Assembly (NCBI GenBank): GCA_016180855.1
Contig: JACPAL010000003.1
Location: forward strand, 62,001 to 126,000
DNA: 64,000 nucleotides
Reading direction: 5' to 3'
Source: Deltaproteobacteria bacterium
Lineage (GTDB): Bacteria; UBA10199; JACPAL01
Part shown: positions 1 through 64,000 of the stretch, piece by piece
Numbering within the stretch: position 1 is the first letter of the stretch
Layout: every line of letters begins with the position of its first letter
Made by a program: the position numbers and the translations under genes
Notes under the pieces: generated by a model
What the model was told of the DNA's origin: nothing
Seen by the model: the letters and a program-made list of their open reading frames with translations, nothing else
Database searches by the model: none

Positions 1-1008
1 GACTATCTTCCCCACCTCTTTTTGATCTCCGGCGGGGCGTTGGCCGTTGAAAACGGACTCAAGGCGGCGTTTGACTGGAAGGTTCAGAAGAATTTCAGGA
101 AGGGCCATAAGAGGGATAAAGGGCATCAGGTCATCCATTTCCGTCATGCCTTTCATGGGAGATCCGGATATACCCTGTCGCTGACCAATACGGCGGATCC
201 CAGGAAGTATCAGTATTTTCCGAAATTTGATTGGCCTCGCATTGATCCTCCCGAGATGAGGTTTCCACAGAACGAACAAAATCTGAAGTCGGTGAAGGAG
301 GCTGAAGAACGCGCCTTGGCCCAGATTCAAAAGGCGGCCTTGAACGATCCCGATGATGTCGCCTGCCTGATCCTAGAGCCGATCCTGGGGGAGGGGGGCG
401 ACAAGCATTTCCGTCCGGAATTCTTAAAGAGCTTGAGAAGACTTGCGGATCAACACGAGTTTCTCTTAATCTTTGATGAGGTCCAGACCGGAATGGGAAT
501 CACCGGGAAGATGTGGGCCCATGAGCATTGGGACGTACGACCGGACCTCATGGTCTTTGGAAAAAAATCACAGATTTGTGGGGTGATGGGGGGGGGGCGA
601 CTCGATGAGGTGGAACGGAATGTCTTTGTGGAACCTTCCCGGATCAATTCCACTTTTGGTGGGAGCCTTGTCGATCTCGTCCGATTGGGCAAGATCCTCG
701 AGGTGATGCATGAGGAAAAACTGCTCGACAACGCCAAGGTGGTTGGCCTGCACCTCTTGAAACGGCTTCAGGAACTGGAAGGGGATCTGGATGAGGTGAG
801 CAACGCCCGTGGTTTGGGGCTCATGTGTGCCATTGATCTACCGACACCGGCGCGGCGAGATGAGGTCAAAAAGGAGTGTTATCGGCAAGGGATGATTATC
901 CTCCCGTCCGGTACACATTCAATCCGGTTTCGACCGGCGCTTACCGTTACAAAAAACGAGATTGATCAGGCGGTTTCGATTTTGCGAGAGTCTATTTTAA
1001 AGAGTTGA
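1..1008 (+). CDS. lat: L-lysine 6-transaminase (lysine epsilon-aminotransferase), 5' part missing
   Basis: PLP-dependent class III aminotransferase expected to move the epsilon-amino group of lysine to 2-oxoglutarate, giving 2-aminoadipate 6-semialdehyde and glutamate. The frame is open from base 1 (first residues DYLPHLFLISGGALAVENG), so the N-terminus lies outside the window; about 335 residues of an expected ~450 are present. The GGALAVENGLKAAFDWK stretch is typical of lysine epsilon-aminotransferases. The cofactor Asp lies in LIFDEVQTG, and the PLP lysine should be the first Lys of FGKKSQICG (codon near 562). A run of ten G at 588-597 encodes the Gly-Gly-Gly after this site. The ALDH7-type gene that follows would use the product, which supports a lysine-degradation operon. 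The subfamily call rests on motif recall and gene order. Confidence 0.88.
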   Translation, partial: DYLPHLFLISGGALAVENGLKAAFDWKVQKNFRKGHKRDKGHQVIHFRHAFHGRSGYTLSLTNTADPRKYQYFPKFDWPRIDPPEMRFPQNEQNLKSVKEAEERALAQIQKAALNDPDDVACLILEPILGEGGDKHFRPEFLKSLRRLADQHEFLLIFDEVQTGMGITGKMWAHEHWDVRPDLMVFGKKSQICGVMGGGRLDEVERNVFVEPSRINSTFGGSLVDLVRLGKILEVMHEEKLLDNAKVVGLHLLKRLQELEGDLDEVSNARGLGLMCAIDLPTPARRDEVKKECYRQGMIILPSGTHSIRFRPALTVTKNEIDQAVSILRESILKS

Positions 1009-1021
1009 GGAAGGTAAGGTG

Positions 1022-1043
1022 GGGGCGCAGCAAGCAGCGCCCC
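1022..1043. repeat. Short GC-rich palindrome between the two lysine genes
   Basis: Two 7-bp arms, GGGGCGC at 1022-1028 and GCGCCCC at 1037-1043, face each other across AGCAAGCA. It lies in the 63-bp gap between the aminotransferase and the aldehyde dehydrogenase. There is no following T-run, so it is not a normal intrinsic terminator. It looks like a REP-type intergenic palindrome and could affect mRNA stability between the genes. Confidence 0.55.
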
Positions 1044-1071
1044 TACAAAGTGCGAAGGCAGAAAGAGGCCC

Positions 1072-2601
1072 ATGAAACAATTCATCGAAAAACTCGGGAT
1101 CAAGGAATCAAACTCCGGTGCCTGCGGCCCCAACGGCTGGCTCAAAAATCCGGGTGGTGCAAAAGTCATCTCCACGACGCCGATTGATGGGACGACTATC
1201 GCCTCGGTCCTGCAGGCCTCCCGGAAGGAGTACGACAGGATTGTTCAGGAAGGCGTCGAGGTTTTTAATCGATGGCGGATGCTACCGGCCCCGCAACGTG
1301 GTGAGATTGTGCGACAGATTGGAAATAAACTGCGTGAAAAAAAGTCGCTTTTGGGGCGTCTCGTCTCTCTCGAGATGGGAAAGCCGCTCGTCGAGGGGGA
1401 GGGAGAGGTCCAGGAGATGATCGACATGGCTGACTTTGCCGTCGGTCTCTCCCGTCAGCTCTATGGCATGACGATGCAAAGTGAAAGGCCGGAACACCGG
1501 ATGTATGAGCAGTGGCACCCGCTTGGTCCCGTTGGTGTGATCACCGCATTTAATTTTCCCGTTGCCGTATGGGCCTGGAACGCCTTTCTTGCGGCTGTTT
1601 GCGGTGATGTGGTCCTCTGGAAGCCATCCCACAAAACGCCACTCTGTGCGGTTGCGGTTCAAAACATCGTGAATGAAGTGATGGCAGGGCATAACTTTAT
1701 CGGGGTCTTCAATCTCATTATTGGAGAGACACATGAAGTCGGTCAGAGATTATTGGAGGATCGGCGTGTCCCGTTAATCTCCGCGACCGGTTCCTGCCGG
1801 ATGGGGAAGGTTGTTGGAGAGACGGTGGCCAGGCGATTTGGCCGGAGCCTCCTTGAACTCGGTGGCAACAATGCGATCATTGTCATGAAGGATGCGAACC
1901 TTACTATGGCGACCCGGGCGATCCTTTTTGGTGCCGTGGGAACGGCTGGCCAGCGTTGTACGAGTACACGTCGTATTATTATGGAAAAGGGGATCGAGGG
2001 GGAGCTGACCAAACGGCTCGTAACGGCTTATCGACAGATCAAGATCGGAAACCCGCTTGATACAAGCGTCCACATGGGACCTCTTGTTGATAACGGCGCG
2101 GTTGATCAGATGATGTCGGCGCTTCAGGCGATTGGACAACAAGGGGGGGAGATTATTGCGGGTGGCAAGAGGCTCGAGGGGAGAGAGTACCCCGGTGGCT
2201 GTTATGTGGAACCGACCCTCGCCAAGGCAAAGGCGGATATGGCGATCGTGAAGGAGGAGACGTTCGCACCGATCCTCTACCTCATGACAGCGAGTGATAT
2301 TGAGGAGGCGATCCAGATTCAGAATGATGTTCCACAAGGGTTATCGTCGGCCATTTTTACAAACAGTCTTATGAATGCCGAGACCTTCCTCTGTCATCGC
2401 GGTTCTGACTGCGGGATCGCCAATGTGAATATCGGGACGAGTGGTGCCGAGATCGGTGGGGCGTTTGGTGGAGAGAAAGAGACGGGTGGGGGCCGTGAAT
2501 CGGGCTCAGACTCCTGGAAGCTCTACATGCGACGCCAGACCAACACGATCAATTGGGGGAAAGAGCTCCCGCTCGCCCAAGGGATCAAGTTTGATATTTA
2601 A
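1072..2601 (+). CDS. Aldehyde dehydrogenase, ALDH7 type (probable aminoadipate-semialdehyde dehydrogenase)
   Basis: NAD(P)-dependent aldehyde dehydrogenase of 509 residues. It fits the ALDH7/antiquitin group, which oxidises 2-aminoadipate 6-semialdehyde to 2-aminoadipate. Visible features are the oxyanion-site Asn in ITAFNFPVAVWAWN, the general-base Glu262 in LLELGGNN, and the catalytic Cys296 in GTAGQRCTSTRR. GAEIGGAFGGEKETGGGRESGSD near the C-terminus is typical of ALDH7. It follows the lysine aminotransferase by 63 bp, and the two reactions are consecutive, so substrate assignment leans on context. The start is the ATG at 1072; GAGG lies shortly upstream. A repeat begins 5 nt after the stop. 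Confidence 0.88.
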   Translation: MKQFIEKLGIKESNSGACGPNGWLKNPGGAKVISTTPIDGTTIASVLQASRKEYDRIVQEGVEVFNRWRMLPAPQRGEIVRQIGNKLREKKSLLGRLVSLEMGKPLVEGEGEVQEMIDMADFAVGLSRQLYGMTMQSERPEHRMYEQWHPLGPVGVITAFNFPVAVWAWNAFLAAVCGDVVLWKPSHKTPLCAVAVQNIVNEVMAGHNFIGVFNLIIGETHEVGQRLLEDRRVPLISATGSCRMGKVVGETVARRFGRSLLELGGNNAIIVMKDANLTMATRAILFGAVGTAGQRCTSTRRIIMEKGIEGELTKRLVTAYRQIKIGNPLDTSVHMGPLVDNGAVDQMMSALQAIGQQGGEIIAGGKRLEGREYPGGCYVEPTLAKAKADMAIVKEETFAPILYLMTASDIEEAIQIQNDVPQGLSSAIFTNSLMNAETFLCHRGSDCGIANVNIGTSGAEIGGAFGGEKETGGGRESGSDSWKLYMRRQTNTINWGKELPLAQGIKFDI

Positions 2602-2606
2602 ACTCC

Positions 2607-2732
2607 GATTTTCAAATCCCCCCGTAGGTAATTCAAGGATTACAAATTCCCCCTTTGCTAAAGTGGGGTTCCGCGATGCCCCACTTTGAAAAAGGGGGCA
2701 GCGGGCCTCCCCACCCACGGAGGGGAATTTTA
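2607..2732 (+). repeat. GC-rich dispersed repeat, copy 1 of 3
   Basis: Begins five bases after the aldehyde dehydrogenase stop. It shares with the copies at 3310 and 3796 the block ATCCCCCCGTAGGTAATTCA followed by AGGATTACAAATTCCCCC. It then forms a nested palindrome: CCCCCTTT, AAAGTGGGG, a short loop, CCCCACTTT and AAAGGGGG (roughly 2649-2698). The end differs from copy 2 (GGAGGGGAATTTTA here) but keeps the same G-rich then A/T-rich form. All three copies point the same way. No transposase is nearby. Confidence 0.85.
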
Positions 2733-2827
2733 AGGTCACACGCCGAAATTTCGCAACTAAGTACCGGGGGGGGGCGATAACAGTAACAGAGTGCAGAGGT
2801 GTTGTTTTTAAATTGGAGGAAAATTTT

Positions 2828-3307
2828 ATGAGTAAAGTCAAATGTACCCCTCAAGGGCATCATGGAACGGGAGCTCAAACAGGCTCCTGCGATGCTCAAA
2901 GGGCAATCAAACGGGATAGAGTCGTTGATTACAAGGAAAGGATCGCTTACCGAACGGCCCGGTGTGATTCCGGTGATTCGTACAGCTGTGGGGCAAAATC
3001 AGCCCTTAAAGTAGAATTAACAGCCCGACACGAGGCAGTGACCGATGCATCAAGATTGAGACCGGGTGATCGGGCAATCCGAGAGAACCGAAATGGTCTC
3101 TATACATCCGAAGCCTATAACCGAGGAGTGGTCGTAGCAGACTCAGAAGGTCAGTGCGGGTCTTATACTAACGTCGTTGCCTTCCGCCCCGACAGCTTTG
3201 TCGTTCCGGGGGCCTATGAATGTATTTTGCCAAGTACGCTCCAATCTGAGGATCGATTACGACGATCGATTGCAGCTCTCAAAAAGCTCATACCAGAAAA
3301 AGATTAA
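2828..3307 (+). CDS. Uncharacterised small protein with CxxGDxYSCGAxSAL motif (copy A)
   Basis: A 159-residue protein I cannot assign to a named family. The start is the ATG at 2828, preceded by GGAGGA at 2815-2820; a TTG in frame at 2813 would put the ribosome-binding site inside the gene. No signal peptide or membrane segment is visible. Residues 46-60 read CDSGDSYSCGAKSAL, and the product at 7899-8498 has CKQGDDYSCGAQSAL at the same depth. Outside this motif the two differ greatly. The Cys-x7-Cys spacing and GDxYSC resemble one turn of Sel1/Hcp disulfide repeats, but the following residues do not fit a Sel1 repeat. The gene sits between repeat copies 1 and 2, with copy 2 starting two bases after its stop. 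Function unknown. Confidence 0.75.
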   Translation: MSKVKCTPQGHHGTGAQTGSCDAQRAIKRDRVVDYKERIAYRTARCDSGDSYSCGAKSALKVELTARHEAVTDASRLRPGDRAIRENRNGLYTSEAYNRGVVVADSEGQCGSYTNVVAFRPDSFVVPGAYECILPSTLQSEDRLRRSIAALKKLIPEKD

Positions 3308-3309
3308 CT

Positions 3310-3440
3310 GATTTTCAGATCCCCCCGTAGGTAATTCAAGGATTACAAATTCCCCCCTTTGCTAAAGTGGGGTTCCGCGATGCCCCACTTTGAAAAAGGG
3401 GGGCAGTGATTCTATTTACGATAGTGAAGGGGGGATTTTA
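3310..3440 (+). repeat. GC-rich dispersed repeat, copy 2 of 3
   Basis: Starts two bases after the stop of the Cys-motif gene and ends within the 3' coding end of the DUF559 gene. The first ~95 bases are nearly identical to copy 1 (from GATTTTCA through AAAGGGGGG). It then continues GCAGTGATTCTATTTACGAT and a G-run before ATTTTA. The DUF559 stop codon (complement of 3412-3414) and its last codons lie in this copy. Confidence 0.85.
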
Positions 3441-3807
3441 ACTGTCGTTCCACTATTTGATAAATCTTTTCAACAACGGCCTCTGTCTCTTTTAGTACTT
3501 GCCAATTATTAAACCTCAAAGCTTTTAGTCCTAGCCCTGAGAGATCGGCATCCCTTTGTTTATCAACTTCCTTTTGGTTTTCCTCCTGATGCTGTCCACC
3601 ATCTAGCTCAATAACCACCTGTGCTTTGGGGGCGTAGAAATCGACAATGAAATCAGCAATTGGCTTTTGGCGATAGAATTGAATGTTTAGAATTTGTCCA
3701 TCACGGATTCGTGACCATAACGCTAGTTCTGCATCTGTCATGTTACTTCTTAGTTTGCGAGACGCGTATTTTAACGATTTGTTGTAGGGAAGCACAAATC
3801 CCCCCAT
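3412..3807 (-). CDS. DUF559 (Vsr-like endonuclease fold) protein, repeat-bounded
   Basis: A 131-residue protein of the DUF559 family, related in fold to very-short-patch-repair and other PD-(D/E)XK-type nucleases. The core is visible: DFIVDFYAPKAQVVIELDGG, then QHQEE, a KQRDADL segment and LKALRFNNWQVL near residues 65-110. These hold the acidic and His residues expected of the nuclease-like site. Both ends come from the flanking repeat: the ATG (complement of 3805-3807) arises from CCCCCCATAGG in copy 3, where copies 1 and 2 read CCCCCCGTAGG, and the stop lies in copy 2. The gene is visibly more A/T-rich than its neighbours, suggesting transfer. The role is unproven; it may act on the repeat or on DNA generally. 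Confidence 0.85.
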   Translation of the reverse strand: MGGFVLPYNKSLKYASRKLRSNMTDAELALWSRIRDGQILNIQFYRQKPIADFIVDFYAPKAQVVIELDGGQHQEENQKEVDKQRDADLSGLGLKALRFNNWQVLKETEAVVEKIYQIVERQLKSPLHYRK

Positions 3808-3990
3808 AGGTAATTCAAGGATTACAAATTCCCCCCTTTGCTAAAGTGGGGCAGTGATTCTATAGCATTTCAACTTTTAGCGGATACGACTGTACCCGCT
3901 AAAAGTTAGAAATACTTATGGTTTATCAACAAAAATATACTAACCAAAAGCTGATCAGCCATATTTACAATCGTGGAGGGGGGATTTCCA
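3796..3990 (+). repeat. GC-rich dispersed repeat, copy 3 of 3, interrupted
   Basis: The 5' part (3796-3863) matches copies 1 and 2, but the second half of the nested palindrome is missing: GTGGGG runs directly into GCAGTGATTCTAT, as if deleted between two GGGG runs. After about 100 unrelated bases holding a hairpin, the tail resumes at 3963-3990 as ATTTACAATCGTGGAGGGGGGATTT. Copy 2 has the nearly equal ATTTACGATAGTGAAGGGGGGATTT. The tail encodes the last residues of aspS. Confidence 0.75.
3872..3907. repeat. Near-perfect inverted repeat inside repeat copy 3
   Basis: AACTTTTAGCGG at 3872-3883 pairs with CCGCTAAAAGTT at 3896-3907. The stem continues inward as TAC/GTA past one A-C mismatch, leaving a GACT loop. 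No T-run follows on either strand, so it is a poor intrinsic terminator. It lies about 60 bp beyond the aspS stop and splits copy 3, so it may be a small insertion or the foot of a miniature element. Confidence 0.7.
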
Positions 3991-5728
3991 ACCCCAACTC
4001 CTTTAGCTGCTTCTCGCTGACATGAGATGGTGCATCGACCATGAGGTCGGTTCCTTTCTGGGTCTTGGGAAAGGCGATCACATCGCGGATCGAACTGGCG
4101 CCCGCCAAGAGCATGATGATCCGGTCGAGCCCGAAGGCGATCCCACCGTGCGGTGGGGCGCCGTATTCCAACGCCTCCAACAGGAACCCGAAGCGATCGA
4201 CCGCCTCTTCTCGGCTGATCTTGAGGATATCAAAAACCTTTTGTTGGACCTCTTTGGTGTGGATACGGACTGAACCACCGCCGATCTCGTGACCATTCAG
4301 CACCAGATCATACGCCTCGGCCCGCGCCTTTTCGGGAGAAGTCTCTAAAAGGGCGACATCTTCTTTTTTGGGGGACGTGAATGGATGATGAACCGCATCG
4401 AGCCTCTTCTCCTCTTCATTGTATTGAAACATCGGGAAGTCGATCACCCAGACGAAGTTCCAGAGAGACCTGTTGATCAATCCCAATTTTTCTCCAAGAT
4501 GCTCACGGAGATTTCCCAACGAATCGTTCACGATCTTCGGTTGATCGGCCGCAAAGAGAACAAGGTCGCCAACTTCCAGATTTAATCTTTCTTGTAATCC
4601 GTTCTTCTCATCCTCGGAGAAAAATTTGAGGATCGGGGATTGCCATTCATTCGGCAAGACCTTGATCCAGGCCATTCCCTTGGCGCCGTAGATCTTCACA
4701 AACTCGGTCATTGCATCGAGCTCTTTTCGGGAGAGGTCAGCCCCCTTCTTTACGTTGATCCCCTTGATAATTCCCTTCCTGGCGACGACCTCCCCGAAGA
4801 CCTTAAACTGTGTCTTCTGAAACAATTCAGTCAGATCGACGAGCTCGAGGCCGAATCGGGTATCGGGGGCATCCAGTCCATAACGATTCATCGCCTCCTG
4901 ATAGCTGATTCGGGGGAACGGCGTCTTGAGCGTGACTCCTGCCGCTCTCCAGAGCGCCACAACAAGTCCCTCCATGATAGGCAGAAATTCGTCCCGGGCA
5001 AGGAAACTGGTCTCAATATCAATCTGGGTGAATTCCGGCTGGCGATCGGCGCGAAGGTCTTCATCCCGAAAACAACGGACGACCTGAAAATACCGCTCAA
5101 ATCCGGAGACCATGAGGAGCTGTTTGAAAAGCTGGGGTGATTGCGGAAGGGCGTAAAATTTTCCCGGTGAAAGACGGGCGGGGACGAGATAATCACGAGC
5201 CCCCTCGGGTGTGCTCTTGGTCAGAAAGGGTGTCTCGATCTCCAAAAAACCATTTTCCGAGAGATAACGACGTGTCTCTTGAAGGACCTGATGTCGAAGG
5301 CGGATGTTTTTCTGGAGCGGTGTTCTGCGGAGGTCGAGGTAGCGAAACTTGAGTCTCAGATCCTCACTCGTCTCCAGCTTATCTTCAATGGAGAATGGGG
5401 GTGTCTTGGAGCGGTTCAGAATTTCAAAATCAGACACCTTGATTTCGATCTCACCGGTCGGGAGTTTTGCGTTGGCCATCCCTTCGGGTCGTGGTTCCAC
5501 CTTGCCCCGTATCGCCAGCACCCACTCACTGCGGAGATTCTGGCTGAGTTCATGGGCCTTCGCATCGATCTGCGGATTAAAGACGACCTGGGTAATCCCC
5601 TCACGATCCCGGAGGTCAACAAAGATCAACCCCCCGTGGTCCCGACGGGTTGCAACCCAACCGGTCAAGACGACCTCTTTTCCGACGTCACCTTTGCGGA
5701 GCGCGGCACAGTGGTGGGTTCTCTGCAT
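3965..5728 (-). CDS. aspS: Aspartate--tRNA ligase
   Basis: Class II aminoacyl-tRNA synthetase charging tRNA-Asp; 587 residues, normal for the bacterial form. The N-terminal OB-fold (VVLTGWVATRRDHGGLIFVD) is followed by class II motif 2 (FRDEDLRADRQPEFTQID), the bacterial GAD insertion in the middle third, and motif 3 (GIAFGLDRIIMLLAG). The start is the ATG at 5728, with AGGAGA about ten bases upstream; an in-frame longer start at 5764 has no such site. The last residues (EIPPPRL) are encoded by the tail of repeat copy 3, so this end appears to have been rewritten by the repeat. Whether the enzyme also charges tRNA-Asn cannot be told here. Confidence 0.96.
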   Translation of the reverse strand: MQRTHHCAALRKGDVGKEVVLTGWVATRRDHGGLIFVDLRDREGITQVVFNPQIDAKAHELSQNLRSEWVLAIRGKVEPRPEGMANAKLPTGEIEIKVSDFEILNRSKTPPFSIEDKLETSEDLRLKFRYLDLRRTPLQKNIRLRHQVLQETRRYLSENGFLEIETPFLTKSTPEGARDYLVPARLSPGKFYALPQSPQLFKQLLMVSGFERYFQVVRCFRDEDLRADRQPEFTQIDIETSFLARDEFLPIMEGLVVALWRAAGVTLKTPFPRISYQEAMNRYGLDAPDTRFGLELVDLTELFQKTQFKVFGEVVARKGIIKGINVKKGADLSRKELDAMTEFVKIYGAKGMAWIKVLPNEWQSPILKFFSEDEKNGLQERLNLEVGDLVLFAADQPKIVNDSLGNLREHLGEKLGLINRSLWNFVWVIDFPMFQYNEEEKRLDAVHHPFTSPKKEDVALLETSPEKARAEAYDLVLNGHEIGGGSVRIHTKEVQQKVFDILKISREEAVDRFGFLLEALEYGAPPHGGIAFGLDRIIMLLAGASSIRDVIAFPKTQKGTDLMVDAPSHVSEKQLKELGLEIPPPRL

Positions 5729-5772
5729 GACAAAACATCTCCTAAAAATTGTCCCTAATGGCAAGAACGATA

Positions 5773-6192
5773 TTACGGTTGGACCTGAGTTGGTTTGGGA
5801 GCCTCTAAGGGCATGATGACGGGCGGGGGATTTGCTGGATCGACAGGTTCGGGAGGCAGGGCGGGTTTTTCCTCCTCCTTTGGGGGAGCCGGTGGAATGT
5901 CGCGTGTTAAAGGGAGAGGGACCGGCTTGACGGCGGAGGGCGGAGACTGGAGGACCGCCTCAATTTTCTGTTGCTGTTCAGGAGATGTCGGGGGCGGTGG
6001 GGGGGCTGGCTCCGGCTTTTTGGGGGGCGTGGTGGTCTTGATCTTCGGGGCGACCTTCTTCTTCTCGGATTCCATCGTTTGCCATTCAAGGTCTTCTGAA
6101 TTTTCAGACGGTCCACCAGGTCCCGCAAACAGTTTCGAATGAAACGATGTGAAAAAAATGAGACTGACAATAACGAGGGTCGTTAACTTCAT
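5773..6192 (-). CDS. Secreted proline-rich protein of unknown function
   Basis: 139 residues from the ATG at 6192 (an in-frame TTG at 6228 would add 12). The N-terminus (MKLTTLVIVSLIFFTSFHSKLFA before GPGG) is a clear signal peptide. The remainder is low-complexity: a charged stretch (ESEKKKVAPKIK), then Pro-rich blocks such as PEPAPPPPPTSPEQQQ and PPAPPKEEEKPALPPEPVDP. No folded domain is visible. It would lie in the periplasm, perhaps as a spacer or protein-binding tail like the Pro-rich part of TonB. It diverges from the OmpA-like gene 96 bp away, whose product also ends in a Pro-rich tail. Confidence 0.65.
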   Translation of the reverse strand: MKLTTLVIVSLIFFTSFHSKLFAGPGGPSENSEDLEWQTMESEKKKVAPKIKTTTPPKKPEPAPPPPPTSPEQQQKIEAVLQSPPSAVKPVPLPLTRDIPPAPPKEEEKPALPPEPVDPANPPPVIMPLEAPKPTQVQP

Positions 6193-6288
6193 AACTGTCT
6201 TTTTATAATCGATGAAAAGGCGTTTCAAGTCAAACGGGACAAATTAAGTTTTTGACTCATGGCGCTTTGAATGATACCTAAGGGATCA

Positions 6289-7827
6289 ATGAAGCGTTGG
6301 CTCTGTTTCGCTATTTTTCCCCTTATTTTTTTCTCCTCAAGGGCTGTTTTAGGACGTGACCCCAGTTTTTCGGCGCAGGTTTTTAGACCTTCGCCTTATA
6401 CCGGTCGCTATTTTCAGCTTTTAGAGAGTGGAACCCTGCCTAAAAGCAGCTTCTCCTTCGGTCTCATGGCGGACTATGCCCATGAACCGGTCATTCTGGA
6501 GAGACCTGCCGGCACCAAGTTTCAAAACCTCGTGGCGAAGGAGTTATCGGCCAACCTGACCGGTGCCGTTGGTATCACGGACTGGATGGACGTTGGCCTA
6601 CTTATACAGACGGCTCCCTATCTCGTTTTTCAGGCGGCAGACACGGTTATCGAGCAGACGCGTCTCCGGATGGGGGACATCCGTCTCAATGCCCGCCTCC
6701 GTCTCCTGGATCCCAAGAGTTCTCCCCTTGGCCTCTCTTTTGTGCCGATGGTCACTATTCCGACAGGGAACGGCAACAGCTTCGTGGGCAATAATCAATT
6801 TACGGGTGGTGGTCTGCTTGTTCTTGAAAAAAGGGGATTTAATGATCACTTTTCGGTGGCGATGAATGCGGGATATGAGATTCGCGAAAGGGCTGTGCTG
6901 ACGACGACAGCTGCTGGCGCTCCCCAAACCGTCATTAATGATCTCTTTCTTTATGGCGTTGGGGCCAATCTCTCTCTCCATCCGCGCCTCGATCTCATTG
7001 GTGAGATTCGTGGTTTTACCGTTGCCAGCAATTTTTTTGAGGTCCCCCGTCCCGTCGATTACGGCGTGGGGGCAAGGTTCTACACAGCTCCGAACTGGGC
7101 GATTACGCTCGGTGGGGGGAGCAGCCTGATCAGCGGGATCGGCAATCCTGTCTTCCGTGCGATGGGTGGTTTGGCCTATGTACCGACGCGTGACGGAGTT
7201 CCGCGGCGAGAGCGGAAATCAAAAGATGCCGATGGAGATGGGATTAAAAATAAGAAGGATCGTTGTCCTACCGAGGCAGGCCCTCCGGAAAACGGGGGAT
7301 GTCCCCTCGAAGCCAAAATCGTGATGACGCCTGAGGAATACCGGATCTTGACGCGGCCGATCCACTTCGCCTTTGAAAAGGCAACGCTTAAGGCCGATGC
7401 ATTGCCGATCCTTCAGGTGCTTGCGGAGGCGATCAAGACAAAGCCTGAGATCAAGAAACTCTCAATTCAGGGACATACGGATGAGATTGGGCGGACCGTC
7501 TTTAATCAGTGGCTCTCAGAGGAACGGGCGTTGACGGTCAAGAAATATCTCGTCCAACAAGGTGTTTCGGAGGGTCGTCTCGAGTCGATCGGATTTGGTG
7601 AGACAAAACCGGTTGATCCCAAACACAGCGCCAAGGCCTGGAGGCTTAACCGTCGTGTCGAGTTTGTCTTCGAGGATGTTGACGGGATGCAACTCCCCGA
7701 TCTGATTCCCCCTTATGGACCGCCGGCGACACTTCCGGAAAAAGGGCCCGTAAAGGTCCCTCCGGTCGACTCCCCCCCTCCGCCTCCAACAACGGAGAAG
7801 CTCCCGCCTTCTAGCACTCAAAAATAG
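6289..7827 (+). CDS. OmpA-family outer-membrane protein with calcium-binding repeat
   Basis: 512 residues. After the signal peptide (MKRWLCFAIFPLIFFSSRAVLG) comes ~280 residues of alternating hydrophobic strands, probably a beta-barrel. A thrombospondin type-3-like Asp repeat (DADGDGIKNKKDRCP) follows, then an OmpA-like peptidoglycan-binding domain: IHFAFEKATLKADA, IQGHTDEIGRTVFNQWLSEE and RRVEFVFE. A Pro-rich tail ends the protein. The barrel would sit in the outer membrane and the OmpA domain would bind diaminopimelate. Start: the ATG at 6289 is preceded by AAGGGA at short spacing and begins the signal peptide; the ATG at 6271 is an alternative. The barrel is not assigned to a porin family. 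Confidence 0.87.
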   Translation: MKRWLCFAIFPLIFFSSRAVLGRDPSFSAQVFRPSPYTGRYFQLLESGTLPKSSFSFGLMADYAHEPVILERPAGTKFQNLVAKELSANLTGAVGITDWMDVGLLIQTAPYLVFQAADTVIEQTRLRMGDIRLNARLRLLDPKSSPLGLSFVPMVTIPTGNGNSFVGNNQFTGGGLLVLEKRGFNDHFSVAMNAGYEIRERAVLTTTAAGAPQTVINDLFLYGVGANLSLHPRLDLIGEIRGFTVASNFFEVPRPVDYGVGARFYTAPNWAITLGGGSSLISGIGNPVFRAMGGLAYVPTRDGVPRRERKSKDADGDGIKNKKDRCPTEAGPPENGGCPLEAKIVMTPEEYRILTRPIHFAFEKATLKADALPILQVLAEAIKTKPEIKKLSIQGHTDEIGRTVFNQWLSEERALTVKKYLVQQGVSEGRLESIGFGETKPVDPKHSAKAWRLNRRVEFVFEDVDGMQLPDLIPPYGPPATLPEKGPVKVPPVDSPPPPPTTEKLPPSSTQK

Positions 7828-7898
7828 ACCGCAACCAATGGGGACCGGGACCGATAATCATCGCGTCTCCAAACTAAAGTTTTTTTAAGGAGGGAAAT

Positions 7899-8498
7899 AT
7901 GGGCGATATTGCTATAAAAGATTCCAAGGCCTACGTTGCGTGGCTTCAAGACGCCTCACGCGCTATTGCCGAATGGAGGGTCACTGACCTTGAGACCGCC
8001 TACGCGCGGAGAGGGGCAAAATGTAAACAAGGGGATGATTATAGCTGTGGGGCCCAATCGGCCCTCCAGACCGAGCGGTTAAAAATCGAGGCACAAACGG
8101 CACGGATTCAGGCGGTTCAGATTGAAATTGGGGCAAAAGGTTGTCATACAGAAACGGTCTACCAGTTAGAAAATGCGGCGCGCGTATGTGCTGCGGTATT
8201 AGAATATAGACATGCGCAACCCTCACTTCATGCAAAACCTTCATTGGTCTCAGGAAAATTTGGTTTGTTGGATTCAAGTGCGCCCCTCTTGGGAAAGGAC
8301 CAATATCGTTCCGTGAGGGCATTCGATCGATGTTCAAGGCCCGTCGGTTTCCGAATTGAGAGATATAACCCTTTTGATTTATCCTCCTTCCGAACGTTTT
8401 CTATGCTTGATGGTTCTCCCAAATTCTTGGATCCGTCCTGTTTTGGGCCAGGCATCCTGGAATCACTGCGGATCTATGGAGAAGGAAGAGGATTATGA
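7899..8498 (+). CDS. Uncharacterised protein with CxxGDxYSCGAxSAL motif (copy B)
   Basis: 199 residues, ATG at 7899 preceded by AAGGAGGG. Residues 42-56 read CKQGDDYSCGAQSAL, matching the product of 2828-3307; both have Cys-x7-Cys. The N-terminal ~90 residues look helical (TDLETAYARRGAKC, LQTERLKIEAQTARIQAVQIE). The C-terminal half is different, Ser/Phe/Pro-rich, with no known motif. No signal peptide is seen. It overlaps the next gene by four bases (ATGA), so the two are probably translated together. Function unknown; with copy A it forms a family I do not recognise. Confidence 0.75.
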   Translation: MGDIAIKDSKAYVAWLQDASRAIAEWRVTDLETAYARRGAKCKQGDDYSCGAQSALQTERLKIEAQTARIQAVQIEIGAKGCHTETVYQLENAARVCAAVLEYRHAQPSLHAKPSLVSGKFGLLDSSAPLLGKDQYRSVRAFDRCSRPVGFRIERYNPFDLSSFRTFSMLDGSPKFLDPSCFGPGILESLRIYGEGRGL

Positions 8499-8986
8499 AT
8501 GTAGAGGCTTCTGCCTATTCATCGATCGTCGAGTCGGTACAGCGGTTCTTGGCTTCGATTCCTCAGGAGGCCGATGAGATGGCAACTGTTGAATCGTCGG
8601 TCGGTGCCATTCGAGAGGCGGCGGCTCGGGAAAGGGAGGCATTGGAAGCGCTTGGCCGAACCCTCTCGGTTCCTGCCGGAGTCAGTGGTCATGATGTTGG
8701 TGAGGCTATTTGGCAATATCGAAGGGCGATGTCGATGGTTGTTGTTTTGGCCGAGTCAAACCCTAAAATGAATGCAAGCTTCCTCCGAAATCAGCCTTCT
8801 TGTAGATTGCTCTTGAGGATTTTAGGACAAGACCCCGCCTGTTCCTTAAAACCACCGGCCGCGGATCAGCTTGCGGACGGTCTCAGCTTTCTCATAAGGC
8901 TGGCGAAAGACCCAAGGGCGGTCGGCCTGCTAACCATTGTCGCTGGAGTGGCCGTCTATTCGGCGGTTTCTCCAAAATCGGCTTAA
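8495..8986 (+). CDS. Uncharacterised protein with C-terminal membrane-like segment
   Basis: 163 residues, translationally coupled to the Cys-motif gene upstream through ATGA at 8495-8498. The first half is Ala/Glu-rich and helical (IPQEADEMATVESSVGAIRE, AREREALEALGR). The C-terminus (AVGLLTIVAGVAVYSAV) is hydrophobic enough for one membrane helix, giving a tail-anchored layout. The orphan at 22716-23276 has a similar C-terminal hydrophobic segment but no clear sequence match. The stop overlaps the convergent gpmI end by four bases. Function unknown. Confidence 0.7.
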   Translation: MNVEASAYSSIVESVQRFLASIPQEADEMATVESSVGAIREAAAREREALEALGRTLSVPAGVSGHDVGEAIWQYRRAMSMVVVLAESNPKMNASFLRNQPSCRLLLRILGQDPACSLKPPAADQLADGLSFLIRLAKDPRAVGLLTIVAGVAVYSAVSPKSA

Positions 8987-10500
8987 AAAATTAACGACTC
9001 CCCCGTCATCTCCCTTGGTTTCGAGAGGCCAAGAATTTTGAGGATCGTTGGTGTGACGTCTTTGAGCCCCCCTGTTCTCTTCAGGTGGGCTTGGCGCAGT
9101 GATTCATTGATGAGCAGAAACGGAACCGGGTTCGTGGTATGGGCCGTGTGAGGTCCGCCCTTGGTATCGACCATCTCCTCACAGTTTCCATGATCGGCCG
9201 TGATCATCACGGTCCCCTGACGATTGAGGATTTCATGGACCAGTCTCCCTAGGCATTCATCAACCACCTCAACCGCCCGAATCGTCGCCCTGAGGTCCCC
9301 CGAGTGTCCGACCATATCCGGATTTGCATAGTTCATGATAATAACGGGGCACCCCTCCCGAATCTTTTTTAGGGCCGCCTCTGTTAGCTGATAGGCACTC
9401 ATCTCCGGTTTTTTGTCATAGGTCGGGACATCCTTAGGTGATGGGATCAAAAGCCTCTCCTCCAGTGGAAATGGTTTCTCGACCCCGCCATTTAAGAAAT
9501 AAGTCACATGGGCATACTTCTCCGTCTCGGCCGTATGGAACTGTGAAATTTTATGCTCACCGAGGATCTCTGCGAGGATCCTCTTTGGCCTGTTCGGAGG
9601 AAAGGCGATCGGTAGGTCAAATAACTTGTCGTACTGGGTCATACAGACGAACACCCCCAGTGGTGGAAATCGGTTTCTGGAGAATCCGTCAAACTGCGGA
9701 TCTGTCAGTGCCTGCGTTAGCTCCCGTGCCCGGTCAGGACGGAAATTAAAGAAGAGGACGACATCCCCTTCTTGAATCGCATTCCCTTTTCCAAAGACGA
9801 TCGGCTGGATGAATTCATCCGTGAGATGTTTTTGATAAACCTCTTCGACCGCCTTGAGCGGATCGTTGTGCGCAGAGCCTTTCTTTTCTGTTAACGCCTC
9901 ATAGGCGATCTGGACCCTCTCCCATCTCTTGTCTCGATCCATCGCGTAATAGCGGCCGATCAACGTGGCAATCTCACCAATGCCGGAGGTTTTCATCTCT
10001 CCCTGGAGTCGCCTCAGGTATTCCTGACTGCTCTTGGGCGGGGTATCACGGCCATCCAGAAAACAGTGGACCGAGACCTTTTCCATCTTTTGCATTTTTG
10101 CCATCTGGAAAAGGGCAAACAGGTGACGTTCGTGGCTATGCACGCCACCATCGGAGAGAAGTCCCATCAGGTGAACTCGCTTGCCGGTCTCTTTTGCCAT
10201 TCGAAAGGCGTTTTGAAGGATTGGATTCTCAAAAAAGGAACGATCTTTGATCGACTGGTTGATCCGGCTTAAGTCCTGATTGTTGATCCTCCCCGAACCG
10301 ATCGTGAGGTGTCCTACCTCGGAATTTCCCATGACTCCCGATGGCAAACCGACCGCCTCTCCCGAGGCCTCCAGTTCGGTGTGAGGGTACTGCTTGAGAA
10401 ACCGGTTCCAGTTCGGCATCTGCGCCAGGACGGTTGCGTTTCCTTCACGTACATTCCGAACACCAAAACCGTCGAGAATGATCAAAAGAAGGGGATTCAT
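8983..10500 (-). CDS. gpmI: 2,3-bisphosphoglycerate-independent phosphoglycerate mutase
   Basis: Interconverts 3- and 2-phosphoglycerate in glycolysis and gluconeogenesis using two Mn ions. It has 505 residues, normal for the family. It shows the N-terminal metal-site Asp in LLIILDGFGVR, the phosphorylated Ser60 in SGVMGNSEVGHLTIGSGR, and the alkaline-phosphatase-type metal site MITADHGNCEEM near the C-terminus. It is the last gene of the bolA-proB-proA-rsfS-gpmI series, starting two bases after the rsfS stop region. The other lower-glycolysis genes here (gap, pgk, tpiA) are 20 kb away. Confidence 0.96.
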   Translation of the reverse strand: MNPLLLIILDGFGVRNVREGNATVLAQMPNWNRFLKQYPHTELEASGEAVGLPSGVMGNSEVGHLTIGSGRINNQDLSRINQSIKDRSFFENPILQNAFRMAKETGKRVHLMGLLSDGGVHSHERHLFALFQMAKMQKMEKVSVHCFLDGRDTPPKSSQEYLRRLQGEMKTSGIGEIATLIGRYYAMDRDKRWERVQIAYEALTEKKGSAHNDPLKAVEEVYQKHLTDEFIQPIVFGKGNAIQEGDVVLFFNFRPDRARELTQALTDPQFDGFSRNRFPPLGVFVCMTQYDKLFDLPIAFPPNRPKRILAEILGEHKISQFHTAETEKYAHVTYFLNGGVEKPFPLEERLLIPSPKDVPTYDKKPEMSAYQLTEAALKKIREGCPVIIMNYANPDMVGHSGDLRATIRAVEVVDECLGRLVHEILNRQGTVMITADHGNCEEMVDTKGGPHTAHTTNPVPFLLINESLRQAHLKRTGGLKDVTPTILKILGLSKPREMTGESLIF

Positions 10501-10502
10501 TT

Positions 10503-10883
10503 TTACTTTAGTTTAAAACGAGCGACAGGGGCATCGCTCCAGAGTTTCTCCAGGGCGTAGAAATTCCGTACCTCTTCGTAGAAGACATGTGCGACGACCT
10601 CCCCATAATCGATCAAGATCCAGTGACCTTTTGTATACCCCTCAATCCCGATCGGATGACGGTGACGATGCTTCATCGTCTCCTCGATTCGTTGACAGAT
10701 CGCCTGGACCTGCCGGTCAGACCGGCCGCTGGCGATGACAAAATAATCGGTCAATGCGGTTAGTTCTCTTAAATCTAAGACCTTGAGGTCGATCGCATGA
10801 ACATCGCTCGCCGCCTGAGCGATCCATTTTGCCGTCTCTCTCGATGGATTTCTTTTTTTGCTTGAGTTGATTTTTTTATTCAC
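10503..10883 (-). CDS. rsfS: Ribosomal silencing factor RsfS
   Basis: Binds ribosomal protein uL14 on the large subunit and blocks subunit joining under starvation. 126 residues; the family core is clear: AIDLKVLDLRELTALTDYFV, IASGRSDRQVQAI, GYTKGHWILIDYGEVVAHVF and REFYALE-like RNFYALEKLW. The start is a GTG at 10883 that overlaps the end of proA by eight bases, so translation should be coupled. The proA-rsfS link is common in bacteria. Confidence 0.95.
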   Translation of the reverse strand: MNKKINSSKKRNPSRETAKWIAQAASDVHAIDLKVLDLRELTALTDYFVIASGRSDRQVQAICQRIEETMKHRHRHPIGIEGYTKGHWILIDYGEVVAHVFYEEVRNFYALEKLWSDAPVARFKLK

Positions 10884-12132
10884 GGATCTGGCCGTTTCCT
10901 TTCACAACGAATTTGGTTGTTGTCAATTCCTCAAGACCCATCGGTCCGAAGGCGTGCAGTTTCGTGGTGCTAATCCCCATTTCCGCACCCAATCCAAGCT
11001 GGCCGCCGTCGTTGAAGCGGGTCGAGGCGTTCCAAAGAACAACGGAGGAATCAAGGCGTCTTAAAAACTCCGCTGCCGTCTTCCGGTTCTCTGTCACAAT
11101 CGACTCGGTATGGGATGATCCATATTTCTGAATATGCCTGATAACCTCTTCAAGGCCTGGTACAACACGAACCGCCAAAATAAGATCCAGGTATTCCGCC
11201 GACCAATCCTTTTTGGTTGCCTTATTGACGTGAGGGACGATCTTCCGCACCCCGGCATCTCCGCGGATCTCCACACCGGCCTCTTCCATCTTTTTCACGA
11301 TACGCGGGAGGAAATGGGGGGCGATCTTTTCATGAACCAGCAATGTTTCCATCGCATTGCAGACGCCGGGACGTTGGACCTTGGCATTAAAGGCGATTTT
11401 TTCGGCCATCTCCAGGTTGGCCTCTTCATCGACAAAGATATGGCAGACCCCTTTATCATGCTTGAGGACAGGAATTTTGGAGTGTCTTTCAATCCACCGC
11501 ATCAAACCTTCTCCCCCGCGAGGGATGATCAGATCAATAGTGCCGCTCTGTCGCACAAGACTCTCCATCCCTTGTCTTGCAGTCGTCTCCACAACCTGAA
11601 TCATATCGGGATTTTTGTTATCCTTCTTGAGAACTCCCTGGAGAATCCTGCCCAAAATCCGATTCGAGAAGAACGCCTCCGATCCTCCTCTCAAGAGGAT
11701 CGCATTGCCCGATTTAAGGCAGAGACCTGCCGCATCGACCGTCACGTTCGGTCGTGACTCGTAAATCATTCCGATGACACCGAGGGGAATCCTGATCCGG
11801 CTGACCTCCAATCGATTCGGGCGTACCCAGGACTTTACTATTTGTCCCACAGGATCCGGGAGCCCACTCACCTCCTGAAGTCTATGGGCCATCTCCTCAA
11901 TTCTTTTATCGGTTAAGGTCAGGCGATCCGTCAGGGCAGGAGAGAGTTTTTTTTGCCAAGCCTCTTTTAAATCCTTTTGATTCTGTTTATGGATCGTTTC
12001 CTTCTGGGCCAAAAGTGCATCCGCCATCTGGAGAAGGAGATAATTTTTCGCTTCCGTCGGCATAATGGCGACCTCCCGTGCCGCCTCTCGTGCCCTTTCC
12101 GCCATCCGTTGAATTTTTTTGGCGAGTATCAT
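10876..12132 (-). CDS. proA: Gamma-glutamyl phosphate reductase
   Basis: Second step of proline synthesis: NADPH-dependent reduction of gamma-glutamyl phosphate to glutamate semialdehyde. 418 residues in the aldehyde-dehydrogenase fold. The catalytic Cys is in RPGVCNAMETLLVH; IPLGVIGMIYESRPNVTVDA and LRGGSEAFFSN are family signatures. The ATG overlaps the end of proB as ATGA at 12129-12132, as expected for enzymes that pass on a labile intermediate. Confidence 0.96.
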   Translation of the reverse strand: MILAKKIQRMAERAREAAREVAIMPTEAKNYLLLQMADALLAQKETIHKQNQKDLKEAWQKKLSPALTDRLTLTDKRIEEMAHRLQEVSGLPDPVGQIVKSWVRPNRLEVSRIRIPLGVIGMIYESRPNVTVDAAGLCLKSGNAILLRGGSEAFFSNRILGRILQGVLKKDNKNPDMIQVVETTARQGMESLVRQSGTIDLIIPRGGEGLMRWIERHSKIPVLKHDKGVCHIFVDEEANLEMAEKIAFNAKVQRPGVCNAMETLLVHEKIAPHFLPRIVKKMEEAGVEIRGDAGVRKIVPHVNKATKKDWSAEYLDLILAVRVVPGLEEVIRHIQKYGSSHTESIVTENRKTAAEFLRRLDSSVVLWNASTRFNDGGQLGLGAEMGISTTKLHAFGPMGLEELTTTKFVVKGNGQIRE

Positions 12133-13265
12133 GTTAACACCAGGTCGTCCCGATGGACTACCTCATCCGGTCCTTTGTAACCCAACCTCTTCTCGATCTC
12201 AGATGTCTTCTCTCCTTTAATCTTTTGAATCTCTTGCGAGCTATAAGAGGAGAGTCCCCGGCCGATAACGATTCCTTGAGGGTTGCAAATATCAACGGCA
12301 TCCCCTTGAACGAAACTTCCTTTAATCTCCTCGATACCGGAGGGAAGGAGGCTCTTTTTCTTGTCAATCAGGGCGTGGCAGGCCCCTTCGTCGAGCAAGA
12401 GAGTTCCCCTTGATTGAAGTGTATGGGCAATCCAATGTTTTCGTGCGGTCAGACTGTCACGTTCCGGAAGGAATAACGTTCCTACGGCCTCCGCTGCAAA
12501 AATCTTTTGGAGAATTTTCGGATCCTGACCATTGGCAATAATTGTCGGGATTCCATACTCGGCCGCCTTGCGACAGGCCTCCAGCTTGGACCTCATTCCT
12601 CCAACCGTCGTGTGGGAGGTCTCCTGGCCTGTTTTTTCAACAAGTGCGGTGTCTACGGATCGGACCAGTGGAATTTGAGTGGCCCCCGCCTCTCTCGTTG
12701 GGTTAGCGGTGAAGAGGCCGTCCTGATCTGTCAGGAGGATGAGTAGGTCGGCATCAACCACGTTGGTTGTTAATGCTGCCAGGTTGTCATTGTCACCAAA
12801 CCGGATCTCTTCGACCGCCACCGTATCATTTTCGTTAATGATCGGTAGTGCCTTCCGCCTTAAAAGTTCAAAAAGGGTATGCTTGGCATTCAAAAACCGG
12901 GTGCGATCCTCCAGATCGCTTCGTGTGAGAAGGAGCTGGGCAACGTCGATTTTTGATCGGGCCAGAAGTTTTTGATAACAACTGATCAGAAAAGGCTGCC
13001 CAAGCGAGGCACAGGCCTGGAGCTCAGAAATTTTAGAGGGACGTTTCTGAAAGCCCCACCTTTGCATTCCCGAGGCGATAGCACCGGATGAGACCAAAAC
13101 CAGTTGAAATCCCTTTTTATGGAGACACGAAACACCACGGACCAGTTCGGAGAGTCTCTTGAGAGAAAGGCGACCTGCTTGGTCTTTAAGGACGCTCGAC
13201 CCTATCTTGATCACCACCCGGCCTGTTTTTTTGATGATCGATTGACGTTGTTGTTCGGTACCCAC
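12129..13265 (-). CDS. proB: Glutamate 5-kinase
   Basis: ATP-dependent phosphorylation of glutamate, first step of proline synthesis. 378 residues: an amino-acid-kinase domain (VVIKIGSSVLKD, LVSSGAIASG, INENDTVAVEEIRFGDND, LLILLTDQDGLF, GTGGM-like TTVGGMRSKLEA) and a C-terminal PUA domain from about residue 285. The start is a GTG at 13265, directly after the bolA stop. No strong ribosome-binding site is seen, so coupling to bolA is likely. Proline feedback on the kinase domain is a family property. Confidence 0.95.
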   Translation of the reverse strand: MGTEQQRQSIIKKTGRVVIKIGSSVLKDQAGRLSLKRLSELVRGVSCLHKKGFQLVLVSSGAIASGMQRWGFQKRPSKISELQACASLGQPFLISCYQKLLARSKIDVAQLLLTRSDLEDRTRFLNAKHTLFELLRRKALPIINENDTVAVEEIRFGDNDNLAALTTNVVDADLLILLTDQDGLFTANPTREAGATQIPLVRSVDTALVEKTGQETSHTTVGGMRSKLEACRKAAEYGIPTIIANGQDPKILQKIFAAEAVGTLFLPERDSLTARKHWIAHTLQSRGTLLLDEGACHALIDKKKSLLPSGIEEIKGSFVQGDAVDICNPQGIVIGRGLSSYSSQEIQKIKGEKTSEIEKRLGYKGPDEVVHRDDLVLT

Positions 13266-13514
13266 TTAAGCGAATTTTGCCCATTCTTCCGGGGTGTAGG
13301 TTTTTAACGAGAAGGCATGAAGGTCGCCGGAGGCGATCTCCGATTCGAAAACGCCTTTGATCATCCGGTGTTGCTCCAGCATCCTTTTCCCCTCAAAGGC
13401 CGGAGAAACCACAATCACCTGCCAATGGTCTTTTGTTCCTGTGAGATCCCGGATCTGGATGGTAGAACCGGGGAAGCTCTGCTGTATTTTTCTTTCAATT
13501 TCTGATGGGGTCAC
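13266..13514 (-). CDS. BolA family protein
   Basis: 82 residues of the BolA/IbaG fold, whose members pair with monothiol glutaredoxins and take part in iron-sulfur handling. Visible family features are LTGTKDHWQVIVVSPAFEGK, LEQHRMIKGVF and the C-terminal LHAFSLKTYTPEEW. The invariant His is in EQHRM. The start seems to be GTG at 13514, with no good ribosome-binding site, so the exact start is uncertain. No glutaredoxin gene is adjacent. It is the first gene of the pro-rsfS-gpmI series. Confidence 0.88.
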   Translation of the reverse strand: MTPSEIERKIQQSFPGSTIQIRDLTGTKDHWQVIVVSPAFEGKRMLEQHRMIKGVFESEIASGDLHAFSLKTYTPEEWAKFA

Positions 13515-13597
13515 GGTACTTTTTTAAGACAATCGACGCACCTTGTCGAGTGGTTTGTCTTGTTTTCATGGGGTGGGCGGGACAAAGATCCTTTTTT

Positions 13598-13724
13598 GGG
13601 CACCTCGAAAAAAGACCCAGATGCAAGGCGCCCGCAAGGACGCGACCGGAGCGTACTTTCGTGGTACGTGAGGACGCGGACGAAGCGGGCAACGCAGCAG
13701 ATGGGTGGTTTTTTAGAGGTGCCC
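13598..13724. repeat. Long palindromic element with CATCTGCTGCGTTGCCC core (copy 1)
   Basis: 127 bp bounded by GGGCACCTC and GAGGTGCCC. Inside, CAGATGCAAGGCGCCCGC faces GCGGGCAACGCAGCAGATG, with a further inner hairpin (GCGTAC/GTACGT) near the centre, so the entire element can fold. On the minus strand it holds ATCTGCTGCGTTG and GCCTTGCATCTGGG, both also present at 43435-43521. It ends exactly at the stop codon of the histone-fold gene and lies upstream of bolA. It could serve as a 3'-end structure for the histone transcript. Confidence 0.85.
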
Positions 13725-13930
13725 TAAACAGTTGGGGTTGATGAGTCGGAGGGGAAGTCCCGATCCATGACCGTCTTACGGCCGTCGGCCTGGGCCTTGA
13801 CAATCGCCTCATCGCACAACTTCTTGATCGCCTCGGAAAGCACGCCGAGGGTGCTGGCGGAGGTACTCATTTGGGATTTATCGCGGATATACTGTTTTAT
13901 TTTTGAAGCAACAACGAGAAGATCACTCAT
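13724..13930 (-). CDS. Bacterial histone-fold DNA-binding protein
   Basis: 68 residues resembling the minimal histone-fold proteins described from Bdellovibrio and related bacteria. Helix 1 is LLVVASKIKQYIRDK; the long central helix runs from about MSTSASTLGVLSEAIKK through LCDEAIVKAQADG. It is followed by the RKTVMDRD loop, equivalent to the RKTV-x3-D loop of archaeal histones. Helix 3 is cut short, as in bacterial members. Start: ATG at 13930 with GGAG seven bases upstream; the longer open frame over the pseudouridine-synthase gene is chance. It probably binds DNA as a dimer in the nucleoid. It diverges from the pseudouridine synthase gene 45 bp away. Confidence 0.87.
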   Translation of the reverse strand: MSDLLVVASKIKQYIRDKSQMSTSASTLGVLSEAIKKLCDEAIVKAQADGRKTVMDRDFPSDSSTPTV

Positions 13931-13975
13931 GAAAGGCTCCTTTCTTTGCTTGAGGTGGACTGATATAACAGGCCT

Positions 13976-14743
13976 ATGGACAAAGGCAAAAGAAATCTGA
14001 GGGTACAAAAATTTCTTTCGCAGGCCGGGATGGCATCGCGACGAGAGGCGGAAGGCTGGATTCGGGAAGGGAGGGTTGAGATTCATCGTAAAGGCTTGGC
14101 CAGGAGGATCTCCGCACAAATTGGCGAGGTCGTTGATCCGGACGAGGACGGGGTATTTGTTGATGGAGTAAAAATTCGGGAAACCCAAAAACATGTCTAC
14201 TACCTCTTTCACAAGCCAAAGAATGTCATGGTGACACGAAAGGATCCGGAGAATCGTCCGACGATTTATGATTATCTGAAAGGGATTCCGGAGCGGGTTA
14301 ATTATGTGGGTCGTCTTGATTTTGATTCGGAGGGGCTCATTCTTCTCACAAACGACGGTACGCTTCATCACCGCCTGACGCATCCTGGGTCCAAGGTGAC
14401 AAAAAAGTATCAGGTGGAGGTTTCTTGTATGGGGACATCCCTCAAAGACGCGATTTGTCAATTAGCCTCAGGTATCAACATCGGTGATTATGTCACGGCC
14501 CCCTGTGAGATCAGAATTTTGAGTCAAGGGTCCAAGAGCACCTGGGTTGAAATGACACTCACGGAGGGGAAACAACGCCAGATTCGACGGATGTGGGACA
14601 AGATAGGTTTTCAGACCTTAAGACTGATTCGTGTGGCGATCGGCCCGCTCAACTTAGGAGATCTTTCAAAGGGGAGATATCGAAAATTGGATGATCGAGA
14701 GATTCAACTTTTGGAAAAGGGGCCTATTGAGCGGAGTCCTTAA
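13976..14743 (+). CDS. rRNA pseudouridine synthase, RsuA/RluB family
   Basis: 255 residues: an N-terminal S4 RNA-binding domain (LRVQKFLSQAGMASRREAE) and an RsuA-type pseudouridine synthase domain with the catalytic Asp in GRLDFDSEGLILLTNDG. GKQRQIRRMWDKIGF is the family's C-terminal signature. It should modify one uridine of 16S or 23S rRNA; length and order suggest RluB (23S) but the target is not fixed. There is no ribosome-binding site, and TATAAC at 13964-13969 sits 12 bases before the ATG, which would give an almost leaderless mRNA. The 3' end overlaps the convergent gene by 20 bases. Confidence 0.93.
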   Translation: MDKGKRNLRVQKFLSQAGMASRREAEGWIREGRVEIHRKGLARRISAQIGEVVDPDEDGVFVDGVKIRETQKHVYYLFHKPKNVMVTRKDPENRPTIYDYLKGIPERVNYVGRLDFDSEGLILLTNDGTLHHRLTHPGSKVTKKYQVEVSCMGTSLKDAICQLASGINIGDYVTAPCEIRILSQGSKSTWVEMTLTEGKQRQIRRMWDKIGFQTLRLIRVAIGPLNLGDLSKGRYRKLDDREIQLLEKGPIERSP

Positions 14744-16340
14744 GGAGCTCTAGAATCTTTTCTTCCTGTCCGGTCCTCTCCTCCTTCCTTCGGAGATAAG
14801 CTCGATACTCGATGAGTGCCGCATGATGCCGATCATTCTTTGCCCACATCTGTTTGATTTTTTCGATGTTCAAAGGGGATGGAACATACTCCCAGGCCTC
14901 AGGATTAAACCGTCCGATATCCCTAGTCAGAAATCGCGTTAAACCTTGAAACGCCTTCTCCTTGTCGTCGGGAGGGGCGTGATCGATCGCCTCAATCTTC
15001 ACAGAAAGTTTCTTCTGCCAGATTTCCGGAACCCCTTCGTAAACCGGGAAGAGCTCATTGACCATGGCAGAGCCACCAACACTGAAGATATAATCGGCCA
15101 CGACGCTTGCCCAGTGGGTTGAGCCCAGGGCGGATTGAACCGCCTGTGATGGCCACATCAGGGTGAGGTATCGGAGCTCGTGTGCCTTTTGGCAGTTCTC
15201 CCAGTTTTGGCCGTTCATTCTGGAGCTTAAATTGTTCATGGCGGGACCGATAAAGATCCCGTACTTCAAGACCAGTTCAACGGTGCGTGCGGCAATATTG
15301 GCGACTCCGGGCTTTCTCGGGAGGTCACCCAGTATGATCCATGGCATAATGAGCCCCATATAGCCCCAGACATTGGCCCCGACGACTCGGCCGGTGTCAA
15401 TCCCCGTCCACTTACGACCGCTACGATTTTGGTAATAACCTTCCAATATAACATCAAAGAAAAGCATGAGAACGGCTGCTCGTCTAATAACAGAAAGATT
15501 TTTTTCAAATCCGTAGAGGAGTCGGATTCCGACGACATTGACCACCAGAATCATTGCCAAAGAGGCACCGATCCCTTTTTGATCCCCGAGGCTTTCACGG
15601 ATATTTGCCAGGTATTCATGGCTAAAATCCCCCAAAATGTCCAAGCCAATGTAGTGATAACGTGCAACCTTGGTTAAAACAGATTTGGATAATCCACTTT
15701 TCCCTGCCAGGTGAGACGTTGGGAGCCCTCCACAGAATCCACCCAGAAAAAAGGCGAGTAGCGCATTTTCAACGATCTCATTGTTTTGTTTTTCCTTTTT
15801 TTTGAGGGACATGTCGCAAAGGTCATATCCGAGCCTTGTGGCACCGCTATAGAGACCAATTTGCAGGTAATTTTGCCAGTATTGTGGAGAACGAACGGCA
15901 TGAACGGCATTTAGGGTAAGCTCTCTAAATTTATTCAAAACGCCTTTTCGGACATCACTAAAGAAAAAAACTCCCCCCAGCAGACCACCACCTCCCCCCA
16001 GGATCATCCCCTGGATAGCGGTTATTTTAATCTGGTCGTAGTCAACTTGATAGTCATCAGCGAGTCCAGCCGCACCTGCCTCTGCCAACAAGGTTAGAGC
16101 GGCACTTCCGAATCCACCCACGGCAGCTCCGGTGAGCATTCCGGCCAAGGAGCCGAACCAAAACCTTTTTGTTGCTGGCAGTTTTGTAAGCCAGCCCCCG
16201 GTTGAGGGAGGTGATCCAACAAAAGAGTCGAGTGAAAGCGTTCTGGAGAGATGAATAGCCGATATCGCCCCTGCCCCCAATGAGACAAGATTCGAAATGC
16301 GCTGACCAGTCTCCTGCTTGATCGGTAAATCTGACCTCAT
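14724..16340 (-). CDS. Uncharacterised multi-pass membrane protein
   Basis: About 538 residues from the ATG at 16340, with weak GGGAAAG upstream; an in-frame GTG at 16469 would add 43 residues lacking membrane character. I do not recognise the family. It has many hydrophobic, Gly-rich segments (FGSLAGMLTGAAVGGFGSAA, GMILGGGGGLLGGVFFF, ALLAFFLGGFCGGLP, MILVVNVVGIRLLYG), so about 8-10 membrane passes are likely. A charged helical C-terminal tail of ~110 residues follows (RHHAALIEYRAYLRRKEERT). The gene at 29278-30522 encodes another orphan of the same design. No catalytic motif is seen. Confidence 0.7.
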   Translation of the reverse strand: MRSDLPIKQETGQRISNLVSLGAGAISAIHLSRTLSLDSFVGSPPSTGGWLTKLPATKRFWFGSLAGMLTGAAVGGFGSAALTLLAEAGAAGLADDYQVDYDQIKITAIQGMILGGGGGLLGGVFFFSDVRKGVLNKFRELTLNAVHAVRSPQYWQNYLQIGLYSGATRLGYDLCDMSLKKKEKQNNEIVENALLAFFLGGFCGGLPTSHLAGKSGLSKSVLTKVARYHYIGLDILGDFSHEYLANIRESLGDQKGIGASLAMILVVNVVGIRLLYGFEKNLSVIRRAAVLMLFFDVILEGYYQNRSGRKWTGIDTGRVVGANVWGYMGLIMPWIILGDLPRKPGVANIAARTVELVLKYGIFIGPAMNNLSSRMNGQNWENCQKAHELRYLTLMWPSQAVQSALGSTHWASVVADYIFSVGGSAMVNELFPVYEGVPEIWQKKLSVKIEAIDHAPPDDKEKAFQGLTRFLTRDIGRFNPEAWEYVPSPLNIEKIKQMWAKNDRHHAALIEYRAYLRRKEERTGQEEKILELLKDSAQ

Positions 16341-16591
16341 CGCTTTCCCAACAACCCTTATCTCGTCATTAGGCCTCGAAATGTTGTCACAACTTTGCGT
16401 CGATTTATTCGAAAATAAGGACGGGGGATGGAGGAGGTAGCTCCTCAGGATGAGGGACAAAGCCCCCACGGGAGGGGGGGCAGTAGAGTGAGGAATGAAT
16501 TATCATAAGCAATATCAATGGGTTATTTTCTTAAAAACAATGAACTGGATGGCAGGGAAATTGCTACATCTATAAGAGAGTAGGAGGGGTT

Positions 16592-16981
16592 ATGGCAGCA
16601 ACGCCAGGTACACGAGAAATTAGGCAAGCACCAGCGGTTGACCCGAGGATTGCCGAGAGGGTTCAGGCCGAGATTGGCCGATTACGAGCCTCAGGTCGTA
16701 CGGAAGAGGCGAACCAACTGGCCAGCCAGTACCAGCTAAATCCTTTAGGGACTTACAGGGGGCTGCTTGGGGGCACAAATGCATCGGGGGCTGTCGCCAA
16801 AAGGGCGGCATTTTTCGGAGGGGTTACCGATTCTCCAGCCTTGAGAAAACTATATGAAAAGGTGGGAGGGTACCCGGCAGATGCCTTACGGGCGATGCAT
16901 CAGAATGGTGGCGATGAATACGCCTCTCTTTCAACATTAGCCGGTAATGCCTTGGAGGAATCGATTCGTAACAGCCGTTAG
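16592..16981 (+). CDS. Small uncharacterised protein
   Basis: 129 residues with a good ribosome-binding site (AGGAGGGG before ATG at 16592). No signal peptide or membrane segment. A helical region (DPRIAERVQAEIGRLRASGR) is followed by a Gly/Ala-rich middle and a helical end. The gene at 16990 follows after eight bases with its own AGGAGA, so the two form a pair. I find no known family. Confidence 0.65.
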   Translation: MAATPGTREIRQAPAVDPRIAERVQAEIGRLRASGRTEEANQLASQYQLNPLGTYRGLLGGTNASGAVAKRAAFFGGVTDSPALRKLYEKVGGYPADALRAMHQNGGDEYASLSTLAGNALEESIRNSR

Positions 16982-16989
16982 GAGAGATT

Positions 16990-17319
16990 ATGACATTAAG
17001 TGAACTACTCTTAAAGTACCCACAACTTAAATTTCTGAAAAACTCTGCCGGCTTCAATGCCCTCCCGAGGGAGAAGCAGGAGTTCGTTATCCAGCTTTTT
17101 GATGATGCGATGTTTTGGGTCGATCTGGATCAGAAACCGAACTCCGACGATGGATTCAAATTCCTTGCGGCGAGTTACGGTCTCCAGAATGCCCAGCAGG
17201 AAGCCCAGGACAAAGGAATAAAGGGAAAAGAGTTAGAGCAGTTCATTCGTCCCCATCAGGATCTGTACACAATGTTCAATCCCTATTCGGGGAATAGCAA
17301 CGAACCAAAAAAGAAATAA
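16990..17319 (+). CDS. Small uncharacterised protein
   Basis: 109 residues, start ATG at 16990 after AGGAGA. The sequence is acidic and aromatic (QEFVIQLFDDAMFWVDLDQK) with a Gln/Lys-rich helix and an Asn/Lys-rich tail. No signal peptide is visible. It lies directly behind the 129-residue gene and its stop abuts the convergent outer-membrane gene. Family and function are unknown. Confidence 0.65.
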   Translation: MTLSELLLKYPQLKFLKNSAGFNALPREKQEFVIQLFDDAMFWVDLDQKPNSDDGFKFLAASYGLQNAQQEAQDKGIKGKELEQFIRPHQDLYTMFNPYSGNSNEPKKK

Positions 17320-19062
17320 TCAGAACTCCGCAGTCAGGCTTGTTCGGATTCCCCAAACGGAATTGGCCTCGTCATTCACAATCGTGTTCACCTGTGCCGC
17401 ATTGGTGGGGTTGATCGGATTGTCGGAGCGGACATCATAGGTCTGTCCTGGCAGGAGATAACCGGCGGTCAGATCAAACAAAAGACTGTCGAAGAACCGT
17501 GCCTGAAAATTGCCGTCGACCTCGAGACCATACCACTTTTGTTCATTCCTGACATGCGGGAGGTCGCTGATGCCGATCATCTCCGAGAAATTGAGGTCAA
17601 AGTTGTTAGCAGGAGCCCAGGCGCTGATCACCTTAAATCCAATCTTTGCAGGGCCTGCCTTTGGGACAAAGGGTGCCAGGTTCAGGTGGTGCCAATAGCC
17701 CGCCGTTGAATAGATGGCATTATTGATAAAATTACCCGTTACCGGGACCGCACCAACCAGAACGCGTCCGGGCGTCCCATCCGCATTGGCTTGTGTGACT
17801 CTTGGGGAAGAACCAAGCGGGGCATGGAACAGAAGGAGGGCTATCTGATAGTCAGGTCGGAAACCAAATTGGGTGATTTTTGAAGAGAGCGGTTGTGAAT
17901 CGCCCGAGGCATACCCTCCCTGGAACTTGATCTCACCAAAATCGAAATTTCCCTCAAGTTCAGTAGCTCCCATGTGGACCTGAAGTGTGTTTTGAGTCCC
18001 GCTAGCCGGGAGAACAACGGGGCCTCGGGCCCCTGTCGGTAGATTGTTGAACGGGATCGCATCCAGGGCCAACCCACTCGCAATCTTGCCGGTCATGAAG
18101 ATATACTCCCCCTGCCATTTCCAGGTCCCTCTTTCAAACATGAGATAGAGATCGGCAAAGCTTACGAGCGTGTCGCCATCACGACCTGCTGCCTGCAATT
18201 CTCCAAGCTGGTAATTACCTTTTGAGTCGAGGACCGGGTTGCCATTTCCGTCCAGAAGGACGGAACGGGCGGTTGTCGTAGTATTTCCCTCCACACCATT
18301 CCGATAGCGTAGCCCCGAGAAAGTTCCGATCTGGAAGCTGTCTCCCTCATAAAGGAGGAGACCCGCAAACTGACGCATATCTTCAGGTGGTGTGGTAATA
18401 GCCCCTCCTAACCCGCTGATCCTTGGATCGGTTTGGCGGGTAAAGACGAAATCAGCGGCGGCCCCAATATTGACCGCGCCGGGGCCATCCTTCTCGATTC
18501 GGCCAAGCCACATGAACCGGTCAAAGGAGTCTCCAAAATCGGAGTCGAGTGAATTTCCACTGTTTTGAAAGACACCAAGACCCCAGTGGGACGCCTGTCG
18601 TCCAATCCGAAATTTGCCACCGGGTGTCATGATATCCATGTAGACCCGGCGTACATTCAGCGCCTTGTTTTCACCCGCCTCCCCTCCTGTTACACCAAGG
18701 GCCCCACCGGCCCCTGGAAGCTGGATCGTTCCAACAATAGGTGACAAGAATTCGACCTGCTTTACGCTCTCTGTACCGGCGATGACGTTGTCAAGGATAT
18801 CGAACTGGGTGTGGATGGAGATGTTGTCATTAACCTTAAGCGTTGGTTCGAGACGAAATCGCTGTTGTGTAAAGAGCATCGTGCCGAAACGGTCATTGTC
18901 TCCTAGACCTCCTTGGTCGACTTGGGAGGGCTTTTGAGTGTCGAGGTCGACGTAGGAAACGACTCGGTTGCGGTAATAGCCCGGGATGGAAAGATCAAAG
19001 GCAAAAAGGTGGCACGGCAACAGCGATACTAGAAGAAAGAGTATGATAATTTGACGCAACAA
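17320..19062 (-). CDS. Outer-membrane beta-barrel protein, porin-like
   Basis: About 580 residues. A signal peptide (LRQIIILFLLVSLLPCHLFA) leads into FDLSIPGYYRNRVVSYVDLD. The rest is strand-rich with repeated aromatic-girdle patterns such as RQASHWGLGVFQNSGNSL, FADLYLMFERGTWKWQGEY and FDFGEIKFQGGYASGDS. The last residues, RTSLTAEF, end in Phe as outer-membrane barrels do. Start: no ATG is available; TTG at 19062 or 19059 fits GGAG just upstream, and a TTG at 19119 is the longest option. It resembles the long porins of Deltaproteobacteria; substrate unknown. Confidence 0.75.
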   Translation of the reverse strand: MLRQIIILFLLVSLLPCHLFAFDLSIPGYYRNRVVSYVDLDTQKPSQVDQGGLGDNDRFGTMLFTQQRFRLEPTLKVNDNISIHTQFDILDNVIAGTESVKQVEFLSPIVGTIQLPGAGGALGVTGGEAGENKALNVRRVYMDIMTPGGKFRIGRQASHWGLGVFQNSGNSLDSDFGDSFDRFMWLGRIEKDGPGAVNIGAAADFVFTRQTDPRISGLGGAITTPPEDMRQFAGLLLYEGDSFQIGTFSGLRYRNGVEGNTTTTARSVLLDGNGNPVLDSKGNYQLGELQAAGRDGDTLVSFADLYLMFERGTWKWQGEYIFMTGKIASGLALDAIPFNNLPTGARGPVVLPASGTQNTLQVHMGATELEGNFDFGEIKFQGGYASGDSQPLSSKITQFGFRPDYQIALLLFHAPLGSSPRVTQANADGTPGRVLVGAVPVTGNFINNAIYSTAGYWHHLNLAPFVPKAGPAKIGFKVISAWAPANNFDLNFSEMIGISDLPHVRNEQKWYGLEVDGNFQARFFDSLLFDLTAGYLLPGQTYDVRSDNPINPTNAAQVNTIVNDEANSVWGIRTSLTAEF

Positions 19063-19121
19063 GACAACTCCAGTCCCCCCAAGTTTGCGGCATCTTATTG
19101 ATTTTGAAGAGGGAGTCAAAC

Positions 19122-19160
19122 GAAAGAAAAAGGCGCCTGGTTGGGTAACCAGGCGCCTTT
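19122..19160 (-). terminator. Intrinsic terminator of the groES-groEL operon
   Basis: On the minus strand AGGCGCCTGG and CCAGGCGCCT form a ten-base GC-rich stem around TTACCCAA (19131-19158). It is followed by TTTTTCTTTC, about 30 bases after the groEL stop. Confidence 0.92.
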
Positions 19161-19187
19161 GTAACTAACCTTAAGTCTTAAGTAGAC

Positions 19188-20816
<1,629 letters not shown>

Positions 20817-20845
20817 TCATTCCTCCTTAAGTGTTTGTTGAATGG

Positions 20846-21151
20846 TTACTCCACCACGCCTAAAATATCTTCCTCACGCATAATCAGATGTTCTTCACCA
20901 TCGATCTTAACTTCGGTTCCTGAATACTTGCTGAAGAGAATCTTCTCTCCAACCTTCACGTCCGGGGTCGCAAGCTTTCCGTTATCAAGGACTTTTCCTT
21001 TACCAACGGCAACAACCTTCCCCTCCTGCGGCTTCTCCTTGGCTGTATCGGGAATGATAATCCCCCCTTTGGTCATCTCTTCTTCATTGATCCTCTTCAC
21101 CAAGATCCGGTCCTGGAGAGGGCGAATGTTTTTGACAGTTTTTGCTGACAT
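20846..21151 (-). CDS. groES: Co-chaperonin GroES (Hsp10)
   Basis: 101 residues; lid of the GroEL chamber. It shows [16 protein letters not shown], the mobile loop [31 protein letters not shown] and [31 protein letters not shown] lies upstream of the ATG. First gene of groESL, driven by the promoter at 21229-21256. No CIRCE repeat was found in the leader, so HrcA control is not supported. Confidence 0.98.
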
Positions 21152-21228
21152 GTTTTTCTATCCTCCTTCTTTTTATTTTTTCCTTTTATTCCAAACGGTT
21201 AAATAACTTATCTCTCAAGGGCGTCGGG

Positions 21229-21256
21229 AATATAGTCATTGGTGAATGGTTGTCAA
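21229..21256 (-). promoter_or_regulatory. Sigma-70-type promoter of groESL
   Basis: Minus strand TTGACA (complement of 21251-21256), 16 bases, then TATATT (complement of 21229-21234). The -10 lies about 77 bases before the groES start. The perfect -35 and near-perfect -10 make it the best promoter match I found. Confidence 0.8.
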
Positions 21257-21335
21257 GTGGAAGACCGAAAATGTACGGGTCACAGGCAAAATGGGGCTGG
21301 AGAAAATAGAAGTTTCAAACTATATCGGCTCGCCC

Positions 21336-22703
21336 ATGGAGATCATCAGTGATGAAACGATCGCCGCCATATCGACCCCACCGGGAAATGGGGCGATTGG
21401 CGTTGTTAGAATATCAGGGGATAAGGCCCTGGAAATACTTGAGAAAATATCGATTACTCAGATGGACTATCAATCGATTGAACCGGCAAAATTCTACCTT
21501 GGAAAGATTGTTGACCCCACAAAGCAAGCCCCCCTTGATCAAGTAATGATGGTATGGATGAAGGCCCCTAATTCATTTACGGGAGAAGAGCTTGTGGAGA
21601 TCCATGCCCACGGTAATTATTTGATTTTAGAAGAGATACTGAGAATTGTGGTTCAATCTGGGGCAAGGCTTGCGATGCCGGGGGAATTTACCCGTCGCGC
21701 CTTTCAAAACGGCAAGATGGACCTTGTACAGGCGGAGGCGGTTAGTGATCTGATCCACGGCCTGAGTCATAAGGCGATAAAGATTGCCGAACGGCAATTA
21801 TCCGGGGCGCTTTCAGAAAAAATCCAACTTCTAAAAAACAATTTGACGGTTTTGAGGGCCCAGATGGAGGCGATGATCGATTTTCCGGAGGATGAGGATG
21901 TTCAGGTGCTTCAGCACGATGAGATTGGAGAGAGAATAGAATTATTGTCCCGGGAGATTATACAACTCCTGGAAACCTATAATGAAGGGCAGGCGTACAC
22001 GAAGGGGTTTTCTGTTGCTATTGTTGGCAGACCAAATGTTGGCAAGTCTTCCTTGTTAAATCGCCTGCTGGGAGAAGATCGCTCTATTGTTCATAATCTT
22101 CCTGGGACAACACGAGATACCATTGAGGAGATTTGTTATATTGCAGGACTTCCTGTTCGATTTGTTGACACGGCAGGGATTCGAAAAGGTTGTGAGTCGG
22201 TTGAAGAGGAAGGGATCAGAAGGACGCGAGAGAAAATCTTTAAGGTGGATCTGGTCTTGGCGTTGTTTGACGTGAGTGAACCATGGACAAAAGAGGATGA
22301 CGAGGTGCTGGAGGCCGTATCAGGGCGAGAATATCTAACTATTTTTAACAAGCTCGATTTATCCCCGGAGGTCGATCGACCGGGCATCAAAATTTCCGCC
22401 AAAACGGGAGAGGGAGTTCCGGCGCTGAAGAGACAGATTTTTTCCCACTTTGTCAAAAACAAAGAGGGATCATCTCTTGAAAATGAAGGGCTGATTCTGA
22501 CAAACACACGGCATAAGATCGCCTTAGAATTGGCCTTGGAGGCGATGAATCATGTTAAGAAATCAGCGGCCAATAAGATGTCTCTGGAGTTTCTTGCCGC
22601 CGATCTTCTGATTGCAACAAATCAGTTGGCCGAGATCACAGGCGAAATCACAAATGACGATCTGTTGAACGAGATCTTCTCAAAATTTTGCATCGGAAAA
22701 TAA
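21336..22703 (+). CDS. mnmE: tRNA modification GTPase MnmE
   Basis: With MnmG it makes 5-(carboxy)aminomethyl-uridine at the wobble base of several tRNAs. 455 residues from ATG 21336, matching the family length; upstream in-frame starts would overlap the groES promoter. The N-terminal folate-binding domain begins DETIAAISTPPGNGAIGVVR. The central G domain has GRPNVGKSSLLNRLLG, PGTTRDT, DTAG and NKLD. The C-terminal FCIGK is the catalytic-Cys signature. This stretch looks more A/T-rich than its surroundings. Confidence 0.97.
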   Translation: MEIISDETIAAISTPPGNGAIGVVRISGDKALEILEKISITQMDYQSIEPAKFYLGKIVDPTKQAPLDQVMMVWMKAPNSFTGEELVEIHAHGNYLILEEILRIVVQSGARLAMPGEFTRRAFQNGKMDLVQAEAVSDLIHGLSHKAIKIAERQLSGALSEKIQLLKNNLTVLRAQMEAMIDFPEDEDVQVLQHDEIGERIELLSREIIQLLETYNEGQAYTKGFSVAIVGRPNVGKSSLLNRLLGEDRSIVHNLPGTTRDTIEEICYIAGLPVRFVDTAGIRKGCESVEEEGIRRTREKIFKVDLVLALFDVSEPWTKEDDEVLEAVSGREYLTIFNKLDLSPEVDRPGIKISAKTGEGVPALKRQIFSHFVKNKEGSSLENEGLILTNTRHKIALELALEAMNHVKKSAANKMSLEFLAADLLIATNQLAEITGEITNDDLLNEIFSKFCIGK

Positions 22704-22715
22704 AGCCCTTAAGTC

Positions 22716-23276
22716 CTATTTGGAGTGGACCCCGATTAAAAGGCCACTCGTAAAAAGAACCCCGACAAAAGAGGCCAGAACGGTGGCACTACCCGGGCGA
22801 CCTCTCAAGGAGGTAAAAACAGAGCTTGTCCATTGAAGACGCGGGTCGTCCTGCCCCAGATGATCCGCCGCATAAAAGACACCGCGAACCATTCGTTCAA
22901 CCAGATCATCAATCTCACCGACAGGAAGCTCCAGCGGAGACCGGCTAAAGGCGACGCAGGACGCAAAATGCCGCAGCTCCTTTTTGGCGATCATCGTTCC
23001 GGCGGTTTGATGGTAGACAGTTCTTGCAACGTGCATCTCGGGATAGAGATACCGTCGGTCTGAAGGGAGTTGCGGCAGATGCTCCATCATGAGGCGAGCG
23101 GCCACACCCGGTTTCACTTCGGCAGTGACGCGAACCGCCTCTAACCTACCGTCAGCCAGTCTTAAAGGGGCTACACAGATCACCTTTCCCCCTTCGTTCG
23201 TCAGAGAGTCGGGGGTTGGTAAATGGAGCTCCTGGAGAAGTGCGGTGACAAGGCTTGAGGCTGATATTTCCATCAT
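22716..23276 (-). CDS. Uncharacterised protein with C-terminal membrane helix
   Basis: 186 residues; the start could be either of two consecutive ATGs at 23276 and 23273. The N-terminal two-thirds look globular (KVICVAPLRLADGRLEAVRV, YHQTAGTMIAKKELRHFASC). The C-terminus (ATVLASFVGVLFTSGLLIGV) is one hydrophobic segment followed by HSK, a tail-anchor layout. It converges with mnmE and ends 13 bases away. No known family. Confidence 0.65.
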   Translation of the reverse strand: MMEISASSLVTALLQELHLPTPDSLTNEGGKVICVAPLRLADGRLEAVRVTAEVKPGVAARLMMEHLPQLPSDRRYLYPEMHVARTVYHQTAGTMIAKKELRHFASCVAFSRSPLELPVGEIDDLVERMVRGVFYAADHLGQDDPRLQWTSSVFTSLRGRPGSATVLASFVGVLFTSGLLIGVHSK

Positions 23277-23385
23277 GGTATCGTCTCTCGGCCACCTGTT
23301 CGCTACGATCCGGAAACTGTTGTCCTAATTTCCGACCAAAATTCAATTAATGTACCTTTTACGGGTACGGCGCATACCGAGGCAA

Positions 23386-24021
23386 TTATCTTCCATCGGT
23401 TGGTGGCGACAATCTCCAAACTAACGAATCAATCGGGGGCTCGCAGGGGGGATTGGTTGCCGGGTCGCAATGGAGTGCTGTTGGCATCTCGTCTGTAAGA
23501 GAAAGGCGCAAAAACCGGCCCTGTTCCTCAAGGAGCAGCATTTCACCCCCTTCTTCACTCAAGGGAAATATGAGACGAGAGGCATCAGAAACATCGGCAA
23601 TGAGAAAGGTCATCCTCTCATAAGGGATGGAATAAAAACCGAAGAATAAATAGATTCCGCCCTGTTCCCAACCTCGAAACGGACCCAGGCCGGTGAGAAA
23701 TACCTCTTGGGACAATGGGTTGGGGAGGATCCCTTCAAGTTGGATATCGAGGTGGTTGGTATAAAGGGTGTCGTCAACAACCGCCTCTGCCTCAAGTGAA
23801 ATGATGGAGCCAAACCGTTTCCGTGCCTGCTCTACGAGACGCTCGGATTCTTCCTTAAAATCCCTGATGAAAGGGGGAATCTCGGTCTTCTTTTCGGGTG
23901 GATCAGTTTCGGGGGCCCCCTCTTTTTTTGGATTCTCTGGAATCTCCCCCTTCTCTCTGCAGGAGAGAAGACTCATGGAACCTGCCAAAACGATCAAAAG
24001 GGGATAGCGGGAACGGATCAC
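23386..24021 (-). CDS. Predicted lipoprotein of unknown function
   Basis: 211 residues. The N-terminus (MIRSRYPLLIVLAGSMSLLSC) is a lipoprotein signal with LLSC lipobox. A charged Glu/Lys/Pro linker (ENPKKEGAPETDPPEKKTE) precedes a ~150-residue domain with no known signature. The start appears to be GTG at 24021. It lies 36 bases after nuoH on the same strand, so it may be co-transcribed with nuoGH, but no link to complex I is shown. Confidence 0.7.
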   Translation of the reverse strand: MIRSRYPLLIVLAGSMSLLSCREKGEIPENPKKEGAPETDPPEKKTEIPPFIRDFKEESERLVEQARKRFGSIISLEAEAVVDDTLYTNHLDIQLEGILPNPLSQEVFLTGLGPFRGWEQGGIYLFFGFYSIPYERMTFLIADVSDASRLIFPLSEEGGEMLLLEEQGRFLRLSLTDEMPTALHCDPATNPPCEPPIDSLVWRLSPPTDGR

Positions 24022-24057
24022 ACAGCGTGGATCGCCAATCGCCTGGCATTGTTGCGT

Positions 24058-25323
24058 TTAAAACCCGGTACCTCTGAAGAGAAGATAAAGTCCTGTCACG
24101 AACAGGTTGACGAGCGAGAGCGGCAACATCCCCTTCCACCCAAATCCCATGAGTTGGTCATAGCGGAATCTTGGGACGGTCCAGCGGACCCAGACGAAAA
24201 AGAAACAGAAGAGGGCGACTTTGATCAAAAAGGTGATCACCTGGCAGATTGCTGCAAAGACCGGGGGATACCAGTTGGGCAGAACCGGTAACCCCACGAG
24301 AAAGAGAAAGGCGATCACCGCTGCCCCCACCAATAAGGCAGGGACCCCAAAGGTCAGCACCTCAAAATCTCGAAGATCGCCGTATTTATGAGGACGAAAC
24401 TGAATCACGAGCAGCAAACCTCCTAAAACAGATAAAACACCAAGGCCCAAAAGAAGAACTCGGGTCAGGAAAGGGGCCCCCTCGATTAAATCGGCCGTTG
24501 AAAGAAATGGGACCTGCCACCCTCCAAAGAAGAGGGAGACAATCACGGCCGACCCGACCACCATCGCCGCATACTCGGCCATAAAGAAGAGGGCGAACTT
24601 CATGCTTGAATATTCGACATGAAAACCGGCTACGAGTTCCGATTCTCCCTCGGGGAGATCAAACGGGGTCCGGTTTGTCTCGGCAAAGATTGCTACTGTG
24701 AAGAGGAGGAAGGCGAGCGGTTGCCGAACAACAAACCAGTGCCAAGGCAAATTTCCCTGTTCCTGAACAATCTGCTGAAGGCTGAGCGACTCCGCCACCA
24801 TGAAGAGACTCATAATGGAGAGCCCCATCGAGATCTCATAACTAACCATCTGGGAAGAGGCCCGGAGTCCCCCCAAAAAGGAATACTTGTTGTTGGAGGA
24901 CCAGCCGGCGAGCATGATGCCGTAGACCGCGAGTGACGAGAACGCAAAGAGGTAGAGGATCCCGACGTTCAAATCGGCAATCTGGAGAGAAAAGGCGGTT
25001 TCACCGATCCGGACAAGGTCCCCAAAAGGAATGACCGCCGTTGTGACAATGTAGACAAACATGATGATCAGGGGGGATAAGACAAAGTAAAACCGGTTGG
25101 CACCGGCCGGGATGAACTCCTCCTTACACAGCAGCTTGATCACATCCGCAAGGTTGTGGATAATCCCACCAAGACGGATCCCAAAGATCTGTGCTCGATT
25201 GGGTCCACGGCGATCCTGGATATAAGCAGCCCCCTTTCTCTCAAACCAGATCAACAGGGGGATGAAATTAAGAACGATGACGGGGATGAAAACAACCTTG
25301 GCGATGTTGGCTACGATTTCCAC
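24058..25323 (-). CDS. nuoH: NADH-quinone oxidoreductase subunit H
   Basis: Membrane subunit of complex I that forms much of the quinone chamber and joins the peripheral arm to the antiporter-like subunits. 421 residues with about nine membrane helices. Family signatures include LIWFERKGAAYIQDRRGPNR, ETNRTPFDLPEGESELVAGF and the C-terminal WVRWTVPRFRYDQLMGFGWK. The first 13 bases overlap the end of nuoG. The other nuo gene here, nuoI, is 33 kb away, so the operon is split. Confidence 0.96.
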   Translation of the reverse strand: MEIVANIAKVVFIPVIVLNFIPLLIWFERKGAAYIQDRRGPNRAQIFGIRLGGIIHNLADVIKLLCKEEFIPAGANRFYFVLSPLIIMFVYIVTTAVIPFGDLVRIGETAFSLQIADLNVGILYLFAFSSLAVYGIMLAGWSSNNKYSFLGGLRASSQMVSYEISMGLSIMSLFMVAESLSLQQIVQEQGNLPWHWFVVRQPLAFLLFTVAIFAETNRTPFDLPEGESELVAGFHVEYSSMKFALFFMAEYAAMVVGSAVIVSLFFGGWQVPFLSTADLIEGAPFLTRVLLLGLGVLSVLGGLLLVIQFRPHKYGDLRDFEVLTFGVPALLVGAAVIAFLFLVGLPVLPNWYPPVFAAICQVITFLIKVALFCFFFVWVRWTVPRFRYDQLMGFGWKGMLPLSLVNLFVTGLYLLFRGTGF

Positions 25324-26723
25324 AGCTTCTGTACCTCGGCAAAAATCTCACTCGCCTGCTTCGCCTCTCCCGGAGGCGGAAAGGCGGGGTTAATTTTTTG
25401 AACCATTCCTTGCCGATTTGTAAAAGTCCCCTCGGACTCCGCCCAGGTTGCGACCGGCAGGATCAAGTCGGCATATTCGTACTCCGGCCGCTGATGGCTC
25501 GTGAGCAGGATTACCTTCCTGTTACGTTCTAACGAGAGCGCCCGGATGGACGATTCCGGCAATCCACCCAGAATAACAAATCCCTGGTATTTACGATCGG
25601 CGGTGATCGGTTTCATCCCCAAGGCGGTGACACCGGCACGGTTCGGATTTTTATCGGCCGAGATGAGGAAGTCATCCTGGCTGGGATTTGAAACCTCTTT
25701 CGCGTGAAAATAAAAATCTTTTACACCGATCGCCATAAGACAATCGATTAACGCCTTGTTCTCTTCATTCGTGAATTCCGCCGAACCGATACCGACAACC
25801 GATGCCGGCGACAAGCCGCTCAGTAATTCCTTGAATCGCCTTACCGCCTCCTTCATGCGGATGATCTGAAGACCCTTTTCTGATCGGAAATAGGGACTCC
25901 GCAACCGGCTTTCCTCGTTAATAGGCTTGTAGGTCAGTCTCCCCTCATCACACATCCAGAGCTGATTGACCGCCTCCTTCTCACGTGGCTTGAGACGGTA
26001 AATGACCCCCTTGTTGTGATCGATCTTGATGTTACAACCGGTGGAACAGCCGGGGCAGATCGAATCGGTTGACTTGAGGAACCAGACCCGTTGCTTGAAA
26101 CGAAAATCGGTACTCGTGAGTGCCCCCACGGGACAGAGATCAACGGTATTCACAGAATAAGGATTGTCCAGTTCGCGGCCGGGATAAGTGGTCAATTCGG
26201 TGTGATTTCCGCGTTCTGTAAAGCAAAGCTCGTTGGTTTTGCTGATCTCATCGCAGAAACGAATGCAACGTGAACAGAGGATGCATCGTTCCATATCGAG
26301 TTTGACATACGGCCCGAGCGGGACTGCCTTCTCCTTATGGACCTTCTCCTCTGTCATACGGGAAGGTTTGAGGTCATGACTCATGTAGTATTTCTGGAGC
26401 TTGCATTCCCCCGCCTGATCACAGACGGGGCAATCGATCGGGTGATTGACGAGGATAAATTCAAGCACTGCCTGCCTCGCCTCGAGGACCTTGGGACTCT
26501 TGGTCTTGACAACCATCCCCTCCTGCACCTTGGTGTTGCAAGCGATCTGGAGCTTTGGCATCTTTTCGATCTCAACCATGCAGATCCGGCAATTGCCGGC
26601 AACGGACAGCTTCCGATGGTAACAGTAATGGGGGACCGATGAGCCGGCAAGCTTTGCCGCCTCAATGACGTTCACGCCATCGGGGGCATTGATCTCCTTG
26701 CCATCGACCGTGATTTTTGGCAC
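25311..26723 (-). CDS. nuoG: NADH-quinone oxidoreductase subunit G, short form
   Basis: Iron-sulfur subunit of the complex I peripheral arm. From a GTG at 26723 it has 470 residues (the longest reading, to 26819, has 502), well below the 680-900 of many NuoG proteins. The N-terminal electron-wire part is complete: 2Fe-2S ligands in CYHRKLSVAGNCRICMVE, DCPVCDQAGECKLQ, the RCILCSRCIRFCDEI cluster and a 4Fe-4S site (SICPGCSTGCNIKI). The following molybdopterin-like domain is much reduced, ending soon after ADLILPVATWAESEGTFTNR. The frame is open without a visible shift. PKITVDGKEI after the GTG fits the usual N-terminus, though no clear ribosome-binding site precedes it. Confidence 0.9.
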   Translation of the reverse strand: MPKITVDGKEINAPDGVNVIEAAKLAGSSVPHYCYHRKLSVAGNCRICMVEIEKMPKLQIACNTKVQEGMVVKTKSPKVLEARQAVLEFILVNHPIDCPVCDQAGECKLQKYYMSHDLKPSRMTEEKVHKEKAVPLGPYVKLDMERCILCSRCIRFCDEISKTNELCFTERGNHTELTTYPGRELDNPYSVNTVDLCPVGALTSTDFRFKQRVWFLKSTDSICPGCSTGCNIKIDHNKGVIYRLKPREKEAVNQLWMCDEGRLTYKPINEESRLRSPYFRSEKGLQIIRMKEAVRRFKELLSGLSPASVVGIGSAEFTNEENKALIDCLMAIGVKDFYFHAKEVSNPSQDDFLISADKNPNRAGVTALGMKPITADRKYQGFVILGGLPESSIRALSLERNRKVILLTSHQRPEYEYADLILPVATWAESEGTFTNRQGMVQKINPAFPPPGEAKQASEIFAEVQKLWKS

Positions 26724-26799
26724 GAGGGAGAGATACCAACCGGCTTTTACTGGCGTCAACTTGAAAAGCCGGATGAATTCGGTGCGGAGTGAACCAACC

Positions 26800-27126
26800 A
26801 TGGACAAGCTAACGATCAAAAATTACGGCTCAGGGGAATTAATTCTCTCTAACTCTGACAACCATTCCCTGAAACTCTCCCACGAACAGGCGAATCGCCT
26901 CATCCTGTTTGCACGCATGCATACCGTGGAGGAGTTTGTGGCACAACTTCCGAAGCTGTTGTCCGATCACAAAATCGTGAGTCAGATGAGAGATTTTTTT
27001 GACAAGGCAACAACCTCTTCCGAACGCTGGAACATCAAGGAAAAATTTGCCCGACTTGTTACGATGGTCAAGGGGTATCAACCGTCTCACCCCGACAAGG
27101 TGATTGAGGAGATCATAGTTCCATGA
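26800..27126 (+). CDS. Small uncharacterised protein upstream of a dipeptidase gene
   Basis: 108 residues from the ATG at 26800 with GGAG ten bases upstream. It has a short beta-like start (LTIKNYGSGELILSNSDNHS) and then helices. No signal peptide or family signature. Its stop overlaps the next ATG as ATGA, so it is co-translated with the M19 dipeptidase. It may diverge from nuoG by only ~77 bp. Function unknown. Confidence 0.68.
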   Translation: MDKLTIKNYGSGELILSNSDNHSLKLSHEQANRLILFARMHTVEEFVAQLPKLLSDHKIVSQMRDFFDKATTSSERWNIKEKFARLVTMVKGYQPSHPDKVIEEIIVP

Positions 27127-28136
27127 ATATTTCGGCCATTGCGAGACAACTTCATCGTGCCTCTGTTGTAATCGATCTCCATGCCGATACCACGATCCCG
27201 ATGAAATGGGTGCGGTATCAAGTCGGCAAACGGCATCGACCGGGCCTCCCGGGCAAGTTTGGTTTCTTTCACTGTGATATCCCTCGCTGGAGGGAGGGGG
27301 GATACAAGGGGCAGTTTTTGGGGCTTGGGACTTTTCCCTATCCGGAAAAGGGGTGTACCAACTCCTGTCTCAGACAGGCGGAGATGATCCGGGAGGCGTG
27401 TCTCAGGCACCCGGAGGATCTTGTTCACGTGACTTCCGCCGAAGAGCTGCGAATGGCTGCCCGGGATGGAAGGGTAGCGATCCTCATGGGGGTGGAGGGG
27501 GGACACAACCTTGAGGCGGATGCTCACAACGTGAGACGATTCCACGAGGCGGGGGTCCGTTACATCGGCCTCACCCACTTCTCTAAAAATCGGGTAGGCC
27601 CCCCTTCGGGTGGATATGGGGCAAGTCGGGAGGCCCCACTCACCGACTTTGGTCGTGATCTGATCACAGAAATGAACCGATTGGGGATGATGGTGGACCT
27701 TGCCCATGTCGGACGGCAGGCCTTTTTACAGGCGGCTCGTTTCTCGACTAAACCGGTTATTGTGAGTCACACCGGTATCTCTGGGGCGCGCCCCCTCTGG
27801 CGCAACCTCGATGATGAACAGATCAGGGCGGTTGCGGAGACTGATGGGGTGATCGGGATCATCTTTGCCTGGCGCTACATCTGCATGGGGAGGAAGGGAG
27901 ATCTTGCCGATCTTCTCCCCCATTTTGAACATGTACGAAGATTACTCGGTGGGGCTCGCCATCTCGCCTTGGGAAGCGATTTTGATGGGGCGATCGTTCC
28001 CGTTCGTGGACTGGAAGATGCCTCACACCTGCCGGCGGTTACCCAAATGCTCCTCGATGCGAAATGGTCCGAGCAGGATATTCGAGGGGTTCTTGGGGAA
28101 AACGTTCTAAGGGTGCTCAAGGCAGTTACGAGCTGA
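27123..28136 (+). CDS. Membrane dipeptidase family protein (peptidase M19)
   Basis: Zinc dipeptidase of the renal-dipeptidase family, hydrolysing dipeptides including those with a D-residue. 337 residues. The two-zinc site is recognisable: His and Asp in VIDLHADTT, Glu in LMGVEGGHNLEAD, His in DLAHVG, His in VIVSHTG and Asp in ALGSDFDGA. No signal peptide, so it seems cytoplasmic despite the family name. Start ATG 27123, coupled to the preceding 108-residue gene. Confidence 0.92.
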   Translation: MNISAIARQLHRASVVIDLHADTTIPMKWVRYQVGKRHRPGLPGKFGFFHCDIPRWREGGYKGQFLGLGTFPYPEKGCTNSCLRQAEMIREACLRHPEDLVHVTSAEELRMAARDGRVAILMGVEGGHNLEADAHNVRRFHEAGVRYIGLTHFSKNRVGPPSGGYGASREAPLTDFGRDLITEMNRLGMMVDLAHVGRQAFLQAARFSTKPVIVSHTGISGARPLWRNLDDEQIRAVAETDGVIGIIFAWRYICMGRKGDLADLLPHFEHVRRLLGGARHLALGSDFDGAIVPVRGLEDASHLPAVTQMLLDAKWSEQDIRGVLGENVLRVLKAVTS

Positions 28137-28220
28137 AACTTTTGATCGCTTAAATCTTTCAGAGGTGAAATATTTTTTGGAGATCCGGTTTCGATTGTCT
28201 CTACAAACGGAAGAAGTTCC

Positions 28221-29240
28221 TCAAAGTGTCCTCCCAACTGCTTGGGCGATTTTGCTCAGTTTTTCCATCAACTCCTCAAATCGTTTGAAGGTGAGGGACT
28301 GACCGCCGTCGGAGAGGGCAACCTCCGGATTGGGGTGGACCTCCACCATGATGCCATCGGCCCCCGCCGCAATTCCGGCCAACGCCATCGGGATGACATA
28401 AGACCAGTTCCCTGTGCCATGGGAGGGATCAACAACAATCGGCAGGTGGGTTTGTCCCTTCACAACCGGGATCGCGTTGAGATCGAGTGTATTGCGGGTC
28501 GAGGTTTCGAAGGTCCGTATGCCACGCTCGCAAAGGATCACCCTGGAGTTGCCACCGGTCAGGATATACTCGGCCGAGAGAAGCCACTCGCGGATCGTCG
28601 TTGACATCCCCCGCTTCAGAAAAACCGGTTTTTTCAGCTTTCCGAGTTCCTTGAGGAGCGAAAAGTTTTGGACGTTTCGTGCCCCTACTTGAAGGACATC
28701 GGCATAGCGATCGACCAACTCAACATCTTCCGGTCCCATCACCTCGGTGATGATCGGAAGCCCGGTCTCTTTTCTCGCCTTGGCCAGTATCTTCAGACCC
28801 TCCTCCTCTAATCCCTGAAACTCGTACGGAGAGGTCCGCGGCTTAAAGGCGCCGCCTCGAAGGAGCTGGGCCCCCGCCTTTTTGACGGCCCGGGCTGTCT
28901 CCATGAGTTGCGTCTCACTCTCCACAGAGCAGGGACCCGCCATGACACAAATCTGCTTTCCACCGACTGAAATGGTGTCAGTCACCTTAATGACGGATGG
29001 CTCTTTGCGGGTCTCCCGGCTGGCGAGCTTGTACGGCTTTGAAATCGGGACAACGGAATCGACCCCATCCAGACTCTGAAGGTCGTAAAGGTCCGATTTT
29101 TTCTTCTCATGCCCGATACAGGCGATGACGATCCGATCCTCGCCATGAATAACGTGAGGTTTGAACCCGAGCTTTGTGACCCCTTGCGTGACGGCGTCGA
29201 CTTGTCTCTTGGCCGCGCCGACCTTCATGACCACAATCAT
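28221..29240 (-). CDS. aroF: 3-deoxy-7-phosphoheptulonate synthase, type I-beta
   Basis: Condenses phosphoenolpyruvate and erythrose 4-phosphate, the first shikimate-pathway step. 339 residues: an N-terminal ~70-residue ferredoxin-like regulatory domain ([17 protein letters not shown]), then the barrel with [51 protein letters not shown] and [11 protein letters not shown]. This is the Thermotoga/Bacillus-type enzyme, in which the N-terminal domain senses aromatic amino acids. A second DAHP synthase of the AroFGH type lies at 49080-50135. GTG and ATG codons close to 29228 are alternative starts. Confidence 0.94.
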
Positions 29241-29277
29241 GGGCGGCAGTTTGTAGCGTTTAGTGAAAAGTGTCTAC

Positions 29278-30522
29278 CTAAAAATCAAGGAGGAACTCGG
29301 CCTTGATCTTGCGGACCTCCTGGAGCTGCCAGGAAAAATCCGATTTCCACCATGCCTTTTTTTCATCCCTTAAGATCGCCTCATTCAATAAATTTTCTAT
29401 CTTCTGCATTCGTCTCTTCGCTTGTTCCCTCTTCCACTCATCCGGGCTGTAACGATAGCCCTGAGCCAGCTCCTTGTATTTTTGATAAACGACCTGATTA
29501 TTCTGAAGCAATGTTTCGCTGATAATCGTTATCGGATGCGTGACGATACTGTAGAAAAAAATCGGCATCGGTTTTGTTGTGATCATCGACCAGGCGCCGT
29601 AACCGAGCAGTTTGGGAATCGGCTTCACTGTATCAACGGACGCTGAACTGATAATATAGGCCGGGCTGGTAAATGCTTGCGCCCATCGGCAGAGTACCGA
29701 CGTTAAAAAGGCGACCGACGCGCCGGCGACGAAGAGAGAAGACATATAACCGATGCGCGGTTTTTCGAAGATCGTTCGAACAATTTTCCCGACGGTTATC
29801 TTCTGCCCGCCGCGGTTGACATACATGACCGCGGTTCGAATACGATCCAGATCGTCAATAACGGGGAAAAACGATTTTATCCAATTGGAGCGTGCGCTCC
29901 TTCCGATTTTATCAAAGAGTACTTCCGCCAACTGACCCATGACGGCCATTCCGGAGAAGGCCATCGGCGTTAGCAAGGCCCGCATCCCCCACTCGGAAGA
30001 GAATAGATTAAAAGAGAAATCCTCAGGCTCCACCTGGTAGCTTCCCCTCAGTCGGGAATGTCCAAGCCAATCCGGCAAAAATCTTCCGAGGCAGTAAGAT
30101 AAAGAGTAGAGCGCCATCCAACCGAGCGTTGCCTTTTTGGAAAGAATTTTTGCAAAACCCGGGACATCCTCAAGCATTCTTCTTCCATAATATGCAGTGA
30201 TCGCAAACCCCGGAACGATCATCGCCAAGGCCGCCCCCTTATTAAGAAAGTCACGATACCCGCCGATCGTTCCAAAGCCGGGCTCCGCGACACAGCGGGC
30301 GTGGTAAACCTCGTTTTTAAACTGATTTGTGTCGCCGGTTTTGAAGTAGTTGGCCAGTTTATGGCCGCCATTCACCAATTCGTCCGGAGAACTAAGCAGT
30401 TTATATTTGGAAACGGCAAGGACTGTCCCCAAATAACCGACCGCCACGACCTTCCCCCATGGGGAGAAGGAAAGCGGCTTTAAGATGTGGCTTTTGTAGC
30501 TGACGCGCAACGAATCCCCCAA
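29278..30522 (-). CDS. Uncharacterised membrane protein
   Basis: Up to 414 residues from a TTG at 30522; another TTG 12 bases later has GGGGGA upstream. There is no ATG near the start. Hydrophobic segments include VVAVGYLGTVLAVSKY, ALAMIVPGFAITAYYG, LGWMALYSLSYCLGRFL and SLFVAGASVAFLTSVLCRW, giving perhaps 6-7 membrane passes. A charged helical tail follows (PDEWKREQAKRRMQKIENLL). The layout resembles the orphan at 14724-16340, but I see no convincing sequence match. It is downstream of no obvious partner. Function unknown. Confidence 0.65.
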   Translation of the reverse strand: MGDSLRVSYKSHILKPLSFSPWGKVVAVGYLGTVLAVSKYKLLSSPDELVNGGHKLANYFKTGDTNQFKNEVYHARCVAEPGFGTIGGYRDFLNKGAALAMIVPGFAITAYYGRRMLEDVPGFAKILSKKATLGWMALYSLSYCLGRFLPDWLGHSRLRGSYQVEPEDFSFNLFSSEWGMRALLTPMAFSGMAVMGQLAEVLFDKIGRSARSNWIKSFFPVIDDLDRIRTAVMYVNRGGQKITVGKIVRTIFEKPRIGYMSSLFVAGASVAFLTSVLCRWAQAFTSPAYIISSASVDTVKPIPKLLGYGAWSMITTKPMPIFFYSIVTHPITIISETLLQNNQVVYQKYKELAQGYRYSPDEWKREQAKRRMQKIENLLNEAILRDEKKAWWKSDFSWQLQEVRKIKAEFLLDF

Positions 30523-30652
30523 CTGTGTTACCGGCTAGATCGTTTATTTGTCATAAAAGGTGCTAGTGATCACCGTCCTATTAAGGGTGTGTTGAAAAAT
30601 GGCTTCATTTCTAAAGTTGCCACCAGGATTTGCTTGGAGTAAGCACCCCCTC

Positions 30653-30931
30653 ATGCACCTCAAAAAAGAAGAGATCGCCCGGCTGGCGCATCAGATTGGC
30701 GAAAATCTCAAAAAAAGCGGGGTTGTCTTCAAGGTGGAGGAGAGACGGATCGTTGAAAAGGTCGAGACGGTGATTCAAAAGAATGTTGATGACGAACACC
30801 GGATTGAAGACGAGGTCAAAAAGCTCATGGAGCAGTATCGTGCCCAGATTGCCACGGGTTCGGTTGACCCTCAAAAGGTTTATATGATGATCAAGAAGCA
30901 GGTCGCAAAGGACAGAAAATTCATTTTATGA
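30653..30931 (+). CDS. DUF507 family protein (first of a tandem pair)
   Basis: 92 residues from the ATG at 30653, which aligns with the start of its neighbour and the family (MHLKKEEIARLAHQI against MKPSDDRINHVAHLI). A reading from 30599 would add 18 residues. Predicted all-helical, with the DUF507 pattern of a LAH-type first helix, a central acidic segment and a Tyr/Lys-rich end. Its stop overlaps the next ATG. DUF507 has no established function. Confidence 0.82.
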   Translation: MHLKKEEIARLAHQIGENLKKSGVVFKVEERRIVEKVETVIQKNVDDEHRIEDEVKKLMEQYRAQIATGSVDPQKVYMMIKKQVAKDRKFIL

Positions 30932-31203
30932 AGCCGTCTGATGATCGCATCAACCACGTTGCCCATTTGATCCACGACCGGCTCTACCACGAGGATTTTG
31001 TTGATTACCCCGATGAAGATAAGGCCCTTCGGGAGATCAAAAAGACCCTTATTCATTTTTTTCAGGTCGATGAAGAGGCGGATCAGGCGGCACAGGAAAA
31101 GATCGCCTCGCTGAAGAGGGAGGTTTTACCCGGGAGCCGCGAGTGGGAGGTTCTCTACCGGAAGTATTTCGAGGAGGAATTGGCCAAGAGGGGGCGGGGA
31201 TGA
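30928..31203 (+). CDS. DUF507 family protein (second of a tandem pair)
   Basis: 91 residues, coupled to the first copy through ATGA at 30928-30931. The C-terminal block (REVLPGSREWEVLYRKYFEEELAKRG) is the strongest DUF507 signature. The pair equals the length of the two-part ~180-residue DUF507 proteins of some bacteria, so the two may form a heterodimer. The glycolytic operon starts 65 bases downstream with its own promoter. Confidence 0.88.
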   Translation: MKPSDDRINHVAHLIHDRLYHEDFVDYPDEDKALREIKKTLIHFFQVDEEADQAAQEKIASLKREVLPGSREWEVLYRKYFEEELAKRGRG

Positions 31204-31216
31204 GGGAGCATTGGGA

Positions 31217-31244
31217 TTGACGGTGCAGGAGGAGGCTGTATAAA
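31217..31244 (+). promoter_or_regulatory. Sigma-70-type promoter of gap-pgk-tpiA-secG
   Basis: TTGACG at 31217-31222, 16 bases, TATAAA at 31239-31244. Transcription would start near 31251, leaving a short leader with AAGGAGAT just before the gap ATG at 31268. Confidence 0.65.
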
Positions 31245-31267
31245 GCGTCTCCTCAAGGAGATTCAGT

Positions 31268-32284
31268 ATGACAGTCAGGGTCGGTATCAACGGACTTGGA
31301 CGGATCGGTAAGGGGATTGTCAGCGCCTGGGTGGAGAGAAATTTTGAGGGGGCCGAGATTGTCATGATCAATGACAAGACGGAGGCGGCCCATTTTGCCC
31401 ATCTTCTGAAGTACGATTCCGTTCACGGCCACCTTCACGCCGACCTTCGTGCGGATGGAAATGTCCTTGTGATTGGTGGCTCGAAGAGGATTCTCCTCTG
31501 TTCCCACAAGTCTCCGGCTGAAATCCCGTGGGGAGAACAGGGGGTTGATGTCGTCCTGGAGTGTACGGGAAAATTCACCGACAAGAGTGAGGCAGAAAAA
31601 CACCTGCACAATGGCGTTAAAAAGGTGATTATTTCGGCGCCTGCCAAGAATCCTGATGCCACCTTTGTTATCGGTGTTAATGAAAAGGAGTATGATCCTT
31701 CCAGGCACCATGTCGTTTCCAACGCCTCTTGTACGACGAACTGTCTTGCCCCTGTCGCCAAAATACTCAACGATTTTCTGGGGATTGAACGTGGTTTCAT
31801 GACGACGATCCATTCGTATACGAATGATCAGAACATTTTAGACAAATATCACAAGGATCTGCGTCGGGCTCGGGCTGGTAACCTTTCGATGATTCCAACA
31901 ACGACGGGGGCCGCCAAAGCGATCGGCGCGGTGATTCCGGAGCTCTCCGGAAAATTTGATGGTCTGGCGGTTCGGGTCCCGACGGCCAATGTTTCCATTG
32001 TTGATCTCGTGGTCAATGTCAAAAAAGAGACAACCGTTGAGGAGGTGAACGGGCTCTTCCGTGAGATGGAAATAGGTCGTTACCGCGGTATTCTCTCCAC
32101 CTCCAGGGCGCCGCTCGTTTCGATCGATTTTAATGGTTCTTGGGATTCGGCGATTGTCGACCTGCCGCTGACCAACGTGAACGGCGGACGGATGGTCAAG
32201 GTAATGGTTTGGTATGACAACGAGACCGGGTTTAGCCACCGGATGCTCGATTTGGCGATCATGATCGGAGAGCGTCTTTCCTAG
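31268..32284 (+). CDS. gap: Glyceraldehyde-3-phosphate dehydrogenase, type I
   Basis: Oxidative phosphorylation of glyceraldehyde 3-phosphate in glycolysis. 338 residues: Rossmann start VRVGINGLGRIGKGI, catalytic Cys in SNASCTTNCLAPV, its His partner in TTIHSYTNDQ, and WYDNETGFSHR at the C-terminus. VMINDKTE at the end of strand 2 fits NAD use. Strong ribosome-binding site. First gene of gap-pgk-tpiA-secG. Confidence 0.97.
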   Translation: MTVRVGINGLGRIGKGIVSAWVERNFEGAEIVMINDKTEAAHFAHLLKYDSVHGHLHADLRADGNVLVIGGSKRILLCSHKSPAEIPWGEQGVDVVLECTGKFTDKSEAEKHLHNGVKKVIISAPAKNPDATFVIGVNEKEYDPSRHHVVSNASCTTNCLAPVAKILNDFLGIERGFMTTIHSYTNDQNILDKYHKDLRRARAGNLSMIPTTTGAAKAIGAVIPELSGKFDGLAVRVPTANVSIVDLVVNVKKETTVEEVNGLFREMEIGRYRGILSTSRAPLVSIDFNGSWDSAIVDLPLTNVNGGRMVKVMVWYDNETGFSHRMLDLAIMIGERLS

Positions 32285-33469
32285 ATGGGGCTCAAGATTT
32301 TACAGGATTTGAATGTTAGGGGACGGTCTGTTTTTCTTCGTGTTGATTTCAATGTCCCGCTCACCCAAGAGGGCAAAATCCTGGATGACACGCGGATCCA
32401 GGAGGCGTTGCCAACGATCCGCTATCTTTTGGGGCAGCAGGCCCGTCTGGTTCTCGCTTCGCATCTAGGACGCCCGAAGGGGAGGCATGATCCCCAGCAG
32501 AGCCTGCTTCCGGTTGGCGAACACCTCTCTGAAATTTTAAAGCAGGAGGTCATTTTTCCGGAGGATTGTATTGGGGATGCCGTCAAGAAGCTCATTCATG
32601 ACATAAGAGAGGGTCAAATTCTTCTCCTGGAGAATCTCCGGTTTCATCCCGAAGAGGAACAAAATGACCCTGAATTTTCCAAAAAACTCGCCTCCCTCGC
32701 AGAGGTTTACATTACCGATGCCTTTGGCTCCCTCCATCGGGCCCATGCCTCGACGGTCGGGATGACCTCCTATTTCAAGGAGAAGGGAATCGGCCTTCTG
32801 GTCCAAAAAGAGTTGGAGATTCTTCAGAAAATACTGAAGTCACCCGAGCGTCCGTTTTATGCGGTCCTTGGTGGGGCCAAGGTTTCTGACAAGATCGGTG
32901 TCATTGAAAATCTTCTGGGACGCATTGATGGCCTCTTTTTGGGAGGGGCCCTTGCCTACACCTTTCTAAAGGCACGGGGAGAATCGATTGGCCGCTCCCG
33001 ATTTGAAGAGGAGAAGCTTTATTTTGCCAAGAAGGTTCTCAAGTTGGCCGAAGAAAAAGGGATTGCCGTTTATCTGCCGATCGATCATAAGGTGGTGACC
33101 GAAATCCAGGTTGGAGGGCAATCAGAGTTTCAGGTTGTCCGTTTGATCCCTCCCGACAAGATAGGAGTCGATATTGGGCCAGCCACGATCCAAAAATATC
33201 AGGAGAGACTCGCAAAGGGGCGTACAATATTTTGGAACGGCCCCATGGGGATCTTTGAGGAGCCTCTTTTTGCGGAAGGGACACGCCAAATCGCCGCGTC
33301 GATCGCCAAGCCCGGTATCACGTCTGTCGTGGGGGGGGGGGAGAGTGTCACTGCCTGTCGCCAAGCGGGCGTCGGAGAGCAGATAACCCATCTCTCAACG
33401 GGTGGTGGAGCGATGCTGGAGTTTGTTGAGGGGAAGCTGTTACCCGGCCTCAAGGCATTGGAGAGTTAG
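32285..33469 (+). CDS. pgk: Phosphoglycerate kinase
   Basis: ATP-forming step of glycolysis. 394 residues with VFLRVDFNVPL, SHLGRPKGRHDP, LLLENLRFHPEE, GGAKVSDKIGV and NGPMGIFEEP. The GGGES nucleotide loop near the C-terminus is encoded by a run of eleven G at 33331-33341. The ATG starts right after the gap stop codon, so the genes are coupled. Confidence 0.97.
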   Translation: MGLKILQDLNVRGRSVFLRVDFNVPLTQEGKILDDTRIQEALPTIRYLLGQQARLVLASHLGRPKGRHDPQQSLLPVGEHLSEILKQEVIFPEDCIGDAVKKLIHDIREGQILLLENLRFHPEEEQNDPEFSKKLASLAEVYITDAFGSLHRAHASTVGMTSYFKEKGIGLLVQKELEILQKILKSPERPFYAVLGGAKVSDKIGVIENLLGRIDGLFLGGALAYTFLKARGESIGRSRFEEEKLYFAKKVLKLAEEKGIAVYLPIDHKVVTEIQVGGQSEFQVVRLIPPDKIGVDIGPATIQKYQERLAKGRTIFWNGPMGIFEEPLFAEGTRQIAASIAKPGITSVVGGGESVTACRQAGVGEQITHLSTGGGAMLEFVEGKLLPGLKALES

Positions 33470-33471
33470 GC

Positions 33472-34242
33472 ATGAACCGTTTGATTATTGTTGCTAATTG
33501 GAAAATGAATGGGACGGTGTCGGAGACTCTCAAGATGATTACCGAGTTGAGTCACCGTCTTGAGAAGCAAACGATTGCCGAAGTGGTGATCGCCCCGCCG
33601 TTCACATCGCTTTATTCGGCGCAAATTGTCCTGCAGGAGACGAGCTTCAAGCTGGCGGCCCAAAATTGCCACTGGGAGCATGAAGGGGCTTACACCGGAG
33701 AGGTTTCACCCGATTTCTTGAGAGAGATCGGGTGCAGTCACGTCATTGTGGGACATTCGGAGAGAAGACGCTATTTTGGCGAGACCGATGAGATGGTGGG
33801 ACGAAAGATCCAGACCGCGCTTGCCTCTGAACTGACCCCGATCTTTTGTATTGGTGAGACAAAAGAGGAACGATCCAGTGGAAGGACCGAGGCTGTTCTG
33901 GAGCAACAGATCAAAAAGGGGCTTCAGGGTCTTCCGATGGGGGATATCAAAGATTTGATTATTGCTTATGAGCCGGTTTGGGCGATTGGCACCGGAGAGA
34001 CGGCAGCCCAGGAGCAGATTGAGAAAGAGCATAGTTACATCCGCAATCTTATTGCTCGGGCCTACGATGCCCCGACGGCGAACAGGATCCCACTTCTTTA
34101 CGGGGGAAGTGTGAACAGTGACAACATCAAGAAGATTGTTGAGACGCGGAACGTTGACGGTGTTCTGGTGGGAGGGGCGAGTCTTTCACTTGAAAAATTT
34201 GTCAAAATGATCCGGCTCGCGGAATCGAGGGAGGTTCACTGA
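33472..34242 (+). CDS. tpiA: Triose-phosphate isomerase
   Basis: Interconverts dihydroxyacetone phosphate and glyceraldehyde 3-phosphate. 256 residues; catalytic Lys in ANWKMNG, His in VGHSERRRYF, Glu in AYEPVWAIGTGE, and the phosphate loop LYGGSVN. It starts two bases after the pgk stop, and its stop overlaps the secG start by one base. Confidence 0.97.
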   Translation: MNRLIIVANWKMNGTVSETLKMITELSHRLEKQTIAEVVIAPPFTSLYSAQIVLQETSFKLAAQNCHWEHEGAYTGEVSPDFLREIGCSHVIVGHSERRRYFGETDEMVGRKIQTALASELTPIFCIGETKEERSSGRTEAVLEQQIKKGLQGLPMGDIKDLIIAYEPVWAIGTGETAAQEQIEKEHSYIRNLIARAYDAPTANRIPLLYGGSVNSDNIKKIVETRNVDGVLVGGASLSLEKFVKMIRLAESREVH

Positions 34243-34595
34243 TGCATCTTGTCTTGACGATTTTACACTTCATTCTCTGTTTTATCTTGATCGGCGTTAT
34301 CCTTCTCCAGGCTGGCAAAGGGGCCGATATCGGGGCTGCCTTTGGTGCTGGTGGTTCACAAACCGTCTTTGGTCCGCGCGGGGCGACCACTTTCCTAAGC
34401 AAGATGACAGCGGCCGTTGCCATCCTCTTTCTGTTGACCTCTATCACACTGGCTCGCATGGCAAGACAGGGACCGGGTGGAAGTGTGCTGGAAAAGTATC
34501 CGGCCAAGACCGAGGTTCAGACTCCACAGACTGCCCCTCAGGAAGCTCCTTCGGCGAATGTTCCTCAACCGACGGATTCCAATGAAAAGAAATAA
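34242..34595 (+). CDS. secG: Protein-export membrane protein SecG
   Basis: Small subunit of the SecYEG channel. 117 residues: a first membrane helix ([19 protein letters not shown]), the conserved [21 protein letters not shown] loop, a second helix ([18 protein letters not shown]) and a Pro/Gln-rich tail. It follows tpiA directly, a common bacterial order. Confidence 0.94.
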
Positions 34596-34613
34596 TTACG
34601 GTTGGTGATTTTG

Positions 34614-34695
34614 TGCCGGGGGCGGGACTCGAACCCGCACGGATTGCTCCATACGCCCCTCAAACGTACGTGTCTGCCAATTCCACCACCCCGGC
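34614..34695 (-). tRNA. tRNA-Leu (anticodon GAG)
   Basis: Minus-strand sequence starting GCCGGGGTGGTGGAATTGGC folds as a class II tRNA. The 7-bp acceptor is GCCGGGG/CCCCGGC with A as discriminator. The anticodon stem is TACGT/GCGTA around TTGAGGG (anticodon GAG, reads CTC/CTT). There is a long variable arm and a T-arm with GGTTCGAGTCC. CCA is not encoded. It lies convergent to secG, 18 bases beyond its stop. Confidence 0.95.
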
Positions 34696-34766
34696 CAGAA
34701 TTAGATTCACTTTATCTGTTAGAGGGGTTTTCTTGTCAACGTTGGCCTTCAAAACCCCCCAAACCG

Positions 34767-35228
34767 CTAATCCTTCCGATACTCGAGTCGAATAATGATT
34801 TTTTTAGTCTCACCAGCGACGAGGTCGAATTTTGACTTCTTGAAACTCGGAGCCTTCAACGTTACCTTCTGATCATTTGAAAAACCAACTCCCTCTTTTG
34901 GAAATCCGAGGCCGGTACGGTCAACCTTTCTGTTGGCATTGACGTCGTGGAGGACGGAGACCGCATAGTCGTCCGGAGGGAGACCTTCGAAGTTGAAGGT
35001 TAAACTACCTTCTCCTTTTTCATAGGGGATCCACTCTGTTTCATAGGCATATTCGAGGTGGGTCGGATAACCTTTCACGCTCTCAAACAGGGCAACGCCA
35101 ACCTCTCCTTTCTTATTTTTGATTCCTGTCACCTCCACTTCAAGGGTTGCCGAGTTATCACCAAAAACAGGAGAGGCCATAAGAAAAATGAGGATAACGC
35201 CTGATAAGAATAATCTCTCTCGTGTCAT
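34767..35228 (-). CDS. DUF2141 family secreted protein
   Basis: 153 residues from the ATG at 35228, with AAGGGGGTG six bases upstream. Signal peptide MTRERLFLSGVILIFLMASPVFG. The mature part is the DUF2141 beta-sandwich: LEVEVTGIKNKKGEVGVALF, SVKGYPTHLEYAY, GLPPDDYAVSVLHDVNANRK and GLGFPKEGVGFSND. These proteins are periplasmic or surface-exposed and uncharacterised. It stands alone. Confidence 0.88.
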   Translation of the reverse strand: MTRERLFLSGVILIFLMASPVFGDNSATLEVEVTGIKNKKGEVGVALFESVKGYPTHLEYAYETEWIPYEKGEGSLTFNFEGLPPDDYAVSVLHDVNANRKVDRTGLGFPKEGVGFSNDQKVTLKAPSFKKSKFDLVAGETKKIIIRLEYRKD

Positions 35229-35320
35229 TGACACCCCCTTTTCTTATCTTTATTGACAGCGCGAAGTAATTTTTCAACAATTTTTTGGATGAGAGACATT
35301 ATTGTGGTAGGCCAATCAAG

Positions 35321-36541
35321 ATGCGTGCACTCGAATTTCCTCCATTTTGGGAATCACTCCTGAAAAGATACGTCAAGCAAACCTTCTATCCCGGAACCCG
35401 CCATGAAGGACATGCCGAGGGGGACCAGTTCACAGAGAAAGATTATCGCTTTTTTGCCAAGGGGATTGAGGCGCTGAATCTCTCGTTTACGCGGGAGCGC
35501 TCATCACTCCCCAAAAATTATTTTAATCAGAAGGAGTATCGTTCCGGATACCTTCTCTACTTCTTGCCGGTCAATGCGCTGAAGGTGGCGACACTCTTGT
35601 TGCAAAGTATAAATGGAGGGGTCGAATTCATTACCTCCGAACATGACCCCTCATCCCCCTACACCATTCTTGACATCGGTTCCGGTCCCGGCACCGGGAT
35701 GCTCGGAACCTTTCTATGGTTAGAAAATCTCCTCAAAGAGAGGGGGAAAATTCCACCTCTTCGCTGGATGCTCATCGATCAAAACCGGCATGCACTTCAG
35801 GATGCCCGGTCTCTTCACGATGAGATCGTGGCCCATCTGCGGAAACAGGGGTTGTCGATTCAATCAGAACTCCAAACAATCGTGGCTGACCTTGAGTCAG
35901 GCTATTTGCCCAGGATCCCGGCTGCCGACCTGATGTTAGCCCTTAATGTTTTTAGCGAACTTCCACGAGGAAAGAGGGTGACTCTCGTCGATCGCCTCCT
36001 TTACAAGAATCCAGGTGCCGTCCTCTTTCTCATGGAACCGGCACTCCAGCGGACAACCCGGGAGCTTATGGAACTCCATGACGTTATTCTGAAGGCAAAA
36101 ATTGGCACCGTCCTGGCCCCCTGCCTCCATCAGACTGATTGCCCGATGCTCAAGGCAAACAGGCGTGATTGGTGCCATACCTACCTGGAATGGAAGAGAC
36201 CTTTTTATATTGAGAGGTTCGATCGTTTGGTCGGAATCCGGAAGGATTATTTGAAATGCTCGTATCTTCTGTTGGGTGGAGGAAAGGGCTCCTTGCTATA
36301 TGCTTCCACCTATTCAAAGGAGACGTGGCGTGTTGTCTCCGGACATCTCAACTCAAATGGAAAATCAGAGATTCTCTTGTGTGGTCCCGGTGGCCTGCCG
36401 GATCTTCTAAGAACGACGCGATTGGATCGGGACTGCTCGAAGGTTAACCGGGTTTTTGATGAGGTACAGAGGGGGGATCTGGTTGTCATGTCCAAAACAG
36501 ACCGGATTAAATCCGAAACAAAATTAGGATTTAAACCGTAG
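35321..36541 (+). CDS. Rsm22/METTL17-like methyltransferase-fold protein
   Basis: 406 residues from the ATG at 35321 (a TTG at 35285 would add 12). The SAM-binding motif ILDIGSGPGTG is at about residue 116. Four Cys at 268, 274, 285 and 313 (APCLHQTDCPM, DWCHTYLEW, LKCSYLLL) match the iron-sulfur site of the mitochondrial Rsm22/METTL17 group, a small-subunit assembly factor. The bacterial role is unproven but probably ribosomal. The 3' end overlaps the convergent pseudouridine synthase by 18 bases. Confidence 0.86.
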   Translation: MRALEFPPFWESLLKRYVKQTFYPGTRHEGHAEGDQFTEKDYRFFAKGIEALNLSFTRERSSLPKNYFNQKEYRSGYLLYFLPVNALKVATLLLQSINGGVEFITSEHDPSSPYTILDIGSGPGTGMLGTFLWLENLLKERGKIPPLRWMLIDQNRHALQDARSLHDEIVAHLRKQGLSIQSELQTIVADLESGYLPRIPAADLMLALNVFSELPRGKRVTLVDRLLYKNPGAVLFLMEPALQRTTRELMELHDVILKAKIGTVLAPCLHQTDCPMLKANRRDWCHTYLEWKRPFYIERFDRLVGIRKDYLKCSYLLLGGGKGSLLYASTYSKETWRVVSGHLNSNGKSEILLCGPGGLPDLLRTTRLDRDCSKVNRVFDEVQRGDLVVMSKTDRIKSETKLGFKP

Positions 36542-37429
36542 CCGATCCACCAGTCTCCTCATATCACGCGGCAGATCCGATTCAAATTCCATCTCCTGCC
36601 CCGTCAGCGGATGCCAGAATCCCAGAAAAGAGGCATGAAGCGCCTGTCTTTGGAGGCCCCCGCCATGGCCGTATATCTTGTCTCCCATCACCGGATGTCC
36701 GATCGATGCCATGTGAACCCGGATCTGATGGGTACGACCGGTGTTGAGAGTGATCTCCAACAAGGAGGCAACGGCGTATCGTTCCTTTAATCTCCAATAA
36801 GTCACGGCCCTCTTACCTGAAGCGATAGTCGATGGCTTGACCTTTCTCCCTCCGGGAAGGATCTGATTTTTTTGCAAGAAGCCTTCAATCTTGCCCCGTT
36901 CACCTTCGACAGCCCCCTCAACAATCGCCAGGTATCTTCTTTTAATGACATGTCTCTTGAATTGGTCGGTGAGCTTGTTGGCCTCCCTTTTTTTCGTGAA
37001 GACCATGAGACCGGAGGTATCGCGATCCAGACGGTGAACAGGGCCGACATAATGTCTCTTCAGGTGCGGGTATTTGCGCTTCAAGTAGGCGTTGATAATT
37101 TCGAGTATCGTTGGTTCTGTCGCTTGGGGTGATTCCTCGCAAGGGACCCCGGCATCTTTCTCCACCACCAGCAGATCCGAATCTTCATAAACGACCTTGA
37201 GGAAATATTTATCCGCCGTTGGATGTCGCAAGCCGGTCTCTTTGCGTATTTCAATGAGGGCTCCCTGCTTGACCTGCCACGAGGCGATAACCACCTTCCG
37301 GTTGTTGAGGTAGATTTGGCCTTGATCAAGCAACCCCTTGACCTTTTTTCTGGAGAGACTGGTTTTTTCCTGAAGAAAGCGATCGAGTCGTGAACCTTCT
37401 TCTCTCCGCCCCACCTTGAAACAATTCAT
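36524..37429 (-). CDS. RluA-family pseudouridine synthase (RluD-like)
   Basis: 301 residues: an N-terminal S4 domain (RLDRFLQEKTSLSRKKVKGL) and the RluA domain with catalytic Asp in PVHRLDRDTSGLMVFTKK and the RTHQIRVHMASIGHPVMGD signature. It should modify uridines of 23S rRNA (RluC/D position) or tRNA; the target is not decided by sequence alone. Start ATG 37429 with GGAG seven bases upstream. Confidence 0.94.
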   Translation of the reverse strand: MNCFKVGRREEGSRLDRFLQEKTSLSRKKVKGLLDQGQIYLNNRKVVIASWQVKQGALIEIRKETGLRHPTADKYFLKVVYEDSDLLVVEKDAGVPCEESPQATEPTILEIINAYLKRKYPHLKRHYVGPVHRLDRDTSGLMVFTKKREANKLTDQFKRHVIKRRYLAIVEGAVEGERGKIEGFLQKNQILPGGRKVKPSTIASGKRAVTYWRLKERYAVASLLEITLNTGRTHQIRVHMASIGHPVMGDKIYGHGGGLQRQALHASFLGFWHPLTGQEMEFESDLPRDMRRLVDRLRFKS

Positions 37430-37466
37430 TTACAAGCTCCTTTAACGATGCTACAGGCCGTCCCCT

Positions 37467-37946
37467 ATGGCTAAAATTTATCTCGGTGGCCTCGAGGCCG
37501 AAACACCCCCAACCTGGCAAGACCAAGGGATGATCACCTTCACCATCCCGTCCCCTGATAAGAATGTCAAACCGAACATCATCATGACCAAAGAGACCCT
37601 ACCCCAGGCGATCGGGTTAAAGGAGTATTTCCAGAAGATCAAGGAATCGATCGTCAAGCGGGGCATTCGGGATTTTAAGATCTCCGACGAACGAGAAATC
37701 ATCGTCGGAGGGGCTCGGGCGATGCAGATGGTCTGTACGTGGGATGTCTCGGCGATGCGCCAGATGCTCGGCACAGGTGGTGGACCGGTTCCTGAAATCA
37801 AGCCGGGTCAGATGGTGAAGCAGGTTCAGGTGACTATTCTGAAGGACACCACAGCGGTGAATCTGACAGGGAGTTTTCCTGCGGAACAGTTTGATATTTA
37901 CTATCGTCCCTTTCAGAACTTTCTGAAGTCAATTAAACTGGGTTAG
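37467..37946 (+). CDS. DcrB/DUF1795-like protein
   Basis: 159 residues; ITFTIPSPDKNVKPNIIMT, the Tyr/Phe-rich helix LKEYFQKIKESIVKRGI and the final YYRPFQNFLKSIKL fit the DcrB-related PsbP-like fold. No signal peptide, unlike phage-receptor DcrB, so it is closer to the cytoplasmic members found with secretion effectors. No effector gene is nearby. Function unknown. Confidence 0.7.
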   Translation: MAKIYLGGLEAETPPTWQDQGMITFTIPSPDKNVKPNIIMTKETLPQAIGLKEYFQKIKESIVKRGIRDFKISDEREIIVGGARAMQMVCTWDVSAMRQMLGTGGGPVPEIKPGQMVKQVQVTILKDTTAVNLTGSFPAEQFDIYYRPFQNFLKSIKLG

Positions 37947-37949
37947 TTG

Positions 37950-38744
37950 TTAGCGATATCCCTTTTCCATTCCATAGTGACAAATTGCAAAGTCGTATTT
38001 GACCGGGTCTTGAGGGTCAAGTTCCCTTAAAAAGGATGTCACCTCTTGGGCCATTTTTCCATTGGCTGTTTTGAGTCGGCTTAAATGGTATTTTCTGGCA
38101 AATTGATAGAGATGGGTATCGAGTGGAACGATCAGTTTTGAGGGAGGAATCTCCCTCCAGAGACCCAGGTCAATTCCATCATCGGGTCGCACCATCCATC
38201 GGAGAAACATATGGAGCCTCTTGCAGGCAGAGCCGCGACTTGGCAGCGGAAAAAAATACTGAAACCCCTTTGAATTCTTTTTCTGAGGACTCAAGGAAGA
38301 GAGCGTCTGACAAAATGTCTCCAGGGTGGACAAAAGATTCGGGTCTTTGGGACGATACCCTTTGAGAAAGAGCCTTTTGAGTGAACCCTCCTTGTGAAAA
38401 ATGACTCTTAGAAGAATGAGCAAAGAATGGAGGTCCGATTCACGAACCCAACGGTGTTGGGGAAGTTTCATCGCCAGGATTTCGGAATCCTGAGCGGTAC
38501 GAATAAAACGGGCCGGTTGAGGTCCGAGGGGAGAGAGAATTTTTTCGAGACTGTTTTGAATCGCCCCTACATTGCCAAAGGCGAGCAGGGAGGAGAGAAA
38601 GGCAACGATCTCTTGATCTTCTGAATCCGAGTATCGGTGAACAAAGGAGATGGGATCTTCCGTCAGGAGACGACCATCATATTGGGCATATATTTTTTCA
38701 AGAAATCTTCTGGCCTCTTGGTGATCTTTTTTGAGGGGTGACAA
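37950..38744 (-). CDS. DUF2400 (TIGR02757) family protein
   Basis: 264 residues. Conserved family segments include DPISFVHRYSDSEDQEIVAF, LLAFGNVGAIQNSLEKIL, KRLHMFLRWMVRPDDGIDLG and IVPLDTHLYQFARKY. The last resembles the VPVDTHV strand-helix of HhH-GPD DNA glycosylases, so a DNA-repair-like helical fold is possible; this is only an inference. The start is TTG at 38744 with AAGGTGA just upstream. Function not established. Confidence 0.87.
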   Translation of the reverse strand: MSPLKKDHQEARRFLEKIYAQYDGRLLTEDPISFVHRYSDSEDQEIVAFLSSLLAFGNVGAIQNSLEKILSPLGPQPARFIRTAQDSEILAMKLPQHRWVRESDLHSLLILLRVIFHKEGSLKRLFLKGYRPKDPNLLSTLETFCQTLSSLSPQKKNSKGFQYFFPLPSRGSACKRLHMFLRWMVRPDDGIDLGLWREIPPSKLIVPLDTHLYQFARKYHLSRLKTANGKMAQEVTSFLRELDPQDPVKYDFAICHYGMEKGYR

Positions 38745-38795
38745 CGGTCACCTTTACAAGTCAGTTCATTAATCTCTATTCATAAGACCTGACAG

Positions 38796-38858
38796 TACTA
38801 AGGAGAATATGCTTCATTTTTCTTTTCCAATGTATAGCGGGATATGAACTCCTTAGTA
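38796..38858. repeat. Inverted repeat downstream of gltB
   Basis: TACTAAGGAG at 38796-38805 and CTCCTTAGTA at 38849-38858 are perfect complements around a 43-base A/T-rich loop. It lies 24 bases beyond the gltB stop, before DUF2400. The arms contain AAGGAG, which mimics a ribosome-binding site. It is not a classical terminator because no T-run follows. Confidence 0.55.
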
Positions 38859-38881
38859 TATTGGTAAGGGAAGAGTGGATG

Positions 38882-41800
38882 TCAAGCCCTGGCGGAGAGG
38901 ACCTCTTCCGTCGGCTCATCGGTCAAACCGATCGCTGCGGTCAAATGTTGGACAACCTTTAGATCCTTGGGATGGACGACTCGGAAGTCTTGCGCGGTCC
39001 GAGACCACTTTTTGAGGATTCGATCGGCAAGGGGGGAGCCTGTCAGCTGGAAATGTCTTTGAATCAGCGCCCTCGCTATAGTCTCCCACTCCTGCGAGAA
39101 CGGCCCGATCGTTACCAGTTCCTGATTAAGATGGAGCTCCAGCTGTCTCTCTTCATCAAAAATGAAGGCGATGCCACCACTCATCCCGGCACCAAAATTT
39201 CTTCCAACAGGTCCCAGGACGATAACCACTCCTCCCGTCATGTATTCACATCCATGGTCCCCAATTCCCTCCACTACCGCCTTCGCCCCGCTATTACGGA
39301 CACAGAATCGTTCGCCAACTCTTCCTGCCGCAAACAAGGAGCCGCCGGTTGCCCCATAAAGGAGCGTGTTTCCCGCAATGACATTCGCATGAGGAGTGAA
39401 CTTTGTCTTCTCATCGGAACGTATCGCAATTTCGCCGCCGGTCATTCCCTTTCCAACATAATCGTTGGCGTCGCCCTGCAGAATCCAGCGCATTCCCGGC
39501 ACCAAAAAGGCGCCAAAGCTCTGTCCCGCATGCCCCTGAAAGAGGCATTCCAGCTCAATCCCAGAGGGAAGACCTTTGTCTCCATAACGTCGTGCGATCT
39601 CACCGGCTACGCATGCCCCAATGGAGCGGTGGATATTACGGATCGGATAGGAAAGTTTCATTGAGTGTTTCCCTTGAATAGCATCATCGGCATCGCCCAG
39701 AACCCTCAAACTGAGTGAATCGACCGGTGGATCGTTTCTTTGCAGAAGCCTGTGTTGGGGAAATTTTTGTCCTGCCTCCATCTCTCGGAGGATCGGGGCC
39801 AGGTCGAGGTAGAGCGCCTTGGGGTGATCAGAAAGGTTCTTCGGTTTAAGCAGATCAACCCGTCCAACGATCTCTTCAAGCGATCGGAACCCGAGTTGTC
39901 CCAGGATCTCACGGACTTCTCCCGCCACGCCATAGAAAAACCGGATGATCCGCTCCGGGGTTCCAGAATACTTTGCCCTCAAAGTGGGATCGTGTGTCGT
40001 GATGCCGACAGGACAGGTATTCAGATGGCACTGTCTCGCCATAACGCATCCCTCGGCAATCAGTGGGGCGGTGCCAAAGCCGTATTCTTCCGCCCCGAGG
40101 AGGGCGGCGATGACAACATCCCGGCCGCTCTTCATCCCCCCATCGACCCGAATGAGAACACGACTCCGAAGACCATTCATGACAAGTGTCTGTTGCGTCT
40201 CGGCAAGACCTAGTTCCCAGGCGCTCCCGGCATTTTTGATTGATGACATCGGAGAGGCCCCCGTTCCTCCCTCATGGCCTGAAATCAGGATCGTATCGGC
40301 ATGTGCCTTGACGACCCCTGAGGCAATGGTTCCGACGCCAAATTCGGAAACCAGCTTGACCGAGACCCTGGCGGCCGGATTCACCTGTTTCAGGTCGTAA
40401 ATGAGCTGTTTTAAATCCTCGATCGAATAGATGTCATGATGCGGTGGGGGAGAGATCAATGTGACACCCGGTTGGGCATGGCGGACACGGGCGATCTCCG
40501 ATGTTACCTTATGTCCGGGAAGCTGTCCCCCCTCACCCGGCTTCGAACCCTGCGCCATCTTTATTTCCAGCTCATCGGCCCTGACGAGATATTCCGTCGT
40601 GACCCCAAAACGGCCCGAGGCGACCTGCTTGATCCGGCTATTTTTGGAATCTCCATTTGGTAATGGTCTGTAACGGACTGGATCTTCCCCTCCCTCACCA
40701 CTCCCACTCTTGGCCCCCATTCGGTTCATTGCGATCGCGAGCGTCTCATGCGCCTCCTGGGAGAGGGCGCCGAAAGAGATTGAGGCGGTATTGAGACGTT
40801 TCAGGATTGATTCAACCGGTTCCACCTCTTCGAAGGGGATTGGTTTTGTTTTTTTGAATTCCAGAAGATCCCGTAGACAGGTGGGCGGCCTCTGATTGAC
40901 CAAAGACTCATATTTTTTGTAATCGTCGTACTCCCCGCTTTTTGTGTAGGCATGGACCGCCTTCACCACATCAGGATTGAAGGCATGGAACTCCTCCCCG
41001 CGCCGAAACCGATAATACCCTCCCAACGGGAGACGGTTTTCTCCTTCAAGAAATGCCTCTCGGTGCCACTGCAAGACATCATGAACAACTTCATAGAGAC
41101 CAATGCCTCCAACGCGACAAGGGGTTCCCGTAAAATAGCGGTTGATCGTGGAACGCCTAAGTCCGATCGCCTCAAAAATCTGGGCCGATTGGTACGAAGA
41201 ATAGGTTGAGATCCCCATCTTGGACATGATCTTCAGAAGCCCGTGGTTTGCTGCATTCCGATAACGAATAAAAGCGGTCTGGGGGTCGCTCTGGATATAT
41301 TTTTTTTCAATCTGATCCTGAATCGTTTCGTAAACGAGGTAGGGATAAAAGGCGGCGGCCCCGTAACCGGCCAGACAGGCAAAGTGGTGGATGTCAAAGG
41401 CATCCCCCGTCTCCGCAATAATCGAACATTTCATTCGGAGTCCCTCACGCATCAAGTGGTGATGAACAGCCGCAACCGCGACGAGCATCGGGATCGGTGC
41501 CCGCTTCGAGTCAATCTCCTCATCGGAAAGGATGATGATGCCACAACCGTCCATGACTGCTTTACAAGCCGCTTCACCAAGGATCAGAAGGGTGTCCTCA
41601 ATCCCATCGGCTCCATCGGCGGCATCAAAGGTTGCCGGGAGGGTGATCGTTTTCAGTTCGGGATAGTGAAAATTACGAATCTCCTCGAATTCCTCCGGGA
41701 GGAGAATGGGAGAGGCCAACATCAAGCGTCGGGCATGCTCCGGTGATTCCTGAAAATAGTTGAGTCGGGGTCCCACACAAGCCTTGAGTGACATCACCAT

Positions 41801-43381
41801 CTCTTCACGGATCGGGTCGATCGGCGGGTTTGTAACCTGGGCAAAGAGCTGTTTGAAGTATTGATAGAGTCGTCGTGGTTTTCTGGAGAGGACGGCCAGA
41901 GGGGTATCATCCCCCATCGAGAAGACCGGATCTTTTCCCTCGACCGCCATGGTTCGGATGACCAGCTGGATCTCCTCTTCCGTGAGTCCAAACGCCCTTT
42001 GGCGGGCCGGCAGAGTTTCCCGGTAATAAGGGACATCCAGTTTTTTGGGGTAGGAGGCGAGTATCTTTCGATTTTGTTCCACCCATTGACGATAGGGTCG
42101 CCGGGCGGCCAACATTGATTTGATCTCGTCATTTTCCAGGAGGCGTCCTGATTCGGTATCGACGGCAATCATCATCCCGGGGCCAAGACGTCCCTTTCTC
42201 AAGATGTGGGATTCATCCACTTCAACGATCCCTACTTCCGAGCCCATGATCATGAGGTCATCATCGGTTACAATATAACGTGCCGGCCGGAGGCCATTCC
42301 GATCCAAAATCGCTCCAACGATCTTGCCATCTGAAAAGGCAATGGCTGCTGGGCCATCCCACGGTTCGGTAATCAAGTTATGAAATTCGTAAAATCCCTT
42401 AAGATCAGGGGAGACCTGTGGATCTTTTTCCCAAGCCTCCGGCATCAGCATTGCCAGTGTATGGAGAATTTCGCGCCCTGAGGCGAGTGAGACCTCAATA
42501 GCGTTGTCGAACGAAAAGGAGTCACTCCCCTCCGGCATGATAACCGGTTTTAAAAAAGAGTTCCTCTTGGCCCACGGTAGTTCGAGGAGATCCGGTTCAC
42601 GGGCCCTCATCCAGTTTCGGTTCCCGGCAATTGTGTTAATTTCGCCGTTGTGGGCGATCGTGCGGAACGGCTGGGCCAGACGCCAGCTTGGTTGGGTGTT
42701 GGTTGAAAATCGCTGGTGATAGATGACGAGTGATGTTTCATAATCAGGATTTTTAAGGTCCAGGTAGTATTCCGGGAGTTGCGAAGCGAGCATGAACCCT
42801 TTGTAGACAATCGTTCGTGAGGAGAATGAGGCGATATGGAGATCGAAGAAGGAATGTTCCATCGCCATCGCTTCAACTTCTTTCCGTACGATGAACAGGA
42901 GACGTTCAAACTCTTTTTTTGGGGTCTTCCCCTTACGGGCAACGAGAAACTGCTCAATGACCGGCCTTGTTTCAAACGCCTTTTCTCCCAACGCCTCGTC
43001 TCGAACCGGCACCTTTCTCCATCCGAGCAGTTCCAGGCCGTACCTTGACGCCGTCTCTTCAAAAAAGTGCCGGCACTTCTGACGGGAAAAGTCATTTTGT
43101 GGGAAGAAGACCATTGCTACGGCCAGGTCTCCTGATTCGGGAATCCTTCGACCGGAGGAGAGGATTTCCGCATGAAAGATTTTGTGGGGGACCTGTGTCA
43201 GAAGGCCGGCCCCGTCCCCAGTTTTTCCGTCGGCTGAAACGGCACCACGATGGGTCAGATTGATGACCGCCTCAATCCCTTTCTCCAGGATGGAGTGGCT
43301 CTTGTAGCCGAGGATGTTCGCAACAAAGCCGGTGCCACACGAGTCATGTTCCGGTGTCAAAAGGAGCGAACTCTCCAACAT
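38882..43381 (-). CDS. gltB: Glutamate synthase large subunit
   Basis: Makes two glutamates from glutamine and 2-oxoglutarate. About 1,499 residues. The class II glutaminase Cys is close to the N-terminus (EHDSCGTGFVANILGYKSHS), preceded by a short propeptide. The central domain and the FMN barrel (AHADTILISGHEGGTGASPM, RVDGGMKSGRDV) are followed by the 3Fe-4S site CHLNTCPVGI with a Cys five before it, and a Gly-rich beta-helix (GGVVIVLGPVGRNFGAGMSGG). Start: ATG 43381 keeps the propeptide short and avoids the palindrome at 43435; TTG at 43360 is an alternative. No gltD is adjacent, so the electron donor is uncertain. Confidence 0.96.
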   Translation of the reverse strand: MLESSLLLTPEHDSCGTGFVANILGYKSHSILEKGIEAVINLTHRGAVSADGKTGDGAGLLTQVPHKIFHAEILSSGRRIPESGDLAVAMVFFPQNDFSRQKCRHFFEETASRYGLELLGWRKVPVRDEALGEKAFETRPVIEQFLVARKGKTPKKEFERLLFIVRKEVEAMAMEHSFFDLHIASFSSRTIVYKGFMLASQLPEYYLDLKNPDYETSLVIYHQRFSTNTQPSWRLAQPFRTIAHNGEINTIAGNRNWMRAREPDLLELPWAKRNSFLKPVIMPEGSDSFSFDNAIEVSLASGREILHTLAMLMPEAWEKDPQVSPDLKGFYEFHNLITEPWDGPAAIAFSDGKIVGAILDRNGLRPARYIVTDDDLMIMGSEVGIVEVDESHILRKGRLGPGMMIAVDTESGRLLENDEIKSMLAARRPYRQWVEQNRKILASYPKKLDVPYYRETLPARQRAFGLTEEEIQLVIRTMAVEGKDPVFSMGDDTPLAVLSRKPRRLYQYFKQLFAQVTNPPIDPIREEMVMSLKACVGPRLNYFQESPEHARRLMLASPILLPEEFEEIRNFHYPELKTITLPATFDAADGADGIEDTLLILGEAACKAVMDGCGIIILSDEEIDSKRAPIPMLVAVAAVHHHLMREGLRMKCSIIAETGDAFDIHHFACLAGYGAAAFYPYLVYETIQDQIEKKYIQSDPQTAFIRYRNAANHGLLKIMSKMGISTYSSYQSAQIFEAIGLRRSTINRYFTGTPCRVGGIGLYEVVHDVLQWHREAFLEGENRLPLGGYYRFRRGEEFHAFNPDVVKAVHAYTKSGEYDDYKKYESLVNQRPPTCLRDLLEFKKTKPIPFEEVEPVESILKRLNTASISFGALSQEAHETLAIAMNRMGAKSGSGEGGEDPVRYRPLPNGDSKNSRIKQVASGRFGVTTEYLVRADELEIKMAQGSKPGEGGQLPGHKVTSEIARVRHAQPGVTLISPPPHHDIYSIEDLKQLIYDLKQVNPAARVSVKLVSEFGVGTIASGVVKAHADTILISGHEGGTGASPMSSIKNAGSAWELGLAETQQTLVMNGLRSRVLIRVDGGMKSGRDVVIAALLGAEEYGFGTAPLIAEGCVMARQCHLNTCPVGITTHDPTLRAKYSGTPERIIRFFYGVAGEVREILGQLGFRSLEEIVGRVDLLKPKNLSDHPKALYLDLAPILREMEAGQKFPQHRLLQRNDPPVDSLSLRVLGDADDAIQGKHSMKLSYPIRNIHRSIGACVAGEIARRYGDKGLPSGIELECLFQGHAGQSFGAFLVPGMRWILQGDANDYVGKGMTGGEIAIRSDEKTKFTPHANVIAGNTLLYGATGGSLFAAGRVGERFCVRNSGAKAVVEGIGDHGCEYMTGGVVIVLGPVGRNFGAGMSGGIAFIFDEERQLELHLNQELVTIGPFSQEWETIARALIQRHFQLTGSPLADRILKKWSRTAQDFRVVHPKDLKVVQHLTAAIGLTDEPTEEVLSARA

Positions 43382-43434
43382 TAGGGGGAAGTCTATCGGG
43401 GCACCGTGGCCAGGGCAATCAGAATTTAGGAGAT

Positions 43435-43521
43435 GGGACTGTTGAAAAATGCCATCTGCTGCGTTCCCCTCGTCGCCGGCTCCTCGGGGTGCCTTGCAGC
43501 TGGGCATTTTTGAACAGTCCC
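43435..43521. repeat. Palindromic element with CATCTGCTGCGTTCCCC core (copy 2)
   Basis: 87 bp with ends GGGACTGTTGAAAAATGCC and GGCATTTTTGAACAGTCCC. The inside holds ATCTGCTGCGTT and GCCTTGCAGCTGGG, matching the core of 13598-13724 in reverse orientation. The end arms are different in sequence yet self-complementary in each copy. It lies 54 bases upstream of the chosen gltB start. Confidence 0.85.
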
Positions 43522-43675
43522 CAAAAGCCATTGGGTTCTTTCTAACCCATTTGTCGATTGGCAGATCGGAAAAACTCTTCTTATATTGTCCACTTAAAAA
43601 AAACCGGGTTTGGCATTTCAGTTGCAATCCTCGTCAGTTGGAGTGAAACAGAAGAAAATCAAGAAGGGGGACAAT

Positions 43676-45910
43676 ATGTTTTATCTCAAAAAGATCGCTA
43701 CGGGGCTCATGGCGATCGCTTTTGTATGGGCCTTGAACGGTATAACGGGATTTGGGGGGTGTGGCACCGCCGGGAGTACTCGTGCGGCTAGTGGTGAAAC
43801 CGGCGGAACCGGGGGAAGTGGTGTGACCGCCTTGGAGATTGCCGATCAGATGGCGCTTGTTACCGCCTCGGAGAGTGGGACGAGTTCAAGCCTCTCCGCC
43901 CTCGTAAAACTGGCTGTCCCGGCCTCCGGTGACTACCTGACCGATCAACCTGAGATTTGGGTCTATGATGAATCGATGCAGGCCCTCGATCTCATTAACG
44001 AGATTCTTTGCTCGGTAGAGCAGACCGCCTACGCCAGTAAATTGAATGCCGGGGACTACATTGCGTTGATCGATGTTACGGCCTGTGAGGGACGTCGGCA
44101 GGATCGCTCCTCGGAGGGTTCCAACCAGTCTTCCTCTGAGTCGAGGGAGTTTGAGACCTGGGTTGTCAACTCATCTCGCGTAGATGATTCAAGTCCTCAG
44201 GTCGTTACCTTCTGGCTCCAGGTCGCGCCGGGTGCCCAGGATCCGTTCGATGAGATTCGGGCCAAACTCACAATTACAGCGGCCAAGAGTGACAGCAACC
44301 CGTACGGAGAGTTTTCGATGAATTTTATCGGCTATACTGAAGGGACACAGACGATGACGGGCAGTCTCTCCTCCTCTACAACGAGCAGTGGCCTTGTTGA
44401 GTTTCAGATGATTCTTGAGGCCGGATCGGCGCTGCAGGAGCAGACCCATGCGATCATCACGGCTGACGGGTTATCCGGTCAGGCCTATGTGAGCCGGAGT
44501 GGAAATTTTGGAATGGATAGTTACAACGAGACCGCCAACGTTGCGTTTGATGAGGGCCACTATCTGGCCGATTTCGAGGAGCGCACGAAGTGCCTCGACC
44601 GCCAGAACTTCCGCAAAAATGTCTGGGAGTATAACCTCTATAATGCAGCCGGTGACCGGCTCGAGAGGAACTCCGGTATGAGCATCAAGGTGGGAGACAA
44701 CGATCACAACTATGGATGGGCCGACTACTATGGTGTTTGGATCCCGGAGCACCTGGGAACCATTGCGGCGGGTGATCAGGTCACCAATGAGGACGGAACT
44801 GCGACCTACACCGTCTTTCAGGGTGGGGGCCATTTGATTCGCAGGACCCGGCAGGATTTGACCCTGGGGGATTTTCTGGGTGACACCTTCTACATGTGGG
44901 ATCAGAACGCTTCCCAGACGTTCCTCGTCCGTTGGGATGGGACGAATATTGTGAAATTCGGTATCGATCAGTGCAACCAGAACGGTTGTTCACAGACGAC
45001 GATTCCCGAGGAGAATGTGACCTTAGAGCCGAACGGGTTCATTGGACTCTGGAAGCAGGGGTTGGGCAATCTCGATATCGTGGTACCGGAGAGTGGACAG
45101 CTTTCGAACAGCCTCGCGGTCCCTCTCTATAAGGAGGAGTTTGTCACGCCGAGTGATTCTATCTTCGCCTCCGGGGATTTGACAATTAAATGCTATAGCA
45201 TGTGTCCAAAGGCCCCTCTTACTGCTGCAGACTTTAACTCAGGCGATCTCTTTGAGACAGATATTACGGATAGCGAAACTGACCCCTACATCTATACCAT
45301 TAGTGCGACTGACATGACCCTGAAGCGAAATGGGGAATCGGTCACCATTGCACTGGGAACGCCGATTGACCCTTCAAGCCCTAATTTTTGGGGCTTTAGG
45401 AGTGGTGCGATGGTAACAACGAGCACGACCGTTGATAACCCGTGGGATGTCTGGTCGAAGGAGACCCAGTACACCTACGAGGCCGGGCCGAACAACTGGA
45501 ACTTCTACACCGCCCTTCTCGATTCTAACGGAGAGGCGGTTTCGTTTGAGGCACCGCTTAAATGTCTGTATCAGGATGCCGTTAATGGCACCTACTATCT
45601 TGATTACCATGGTGAGGGACGCCTCTTTGGGATTCCCTACGAGAAGGTGGAGAGTGATGACAGCGAGTTTGAGATGTGGGTTGCCCAGTTTATTATCGAT
45701 GATGGGACAGAGCTCGATTGCGATGGGACTCCGTATTACACCAAGGCGATGGCGATTGAGCAGAGCATGGCCGAGGTTGATGCGAGTGCCTGCAGCGCCT
45801 TAAGCATTAGTGGGGTGGGTGCGCCCGAGAATCAGTTCACCGATCCCGAGGTTGGCACTATGCCTACTGTGACGGATGCCCCTGCGGTAATCGGAGGTAT
45901 CGTACAGTAA
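43676..45910 (+). CDS. Large predicted lipoprotein of unknown function
   Basis: 744 residues from ATG 43676, with AAGGGGG five bases upstream. The N-terminus (FYLKKIATGLMAIAFVWALN, then GITGFGGCG) looks like a lipoprotein signal. A Gly/Ser/Thr linker follows (GETGGTGGSGVTALEIAD). The rest is Asp/Thr/Ser/Tyr-rich and probably all-beta. Local patterns recur, such as FEERTKCLDRQNFRKNVWEY and FEAPLKCLYQDAVNGTYYLD, suggesting two diverged modules. No known domain. It is likely exposed at the cell surface or in the periplasm. Confidence 0.72.
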   Translation: MFYLKKIATGLMAIAFVWALNGITGFGGCGTAGSTRAASGETGGTGGSGVTALEIADQMALVTASESGTSSSLSALVKLAVPASGDYLTDQPEIWVYDESMQALDLINEILCSVEQTAYASKLNAGDYIALIDVTACEGRRQDRSSEGSNQSSSESREFETWVVNSSRVDDSSPQVVTFWLQVAPGAQDPFDEIRAKLTITAAKSDSNPYGEFSMNFIGYTEGTQTMTGSLSSSTTSSGLVEFQMILEAGSALQEQTHAIITADGLSGQAYVSRSGNFGMDSYNETANVAFDEGHYLADFEERTKCLDRQNFRKNVWEYNLYNAAGDRLERNSGMSIKVGDNDHNYGWADYYGVWIPEHLGTIAAGDQVTNEDGTATYTVFQGGGHLIRRTRQDLTLGDFLGDTFYMWDQNASQTFLVRWDGTNIVKFGIDQCNQNGCSQTTIPEENVTLEPNGFIGLWKQGLGNLDIVVPESGQLSNSLAVPLYKEEFVTPSDSIFASGDLTIKCYSMCPKAPLTAADFNSGDLFETDITDSETDPYIYTISATDMTLKRNGESVTIALGTPIDPSSPNFWGFRSGAMVTTSTTVDNPWDVWSKETQYTYEAGPNNWNFYTALLDSNGEAVSFEAPLKCLYQDAVNGTYYLDYHGEGRLFGIPYEKVESDDSEFEMWVAQFIIDDGTELDCDGTPYYTKAMAIEQSMAEVDASACSALSISGVGAPENQFTDPEVGTMPTVTDAPAVIGGIVQ

Positions 45911-45935
45911 AAGAAATCGGCAACCTATTTGCCCT

Positions 45936-45981
45936 CCCTCCCGATAGACCGCTTGTGACATCCAAAGCGGTCACGGGAGGG
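45936..45981 (+). promoter_or_regulatory. Hairpin covering the ribosome-binding site of the TraB/ChaN-like gene
   Basis: CCCTCCCG (45936-45943) pairs with CGGGAGGG (45974-45981), and GACCGCTT (45947-45954) with AAGCGGTC (45965-45972). The pairing is interrupted by small bulges. The 3' arm contains the GGAGGG that serves as ribosome-binding site eight bases before the ATG at 45990. No T-run follows, so a terminator is unlikely; control of translation by opening the stem is possible. Confidence 0.6.
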
Positions 45982-45989
45982 AAAAGGCA

Positions 45990-47078
45990 ATGTCGATTGA
46001 CTCTTTCGTAAGGGCGATTGGGAGCGGGGTAGCCGATCGCGACTCCAGAAAATCTGCAGAAATTCAAGAAGGTCTCAGGCAAAAGGGACTCAGGGAGGGT
46101 CTTCCCCCTGCCTTTGCCCGATCATTGGCCCGCTCTTTTTTTGACGATAGATCTCCAACCCAGATCGATTTTGATGAGTACAAAAAACTTGTTACCTATG
46201 ATTCGGTGACATCACGTCGGGTTCTCAATGCCCTCTTTGAACAAAGGCCGGATCTTTTTGTGAGTGCTCCATTTCTACGGAGAAAGCTGACCGATGTTCT
46301 ATCAGAGATCTTCTCTCTGAATCCCCAGGTGATTGCTGTCGGAGAAGAGCATTTGTCCGATACCCTGCCCCCGGAGATCAACCCAACCGCCCAGCGATTC
46401 GCTGAGGAGGTCCTACCCAGGATGGCGAGTGAGGGTTATAAGACATTTGTTACCGAGATGGTTTCCTATGATTGGCCGGATGAGGAGCGGGATCTTTTTA
46501 TCAAGACGGGCAAAATCGATTCTGAAAATACACCCTACCTTGATGCCTGCTTCAGTCAGACGAGCGACCGCGCCCGTGCCAGTTTTGAGATTATGATGCA
46601 GGCGGCGAGACGTCTTGGTATTAAGATCGTTGGGGGAGGTATTCCGCTGAAGGAGATGTTGGCCAGCCATGTCGTCTTGGGGGCGATCGCTCAGGGGAAG
46701 ATCATGGATCCTCCCTATCAGGAGAGTCTCGAGACAAACCTCAACAATGGAGTTATTACAAGCGTCAATGCCTATCTTCAGTCGGCGGTTCAGCGGGAGA
46801 CCCGCAAAGGGACCAAGGTCGTTATTTATTCAGGTGCCCTTCACAGTGACACGGTCTCCGTGCGTGAAAGGGCCCCCTGGAGTCTGGGAGATGATTTTTC
46901 AGAGGTGATGACGGTGGCAGAACTTGAGCTCTTTGTTCCTGAAAATTCACAGACAGAGTACACCCGGCTTCTTTTGGAAACACTCCCCGATAAGCAAGCT
47001 CCCTTCGTTCGGCGCCTGCTCAACAGTTGGACCTTTGTCTTTTCTGAAACCCCACAAACAGTCCCCGCAAAGCCCTAG
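45990..47078 (+). CDS. TraB/ChaN/EreA-like (Tiki superfamily) protein
   Basis: 362 residues. The core has the superfamily's paired motifs: PQVIAVGEEHLSDTLPPEI (GExxH-type) near residue 113 and KVVIYSGALHSDTVSV (GxxH-type) near residue 278. The acidic FVTEMVSYDW lies between them. These folds include haem-binding ChaN, erythromycin esterase and the Wnt-cleaving Tiki proteases, so a metal-dependent activity is plausible. The first ~100 residues are unlike the family. No signal peptide, so probably cytoplasmic. A hairpin covers its ribosome-binding site. Confidence 0.78.
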   Translation: MSIDSFVRAIGSGVADRDSRKSAEIQEGLRQKGLREGLPPAFARSLARSFFDDRSPTQIDFDEYKKLVTYDSVTSRRVLNALFEQRPDLFVSAPFLRRKLTDVLSEIFSLNPQVIAVGEEHLSDTLPPEINPTAQRFAEEVLPRMASEGYKTFVTEMVSYDWPDEERDLFIKTGKIDSENTPYLDACFSQTSDRARASFEIMMQAARRLGIKIVGGGIPLKEMLASHVVLGAIAQGKIMDPPYQESLETNLNNGVITSVNAYLQSAVQRETRKGTKVVIYSGALHSDTVSVRERAPWSLGDDFSEVMTVAELELFVPENSQTEYTRLLLETLPDKQAPFVRRLLNSWTFVFSETPQTVPAKP

Positions 47079-47099
47079 ACTGCAGAGAACTCCTATTGT

Positions 47100-47181
47100 A
47101 GGGCTTTCTGCCCTCACCCTGTCCCTCTCCCGTTGACGGGAGAGGGGACATAAGACTAAAAGAAATCGCTTTGGGTGAGGG
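47100..47181. repeat. Compound palindrome upstream of ilvC
   Basis: Three stems lie close together: AGGGC/GCCCT at 47100-47114; CCCTCTCCCG/CGGGAGAGGG at 47123-47146; and an outer pair CCCTCACCC (47111-47119)/GGGTGAGGG (47173-47181). The last arm ends a few bases before AAGGAGG of ilvC. It has the form of a widely dispersed intergenic REP-like repeat; a role in ilvC control is not shown. Confidence 0.65.
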
Positions 47182-47197
47182 TGATCAAGGAGGCCTC

Positions 47198-48217
47198 ATG
47201 GCAAAAATCTACTACGCAAACGATACCGATTCAAAATTGCTCAAAGGCAAGAAGATCATCATCTTCGGTTACGGCTCTCAGGGGCATGCCCATGCGTTGA
47301 ACCTCAAAGAGAGTGGCATGGATGTCACCGTCTCCCTCCGGCCAGAGAGCAAGGGCATCCGCCGTGCGGAACAGGCTGGGCTCAAGGTGATGACCAATGC
47401 TGACGAGGCAGCAAAGATGGCCGACGTTGCGATGATCGTCATCCCGGATGAAGACCAGAAAAAGCTTTGGGATGATCATCTCCAAAAGAATTTAAAAAAG
47501 GGGGCTGCGCTCTTCTTTGCGCATGGTTTTAACATCCATTTTAAGCGGATTGTCCCTCGGCCGGACCTCGATTGTATCCTCATTGCCCCAAAGGGACCGG
47601 GGCATCTGGTTCGCTCCCAGTTTCAGGAAGGGGTTGGTGTCCCTTGCCTTATTGCGATTGGTCAGGATGCGACGGGCAAGGCGAAACAGATCGGTCTTGC
47701 GTATGCCGCCGGGATCGGCGGGGCTCGTGCCGGCGTTATTGAAACGACCTTTAAGGAAGAGACAGAGACCGACCTGTTTGGTGAACAATCGGTTCTTTGT
47801 GGAGGGGTGACGGAGCTTATGCAGGCCGGCTTTGATACGCTCGTGAAGGCCGGTTATCAGCCGGAGGTTGCCTACTTTGAATGTCTTCATGAGATGAAGC
47901 TCATTGTCGATCTGGTCTATAACGGTGGACTCGCCAATATGCGTTATTCCATCTCGAATACCGCCGAGTATGGCGACTACTCACGAGGGCCCCGCATCAT
48001 CGGTGAGGGTACCCGCAAGGCGATGCAGGAGATCTTGAAAGAGATCCAGAGCGGGAAATTTGCCAAAGAATATATTGAAGAATGTGAGAAAGGAAACCCC
48101 ACCCTTAAGAAGAGGCGTGAGGAGTGTGCCAAATCTCTCGTGGAAAAAGTGGGTGAGGAGCTCCGTGGTATGATGCCGTGGCTGCAGGGATCGGTTCAAA
48201 AGAAAGAGCAGAAGTAA
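47198..48217 (+). CDS. ilvC: Ketol-acid reductoisomerase, class I
   Basis: Mg- and NAD(P)H-dependent rearrangement and reduction of acetolactate in valine, leucine and isoleucine synthesis. 339 residues, class I length. Features: [17 protein letters not shown] nucleotide fold with LRPESKG on the cofactor loop, [24 protein letters not shown], and the metal-site acids in [15 protein letters not shown]. Start ATG 47198 has AAGGAGG five bases upstream; an in-frame TTG at 47171 is unlikely. Other ilv genes are not present. Confidence 0.97.
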
Positions 48218-48267
48218 GAGAATGACCATTGGTGCGGGTCCTGTCATGGGGATATTAGAAACGAGCT

Positions 48268-49077
48268 ATGCCTCTCAGAAAACCGGCAGTTGCAGGAACC
48301 TTCTATCCGGCTCAAGTCCAAGAACTTGAGTCCGAACTGAAGCGCTGTCTCTCAACTCATCCGACGTCAAAAGAAAAAGTCATCGGTGTTGTCTCTCCCC
48401 ATGCCGGCTACATTTATAGCGGTGTAGTAGCGGGGGCCGTTTTTAGCAAAATAGAGATCCCGGACAAATTGATCATCCTCTCTCCCAATCACACCGGCCT
48501 CGGTTCCCCCTTCTCGATCATGCCTGAGGGTGAGTGGGAGACGCCACTCGGCCGTGCCAAGATTGATCAGCCACTTGCCTCCCTTTTCATGAAAAACTGT
48601 CCCCTCTTGGAGATTGATCAGGAGGCGCATCGGCGAGAGCATTCGCTGGAGGTTCAGATCCCGTTTCTACAGCATCTCAAAAAAGCGTTCTCTTTTGTCC
48701 CGGTGACACTGGGACACATCCCCTTCGAGGATTGCGAGACGGTTGGACAGGGGCTCGCAGCGACGATCCGAAAATCGGGTGAGGAGATCCTTATTATTGC
48801 GAGCTCGGATATGAATCACTATGAAAGCCAGGGGATTGCCGAGAAAAAGGACCAGATCGCCATTCAACAAATCTTGAAGCTTGATCCCAAACGCCTCTTT
48901 GACAAGGTCCATCAAAGCTCGGTCTCGATGTGCGGGATTATCCCGACCACAGTGATGCTCATTGCGGCCAAGGAGCTAGGGGCTAAAAAAGCAGAGCTCA
49001 TCAAACATGCGACGAGTGGAGATGTAACGGGGGACTACAATTCAGTCGTGGGGTACGCCAGCCTTATGATCTCTTAA
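48268..49077 (+). CDS. MEMO family protein (AmmeMemoRadiSam system protein B)
   Basis: 269 residues of the MEMO1 fold, related to extradiol dioxygenases. Ligands corresponding to the iron/copper site of human MEMO1 are present: His in VVSPHAGYIYSG, His in SPNHTGLGS and Cys in SVSMCGIIPTT. AGTFYPAQVQELESEL is the usual start. Bacterial members often accompany an AmmeA-type and a radical-SAM protein, but neither is present here, so it is an isolated copy. The role in bacteria is unclear. Confidence 0.93.
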   Translation: MPLRKPAVAGTFYPAQVQELESELKRCLSTHPTSKEKVIGVVSPHAGYIYSGVVAGAVFSKIEIPDKLIILSPNHTGLGSPFSIMPEGEWETPLGRAKIDQPLASLFMKNCPLLEIDQEAHRREHSLEVQIPFLQHLKKAFSFVPVTLGHIPFEDCETVGQGLAATIRKSGEEILIIASSDMNHYESQGIAEKKDQIAIQQILKLDPKRLFDKVHQSSVSMCGIIPTTVMLIAAKELGAKKAELIKHATSGDVTGDYNSVVGYASLMIS

Positions 49078-49079
49078 GA

Positions 49080-50135
49080 TTAAAGCTCCGCATAAGCATT
49101 TTGAATCAATTTTTCCGTCATCTCCCAGTCGATACATTTATCTGTGACGGAGACGCCGTAACGAAGCCCTGAAATATCTTTGAGGTCGGGTGGAATCGGC
49201 TGGTTTCCCTCAAAGAGATTGCTCTCCAGCATCATGCCGATAATGGACGAACCGTCCTTTTTGAATTGTCCAAGACAGTTTTCAAAGACAGCCGGTTGAT
49301 TGCGGTGGTCTTTGTTAGAGTTGCCGTGACTGCAGTCGACCATGATCTTTTTACGAAGCCGTTCTTTTTCGAGTATTTTTTCGCAAGCGGCGATACTCTC
49401 CGGATCAAAATTGGGTCTCTTGCCGCCCCGCAGAACGATATGACTGTAGGAATTCCCCCTCGTCTTGAAGACCGCCGGTCGGCCCTCCGAATCGACGCCC
49501 AAAAAGTGATGTGGTGCAAGGGACGATTTCATCGCGTTCACGGCAACTTCAATATTGCCATCGGTTCCATTCTTGAATCCGATCGGCATCGAGAGACCGG
49601 AGGCCATCTCGCGATGGGTCTGTGATTCAATCGTTCGTGCGCCGATCGCTGACCAGGCGATCAGATCCGATAAGTACTGAGGGACCACGGGGTCCAACGC
49701 CTCTGATGCAACGGGAAGACCGATCTCGTTCAACTGTAAAAGAAGTTTTCTCCCCCTCTTGAGTCCCTCTTCAATATGAAAGGAGTCATTCATGAACGGA
49801 TCGTTAATAAGCCCCTTCCAGCCGACCGTCGTCCGGGGTTTTTCAAAGTAGACCCGCATAACCAAAAAAATATTTTTTGAAACTTCGTCCGACAATTTTT
49901 TCAATTTGCCGGCATACTCCAGGGCTGCCTTCGGATCGTGAATAGAGCAGGGGCCCACAACAACAAAAAGACGGCGTTCCTTCCCATCGAGGATATTCCG
50001 AATGATTCCTCTTCCTTCCGAAACCGTTTTTTGCGCGGTTTTTGTCAACGGCAGTTGACGCTGAATCTCCACCGGGGTTGGAAGGAGGTACGAACTTTCA
50101 ATATTGGTGTTGATGAGTTTTTTCTGATCATTCAT
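49080..50135 (-). CDS. aroG: 3-deoxy-7-phosphoheptulonate synthase, AroFGH type (I-alpha)
   Basis: A second enzyme for the first shikimate step. 351 residues, start ATG 50135 preceded by AAGG. Signatures: VVGPCSIHDPKAALEYAGKL, RVYFEKPRTTVGWKGLINDP, ARTIESQTHREMASGL, PIGFKNGTDGNIEVA and DCSHGNSNK. This is the E. coli-type subclass with a short N-terminal extension for feedback control, separate from the I-beta enzyme at 28221-29240. It converges with the MEMO gene two bases away. Confidence 0.95.
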   Translation of the reverse strand: MNDQKKLINTNIESSYLLPTPVEIQRQLPLTKTAQKTVSEGRGIIRNILDGKERRLFVVVGPCSIHDPKAALEYAGKLKKLSDEVSKNIFLVMRVYFEKPRTTVGWKGLINDPFMNDSFHIEEGLKRGRKLLLQLNEIGLPVASEALDPVVPQYLSDLIAWSAIGARTIESQTHREMASGLSMPIGFKNGTDGNIEVAVNAMKSSLAPHHFLGVDSEGRPAVFKTRGNSYSHIVLRGGKRPNFDPESIAACEKILEKERLRKKIMVDCSHGNSNKDHRNQPAVFENCLGQFKKDGSSIIGMMLESNLFEGNQPIPPDLKDISGLRYGVSVTDKCIDWEMTEKLIQNAYAEL

Positions 50136-50226
50136 GAGGTGCCTTGAAGGATATATGACGTGCCCAAACGTCATCAAGATGAAATTTCAAGAGTAAGCTT
50201 TTGTCTATTCTCCCCCTCAATCAACT

Positions 50227-52479
50227 ATGATAGGATGGACTCCTGTGAGATCGCTCTCCCGTATCTCCCTTTTGCTCCTTCTGCTTCTCACGTCTCCGCT
50301 CAGTGCGCAGATGAATTCAGGCCCCCTCAACCAGTCCGGTGGACCTTCTTCTGGTCCAAACCAGATCAATAGTAACAACTTCAACGGATTGGGTGGTGTC
50401 GACTGGTCTACTGTTGCCCAGATCTCTCAGGAGGAAGGGAGGTATGTAAGACAGGTCTTTCTCGATCTTCGGACGATGAATGCGAGTGAGGCGGCTTCAG
50501 AGGGGGATTTTTATCTTGGATTTCCTACTTTAGATAGAAGGCACCAGTATCGGTATCTGACCAGAGGGCAGGATCAAGGCCTAAGACTCCGGTTTCACTC
50601 GGTGGGAGGGCAGAGCCGTCAGACATTTGATTGGCGGCTTCAAGGGCCTCCGGGGAGTGATTCATGTGTCTTGACCCGATGCGACCTCCCTTCGATCCCT
50701 ATTGAGGATATGGAACCGGTAGAGATCCATACGGAGAGACCTGGCTGTGGGGCGACGGATGCGATCGGGGTTGAAGAGGCCACGATATCCTACGTCTTGA
50801 ACAATGGGAGTATCCGGAGGACAACTCTGAACAACCTTTGGATCCCCTGTGTTGAGTTTCCTTCCTCGGCATCAGGGGGCGAAAGGATCAAAAAGCTCAA
50901 GGTGATTCTTAATAATGGGAGTACCGAGAGGAGCTCTCTTGGACAAAGGATTAAGGGGAAGATAGAGCTTGGAAATGGGGTCTTTATCCCGCTGGCGACC
51001 CAGACATCATCGGGGACCCTCCTCGGAAGTCTCACGTATGAGTTCCTCGAGAGTTATCAGGCCTACCGGGATTGGTTGGCTGCCAGGCCGGACTCTTCCT
51101 TTTGGGTAAGGGCAGAGCTCGGTTGTCGGGCCAATTATCAGTGGTCCTCAAGGGGCGTAGAACGGTGTGCCGAAGATATCCCTCGTTTCCGACCAAACCG
51201 TGAGGGGCTTCCAAGCCTTTGGTTTGAGATCTATTGTGAGAACTCTTACGATTCGACCTGTCGATATTATCCCCCTCCCCGGTCCGATAGCATTGAGGTG
51301 GAGGACCTTAAAATTCAAGTCAGCATCGATTATTCCGGTTGGTACGGCTGGAATAATAATGAAGAGATCGATCCGGTTTATATTGATGAGGTCGAGATGC
51401 AATTTGAGAAGGAGAATGGGGAGAGGTTTACGCTTTCGTACAACGCCGGGTACCAGCTCCCTTGTTCTAATGTCTCTCACTGTACGATCGAGGCGGAGCC
51501 GGAGAGGGTCTACCAAGGAGGTGAGATCCAACTCTCCTGGAGGATCTCGGGAAGACCGACCTCCGTTAATGACACAATAAGATACGCAAACTGTTTCACA
51601 GGCGTTAATAATCCTCTTAATCTCGATGTTGATCTCCCGATGCAGGGAGAGGCAGAATGTCCCGTGGTTAGCGGTTTTCCGTTCTGGATTGATACGCGTT
51701 GGAGTTGCCCTGATATTGCTGCCAATTCACGGCGTGTGGGTGTTTTCTACAGAAATACCGATTACACCTACCGATGTGAGGCCCCCATTGAATATCGTGG
51801 TCCTGTGGAGATTGTAGATAGTGCCGGCTGTCCCTATACGCTGCATGGCTACGATGAACAGTACGGGACCTCTCTTTCGACCGTCACGATGAACAACTAC
51901 ATCAGTAAATTTGGGATCGGCCTGGACCGTTGGAGGAATCTCACCCCCGATTACCTCTTTTATCAGAACAGAAACCCGTTCAAGAGGCTCTTGACCGCGA
52001 TCCACTTTCTAAAGAACAGGCGTTGGGAGAACTACAATCAGGAGTTGTTTGAAGGAGAGAGGATTCGGGATGATTCGTTTTATGAGCTGGCCGGGCGACC
52101 GATTGATTCCTTGAGACCGATGTCATCGTGTGAATCAATATGGGCCGGCTGGACTTCGACCGGTTGGGGGGATGAGGATGTAACCCTTTCAAAAAGACTT
52201 ATTTTTGAGTCACATCCGTTTGTAAGGGCCGAGGTTATTGTTCATGAAGGGTGGCATGCCTATCGTGACGGGGCCTCTCATTATGACTGCAACGGAGGAG
52301 ACGATAATTGTGACTATTCGTGGGATTCCAATGGGGCCTATCGGGCCGGGGTTATCTTCGACTCATGGATCTACGGGGAATGTGCAAACTGCTCCCCTTT
52401 AATCCGGGAGATGGCCCAAGATCAGGGAAACGTAAGCCTGGATTGGCAATTCTATATCGACCCGGGGTTCCGATTATGA
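50227..52479 (+). CDS. Secreted protein of unknown family with HEGWH (zincin-like) motif
   Basis: 750 residues. A signal peptide (VRSLSRISLLLLLLLTSPLSA) is followed by a long mature region with many Cys and aromatic residues, probably beta-rich and disulfide-bonded. Near the C-terminus, residues 673-677 read HEGWH in AEVIVHEGWHAYRDGASH, an HExxH motif as in zinc metallopeptidases. A Cys-rich, acidic segment follows (CNGGDDNCDYSWDSNG, GECANCSPLI); a third zinc ligand is not clear. The start could be ATG 50227 or GTG 50245, the latter having AGGATGG upstream. It is coupled to the next gene by ATGA. No known family; proteolytic activity is inference. Confidence 0.72.
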   Translation: MIGWTPVRSLSRISLLLLLLLTSPLSAQMNSGPLNQSGGPSSGPNQINSNNFNGLGGVDWSTVAQISQEEGRYVRQVFLDLRTMNASEAASEGDFYLGFPTLDRRHQYRYLTRGQDQGLRLRFHSVGGQSRQTFDWRLQGPPGSDSCVLTRCDLPSIPIEDMEPVEIHTERPGCGATDAIGVEEATISYVLNNGSIRRTTLNNLWIPCVEFPSSASGGERIKKLKVILNNGSTERSSLGQRIKGKIELGNGVFIPLATQTSSGTLLGSLTYEFLESYQAYRDWLAARPDSSFWVRAELGCRANYQWSSRGVERCAEDIPRFRPNREGLPSLWFEIYCENSYDSTCRYYPPPRSDSIEVEDLKIQVSIDYSGWYGWNNNEEIDPVYIDEVEMQFEKENGERFTLSYNAGYQLPCSNVSHCTIEAEPERVYQGGEIQLSWRISGRPTSVNDTIRYANCFTGVNNPLNLDVDLPMQGEAECPVVSGFPFWIDTRWSCPDIAANSRRVGVFYRNTDYTYRCEAPIEYRGPVEIVDSAGCPYTLHGYDEQYGTSLSTVTMNNYISKFGIGLDRWRNLTPDYLFYQNRNPFKRLLTAIHFLKNRRWENYNQELFEGERIRDDSFYELAGRPIDSLRPMSSCESIWAGWTSTGWGDEDVTLSKRLIFESHPFVRAEVIVHEGWHAYRDGASHYDCNGGDDNCDYSWDSNGAYRAGVIFDSWIYGECANCSPLIREMAQDQGNVSLDWQFYIDPGFRL

Positions 52480-53315
52480 CGCAAAAGAGGCTTATCTTTT
52501 TGTTGATCCTCCTCCTTCTGGGAGGTGGCGTCCTGCTCCTGTGGAGAATGGAGAAGGGGACAGGAGTTTTGACCCTCCGGAAGGCGTTACAGGAGGGGCA
52601 CAACAGGCTGCCTCTCGGTGGAAAGAAAGGTGATCATCCAGAAGGGGCTACCTCAATAATAGAAGAGGGGACAACTGGGCAATGGGGGCAGGGAAAAGAG
52701 GATCCCGTCACCTCGATTATTTCGGAACTCCCAAAGGAGCTACGGGACGGCTTAAGGCTGATCGATTCAGAGGATTGGGATGAGACCAGACAGACGGAGT
52801 GGCAACATCGACTTCAAGTCCTTCGCATGAAGGCAAATCAACTCGTTCCTAAGATTGCCGAGGCACTTCGTGCAATCCCGATCGAAAGGAGTTATCCGAG
52901 GTACCAGCTCACATTTCTGTTGGGTGAGATCGGTTCCGACTTGGCCCTCCCTGCCTTGAAAGAGGTGATTGAAGAGCCGATTCCGGACGAGCTGATGAAA
53001 GGTCCGGAACAGGAAGGCCCGCCGCCGGGAGGGGAGTACCTTATCGTCAAGACACAGGCGATCAATGCGATGATGATGATCGGTCTTGAATCAGAGGGCA
53101 AAAGAGAGGAGATCAAAGGGGATCTCTTCTCTGCATTAGGCTCCCCTTACCGATCGGTTCGTCGGGCAGCGGTGATGGCATCAAAACAACTTTTTCCGGA
53201 AGATCGGTCCTTAAAAGAGGAACTGACCTCCCGCCTTCCAGAAAGTGAGAGATATTTTTACGACCTGAAACTGGTCCAGACCGGTCTTTCCCTCTCTTCT
53301 CCTGGGAATAAATAA
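52476..53315 (+). CDS. Membrane-anchored helical-repeat protein of unknown function
   Basis: 279 residues from ATG 52476, overlapping the stop of the secreted HEGWH protein by four bases. One N-terminal helix (KRLIFLLILLLLGGGVLLLW) should anchor it in the inner membrane with the rest in the periplasm. A charged linker leads to helical units resembling HEAT repeats (YPRYQLTFLLGEIGSDLALP, YRSVRRAAVMASKQLFPED). Translational coupling suggests it works with the secreted protein. Confidence 0.7.
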   Translation: MTQKRLIFLLILLLLGGGVLLLWRMEKGTGVLTLRKALQEGHNRLPLGGKKGDHPEGATSIIEEGTTGQWGQGKEDPVTSIISELPKELRDGLRLIDSEDWDETRQTEWQHRLQVLRMKANQLVPKIAEALRAIPIERSYPRYQLTFLLGEIGSDLALPALKEVIEEPIPDELMKGPEQEGPPPGGEYLIVKTQAINAMMMIGLESEGKREEIKGDLFSALGSPYRSVRRAAVMASKQLFPEDRSLKEELTSRLPESERYFYDLKLVQTGLSLSSPGNK

Positions 53316-53366
53316 GCCAACGGATCGTTTCTTGACACCTCCCCTCCCCTCCCCTAAGTTCCTCGC

Positions 53367-54746
53367 ATGTCAGACGGCCCACGTGTCAGATTTGCCCCCT
53401 CTCCCACCGGTCATCTCCATATTGGTGGAGCTCGGACGGCGATCTTCAACTGGCTCTATGCGCGGAAGGAAAAGGGGGTCTTTATCCTCCGCATAGAAGA
53501 TACCGATCGGGAGCGATCGACGTCAGAATACGTCCGTTCGATCATGGAAGGGCTTGAATGGCTCGGGCTTGATTGGGATGAGGGGCCTTACCACCAGATC
53601 GACCGGATGGAGATTTACAAGTCGCATGTCGACAAGCTCCTGGCGGAGGGGAACGCTTATCGATGTTATTGCACCACTGAGGAATTGGAGCAGAGACGGA
53701 AATCTGCCTTGGCGAAGGGGGAAAAACCAAAATACGATGGTCGTTGCCGCGATGCCGATCCGAACCAGAAGCGGCCGTACTGCATCCGTTTTAAGACAAC
53801 TCAGACGGGTGAAACCGTTGTCCACGATCTGGTCCATGGAGATGTCACGTTTCAAAATGCGGAACTCGATGATCTTGTGATTCAGCGCACTGACGGAATT
53901 CCAACCTACAATCTCTGCGTTATTATTGATGATGCCTTGATGAGGATTACCCATGTTATCCGCGGGGACGACCATTTGAATAACACCCCTCGCCAGATAC
54001 AACTTTATCAGGCGTTCGAATATCCCCTTCCCCTATTCGCCCATCTTCCGATGATTCTTGGGGCCGACCGGACACGGCTTTCAAAACGGCACGGGGCAAC
54101 CTCCGTTTTAGCCTACAAGGAGATGGGGCATCTTGCGGATGCCCTGATCAACTTTCTTGCACGACTTGGGTGGTCCCATGGAGATCAGGAGATCTTCACG
54201 CGTGACGAACTGGTTGAAAAATTCTCACTGGGTAATATCGGAAAATCGGGGGGCGTCTTCAATATGGAGAAGCTCGCCTGGCTTAACAGTCATTATATAA
54301 AGACGACCGATCCAAAGACATTGGCCGCCCTGCTGATCCCGTTTTTGGAGAGGGAGGGACATCAGGTGATAGTGGGGGAGATGCTGGAGCGGTCGATTCA
54401 GCTCTGTCGCGATCGGGCCAGGACATTGATCGAGCTGGCCCATCTTGTCCTTCCCTATCTGGCCGAAGAGATTACCGTGGAGGAGAAGGCACTGCCTCAT
54501 TTAGCGAATAAGGGACTCCTCCGGGAGATCCGAGGGTTTCTCTCGTTGCAGGAGGACTTTCACGAGTCGGCCCTCAAAGGCGCCTTTGAACGACTCACAG
54601 CAGAGAAGAAAATTTCCTTGAAAGAAGTTGCCCAACCACTACGGGTTGCCCTGACCGGTTCGACCGTTTCTCCCGGTATCTTTGAGGTGATGACCCTGCT
54701 CGGTCAAGAGAAGGTTTTGAGGAGACTTGATAAGGTTTTGGCATGA
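53367..54746 (+). CDS. gltX: Glutamate--tRNA ligase
   Basis: Class I synthetase charging tRNA-Glu. 459 residues: FAPSPTGHLHIGGARTAI (HIGH), a zinc-type Cys group (YRCYCTTEELEQ, then YDGRCRD), LIVQRTDG-like LVIQRTDGIPTYN, and the KMSKS-equivalent LSKRHGATSVL. No ribosome-binding site is seen. TTGACA at 53332-53337 and TAAGTT at 53355-53360 (spacer 17) put a start of transcription near the ATG itself. The end overlaps the PAP2 gene by four bases. Confidence 0.96.
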   Translation: MSDGPRVRFAPSPTGHLHIGGARTAIFNWLYARKEKGVFILRIEDTDRERSTSEYVRSIMEGLEWLGLDWDEGPYHQIDRMEIYKSHVDKLLAEGNAYRCYCTTEELEQRRKSALAKGEKPKYDGRCRDADPNQKRPYCIRFKTTQTGETVVHDLVHGDVTFQNAELDDLVIQRTDGIPTYNLCVIIDDALMRITHVIRGDDHLNNTPRQIQLYQAFEYPLPLFAHLPMILGADRTRLSKRHGATSVLAYKEMGHLADALINFLARLGWSHGDQEIFTRDELVEKFSLGNIGKSGGVFNMEKLAWLNSHYIKTTDPKTLAALLIPFLEREGHQVIVGEMLERSIQLCRDRARTLIELAHLVLPYLAEEITVEEKALPHLANKGLLREIRGFLSLQEDFHESALKGAFERLTAEKKISLKEVAQPLRVALTGSTVSPGIFEVMTLLGQEKVLRRLDKVLA

Positions 54747-55510
54747 AGAGGCGTTTGGCGGGTATTCTCCTGCTTCTTTTATTCTCTCGGTCCCTATGGG
54801 CCGGCAAAAAAGAGGATTACAAAGAACGTTCCGATATTGCCGAGCAATGGTTTTTTCACGAATTGCCCCGTCACATAGGAAATGATCTAAAAGAGACTTT
54901 TTGGAATCAATGGCACCTTTTGGGCATTGCTGCAGGGACGGGGCTGACCCTTGGAATTCACCAAAAAGATCCGGAGATCCAGGCGGAGTTTCATCCTCGT
55001 GATATTCTGGGCAGTGCGAACGATCTTTTTAACATCTTGGGAAACGGTCTTGTACTGGGGGGAGGTGCCTTGGTGGCGACAACCACCTTTAAACTCCTGG
55101 AGATGCCGAGGGCGACCTGGACGGCCGGAACGATGCTCGAGGCACTCACATTGACCTATGCCTTTACTTACCCCTTAAAGCTCATGACTCAACGGGAGAG
55201 GCCGGATGGTTCTAACAGTTACTCGTTTCCATCGGCGCATGCCTCCGGCTCCTTCGCCCTGGCCACGGTGGCGGAGTCTTTCTATGGTCCGTGGATCGGC
55301 ATCCCCTCCTATCTTCTCGCGACATTGATTTCGCTCTCCAGGCTTGATAGCAACAAGCATGTCGCCTCAGATGTCATGGCAGGGGCCCTTTTAGGCACGG
55401 TTGTTGGGCTTGGTACGGCTCGATTTCACAAGGAGGAGAGAAAGGATTTTTTTGTTGCACCCAACCTGTCGGCATCAGGTGGAGGGATTCAGATTGGGAG
55501 GCTTTTCTAA
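54743..55510 (+). CDS. PAP2-family membrane phosphatase
   Basis: 255 residues. The three phosphatase motifs are present: LMTQRERP (motif 1), FPSAHASGSFALAT (motif 2) and SRLDSNKHVASDVMAG (motif 3), with the catalytic His in motif 3. A signal-like N-terminus (RRLAGILLLLLFSRSLWAG) and a charged segment precede about five hydrophobic helices. Substrates could be undecaprenyl pyrophosphate or phosphatidate; sequence alone does not decide. It is coupled to gltX and followed six bases later by a lipid-kinase-like gene. Confidence 0.9.
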   Translation: MKRRLAGILLLLLFSRSLWAGKKEDYKERSDIAEQWFFHELPRHIGNDLKETFWNQWHLLGIAAGTGLTLGIHQKDPEIQAEFHPRDILGSANDLFNILGNGLVLGGGALVATTTFKLLEMPRATWTAGTMLEALTLTYAFTYPLKLMTQRERPDGSNSYSFPSAHASGSFALATVAESFYGPWIGIPSYLLATLISLSRLDSNKHVASDVMAGALLGTVVGLGTARFHKEERKDFFVAPNLSASGGGIQIGRLF

Positions 55511-55516
55511 AAAAGT

Positions 55517-56092
55517 ATGTTGCCACTGACGGGAGAACTTAAAAAGGAGCTGTGGAGAAAATTCATCCACATGGGGATCATCATTGCCCTGCCGATTGCG
55601 GCCATTTCGAAGGGGGTTCTCGTTCTCGTGATTGTTGCTTGTGCCATCATGTATCTCTCCCACGAATCCTTTGTTCGTCAGGGAGGATCAGTTCCATTTC
55701 TATCGGAGGCGGTCGCCAAGGCGAAACGGCTTCGTGAAAAAGAGATTGCCCAATCCCCGTTTTTTATGGGGTTGGGGGTTGGAATCACCCTGCTTGTCTT
55801 TCCGTTCAAGCCGGCTGCGGCCGGACTTCTGCAACTGGCGTTTGCCGATGTTGCCTCTGCCATCATCGGGATTACTTACGGGAAACACAAACTAAAGCAC
55901 TCTCCCAAGAAGAGCTGGGAGGGGACGACTGCCTATTTCCTGACCGCGCTTATTGTGATGGCGTTTTTCTATTCCTGGCCGATCGCCATCTTTTTGGCGA
56001 TCGTTGGTGCCTTCATTGAATCACTTCCGTACCAGGATTGGGACAATCTGCTGATTCCCCTGGGAGTTGCCGCCTTGGCCTCTTTGTTTTAG
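55517..56092 (+). CDS. Diacylglycerol/polyprenol kinase family protein (CTP-dependent type)
   Basis: 191 residues, about five to six membrane helices. ELKKELWRKFIHMGIII, QLAFADVASAIIGITYGKHK and HSPKKSWEGTTAYFLTALIV are the SEC59/DGK1 family motifs; the last is the probable CTP site. Members phosphorylate a lipid alcohol (diacylglycerol, dolichol or phytol). Directly behind a PAP2 phosphatase, it suggests a lipid phosphorylation/dephosphorylation pair. Substrate unknown. Confidence 0.88.
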   Translation: MLPLTGELKKELWRKFIHMGIIIALPIAAISKGVLVLVIVACAIMYLSHESFVRQGGSVPFLSEAVAKAKRLREKEIAQSPFFMGLGVGITLLVFPFKPAAAGLLQLAFADVASAIIGITYGKHKLKHSPKKSWEGTTAYFLTALIVMAFFYSWPIAIFLAIVGAFIESLPYQDWDNLLIPLGVAALASLF

Positions 56093-56110
56093 AGAGCTGA
56101 CTTTTCCTAT

Positions 56111-57109
56111 TCAGAGTGCCTTGATGATGGCGTGTGCAAATTCGGTTGTGCGGGCCGTTCCCCCCAAATCCGCTGTGAGGACCCTCCCGGTTTTGAGAAC
56201 TTTGTTGACGGCCCGGCGTATCTTGTGAGCAGGTCGGTGTTCTCCCAGATAATCGAGCATCATCGCGCCGCTTAAGATCAGTGCCGTCGGATTGGCCTTG
56301 TTCTTGCCGGCGATATCCGGTGCCGTTCCATGAACGGCCTCGAAAATCGCCCCCTTTTCACCGATGTTGGCGGCTGGCACGACCCCCAATCCTCCGACAA
56401 GCCCGGCGGCCAGATCCGAGACAATATCACCGTACAAATTTTCCAGAAGAAGAATGTCAAACTGCTGGGGTCTTAAAACCAGTTGCTGGCAGGCGTTGTC
56501 GACGATAATCTCATCATATTTGATCCTTGGATTTGCCTTGGCCACTTTTCGTGCGCAGTCCAAAAAAAGCCCGTCGGAGAGCTTCATAATATTGGCCTTG
56601 TGAACCGCCGTTATCCTCTTGCGACCCTGTTTCTTTGCATACTGAAAGGCAAACTCTGCAATCCGGAGGGAGGCTTTTCGTGTGATCACCTTGATCGATT
56701 CGACAACGCCCGGCGCCACGATATGCTCAATGCCGGAATAGAGATCCTCCGTGTTCTCACGAAGGATGACGAGATCGACGTCGTGAAATCGGCTCCGGAT
56801 ACCCTCCAGGCTCTTTGCCGGCCTTACGTTGGCGTAGAGTTTGAGTTGTTTTCGGAGCAGGACATTGACACTCGGGAAGCCTGTGGCAATCGGCGTCGCC
56901 AAGGGTCCTTTAAGGGCGATCCTGTTTTTGCGGATCGACCGGAGCGTCTTTTCCGGGAGTGGATGATTCGCTTTTTCTATCCCCTTTTGGCCGGCGCTCA
57001 CCTCTTCCCAGATGATCCTGACCCCAGTCGCCTCAAGAATCTCACGCGTCGCCGCGACAATTTCGGGGCCTATGCCGTCACCAACAATAAGGGAGATCCG
57101 GTAAGTCAT
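56111..57109 (-). CDS. Isocitrate dehydrogenase, NAD-type
   Basis: 332 residues of the isocitrate/isopropylmalate dehydrogenase family. Substrate-site Ser in FPSVNVLLRKQLKLYANVRP fits isocitrate. RENTEDLYSGIEH, the Lys in VHKANIMKLSDGLF, and the Asp pair in IIVDNACQ and YGDIVSDLAAG complete the site. HGTAPDIAGKNKANPTAL lacks the Lys/Tyr pair of NADP enzymes, implying NAD use. It follows nuoI by six bases. With the Kor genes downstream on the other strand it gives two consecutive TCA steps. Confidence 0.9.
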   Translation of the reverse strand: MTYRISLIVGDGIGPEIVAATREILEATGVRIIWEEVSAGQKGIEKANHPLPEKTLRSIRKNRIALKGPLATPIATGFPSVNVLLRKQLKLYANVRPAKSLEGIRSRFHDVDLVILRENTEDLYSGIEHIVAPGVVESIKVITRKASLRIAEFAFQYAKKQGRKRITAVHKANIMKLSDGLFLDCARKVAKANPRIKYDEIIVDNACQQLVLRPQQFDILLLENLYGDIVSDLAAGLVGGLGVVPAANIGEKGAIFEAVHGTAPDIAGKNKANPTALILSGAMMLDYLGEHRPAHKIRRAVNKVLKTGRVLTADLGGTARTTEFAHAIIKAL

Positions 57110-57115
57110 TCTTTC

Positions 57116-57634
57116 TTAAGGAGCAATCGAGTGGGAGTCCATCCCGTTCGGATGATTATTTAAAAGGTAATCGATATCCAAGATAAATTCCTCCCGGCTG
57201 TACCCCGCCATGTCCACCTTTTTGGTATCCATCCGGACTGCATCGCAAGGACAGGCCTCGACGCAGAGTCCACAAAAGACGCAACGGAGGAGGTTGATAT
57301 TGTAAACAACAGGGTACTTTTCAATTTTTGGGTCCGGGTTTTCGGCGGCAACAATCTCAATACAGTCAGCCGGGCAGGCAGTGGCACAGAGCATGCAGGC
57401 AGTGCAACGAACCGATTCATCCGGACGTTTCATGAGCCGATGTTCTGCACGATACCCATCTGGAATCGGCTTGGGTTGTTCGGGATACTCATAGGTTGCT
57501 ATCTTTTCAATCCGCAGGAGGTTTTTGAGTAGATGCTTCAAGGTGGTCCAAAGACCCGTTACGATGGGGAAAAGATAGCTTCTCTCCCAGAACGTCATCG
57601 GTCTCTGGTAAAGGACCTTTACTTTTGCTTCCAT
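57116..57634 (-). CDS. nuoI: NADH-quinone oxidoreductase subunit I
   Basis: 172 residues; carries the two 4Fe-4S clusters (N6a, N6b) of complex I. The ligands are CTACMLCATACP and CVFCGLCVEACP. The N-terminal amphipathic region (SYLFPIVTGLWTTLKHLLKN) lies against the membrane arm. The tail is extended. It is apart from nuoG and nuoH (24-27 kb) and forms a pair with the isocitrate dehydrogenase gene. Confidence 0.95.
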   Translation of the reverse strand: MEAKVKVLYQRPMTFWERSYLFPIVTGLWTTLKHLLKNLLRIEKIATYEYPEQPKPIPDGYRAEHRLMKRPDESVRCTACMLCATACPADCIEIVAAENPDPKIEKYPVVYNINLLRCVFCGLCVEACPCDAVRMDTKKVDMAGYSREEFILDIDYLLNNHPNGMDSHSIAP

Positions 57635-57733
57635 CTATGTTGTTAGCTCGCACAATCCAACAATCAAAGTCAACGATCGGCCTTAAGTAGCTGAATTGAC
57701 AGTCAGACGGGGTTGGAGCTAAAGTGGTTCCCG

Positions 57734-58207
57734 ATGGCAAAAGACCTTGGTAAAGTTTTAAAAGAGACAAAAATCCAGTCGCTCAGCCTGAGGAAGCCCC
57801 TCTGCGTAAAGGGAGATGTTACGATTGAAAAGGTGATTTCCCTTATGGAGCAGCAAAGGACCGGTAGTGCATTGATAGAAGAGCATGAAAAACCGGTCGG
57901 TATTTTTACTGAACAGGATCTCTTGAAGAGGGTGATTGAGCCGGTTTTAAGTCTCAAGACGGCAGTTCAAGAGGTGATGACCCCGGCCCCCAAGACCTTA
58001 AAATTTGACGATTCCGTAGCTGATGCAATCAAGGTGATGAGTGAGGGGGGGTACCGTCATATCCCACTTGTCGATCATCATGGGAAGATTCAGGGAATTC
58101 TATCGGTTCGGGAACTGATCCGGCATCTTGCGGAACATTTTCCGCATGAGGTTTATAATTTACCGCCTGATATCCATCAGGTTCAACGTGCACCTGATGG
58201 GGCCTAA
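57734..58207 (+). CDS. CBS-domain pair protein upstream of korAB
   Basis: 157 residues consisting of two CBS domains. The second ends PHxP-type YRHIPLVDHHGKIQGILSVR; the first has TGSALIEEHEKPVGIFTEQD. Such pairs bind AMP, ATP or other adenylates and report energy state. Start ATG 57734; no close ribosome-binding site. TTGACA at 57696-57701 is 17 bases before CTAAAG, a weak promoter candidate that would give a very short leader. It lies 12 bases before korA, whose sister CBS gene follows korB, so a role with the oxidoreductase is likely. Confidence 0.86.
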   Translation: MAKDLGKVLKETKIQSLSLRKPLCVKGDVTIEKVISLMEQQRTGSALIEEHEKPVGIFTEQDLLKRVIEPVLSLKTAVQEVMTPAPKTLKFDDSVADAIKVMSEGGYRHIPLVDHHGKIQGILSVRELIRHLAEHFPHEVYNLPPDIHQVQRAPDGA

Positions 58208-58219
58208 AAAGGAGAGGGC

Positions 58220-60088
58220 ATGAAGGAGCTTGAGGAAAAAGAGAGCGTCGTCATCCGGTTTGCCGGTGATTCCGGTGACGGGATGCAGCTTACGGGAACC
58301 CAGTTTACGAGCACAGCGGCAGTGATTGGCAACGATCTGGCGACCCTTCCGGATTACCCTGCAGAGATCAGGGCCCCCGCCGGCAGCCTTGCCGGTGTCT
58401 CCGGTTTTCAGCTTAACTTTTCGTCAAAGGATATTCGTACACCGGGGGATGCACCCGATGTCCTGGTTGCGATGAATCCGGCCGCCCTCAAGGCGAACAT
58501 TCGGGATTTAAAAGAGGGGGGGATGTTGATTCTCAATGAGGATGCCTTCACACCCCAGGGATTGAAGAAGGCGAACTATACCTCCAATCCCCTGGAGGAT
58601 GATTCCCTCACGAAATACGAGCTCTACAAATTACCGATTACCACGCTGACCGTTAATGCCCTGCATGATACCGGGTTGACCAAGAAAGAGATCGATCGAT
58701 GCAAAAACTTTTTTGCATTGGGTCTGATGTTTTGGCTCTATGACCGGCCGCTGGACGTGACAATCGACTGGATTAGCACCAAGTTCAAAAATAAGCCGGT
58801 TATGATTGATGCGAACGTCAAGGCCCTCAAGGGTGGGTTTCACTATGGAGAGACAGCCGAGATCTTCAAGAGGCATTACCATGTTGCCAAAGCAAAACTG
58901 CCGCCGGGGCGGTATCGCAATATCACCGGTAACGAGGCAAGTGCGTTGGGTTTTATTGCAGCAGCGGAGAGGGCCGGCAAACCGCTTTTTTACGCCAGCT
59001 ATCCGATTACCCCTGCGTCCGATATCCTCCACGAATTATCACGACACAAAAATTTTGGGGTAAGGACCTTTCAGGCAGAGGATGAGATTGCAGCGATGGG
59101 GGCTGCGATTGGGGCCTCCTTTGCCGGGGCCGTCTCTCTGACAGGCTCGAGCGGACCCGGAATTGCCTTGAAGAGTGAGGGAATGAACCTTGCCGTGATG
59201 ACGGAACTGCCGATGGTGATTGTTGATGTCCAGAGAGGGGGGCCGTCGACCGGTTTGCCGACAAAGACGGAACAGGCGGATCTGTTGCAGGTGATTTTTG
59301 GGCGCAATTCGGAGAGTCCTCTGCCCGTTGTTGCCCCCTCCACTCCCTCGGACTGTTTTGCTATGGCGATTGAGGCGTTTCGCATTGCCTTGAAGTATAT
59401 GACCCCTGTTATTTATCTCTCGGATGGGTATCTGGGAAACGGTTCGGAGCCATGGTTGCTCCCTTCTATTGACAGTCTGCCAAATCTTGAGGTTCGGCAT
59501 CCAACGGCCGACGGGCCAAAATTTTATCCCTATCAACGGGATCCGAAGACATTGGCTCGCCCTTGGGCGGTTCCGGGAACTGCCGGTCTTGAGCATCGAA
59601 TCGGTGGTTTGGAAAAAGAAAATGTCACGGGCAACGTCAGTTATGATCCGAAGAATCATGAACTGATGTGTCAACTTCGTGCTGAAAAGATAGCCCGTAT
59701 TGCCGATGATATCCCCGAGGCGAAAGCCGTCGGCTGCCAACGCGGGGATCTCCTTCTTGTGGGATGGGGCGGAACCTTCGGGGCGATCTCTTCTGCCGCA
59801 GAAGAGTTGCAGAGGGAGGGTTATTCCGTTGCCCATCTCCATTTAAAGCACTTAAATCCATTTCCCAGGAATCTGGGAGAGGTCCTGTCCCGGTTTGAGA
59901 CGGTGATTGCGGCAGAACTCAACTTCGGTCAGTTGGCATTTCTTTTGAGAGGTAAATATCTCTTTGACGTCAAATCGCTCTCGAAGGTCCAGGGGCAACC
60001 GTTCACCATTGCTGAAATTGTCCAGGGGGTGAAGCGTTTCCTGAAAACAGAAGAGGTTCGATCATGGCAGAAAAAATCGCTGGCTTGA
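58220..60088 (+). CDS. korA: 2-oxoacid:ferredoxin oxidoreductase, fused gamma-alpha subunit
   Basis: 622 residues, probably the 2-oxoglutarate enzyme making succinyl-CoA with ferredoxin. The gamma domain comes first ([20 protein letters not shown] to about residue 190). Then the alpha domain: [60 protein letters not shown] and [40 protein letters not shown] is family-typical. The ATG has AAGGAGAG upstream. Overlaps korB by 25 bases. Substrate choice follows family likeness and the neighbouring isocitrate dehydrogenase. Confidence 0.94.
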
Positions 60089-61092
60089 CCGCCAGCCGTA
60101 CCAGACAGGATTTCGTCTCCAGCCAGGATGTTCGCTGGTGTCCGGGCTGTGGTGATTATGCGATTCTTTCACAAGTTCAAAAAGTACTCGCCGAGCTCAA
60201 CGTACCACGTGAGAATTACGTTTTTGTCTCCGGAATCGGATGTTCCTCGCGACTTCCTTATTATGTGAACACCTATGGATTCCACTCGATTCACGGTCGT
60301 GCACCGGCCGTCGCTACGGGAATCAAGGCCTATCGACCGGAGCTTTCAGTCTGGGTTGCCACGGGAGACGGGGATGCGCTTTCCATTGGGGGCAACCACC
60401 TCTTTCATGCCCTTCGCAGGAACATCGACCTCAAGATTCTTCTCTTCAACAACCGGATTTACGGTTTGACCAAGGGACAATACTCCCCGACATCGGAGTT
60501 TGGTAAGAAGACAAAGTCCTCCCCAGCGGGGGTTATCGATTATCCGGTCAATACCCTCTCCTTCGCCTTGGGCTGTGAAGGGACGTTTGTGGCAAGGACC
60601 ATTGACAGTGACACCAGGCACCTCGGGGAAATGATCAAGAGGGTGGGCGAGCACAAGGGTGCGGCTTTTCTGGAGATCTACCAGAATTGTGTTATTTTCA
60701 ACGATGAGGCGTTTAAAGAGGTGACGGATCGCGCAGTTCGTGAAGAGACGACAATTCTCTTGGAGCACGGAAAACCGCTTATTTTTGGTAAAAATCGCGA
60801 GAAGGGGATCCGCTTGAACGGGCTTGAACTGGAAGTTGTCACCTTAGGCAACGGTTATACAGAGAAAGATCTCCTGGTTCATGATGAGAAAACCGCTGAT
60901 CCCTCTTACGCCTTTCTGTTGTCACGCATGGAGTTGCCAAAATTTCCGATACCAATCGGTGTTTTCAGGGCTGTCGAACGCCCCTCTTACGACCATCTTC
61001 TCGAGGAGCAGATTCGTCAAAGTACCAAGGCGATGGGGAAGGGAAGTCTTGAAAAACTCCTGAATTCAGGGGAGACCTGGACGGTTACATGA
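60064..61092 (+). CDS. korB: 2-oxoacid:ferredoxin oxidoreductase, beta subunit
   Basis: 342 residues; holds thiamine pyrophosphate and a 4Fe-4S site. [15 protein letters not shown] carries two Cys, and [19 protein letters not shown] the third. The thiamine-binding motif runs from [20 protein letters not shown] to [16 protein letters not shown]. It begins inside the end of korA and ends ATGA with the zinc-ribbon/CBS gene. No delta or separate ferredoxin gene is present. Confidence 0.95.
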
Positions 61093-61595
61093 AGTGTCCT
61101 TACTGTGGTTCTGTCAATATGGCCGGTTCTGATGATTGTGAATATTGTCAGGGAAATCTTTCATCACTGGACGGTGTTTTACTCACAAAAAACAGAATCA
61201 AGAAAATACTGATGGAGGATCCTGTCTCCCATCTTGAGCCGAAGGCAGCGACCGTCGTTGCACCGACCTTGTCTGTCAAGGAGGCGATAAGCCTTATGAA
61301 CAGGAAAAAGGTCAGTTGCCTGCTTGTCGGAGAGACCACCAATATCCATGGAATATTGACAGAGAGGGACATCCTCTTCAAGGTGATTGCCAAGAAGAGG
61401 CGACCGGAGGATGTTTCTGTGAGTGAGGTGATGACGGGATCTCCCGTAACTTTGGAGGAGGAAGACTCTCTGGCCTGTGCGGTGAACAAAATGTCGCTTG
61501 GCGGTTACCGCCATCTTCCTATTCTGGGAAAAGGAAAGCCGGTTGGGGTTATCTCTATCCAGGACCTCCTGAAACACCTTGCTTCTTTCTTGTAG
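61089..61595 (+). CDS. Zinc-ribbon plus CBS-pair protein downstream of korB
   Basis: 168 residues. An N-terminal zinc ribbon has CPYCGS and CEYCQG, and two CBS domains follow (VVAPTLSVKEAISLMNRKK to about 110; EVMTGSPVTLEEEDSLACAV, then YRHLPILGKGKPVGVISIQD). It overlaps korB by four bases and is thus part of the Kor operon. CBS pairs usually bind adenylates. It is not a simple duplicate of the CBS gene at 57734, because only this one has the ribbon. Role inferred as sensor or partner of Kor. Confidence 0.88.
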   Translation: MKCPYCGSVNMAGSDDCEYCQGNLSSLDGVLLTKNRIKKILMEDPVSHLEPKAATVVAPTLSVKEAISLMNRKKVSCLLVGETTNIHGILTERDILFKVIAKKRRPEDVSVSEVMTGSPVTLEEEDSLACAVNKMSLGGYRHLPILGKGKPVGVISIQDLLKHLASFL

Positions 61596-61663
61596 ATAGG
61601 GTTGCCGGATTTTCCCAGTTCTTCATAGACATCTAGGCAGAAATTCCCTATTTTTGGGCTATC

Positions 61664-62551
61664 TTGGGGAAGATAAGACCACTTAAAAAAGGATCTCTGA
61701 TCGGGATAGCCGCTCCCGCCTCGCCGTTCGATCGCAGAAAGTTCAGGCAGGCGATTCAAAATCTCTGCCACCTCGGGTTTCGAACGACGTTTCAGAACGG
61801 AATTTTTTCAAAAAAACAATATTTAGCGGGTGATGACAAAAGGCGGTCCCGGGAGATCAATCGGTTGCTGAACAACCCCCGTGTTGAGGCGATTTTATTT
61901 GCTCGAGGTGGTTATGGTTCCGTACGACTGCTCCCTCTCCTTCCAAAAAAGATTTCAAATTTTAAGGTCATTATGGGCCTCAGTGACCTCACCATCCTTC
62001 TGGGGTATCTTTGGAAAAGGTATCGCCTTCCGACCCTCTATGGGCCTCTTGTTGCACCCCACTTGAAGGATCATCGCTATGCCGACAAGGTTCTCCGCGT
62101 CTTGAGTGAGCCCGATTTTTTTAAGCGGCAGTCTCTGGCCGGAACGCTTCTGATTCGTCCCGGTCGATCGAGAGGCCGTCTTGTAGGAGGTTGTCTCTCT
62201 CTTGTCGTCTCGTCGCTTGCGACTCCGTATGAGGTCGATACTTGTAACACCCTGCTGTTTCTTGAGGATACCGAGGAGGAGCCTTACGCCGTCGACCGGA
62301 TGGTGACCCAGTTGATTCAGGCCGGAAAATTGCGAATGGTCAAGGGGATTATCCTTGGCAGTTTTTGTTGGAAGAAGAGGCCCTTCCCGAAGGAAATTCT
62401 GGAGGTCTTTCGAGACCGCCTTGGAAACTTTCAAGGGCCTGTCCTCTGGGGGGTTCCATTTGGGCACCTCAGGCATCCTTCTATTATTCCGTACGGAGGT
62501 GTCGGTCGGATTGAGGGAAGAAAATTATTTATTGAAAAGGGGATTTTTTAG
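61664..62551 (+). CDS. ldcA: Muramoyltetrapeptide (LD-) carboxypeptidase, S66 family
   Basis: Cleaves the terminal D-Ala from recycled muropeptide tetrapeptides. 295 residues from a TTG at 61664, with no ATG nearby. N-terminal LIGIAAPASPFDRRKF; GGYGSVRLLPLL; the Ser nucleophile near residue 107 in IMGLSDLTILLGYL (GxSD); Glu in LFLEDTEEEPYAVDRM; and His in GVPFGHLRHPSIIPYGG. All triad positions are present. No signal peptide, as expected for the cytoplasmic enzyme. It heads the LdcA-hydrolase-Mpl series. Confidence 0.9.
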   Translation: MGKIRPLKKGSLIGIAAPASPFDRRKFRQAIQNLCHLGFRTTFQNGIFSKKQYLAGDDKRRSREINRLLNNPRVEAILFARGGYGSVRLLPLLPKKISNFKVIMGLSDLTILLGYLWKRYRLPTLYGPLVAPHLKDHRYADKVLRVLSEPDFFKRQSLAGTLLIRPGRSRGRLVGGCLSLVVSSLATPYEVDTCNTLLFLEDTEEEPYAVDRMVTQLIQAGKLRMVKGIILGSFCWKKRPFPKEILEVFRDRLGNFQGPVLWGVPFGHLRHPSIIPYGGVGRIEGRKLFIEKGIF

Positions 62552-62553
62552 AT

Positions 62554-63657
62554 ATGCCGCGCTTTGAAGAAGAGATTTATCAGGTCACCGAATCCCATAA
62601 AATACCGGGGGTCTCGCTGCTTGTGGCCCGAGGAGAGGAGATCCTCTATCAGAATCAGTTTGGCCTTGCCTCCCTGCTGCCCCTCAAGACTCCGCTTCAA
62701 TCCCATCACCTGTTTGACATCGCCTCACTGACGAAGCCGGTCGTGACAACAACCCTCCTGTTGTTGAAAAGGAAGACCGATCGATTGAGCCTTGATACAC
62801 CGCTTGTGAAACAGTTGCCTGAGTTGAGCGAAGGAGAAAAAGAGAGGATCACGCTACGTCACCTGCTCAAACATACGTCGGGTCTTCCTGCCTGGAAGGC
62901 CTTCTATGAGGAGATACGCCTCAGCCATCCTGATCTCTGGGGGAAGCGGGATTGTGGTCAGATCTACCTTGACAAGATTTCCCACGAATCCCTCGAGGTG
63001 CCGATCGCTTATCGGAGGATTTACAGCGACTTGGGATTTATCCTCCTGGGTCTTTATCTGGAACGTCTCCAAGGAAAACCGCTTGATCAGCTTTTTTCTG
63101 AGTGTGTCGCCTCTCCTTTGGGGCTTTCCCAGACCCGCTTTATCTCCAACGAGGCCCCACCGATCGATCGAACCCTCTTTGTCTCAACAGAAAACTCTCC
63201 GGTTCGTCAAAAAATTCTCCAAGGAGAGGTCCACGATGAAAATGCCTACTGTCTCGGGGGGGTTGCCGGTCATGCCGGTCTTTTCTCAAACAGCCTGGAC
63301 CTGCACCGGTTTCTGTACGAAATTGAGAAGGGATATCACGGTCAGAGTGAATTTTTTCCGCAGGAAGACCTTCATGAGTTTATCGGACCCAAGGTAAAAA
63401 TAAAATTGGGATGGGACACCCCCGAAGGGGAGAACTCGCAGGCCGGAATACATTTTTCGAGAAATTCCATAGGTCACCTCGGTTATACCGGCTGCTCTTT
63501 TTGGATTGATCTGGACCGGAAGTTTCATATTATCCTTCTGACAAATCGTGTTCATCCTTCTTCTCAGGACGAAACGATCAAGACGTTCCGCCCTCGCCTC
63601 CACAATCTTATCTATGAGGAGCTGATTTTGCCATGTCTCCCAAAAGAATCCACTTAA
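62554..63657 (+). CDS. Serine hydrolase of the beta-lactamase/PBP-like family
   Basis: 367 residues. Active-site Ser58 and Lys61 are in DIASLTKPVVTT (SxxK). YSDLGFILLGLYLE supplies the Tyr of the second motif (YxN-like, here YSD), and GHLGYTGCSF the third (HxG, replacing KTG). This fits class C-type esterases and D-amino-acid peptidases rather than true beta-lactamases. No signal peptide, so it is cytoplasmic. Between ldcA and mpl, it may process recycled wall peptides. It overlaps mpl by 25 bases. Confidence 0.88.
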   Translation: MPRFEEEIYQVTESHKIPGVSLLVARGEEILYQNQFGLASLLPLKTPLQSHHLFDIASLTKPVVTTTLLLLKRKTDRLSLDTPLVKQLPELSEGEKERITLRHLLKHTSGLPAWKAFYEEIRLSHPDLWGKRDCGQIYLDKISHESLEVPIAYRRIYSDLGFILLGLYLERLQGKPLDQLFSECVASPLGLSQTRFISNEAPPIDRTLFVSTENSPVRQKILQGEVHDENAYCLGGVAGHAGLFSNSLDLHRFLYEIEKGYHGQSEFFPQEDLHEFIGPKVKIKLGWDTPEGENSQAGIHFSRNSIGHLGYTGCSFWIDLDRKFHIILLTNRVHPSSQDETIKTFRPRLHNLIYEELILPCLPKEST

Positions 63658-64000
63658 TTGCCACCTGCGGGATGGGGATGGCCTCTCTGGCAGGACTTCT
63701 GAAGGGAAAGGGATATGCCGTTAGCGGTTCTGATCAGAATGTTTATCCCCCCATGAGTCACCAGCTGGAGTCCCTTGGAATTCCAATTCGTTCCCCCTTT
63801 AGTCCGGAGAATCTCAATCCGACTCCCGATCTCGTGATTGTTGGTAATGCGGTCTCACGGAATAACCCGGAGGTGGAGGCCATGCTTGCCAGAGGGCTCC
63901 CCTATCTCTCCATGCCACAGGCGCTCCATGATTTTTTCTTAAAAGACCGCTTCCCGATTGTGATTGCGGGAACCCACGGCAAGACAACCACATCGGCACT
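63633..64000 (+). CDS. mpl: UDP-N-acetylmuramate:L-Ala-gamma-D-Glu-meso-DAP ligase, 3' part missing
   Basis: Ligates recycled tripeptide to UDP-MurNAc. Only the first ~122 residues are in the window. They include HLIATCGMGMASLAGLLK, GSDQNVYPPMSHQLESLGI and the P-loop VIAGTHGKTTTSA. NVYPPMS distinguishes Mpl from MurC. Start ATG 63633, within the end of the serine-hydrolase gene. With LdcA, which makes the tripeptide, it forms a murein-recycling pathway. Confidence 0.9.
   Translation, partial: MSPKRIHLIATCGMGMASLAGLLKGKGYAVSGSDQNVYPPMSHQLESLGIPIRSPFSPENLNPTPDLVIVGNAVSRNNPEVEAMLARGLPYLSMPQALHDFFLKDRFPIVIAGTHGKTTTSA

Follow-up and report, generated by a model that had tools for sequence, protein, structure and literature searches.

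Gene content of the locus

The window (that is, the whole 64,000-nucleotide stretch of DNA analysed here) contains a minus-strand gene that begins with ATG, ends with TAG and encodes a histone-fold protein of 68 amino acids, MSDLLVVASKIKQYIRDKSQMSTSASTLGVLSEAIKKLCDEAIVKAQADGRKTVMDRDFPSDSSTPTV (Table 1). The preliminary description of this DNA had given the ends and length of the gene exactly, leaving its strand unstated; the plus strand of the interval is closed by stop codons. A search for a sigma-70-like promoter near the gene found none. The divergent pairing of histone and synthase genes is kept in a genome of the same family (G001), and the synthase is likewise found close to the histone in G007, G014 and G018; L035 also has it nearby, but not in divergent orientation. 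The order downstream, on the strand of the histone gene, is BolA-like, proB-like, proA-like, rsfS and phosphoglycerate mutase gene. Two further minus-strand open reading frames (ORFs), at 14724–16469 (581 amino acids) and 17320–19119 (599 amino acids), gave no Pfam match at E 0.001, and the former has, by eye, many hydrophobic stretches.

Table 1 Features around the histone gene, in window positions
Feature	Position	Strand	Remarks
Amino-acid kinase with PUA domain (proB-like)	12129..13265	-	Downstream of the histone gene
BolA-like protein	13266..13514	-	Adjacent downstream gene, same strand as the histone
Dispersed palindromic repeat, ~130–140 nt	13591..13731	.	Between histone and bolA; outer arm 13709–13731
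Histone gene, predicted bacterial-dimer (HBb-like) α3 histone	13724..13930	-	Translation, phmmer, alignment, model, Foldseek
Shine–Dalgarno-like AAAGGAG	13937..13943	-	Precedes the histone ATG by 6 nt
S4-domain RNA pseudouridylate synthase (rluB-like)	13976..14743	+	Divergent; 45 bp between starts of synthase and histone

The palindromic repeat forms a long hairpin (z = -6.2), has 36 matches in its own genome and is present in 12 of the 30 genomes searched as relatives; Rfam gave no match around the histone gene, the repeat included. As the terminal GAGGTGCCCTAAA of the repeat includes the complement of the histone stop codon (13724–13726), the last residue of the histone and its stop sit at the repeat edge. 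The C-terminal tail past the histone core differs in both sequence and length among relatives, and this variability agrees with an end of the protein that may be loosely constrained.

Homologues in the uncultured class to which the host belongs share the start and reading frame of the window gene, with 50–78% identity over the whole histone core, and most have a ribosome-binding site before the start. Compared with its nearest relative (G001), the gene differs at 13, 7 and 36 sites in codon positions 1, 2 and 3, respectively (24 codons differ silently and 14 amino acids are changed). NG86 estimates for five of six pairs give dN of 0.25–0.36 and dS of 1.2–4.4, with dS saturated for the nearest pair. 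The gene is under purifying selection.

Identity of the encoded protein

When the protein was compared with PDB sequences using phmmer, the chains of HBb (Bd0055 of Bdellovibrio bacteriovorus) ranked first (8fvx, E = 1.7e-16; 8cmp, E = 1.9e-16), covering residues 1–62 with 34 of 62 aligned residues identical to Bd0055 (about 55%). Ten orders of magnitude behind followed 9qt0 (E = 3.6e-6) and 9f2c (HTkC, an archaeal FtF histone; E = 2.8e-5), which Foldseek names as Leptospira and Thermococcus histones, respectively. General histone models scored below their curated thresholds (Pfam PF00808, 19.3 bits against a cut-off of 21.4; NCBIfam NF043032, 17 bits against 50), so that plain annotation could miss this histone.

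A structure model built from an alignment of 21 members of the class (mean pLDDT 82.8) has long helices at residues 2–19 and 25–48 and a third at 56–58, that is, the shortened α2 and the α3 cut to about one turn that mark the dimer type; a single-sequence model (mean pLDDT 70, pTM 0.35, no separate α3) was dropped. The two-helix core described previously therefore stands as to its two long helices, to which the alignment-based model adds the one-turn third. Foldseek placed HBb alone at ranks 1–5 (TM 0.71–0.82, rmsd 1.5–2.3), and the structural check proposed at the outset thus returned a histone fold. A nucleosomal HMf-type archaeal histone was rejected on the basis of the scores below cut-off for NF043032 and PF00808 and of an α3 of one turn rather than full length. 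The protein groups with HBb by phmmer, and a histone tree puts HBb within the dimer-type rows of the class with weak resolution, given that it has only 64 columns and many unresolved forks; it was not used to distinguish inheritance from transfer.

The individual residues point in the same direction. Simulations of HBb place its DNA contacts at N22 (which makes the most), R57, S9, T53, T8, S24, K10, K12, K52 and K16, and the HBb fold is held by an R51–D58 clamp with D49 (PMC11317129). Seven of these ten contact residues are identical in the window histone (S9, K10, K12, S24, K52, T53 and R57), and at the remaining three K16 is replaced conservatively by R, T8 by A and N22 by S. The clamp residues R51 and D58 are retained together with D49, and α1 carries the basic residues K10, K12 and R16, as in the dimer type. 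In the 21-row class alignment, R51, T53 and D58 are invariant and K52 nearly so, and S9, K10 and R57, likewise K12, are conserved. The RKTVMDRD loop is present as previously claimed, and its RKT is kept in 20 of 20 dimer-type homologues, so that the loss of the basic loop that was to count against a histone is not seen. Each of the 20 dimer-type proteins in the class has A8; only three of them (G000, G001 and G027) have S22. The net charge is +1 (10 K/R, 9 D/E).

Schwab and colleagues (PMC11390915) define a bacterial-dimer category of α3 histones around HBb and state that FtF histones require R and N at the dimer–dimer interface. The corresponding positions of the window histone are K45 and D49, and R and N occur in the 22 FtF-like paralogues of the class, which both the tree and overall identity set apart from the dimer-type rows. 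No N-terminal zinc finger of ZZ histones (C4 and C2H2 sites) was found; the window protein begins at the histone fold. Because of the short α3, the RD clamp, the KT loop and the lack of both the FtF R/N pair and a zinc finger, we place the protein among the bacterial dimers, and consider it very probable, from sequence, model and analogy with HBb, that it is an HBb-type α3-truncated histone that would dimerise and bend DNA non-specifically. That it is a histone-fold protein of the Bdellovibrio kind, as first suggested, is supported by phmmer, the predicted fold and the DNA-contact residues. Taken singly, the histone is a relative of a solved protein such as one would expect, and its value lies in the correct annotation of a family member in a lineage in which such proteins are common.

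Histones and HU/IHF across the class

Searching with the window protein gave matches (E <= 1e-4) in 38 of the 46 class genomes, including 26 of the 29 of good quality, and, at E <= 1e-3, in 1 of 14 genomes taken from other parts of the domain. In a balanced survey, bacterial histones occurred in 1.86% of bacterial genomes (PMC10627809). The proposed use of the gene to place the organism is weak when taken alone, as related histones occur in several phyla, although histones are unusually common in this class. A single-sequence scan of genome contigs returned one relative only, from a metagenome-assembled Deltaproteobacteria genome (RIFCSPHIGHO2_01_FULL_43_49). The window histone is the sole match to its own sequence in its own genome (2.21 Mb, 30 contigs, 95.9% complete).

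Histone kinds were assigned by reading all matched sequences. Counted per genome, there are 20 of the dimer type, 22 FtF-like and 7 ZZ-like, with some genomes holding two or three kinds and one (G012) all three. The FtF-like proteins with the R/N pair (L027–L032, L034, L057–L064, L067, L069, L070 and L072–L075) come from 22 genomes, several of which also have the dimer type. Of the seven ZZ-like cases, the zinc finger is seen in five and missing from one, and the seventh is truncated by a contig end; ZZ-type zinc-finger histones proper were found only at L025, L033, L056, L065 and L066, where about 150–165 amino acids comprise a Cys-rich finger, a linker and a histone domain whose loop reads KTVMGRD. 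At L026 (G009), a histone domain of this kind (KTVMGRD loop) is preceded by only a short N-terminal stretch in place of a finger, and may be a finger-less derivative of the ZZ kind.

HU/IHF-family genes are present in all 46 genomes of the class. The search of the host genome that had been recommended yielded four, one over the NCBIfam cut-off for IHF-alpha and one over an IHF-beta cut-off, the other two being nearest to HU-beta and to IHF-beta, both below cut-offs. Histone-type chromatin, as proposed in the preliminary description, is only partly supported: a histone of the HBb kind is encoded, but beside four HU/IHF genes, and histones like HBb produce bends in DNA instead of wrapping it. 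Tentatively, and with rather more doubt than confidence, we suggest that histones could be a near-core chromatin component of the class, with dimer, ZZ-type and FtF-like kinds spread among genomes alongside HU/IHF. A literature search found no paper linking histone frequency to the UBA10199 lineage, an absence that carries little weight. If the suggestion is correct, the class would rank among the lineages of bacteria richest in histones and would lend itself to studying how histones and HU/IHF share the nucleoid. The distribution observed widens the range over which HBb-type histones are known and allows the replacement and coexistence of histone kinds to be compared within one lineage.

Proposed mode of action and relation to known histones

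By homology with HBb, two chains of the window histone would form a handshake dimer, in which the start of α1 and the L1/L2 loops would grip successive minor grooves via the phosphate backbone, so that the dimer would bend and compact DNA without sequence specificity. HBb lacks the residues that archaeal HMfB uses to tetramerise (PMC11317129), and nucleosome-like wrapping is consequently not expected for the window histone, which would act as one nucleoid protein beside HU/IHF rather than as a nucleosome-like wrapper. The binding mode of HBb is itself disputed: coating of straight DNA by filaments (PMC10627809, as summarised in PMC11390915) versus bending (PMC11317129). Together with the changes of N22 to S and of T8 to A and the low net charge, this dispute counts against our explanation; on the analogy with HBb, dimerisation and non-specific bending nevertheless seem most likely.

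Other readings have to account for the same data. The gene is short and overlaps other ORFs of the mechanical list, as a chance ORF merely resembling a histone might; given the HBb match (E = 1.7e-16), conservation across the class, the Shine–Dalgarno sequence and the concentration of changes at silent third positions, we regard it as a real gene and the chance reading as refuted, with next to no probability left to it. An FtF-type histone, whose tetramers would wrap or bridge DNA as in Thermococcus HTkC, would belong to the same α3 superfamily, and both the next-best PDB matches (9qt0 and 9f2c) and the FtF-like paralogues of the class speak for it. However, K and D replace the aligned R and N at positions 45 and 49, HBb stands far above the FtF structures by sequence and fold, and the FtF-like rows form a separate tree group (on few columns, with many forks unresolved), which makes this reading very improbable.

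Somewhat less remote, though still unlikely, is a low-abundance histone-fold protein with a minor regulatory role, such as has been reported for the ZZ histone of Bdellovibrio, rather than one that organises the nucleoid globally. The four HU/IHF genes of the genome would fit such a role, as would the failure to find a sigma-70-like promoter and the lack of a detectable copy in one genome of the same order and a few others. The window protein is, however, of the HBb rather than the ZZ type, with an MDRD instead of an MGRD loop and no zinc finger, and the HBb type is abundant in Bdellovibrio despite HU (PMC10627809).

The dimerising, DNA-bending histone favoured here most resembles HBb/Bd0055 (8fvx, 8cmp, 9ezz, 9f0e; PMC10627809, PMC11317129), with which it shares about 55% identity, the length of the histone core, S9-K10, K12, the KT loop, the RD clamp with D49, a short α3 and the lack of an N-terminal tail. 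It differs in having A8, S22, R16 and D56 where HBb has T8, N22, K16 and A56, in a slightly longer polar C-terminal tail and in a host of another class. From the bacterial dimers, as described in PMC11390915, no defining difference appears: the RKT....D motif, the α1 lysines, the lack of the FtF R/N pair and the bacterial host are all common to both. The FtF histones HTkC (9f2c) and Leptospira HLp (9qt0) have the short-α3 histone fold in common with the window histone, which lacks their tetramer R and N; they are 36–39% identical to HBb and rank far under it for the window query. ZZ histones have, according to PMC11390915, a histone domain resembling that of bacterial dimers, but the N-terminal zinc finger, which is present in the relatives G004, G012, G022, G041 and G044, sets them apart from the window protein.
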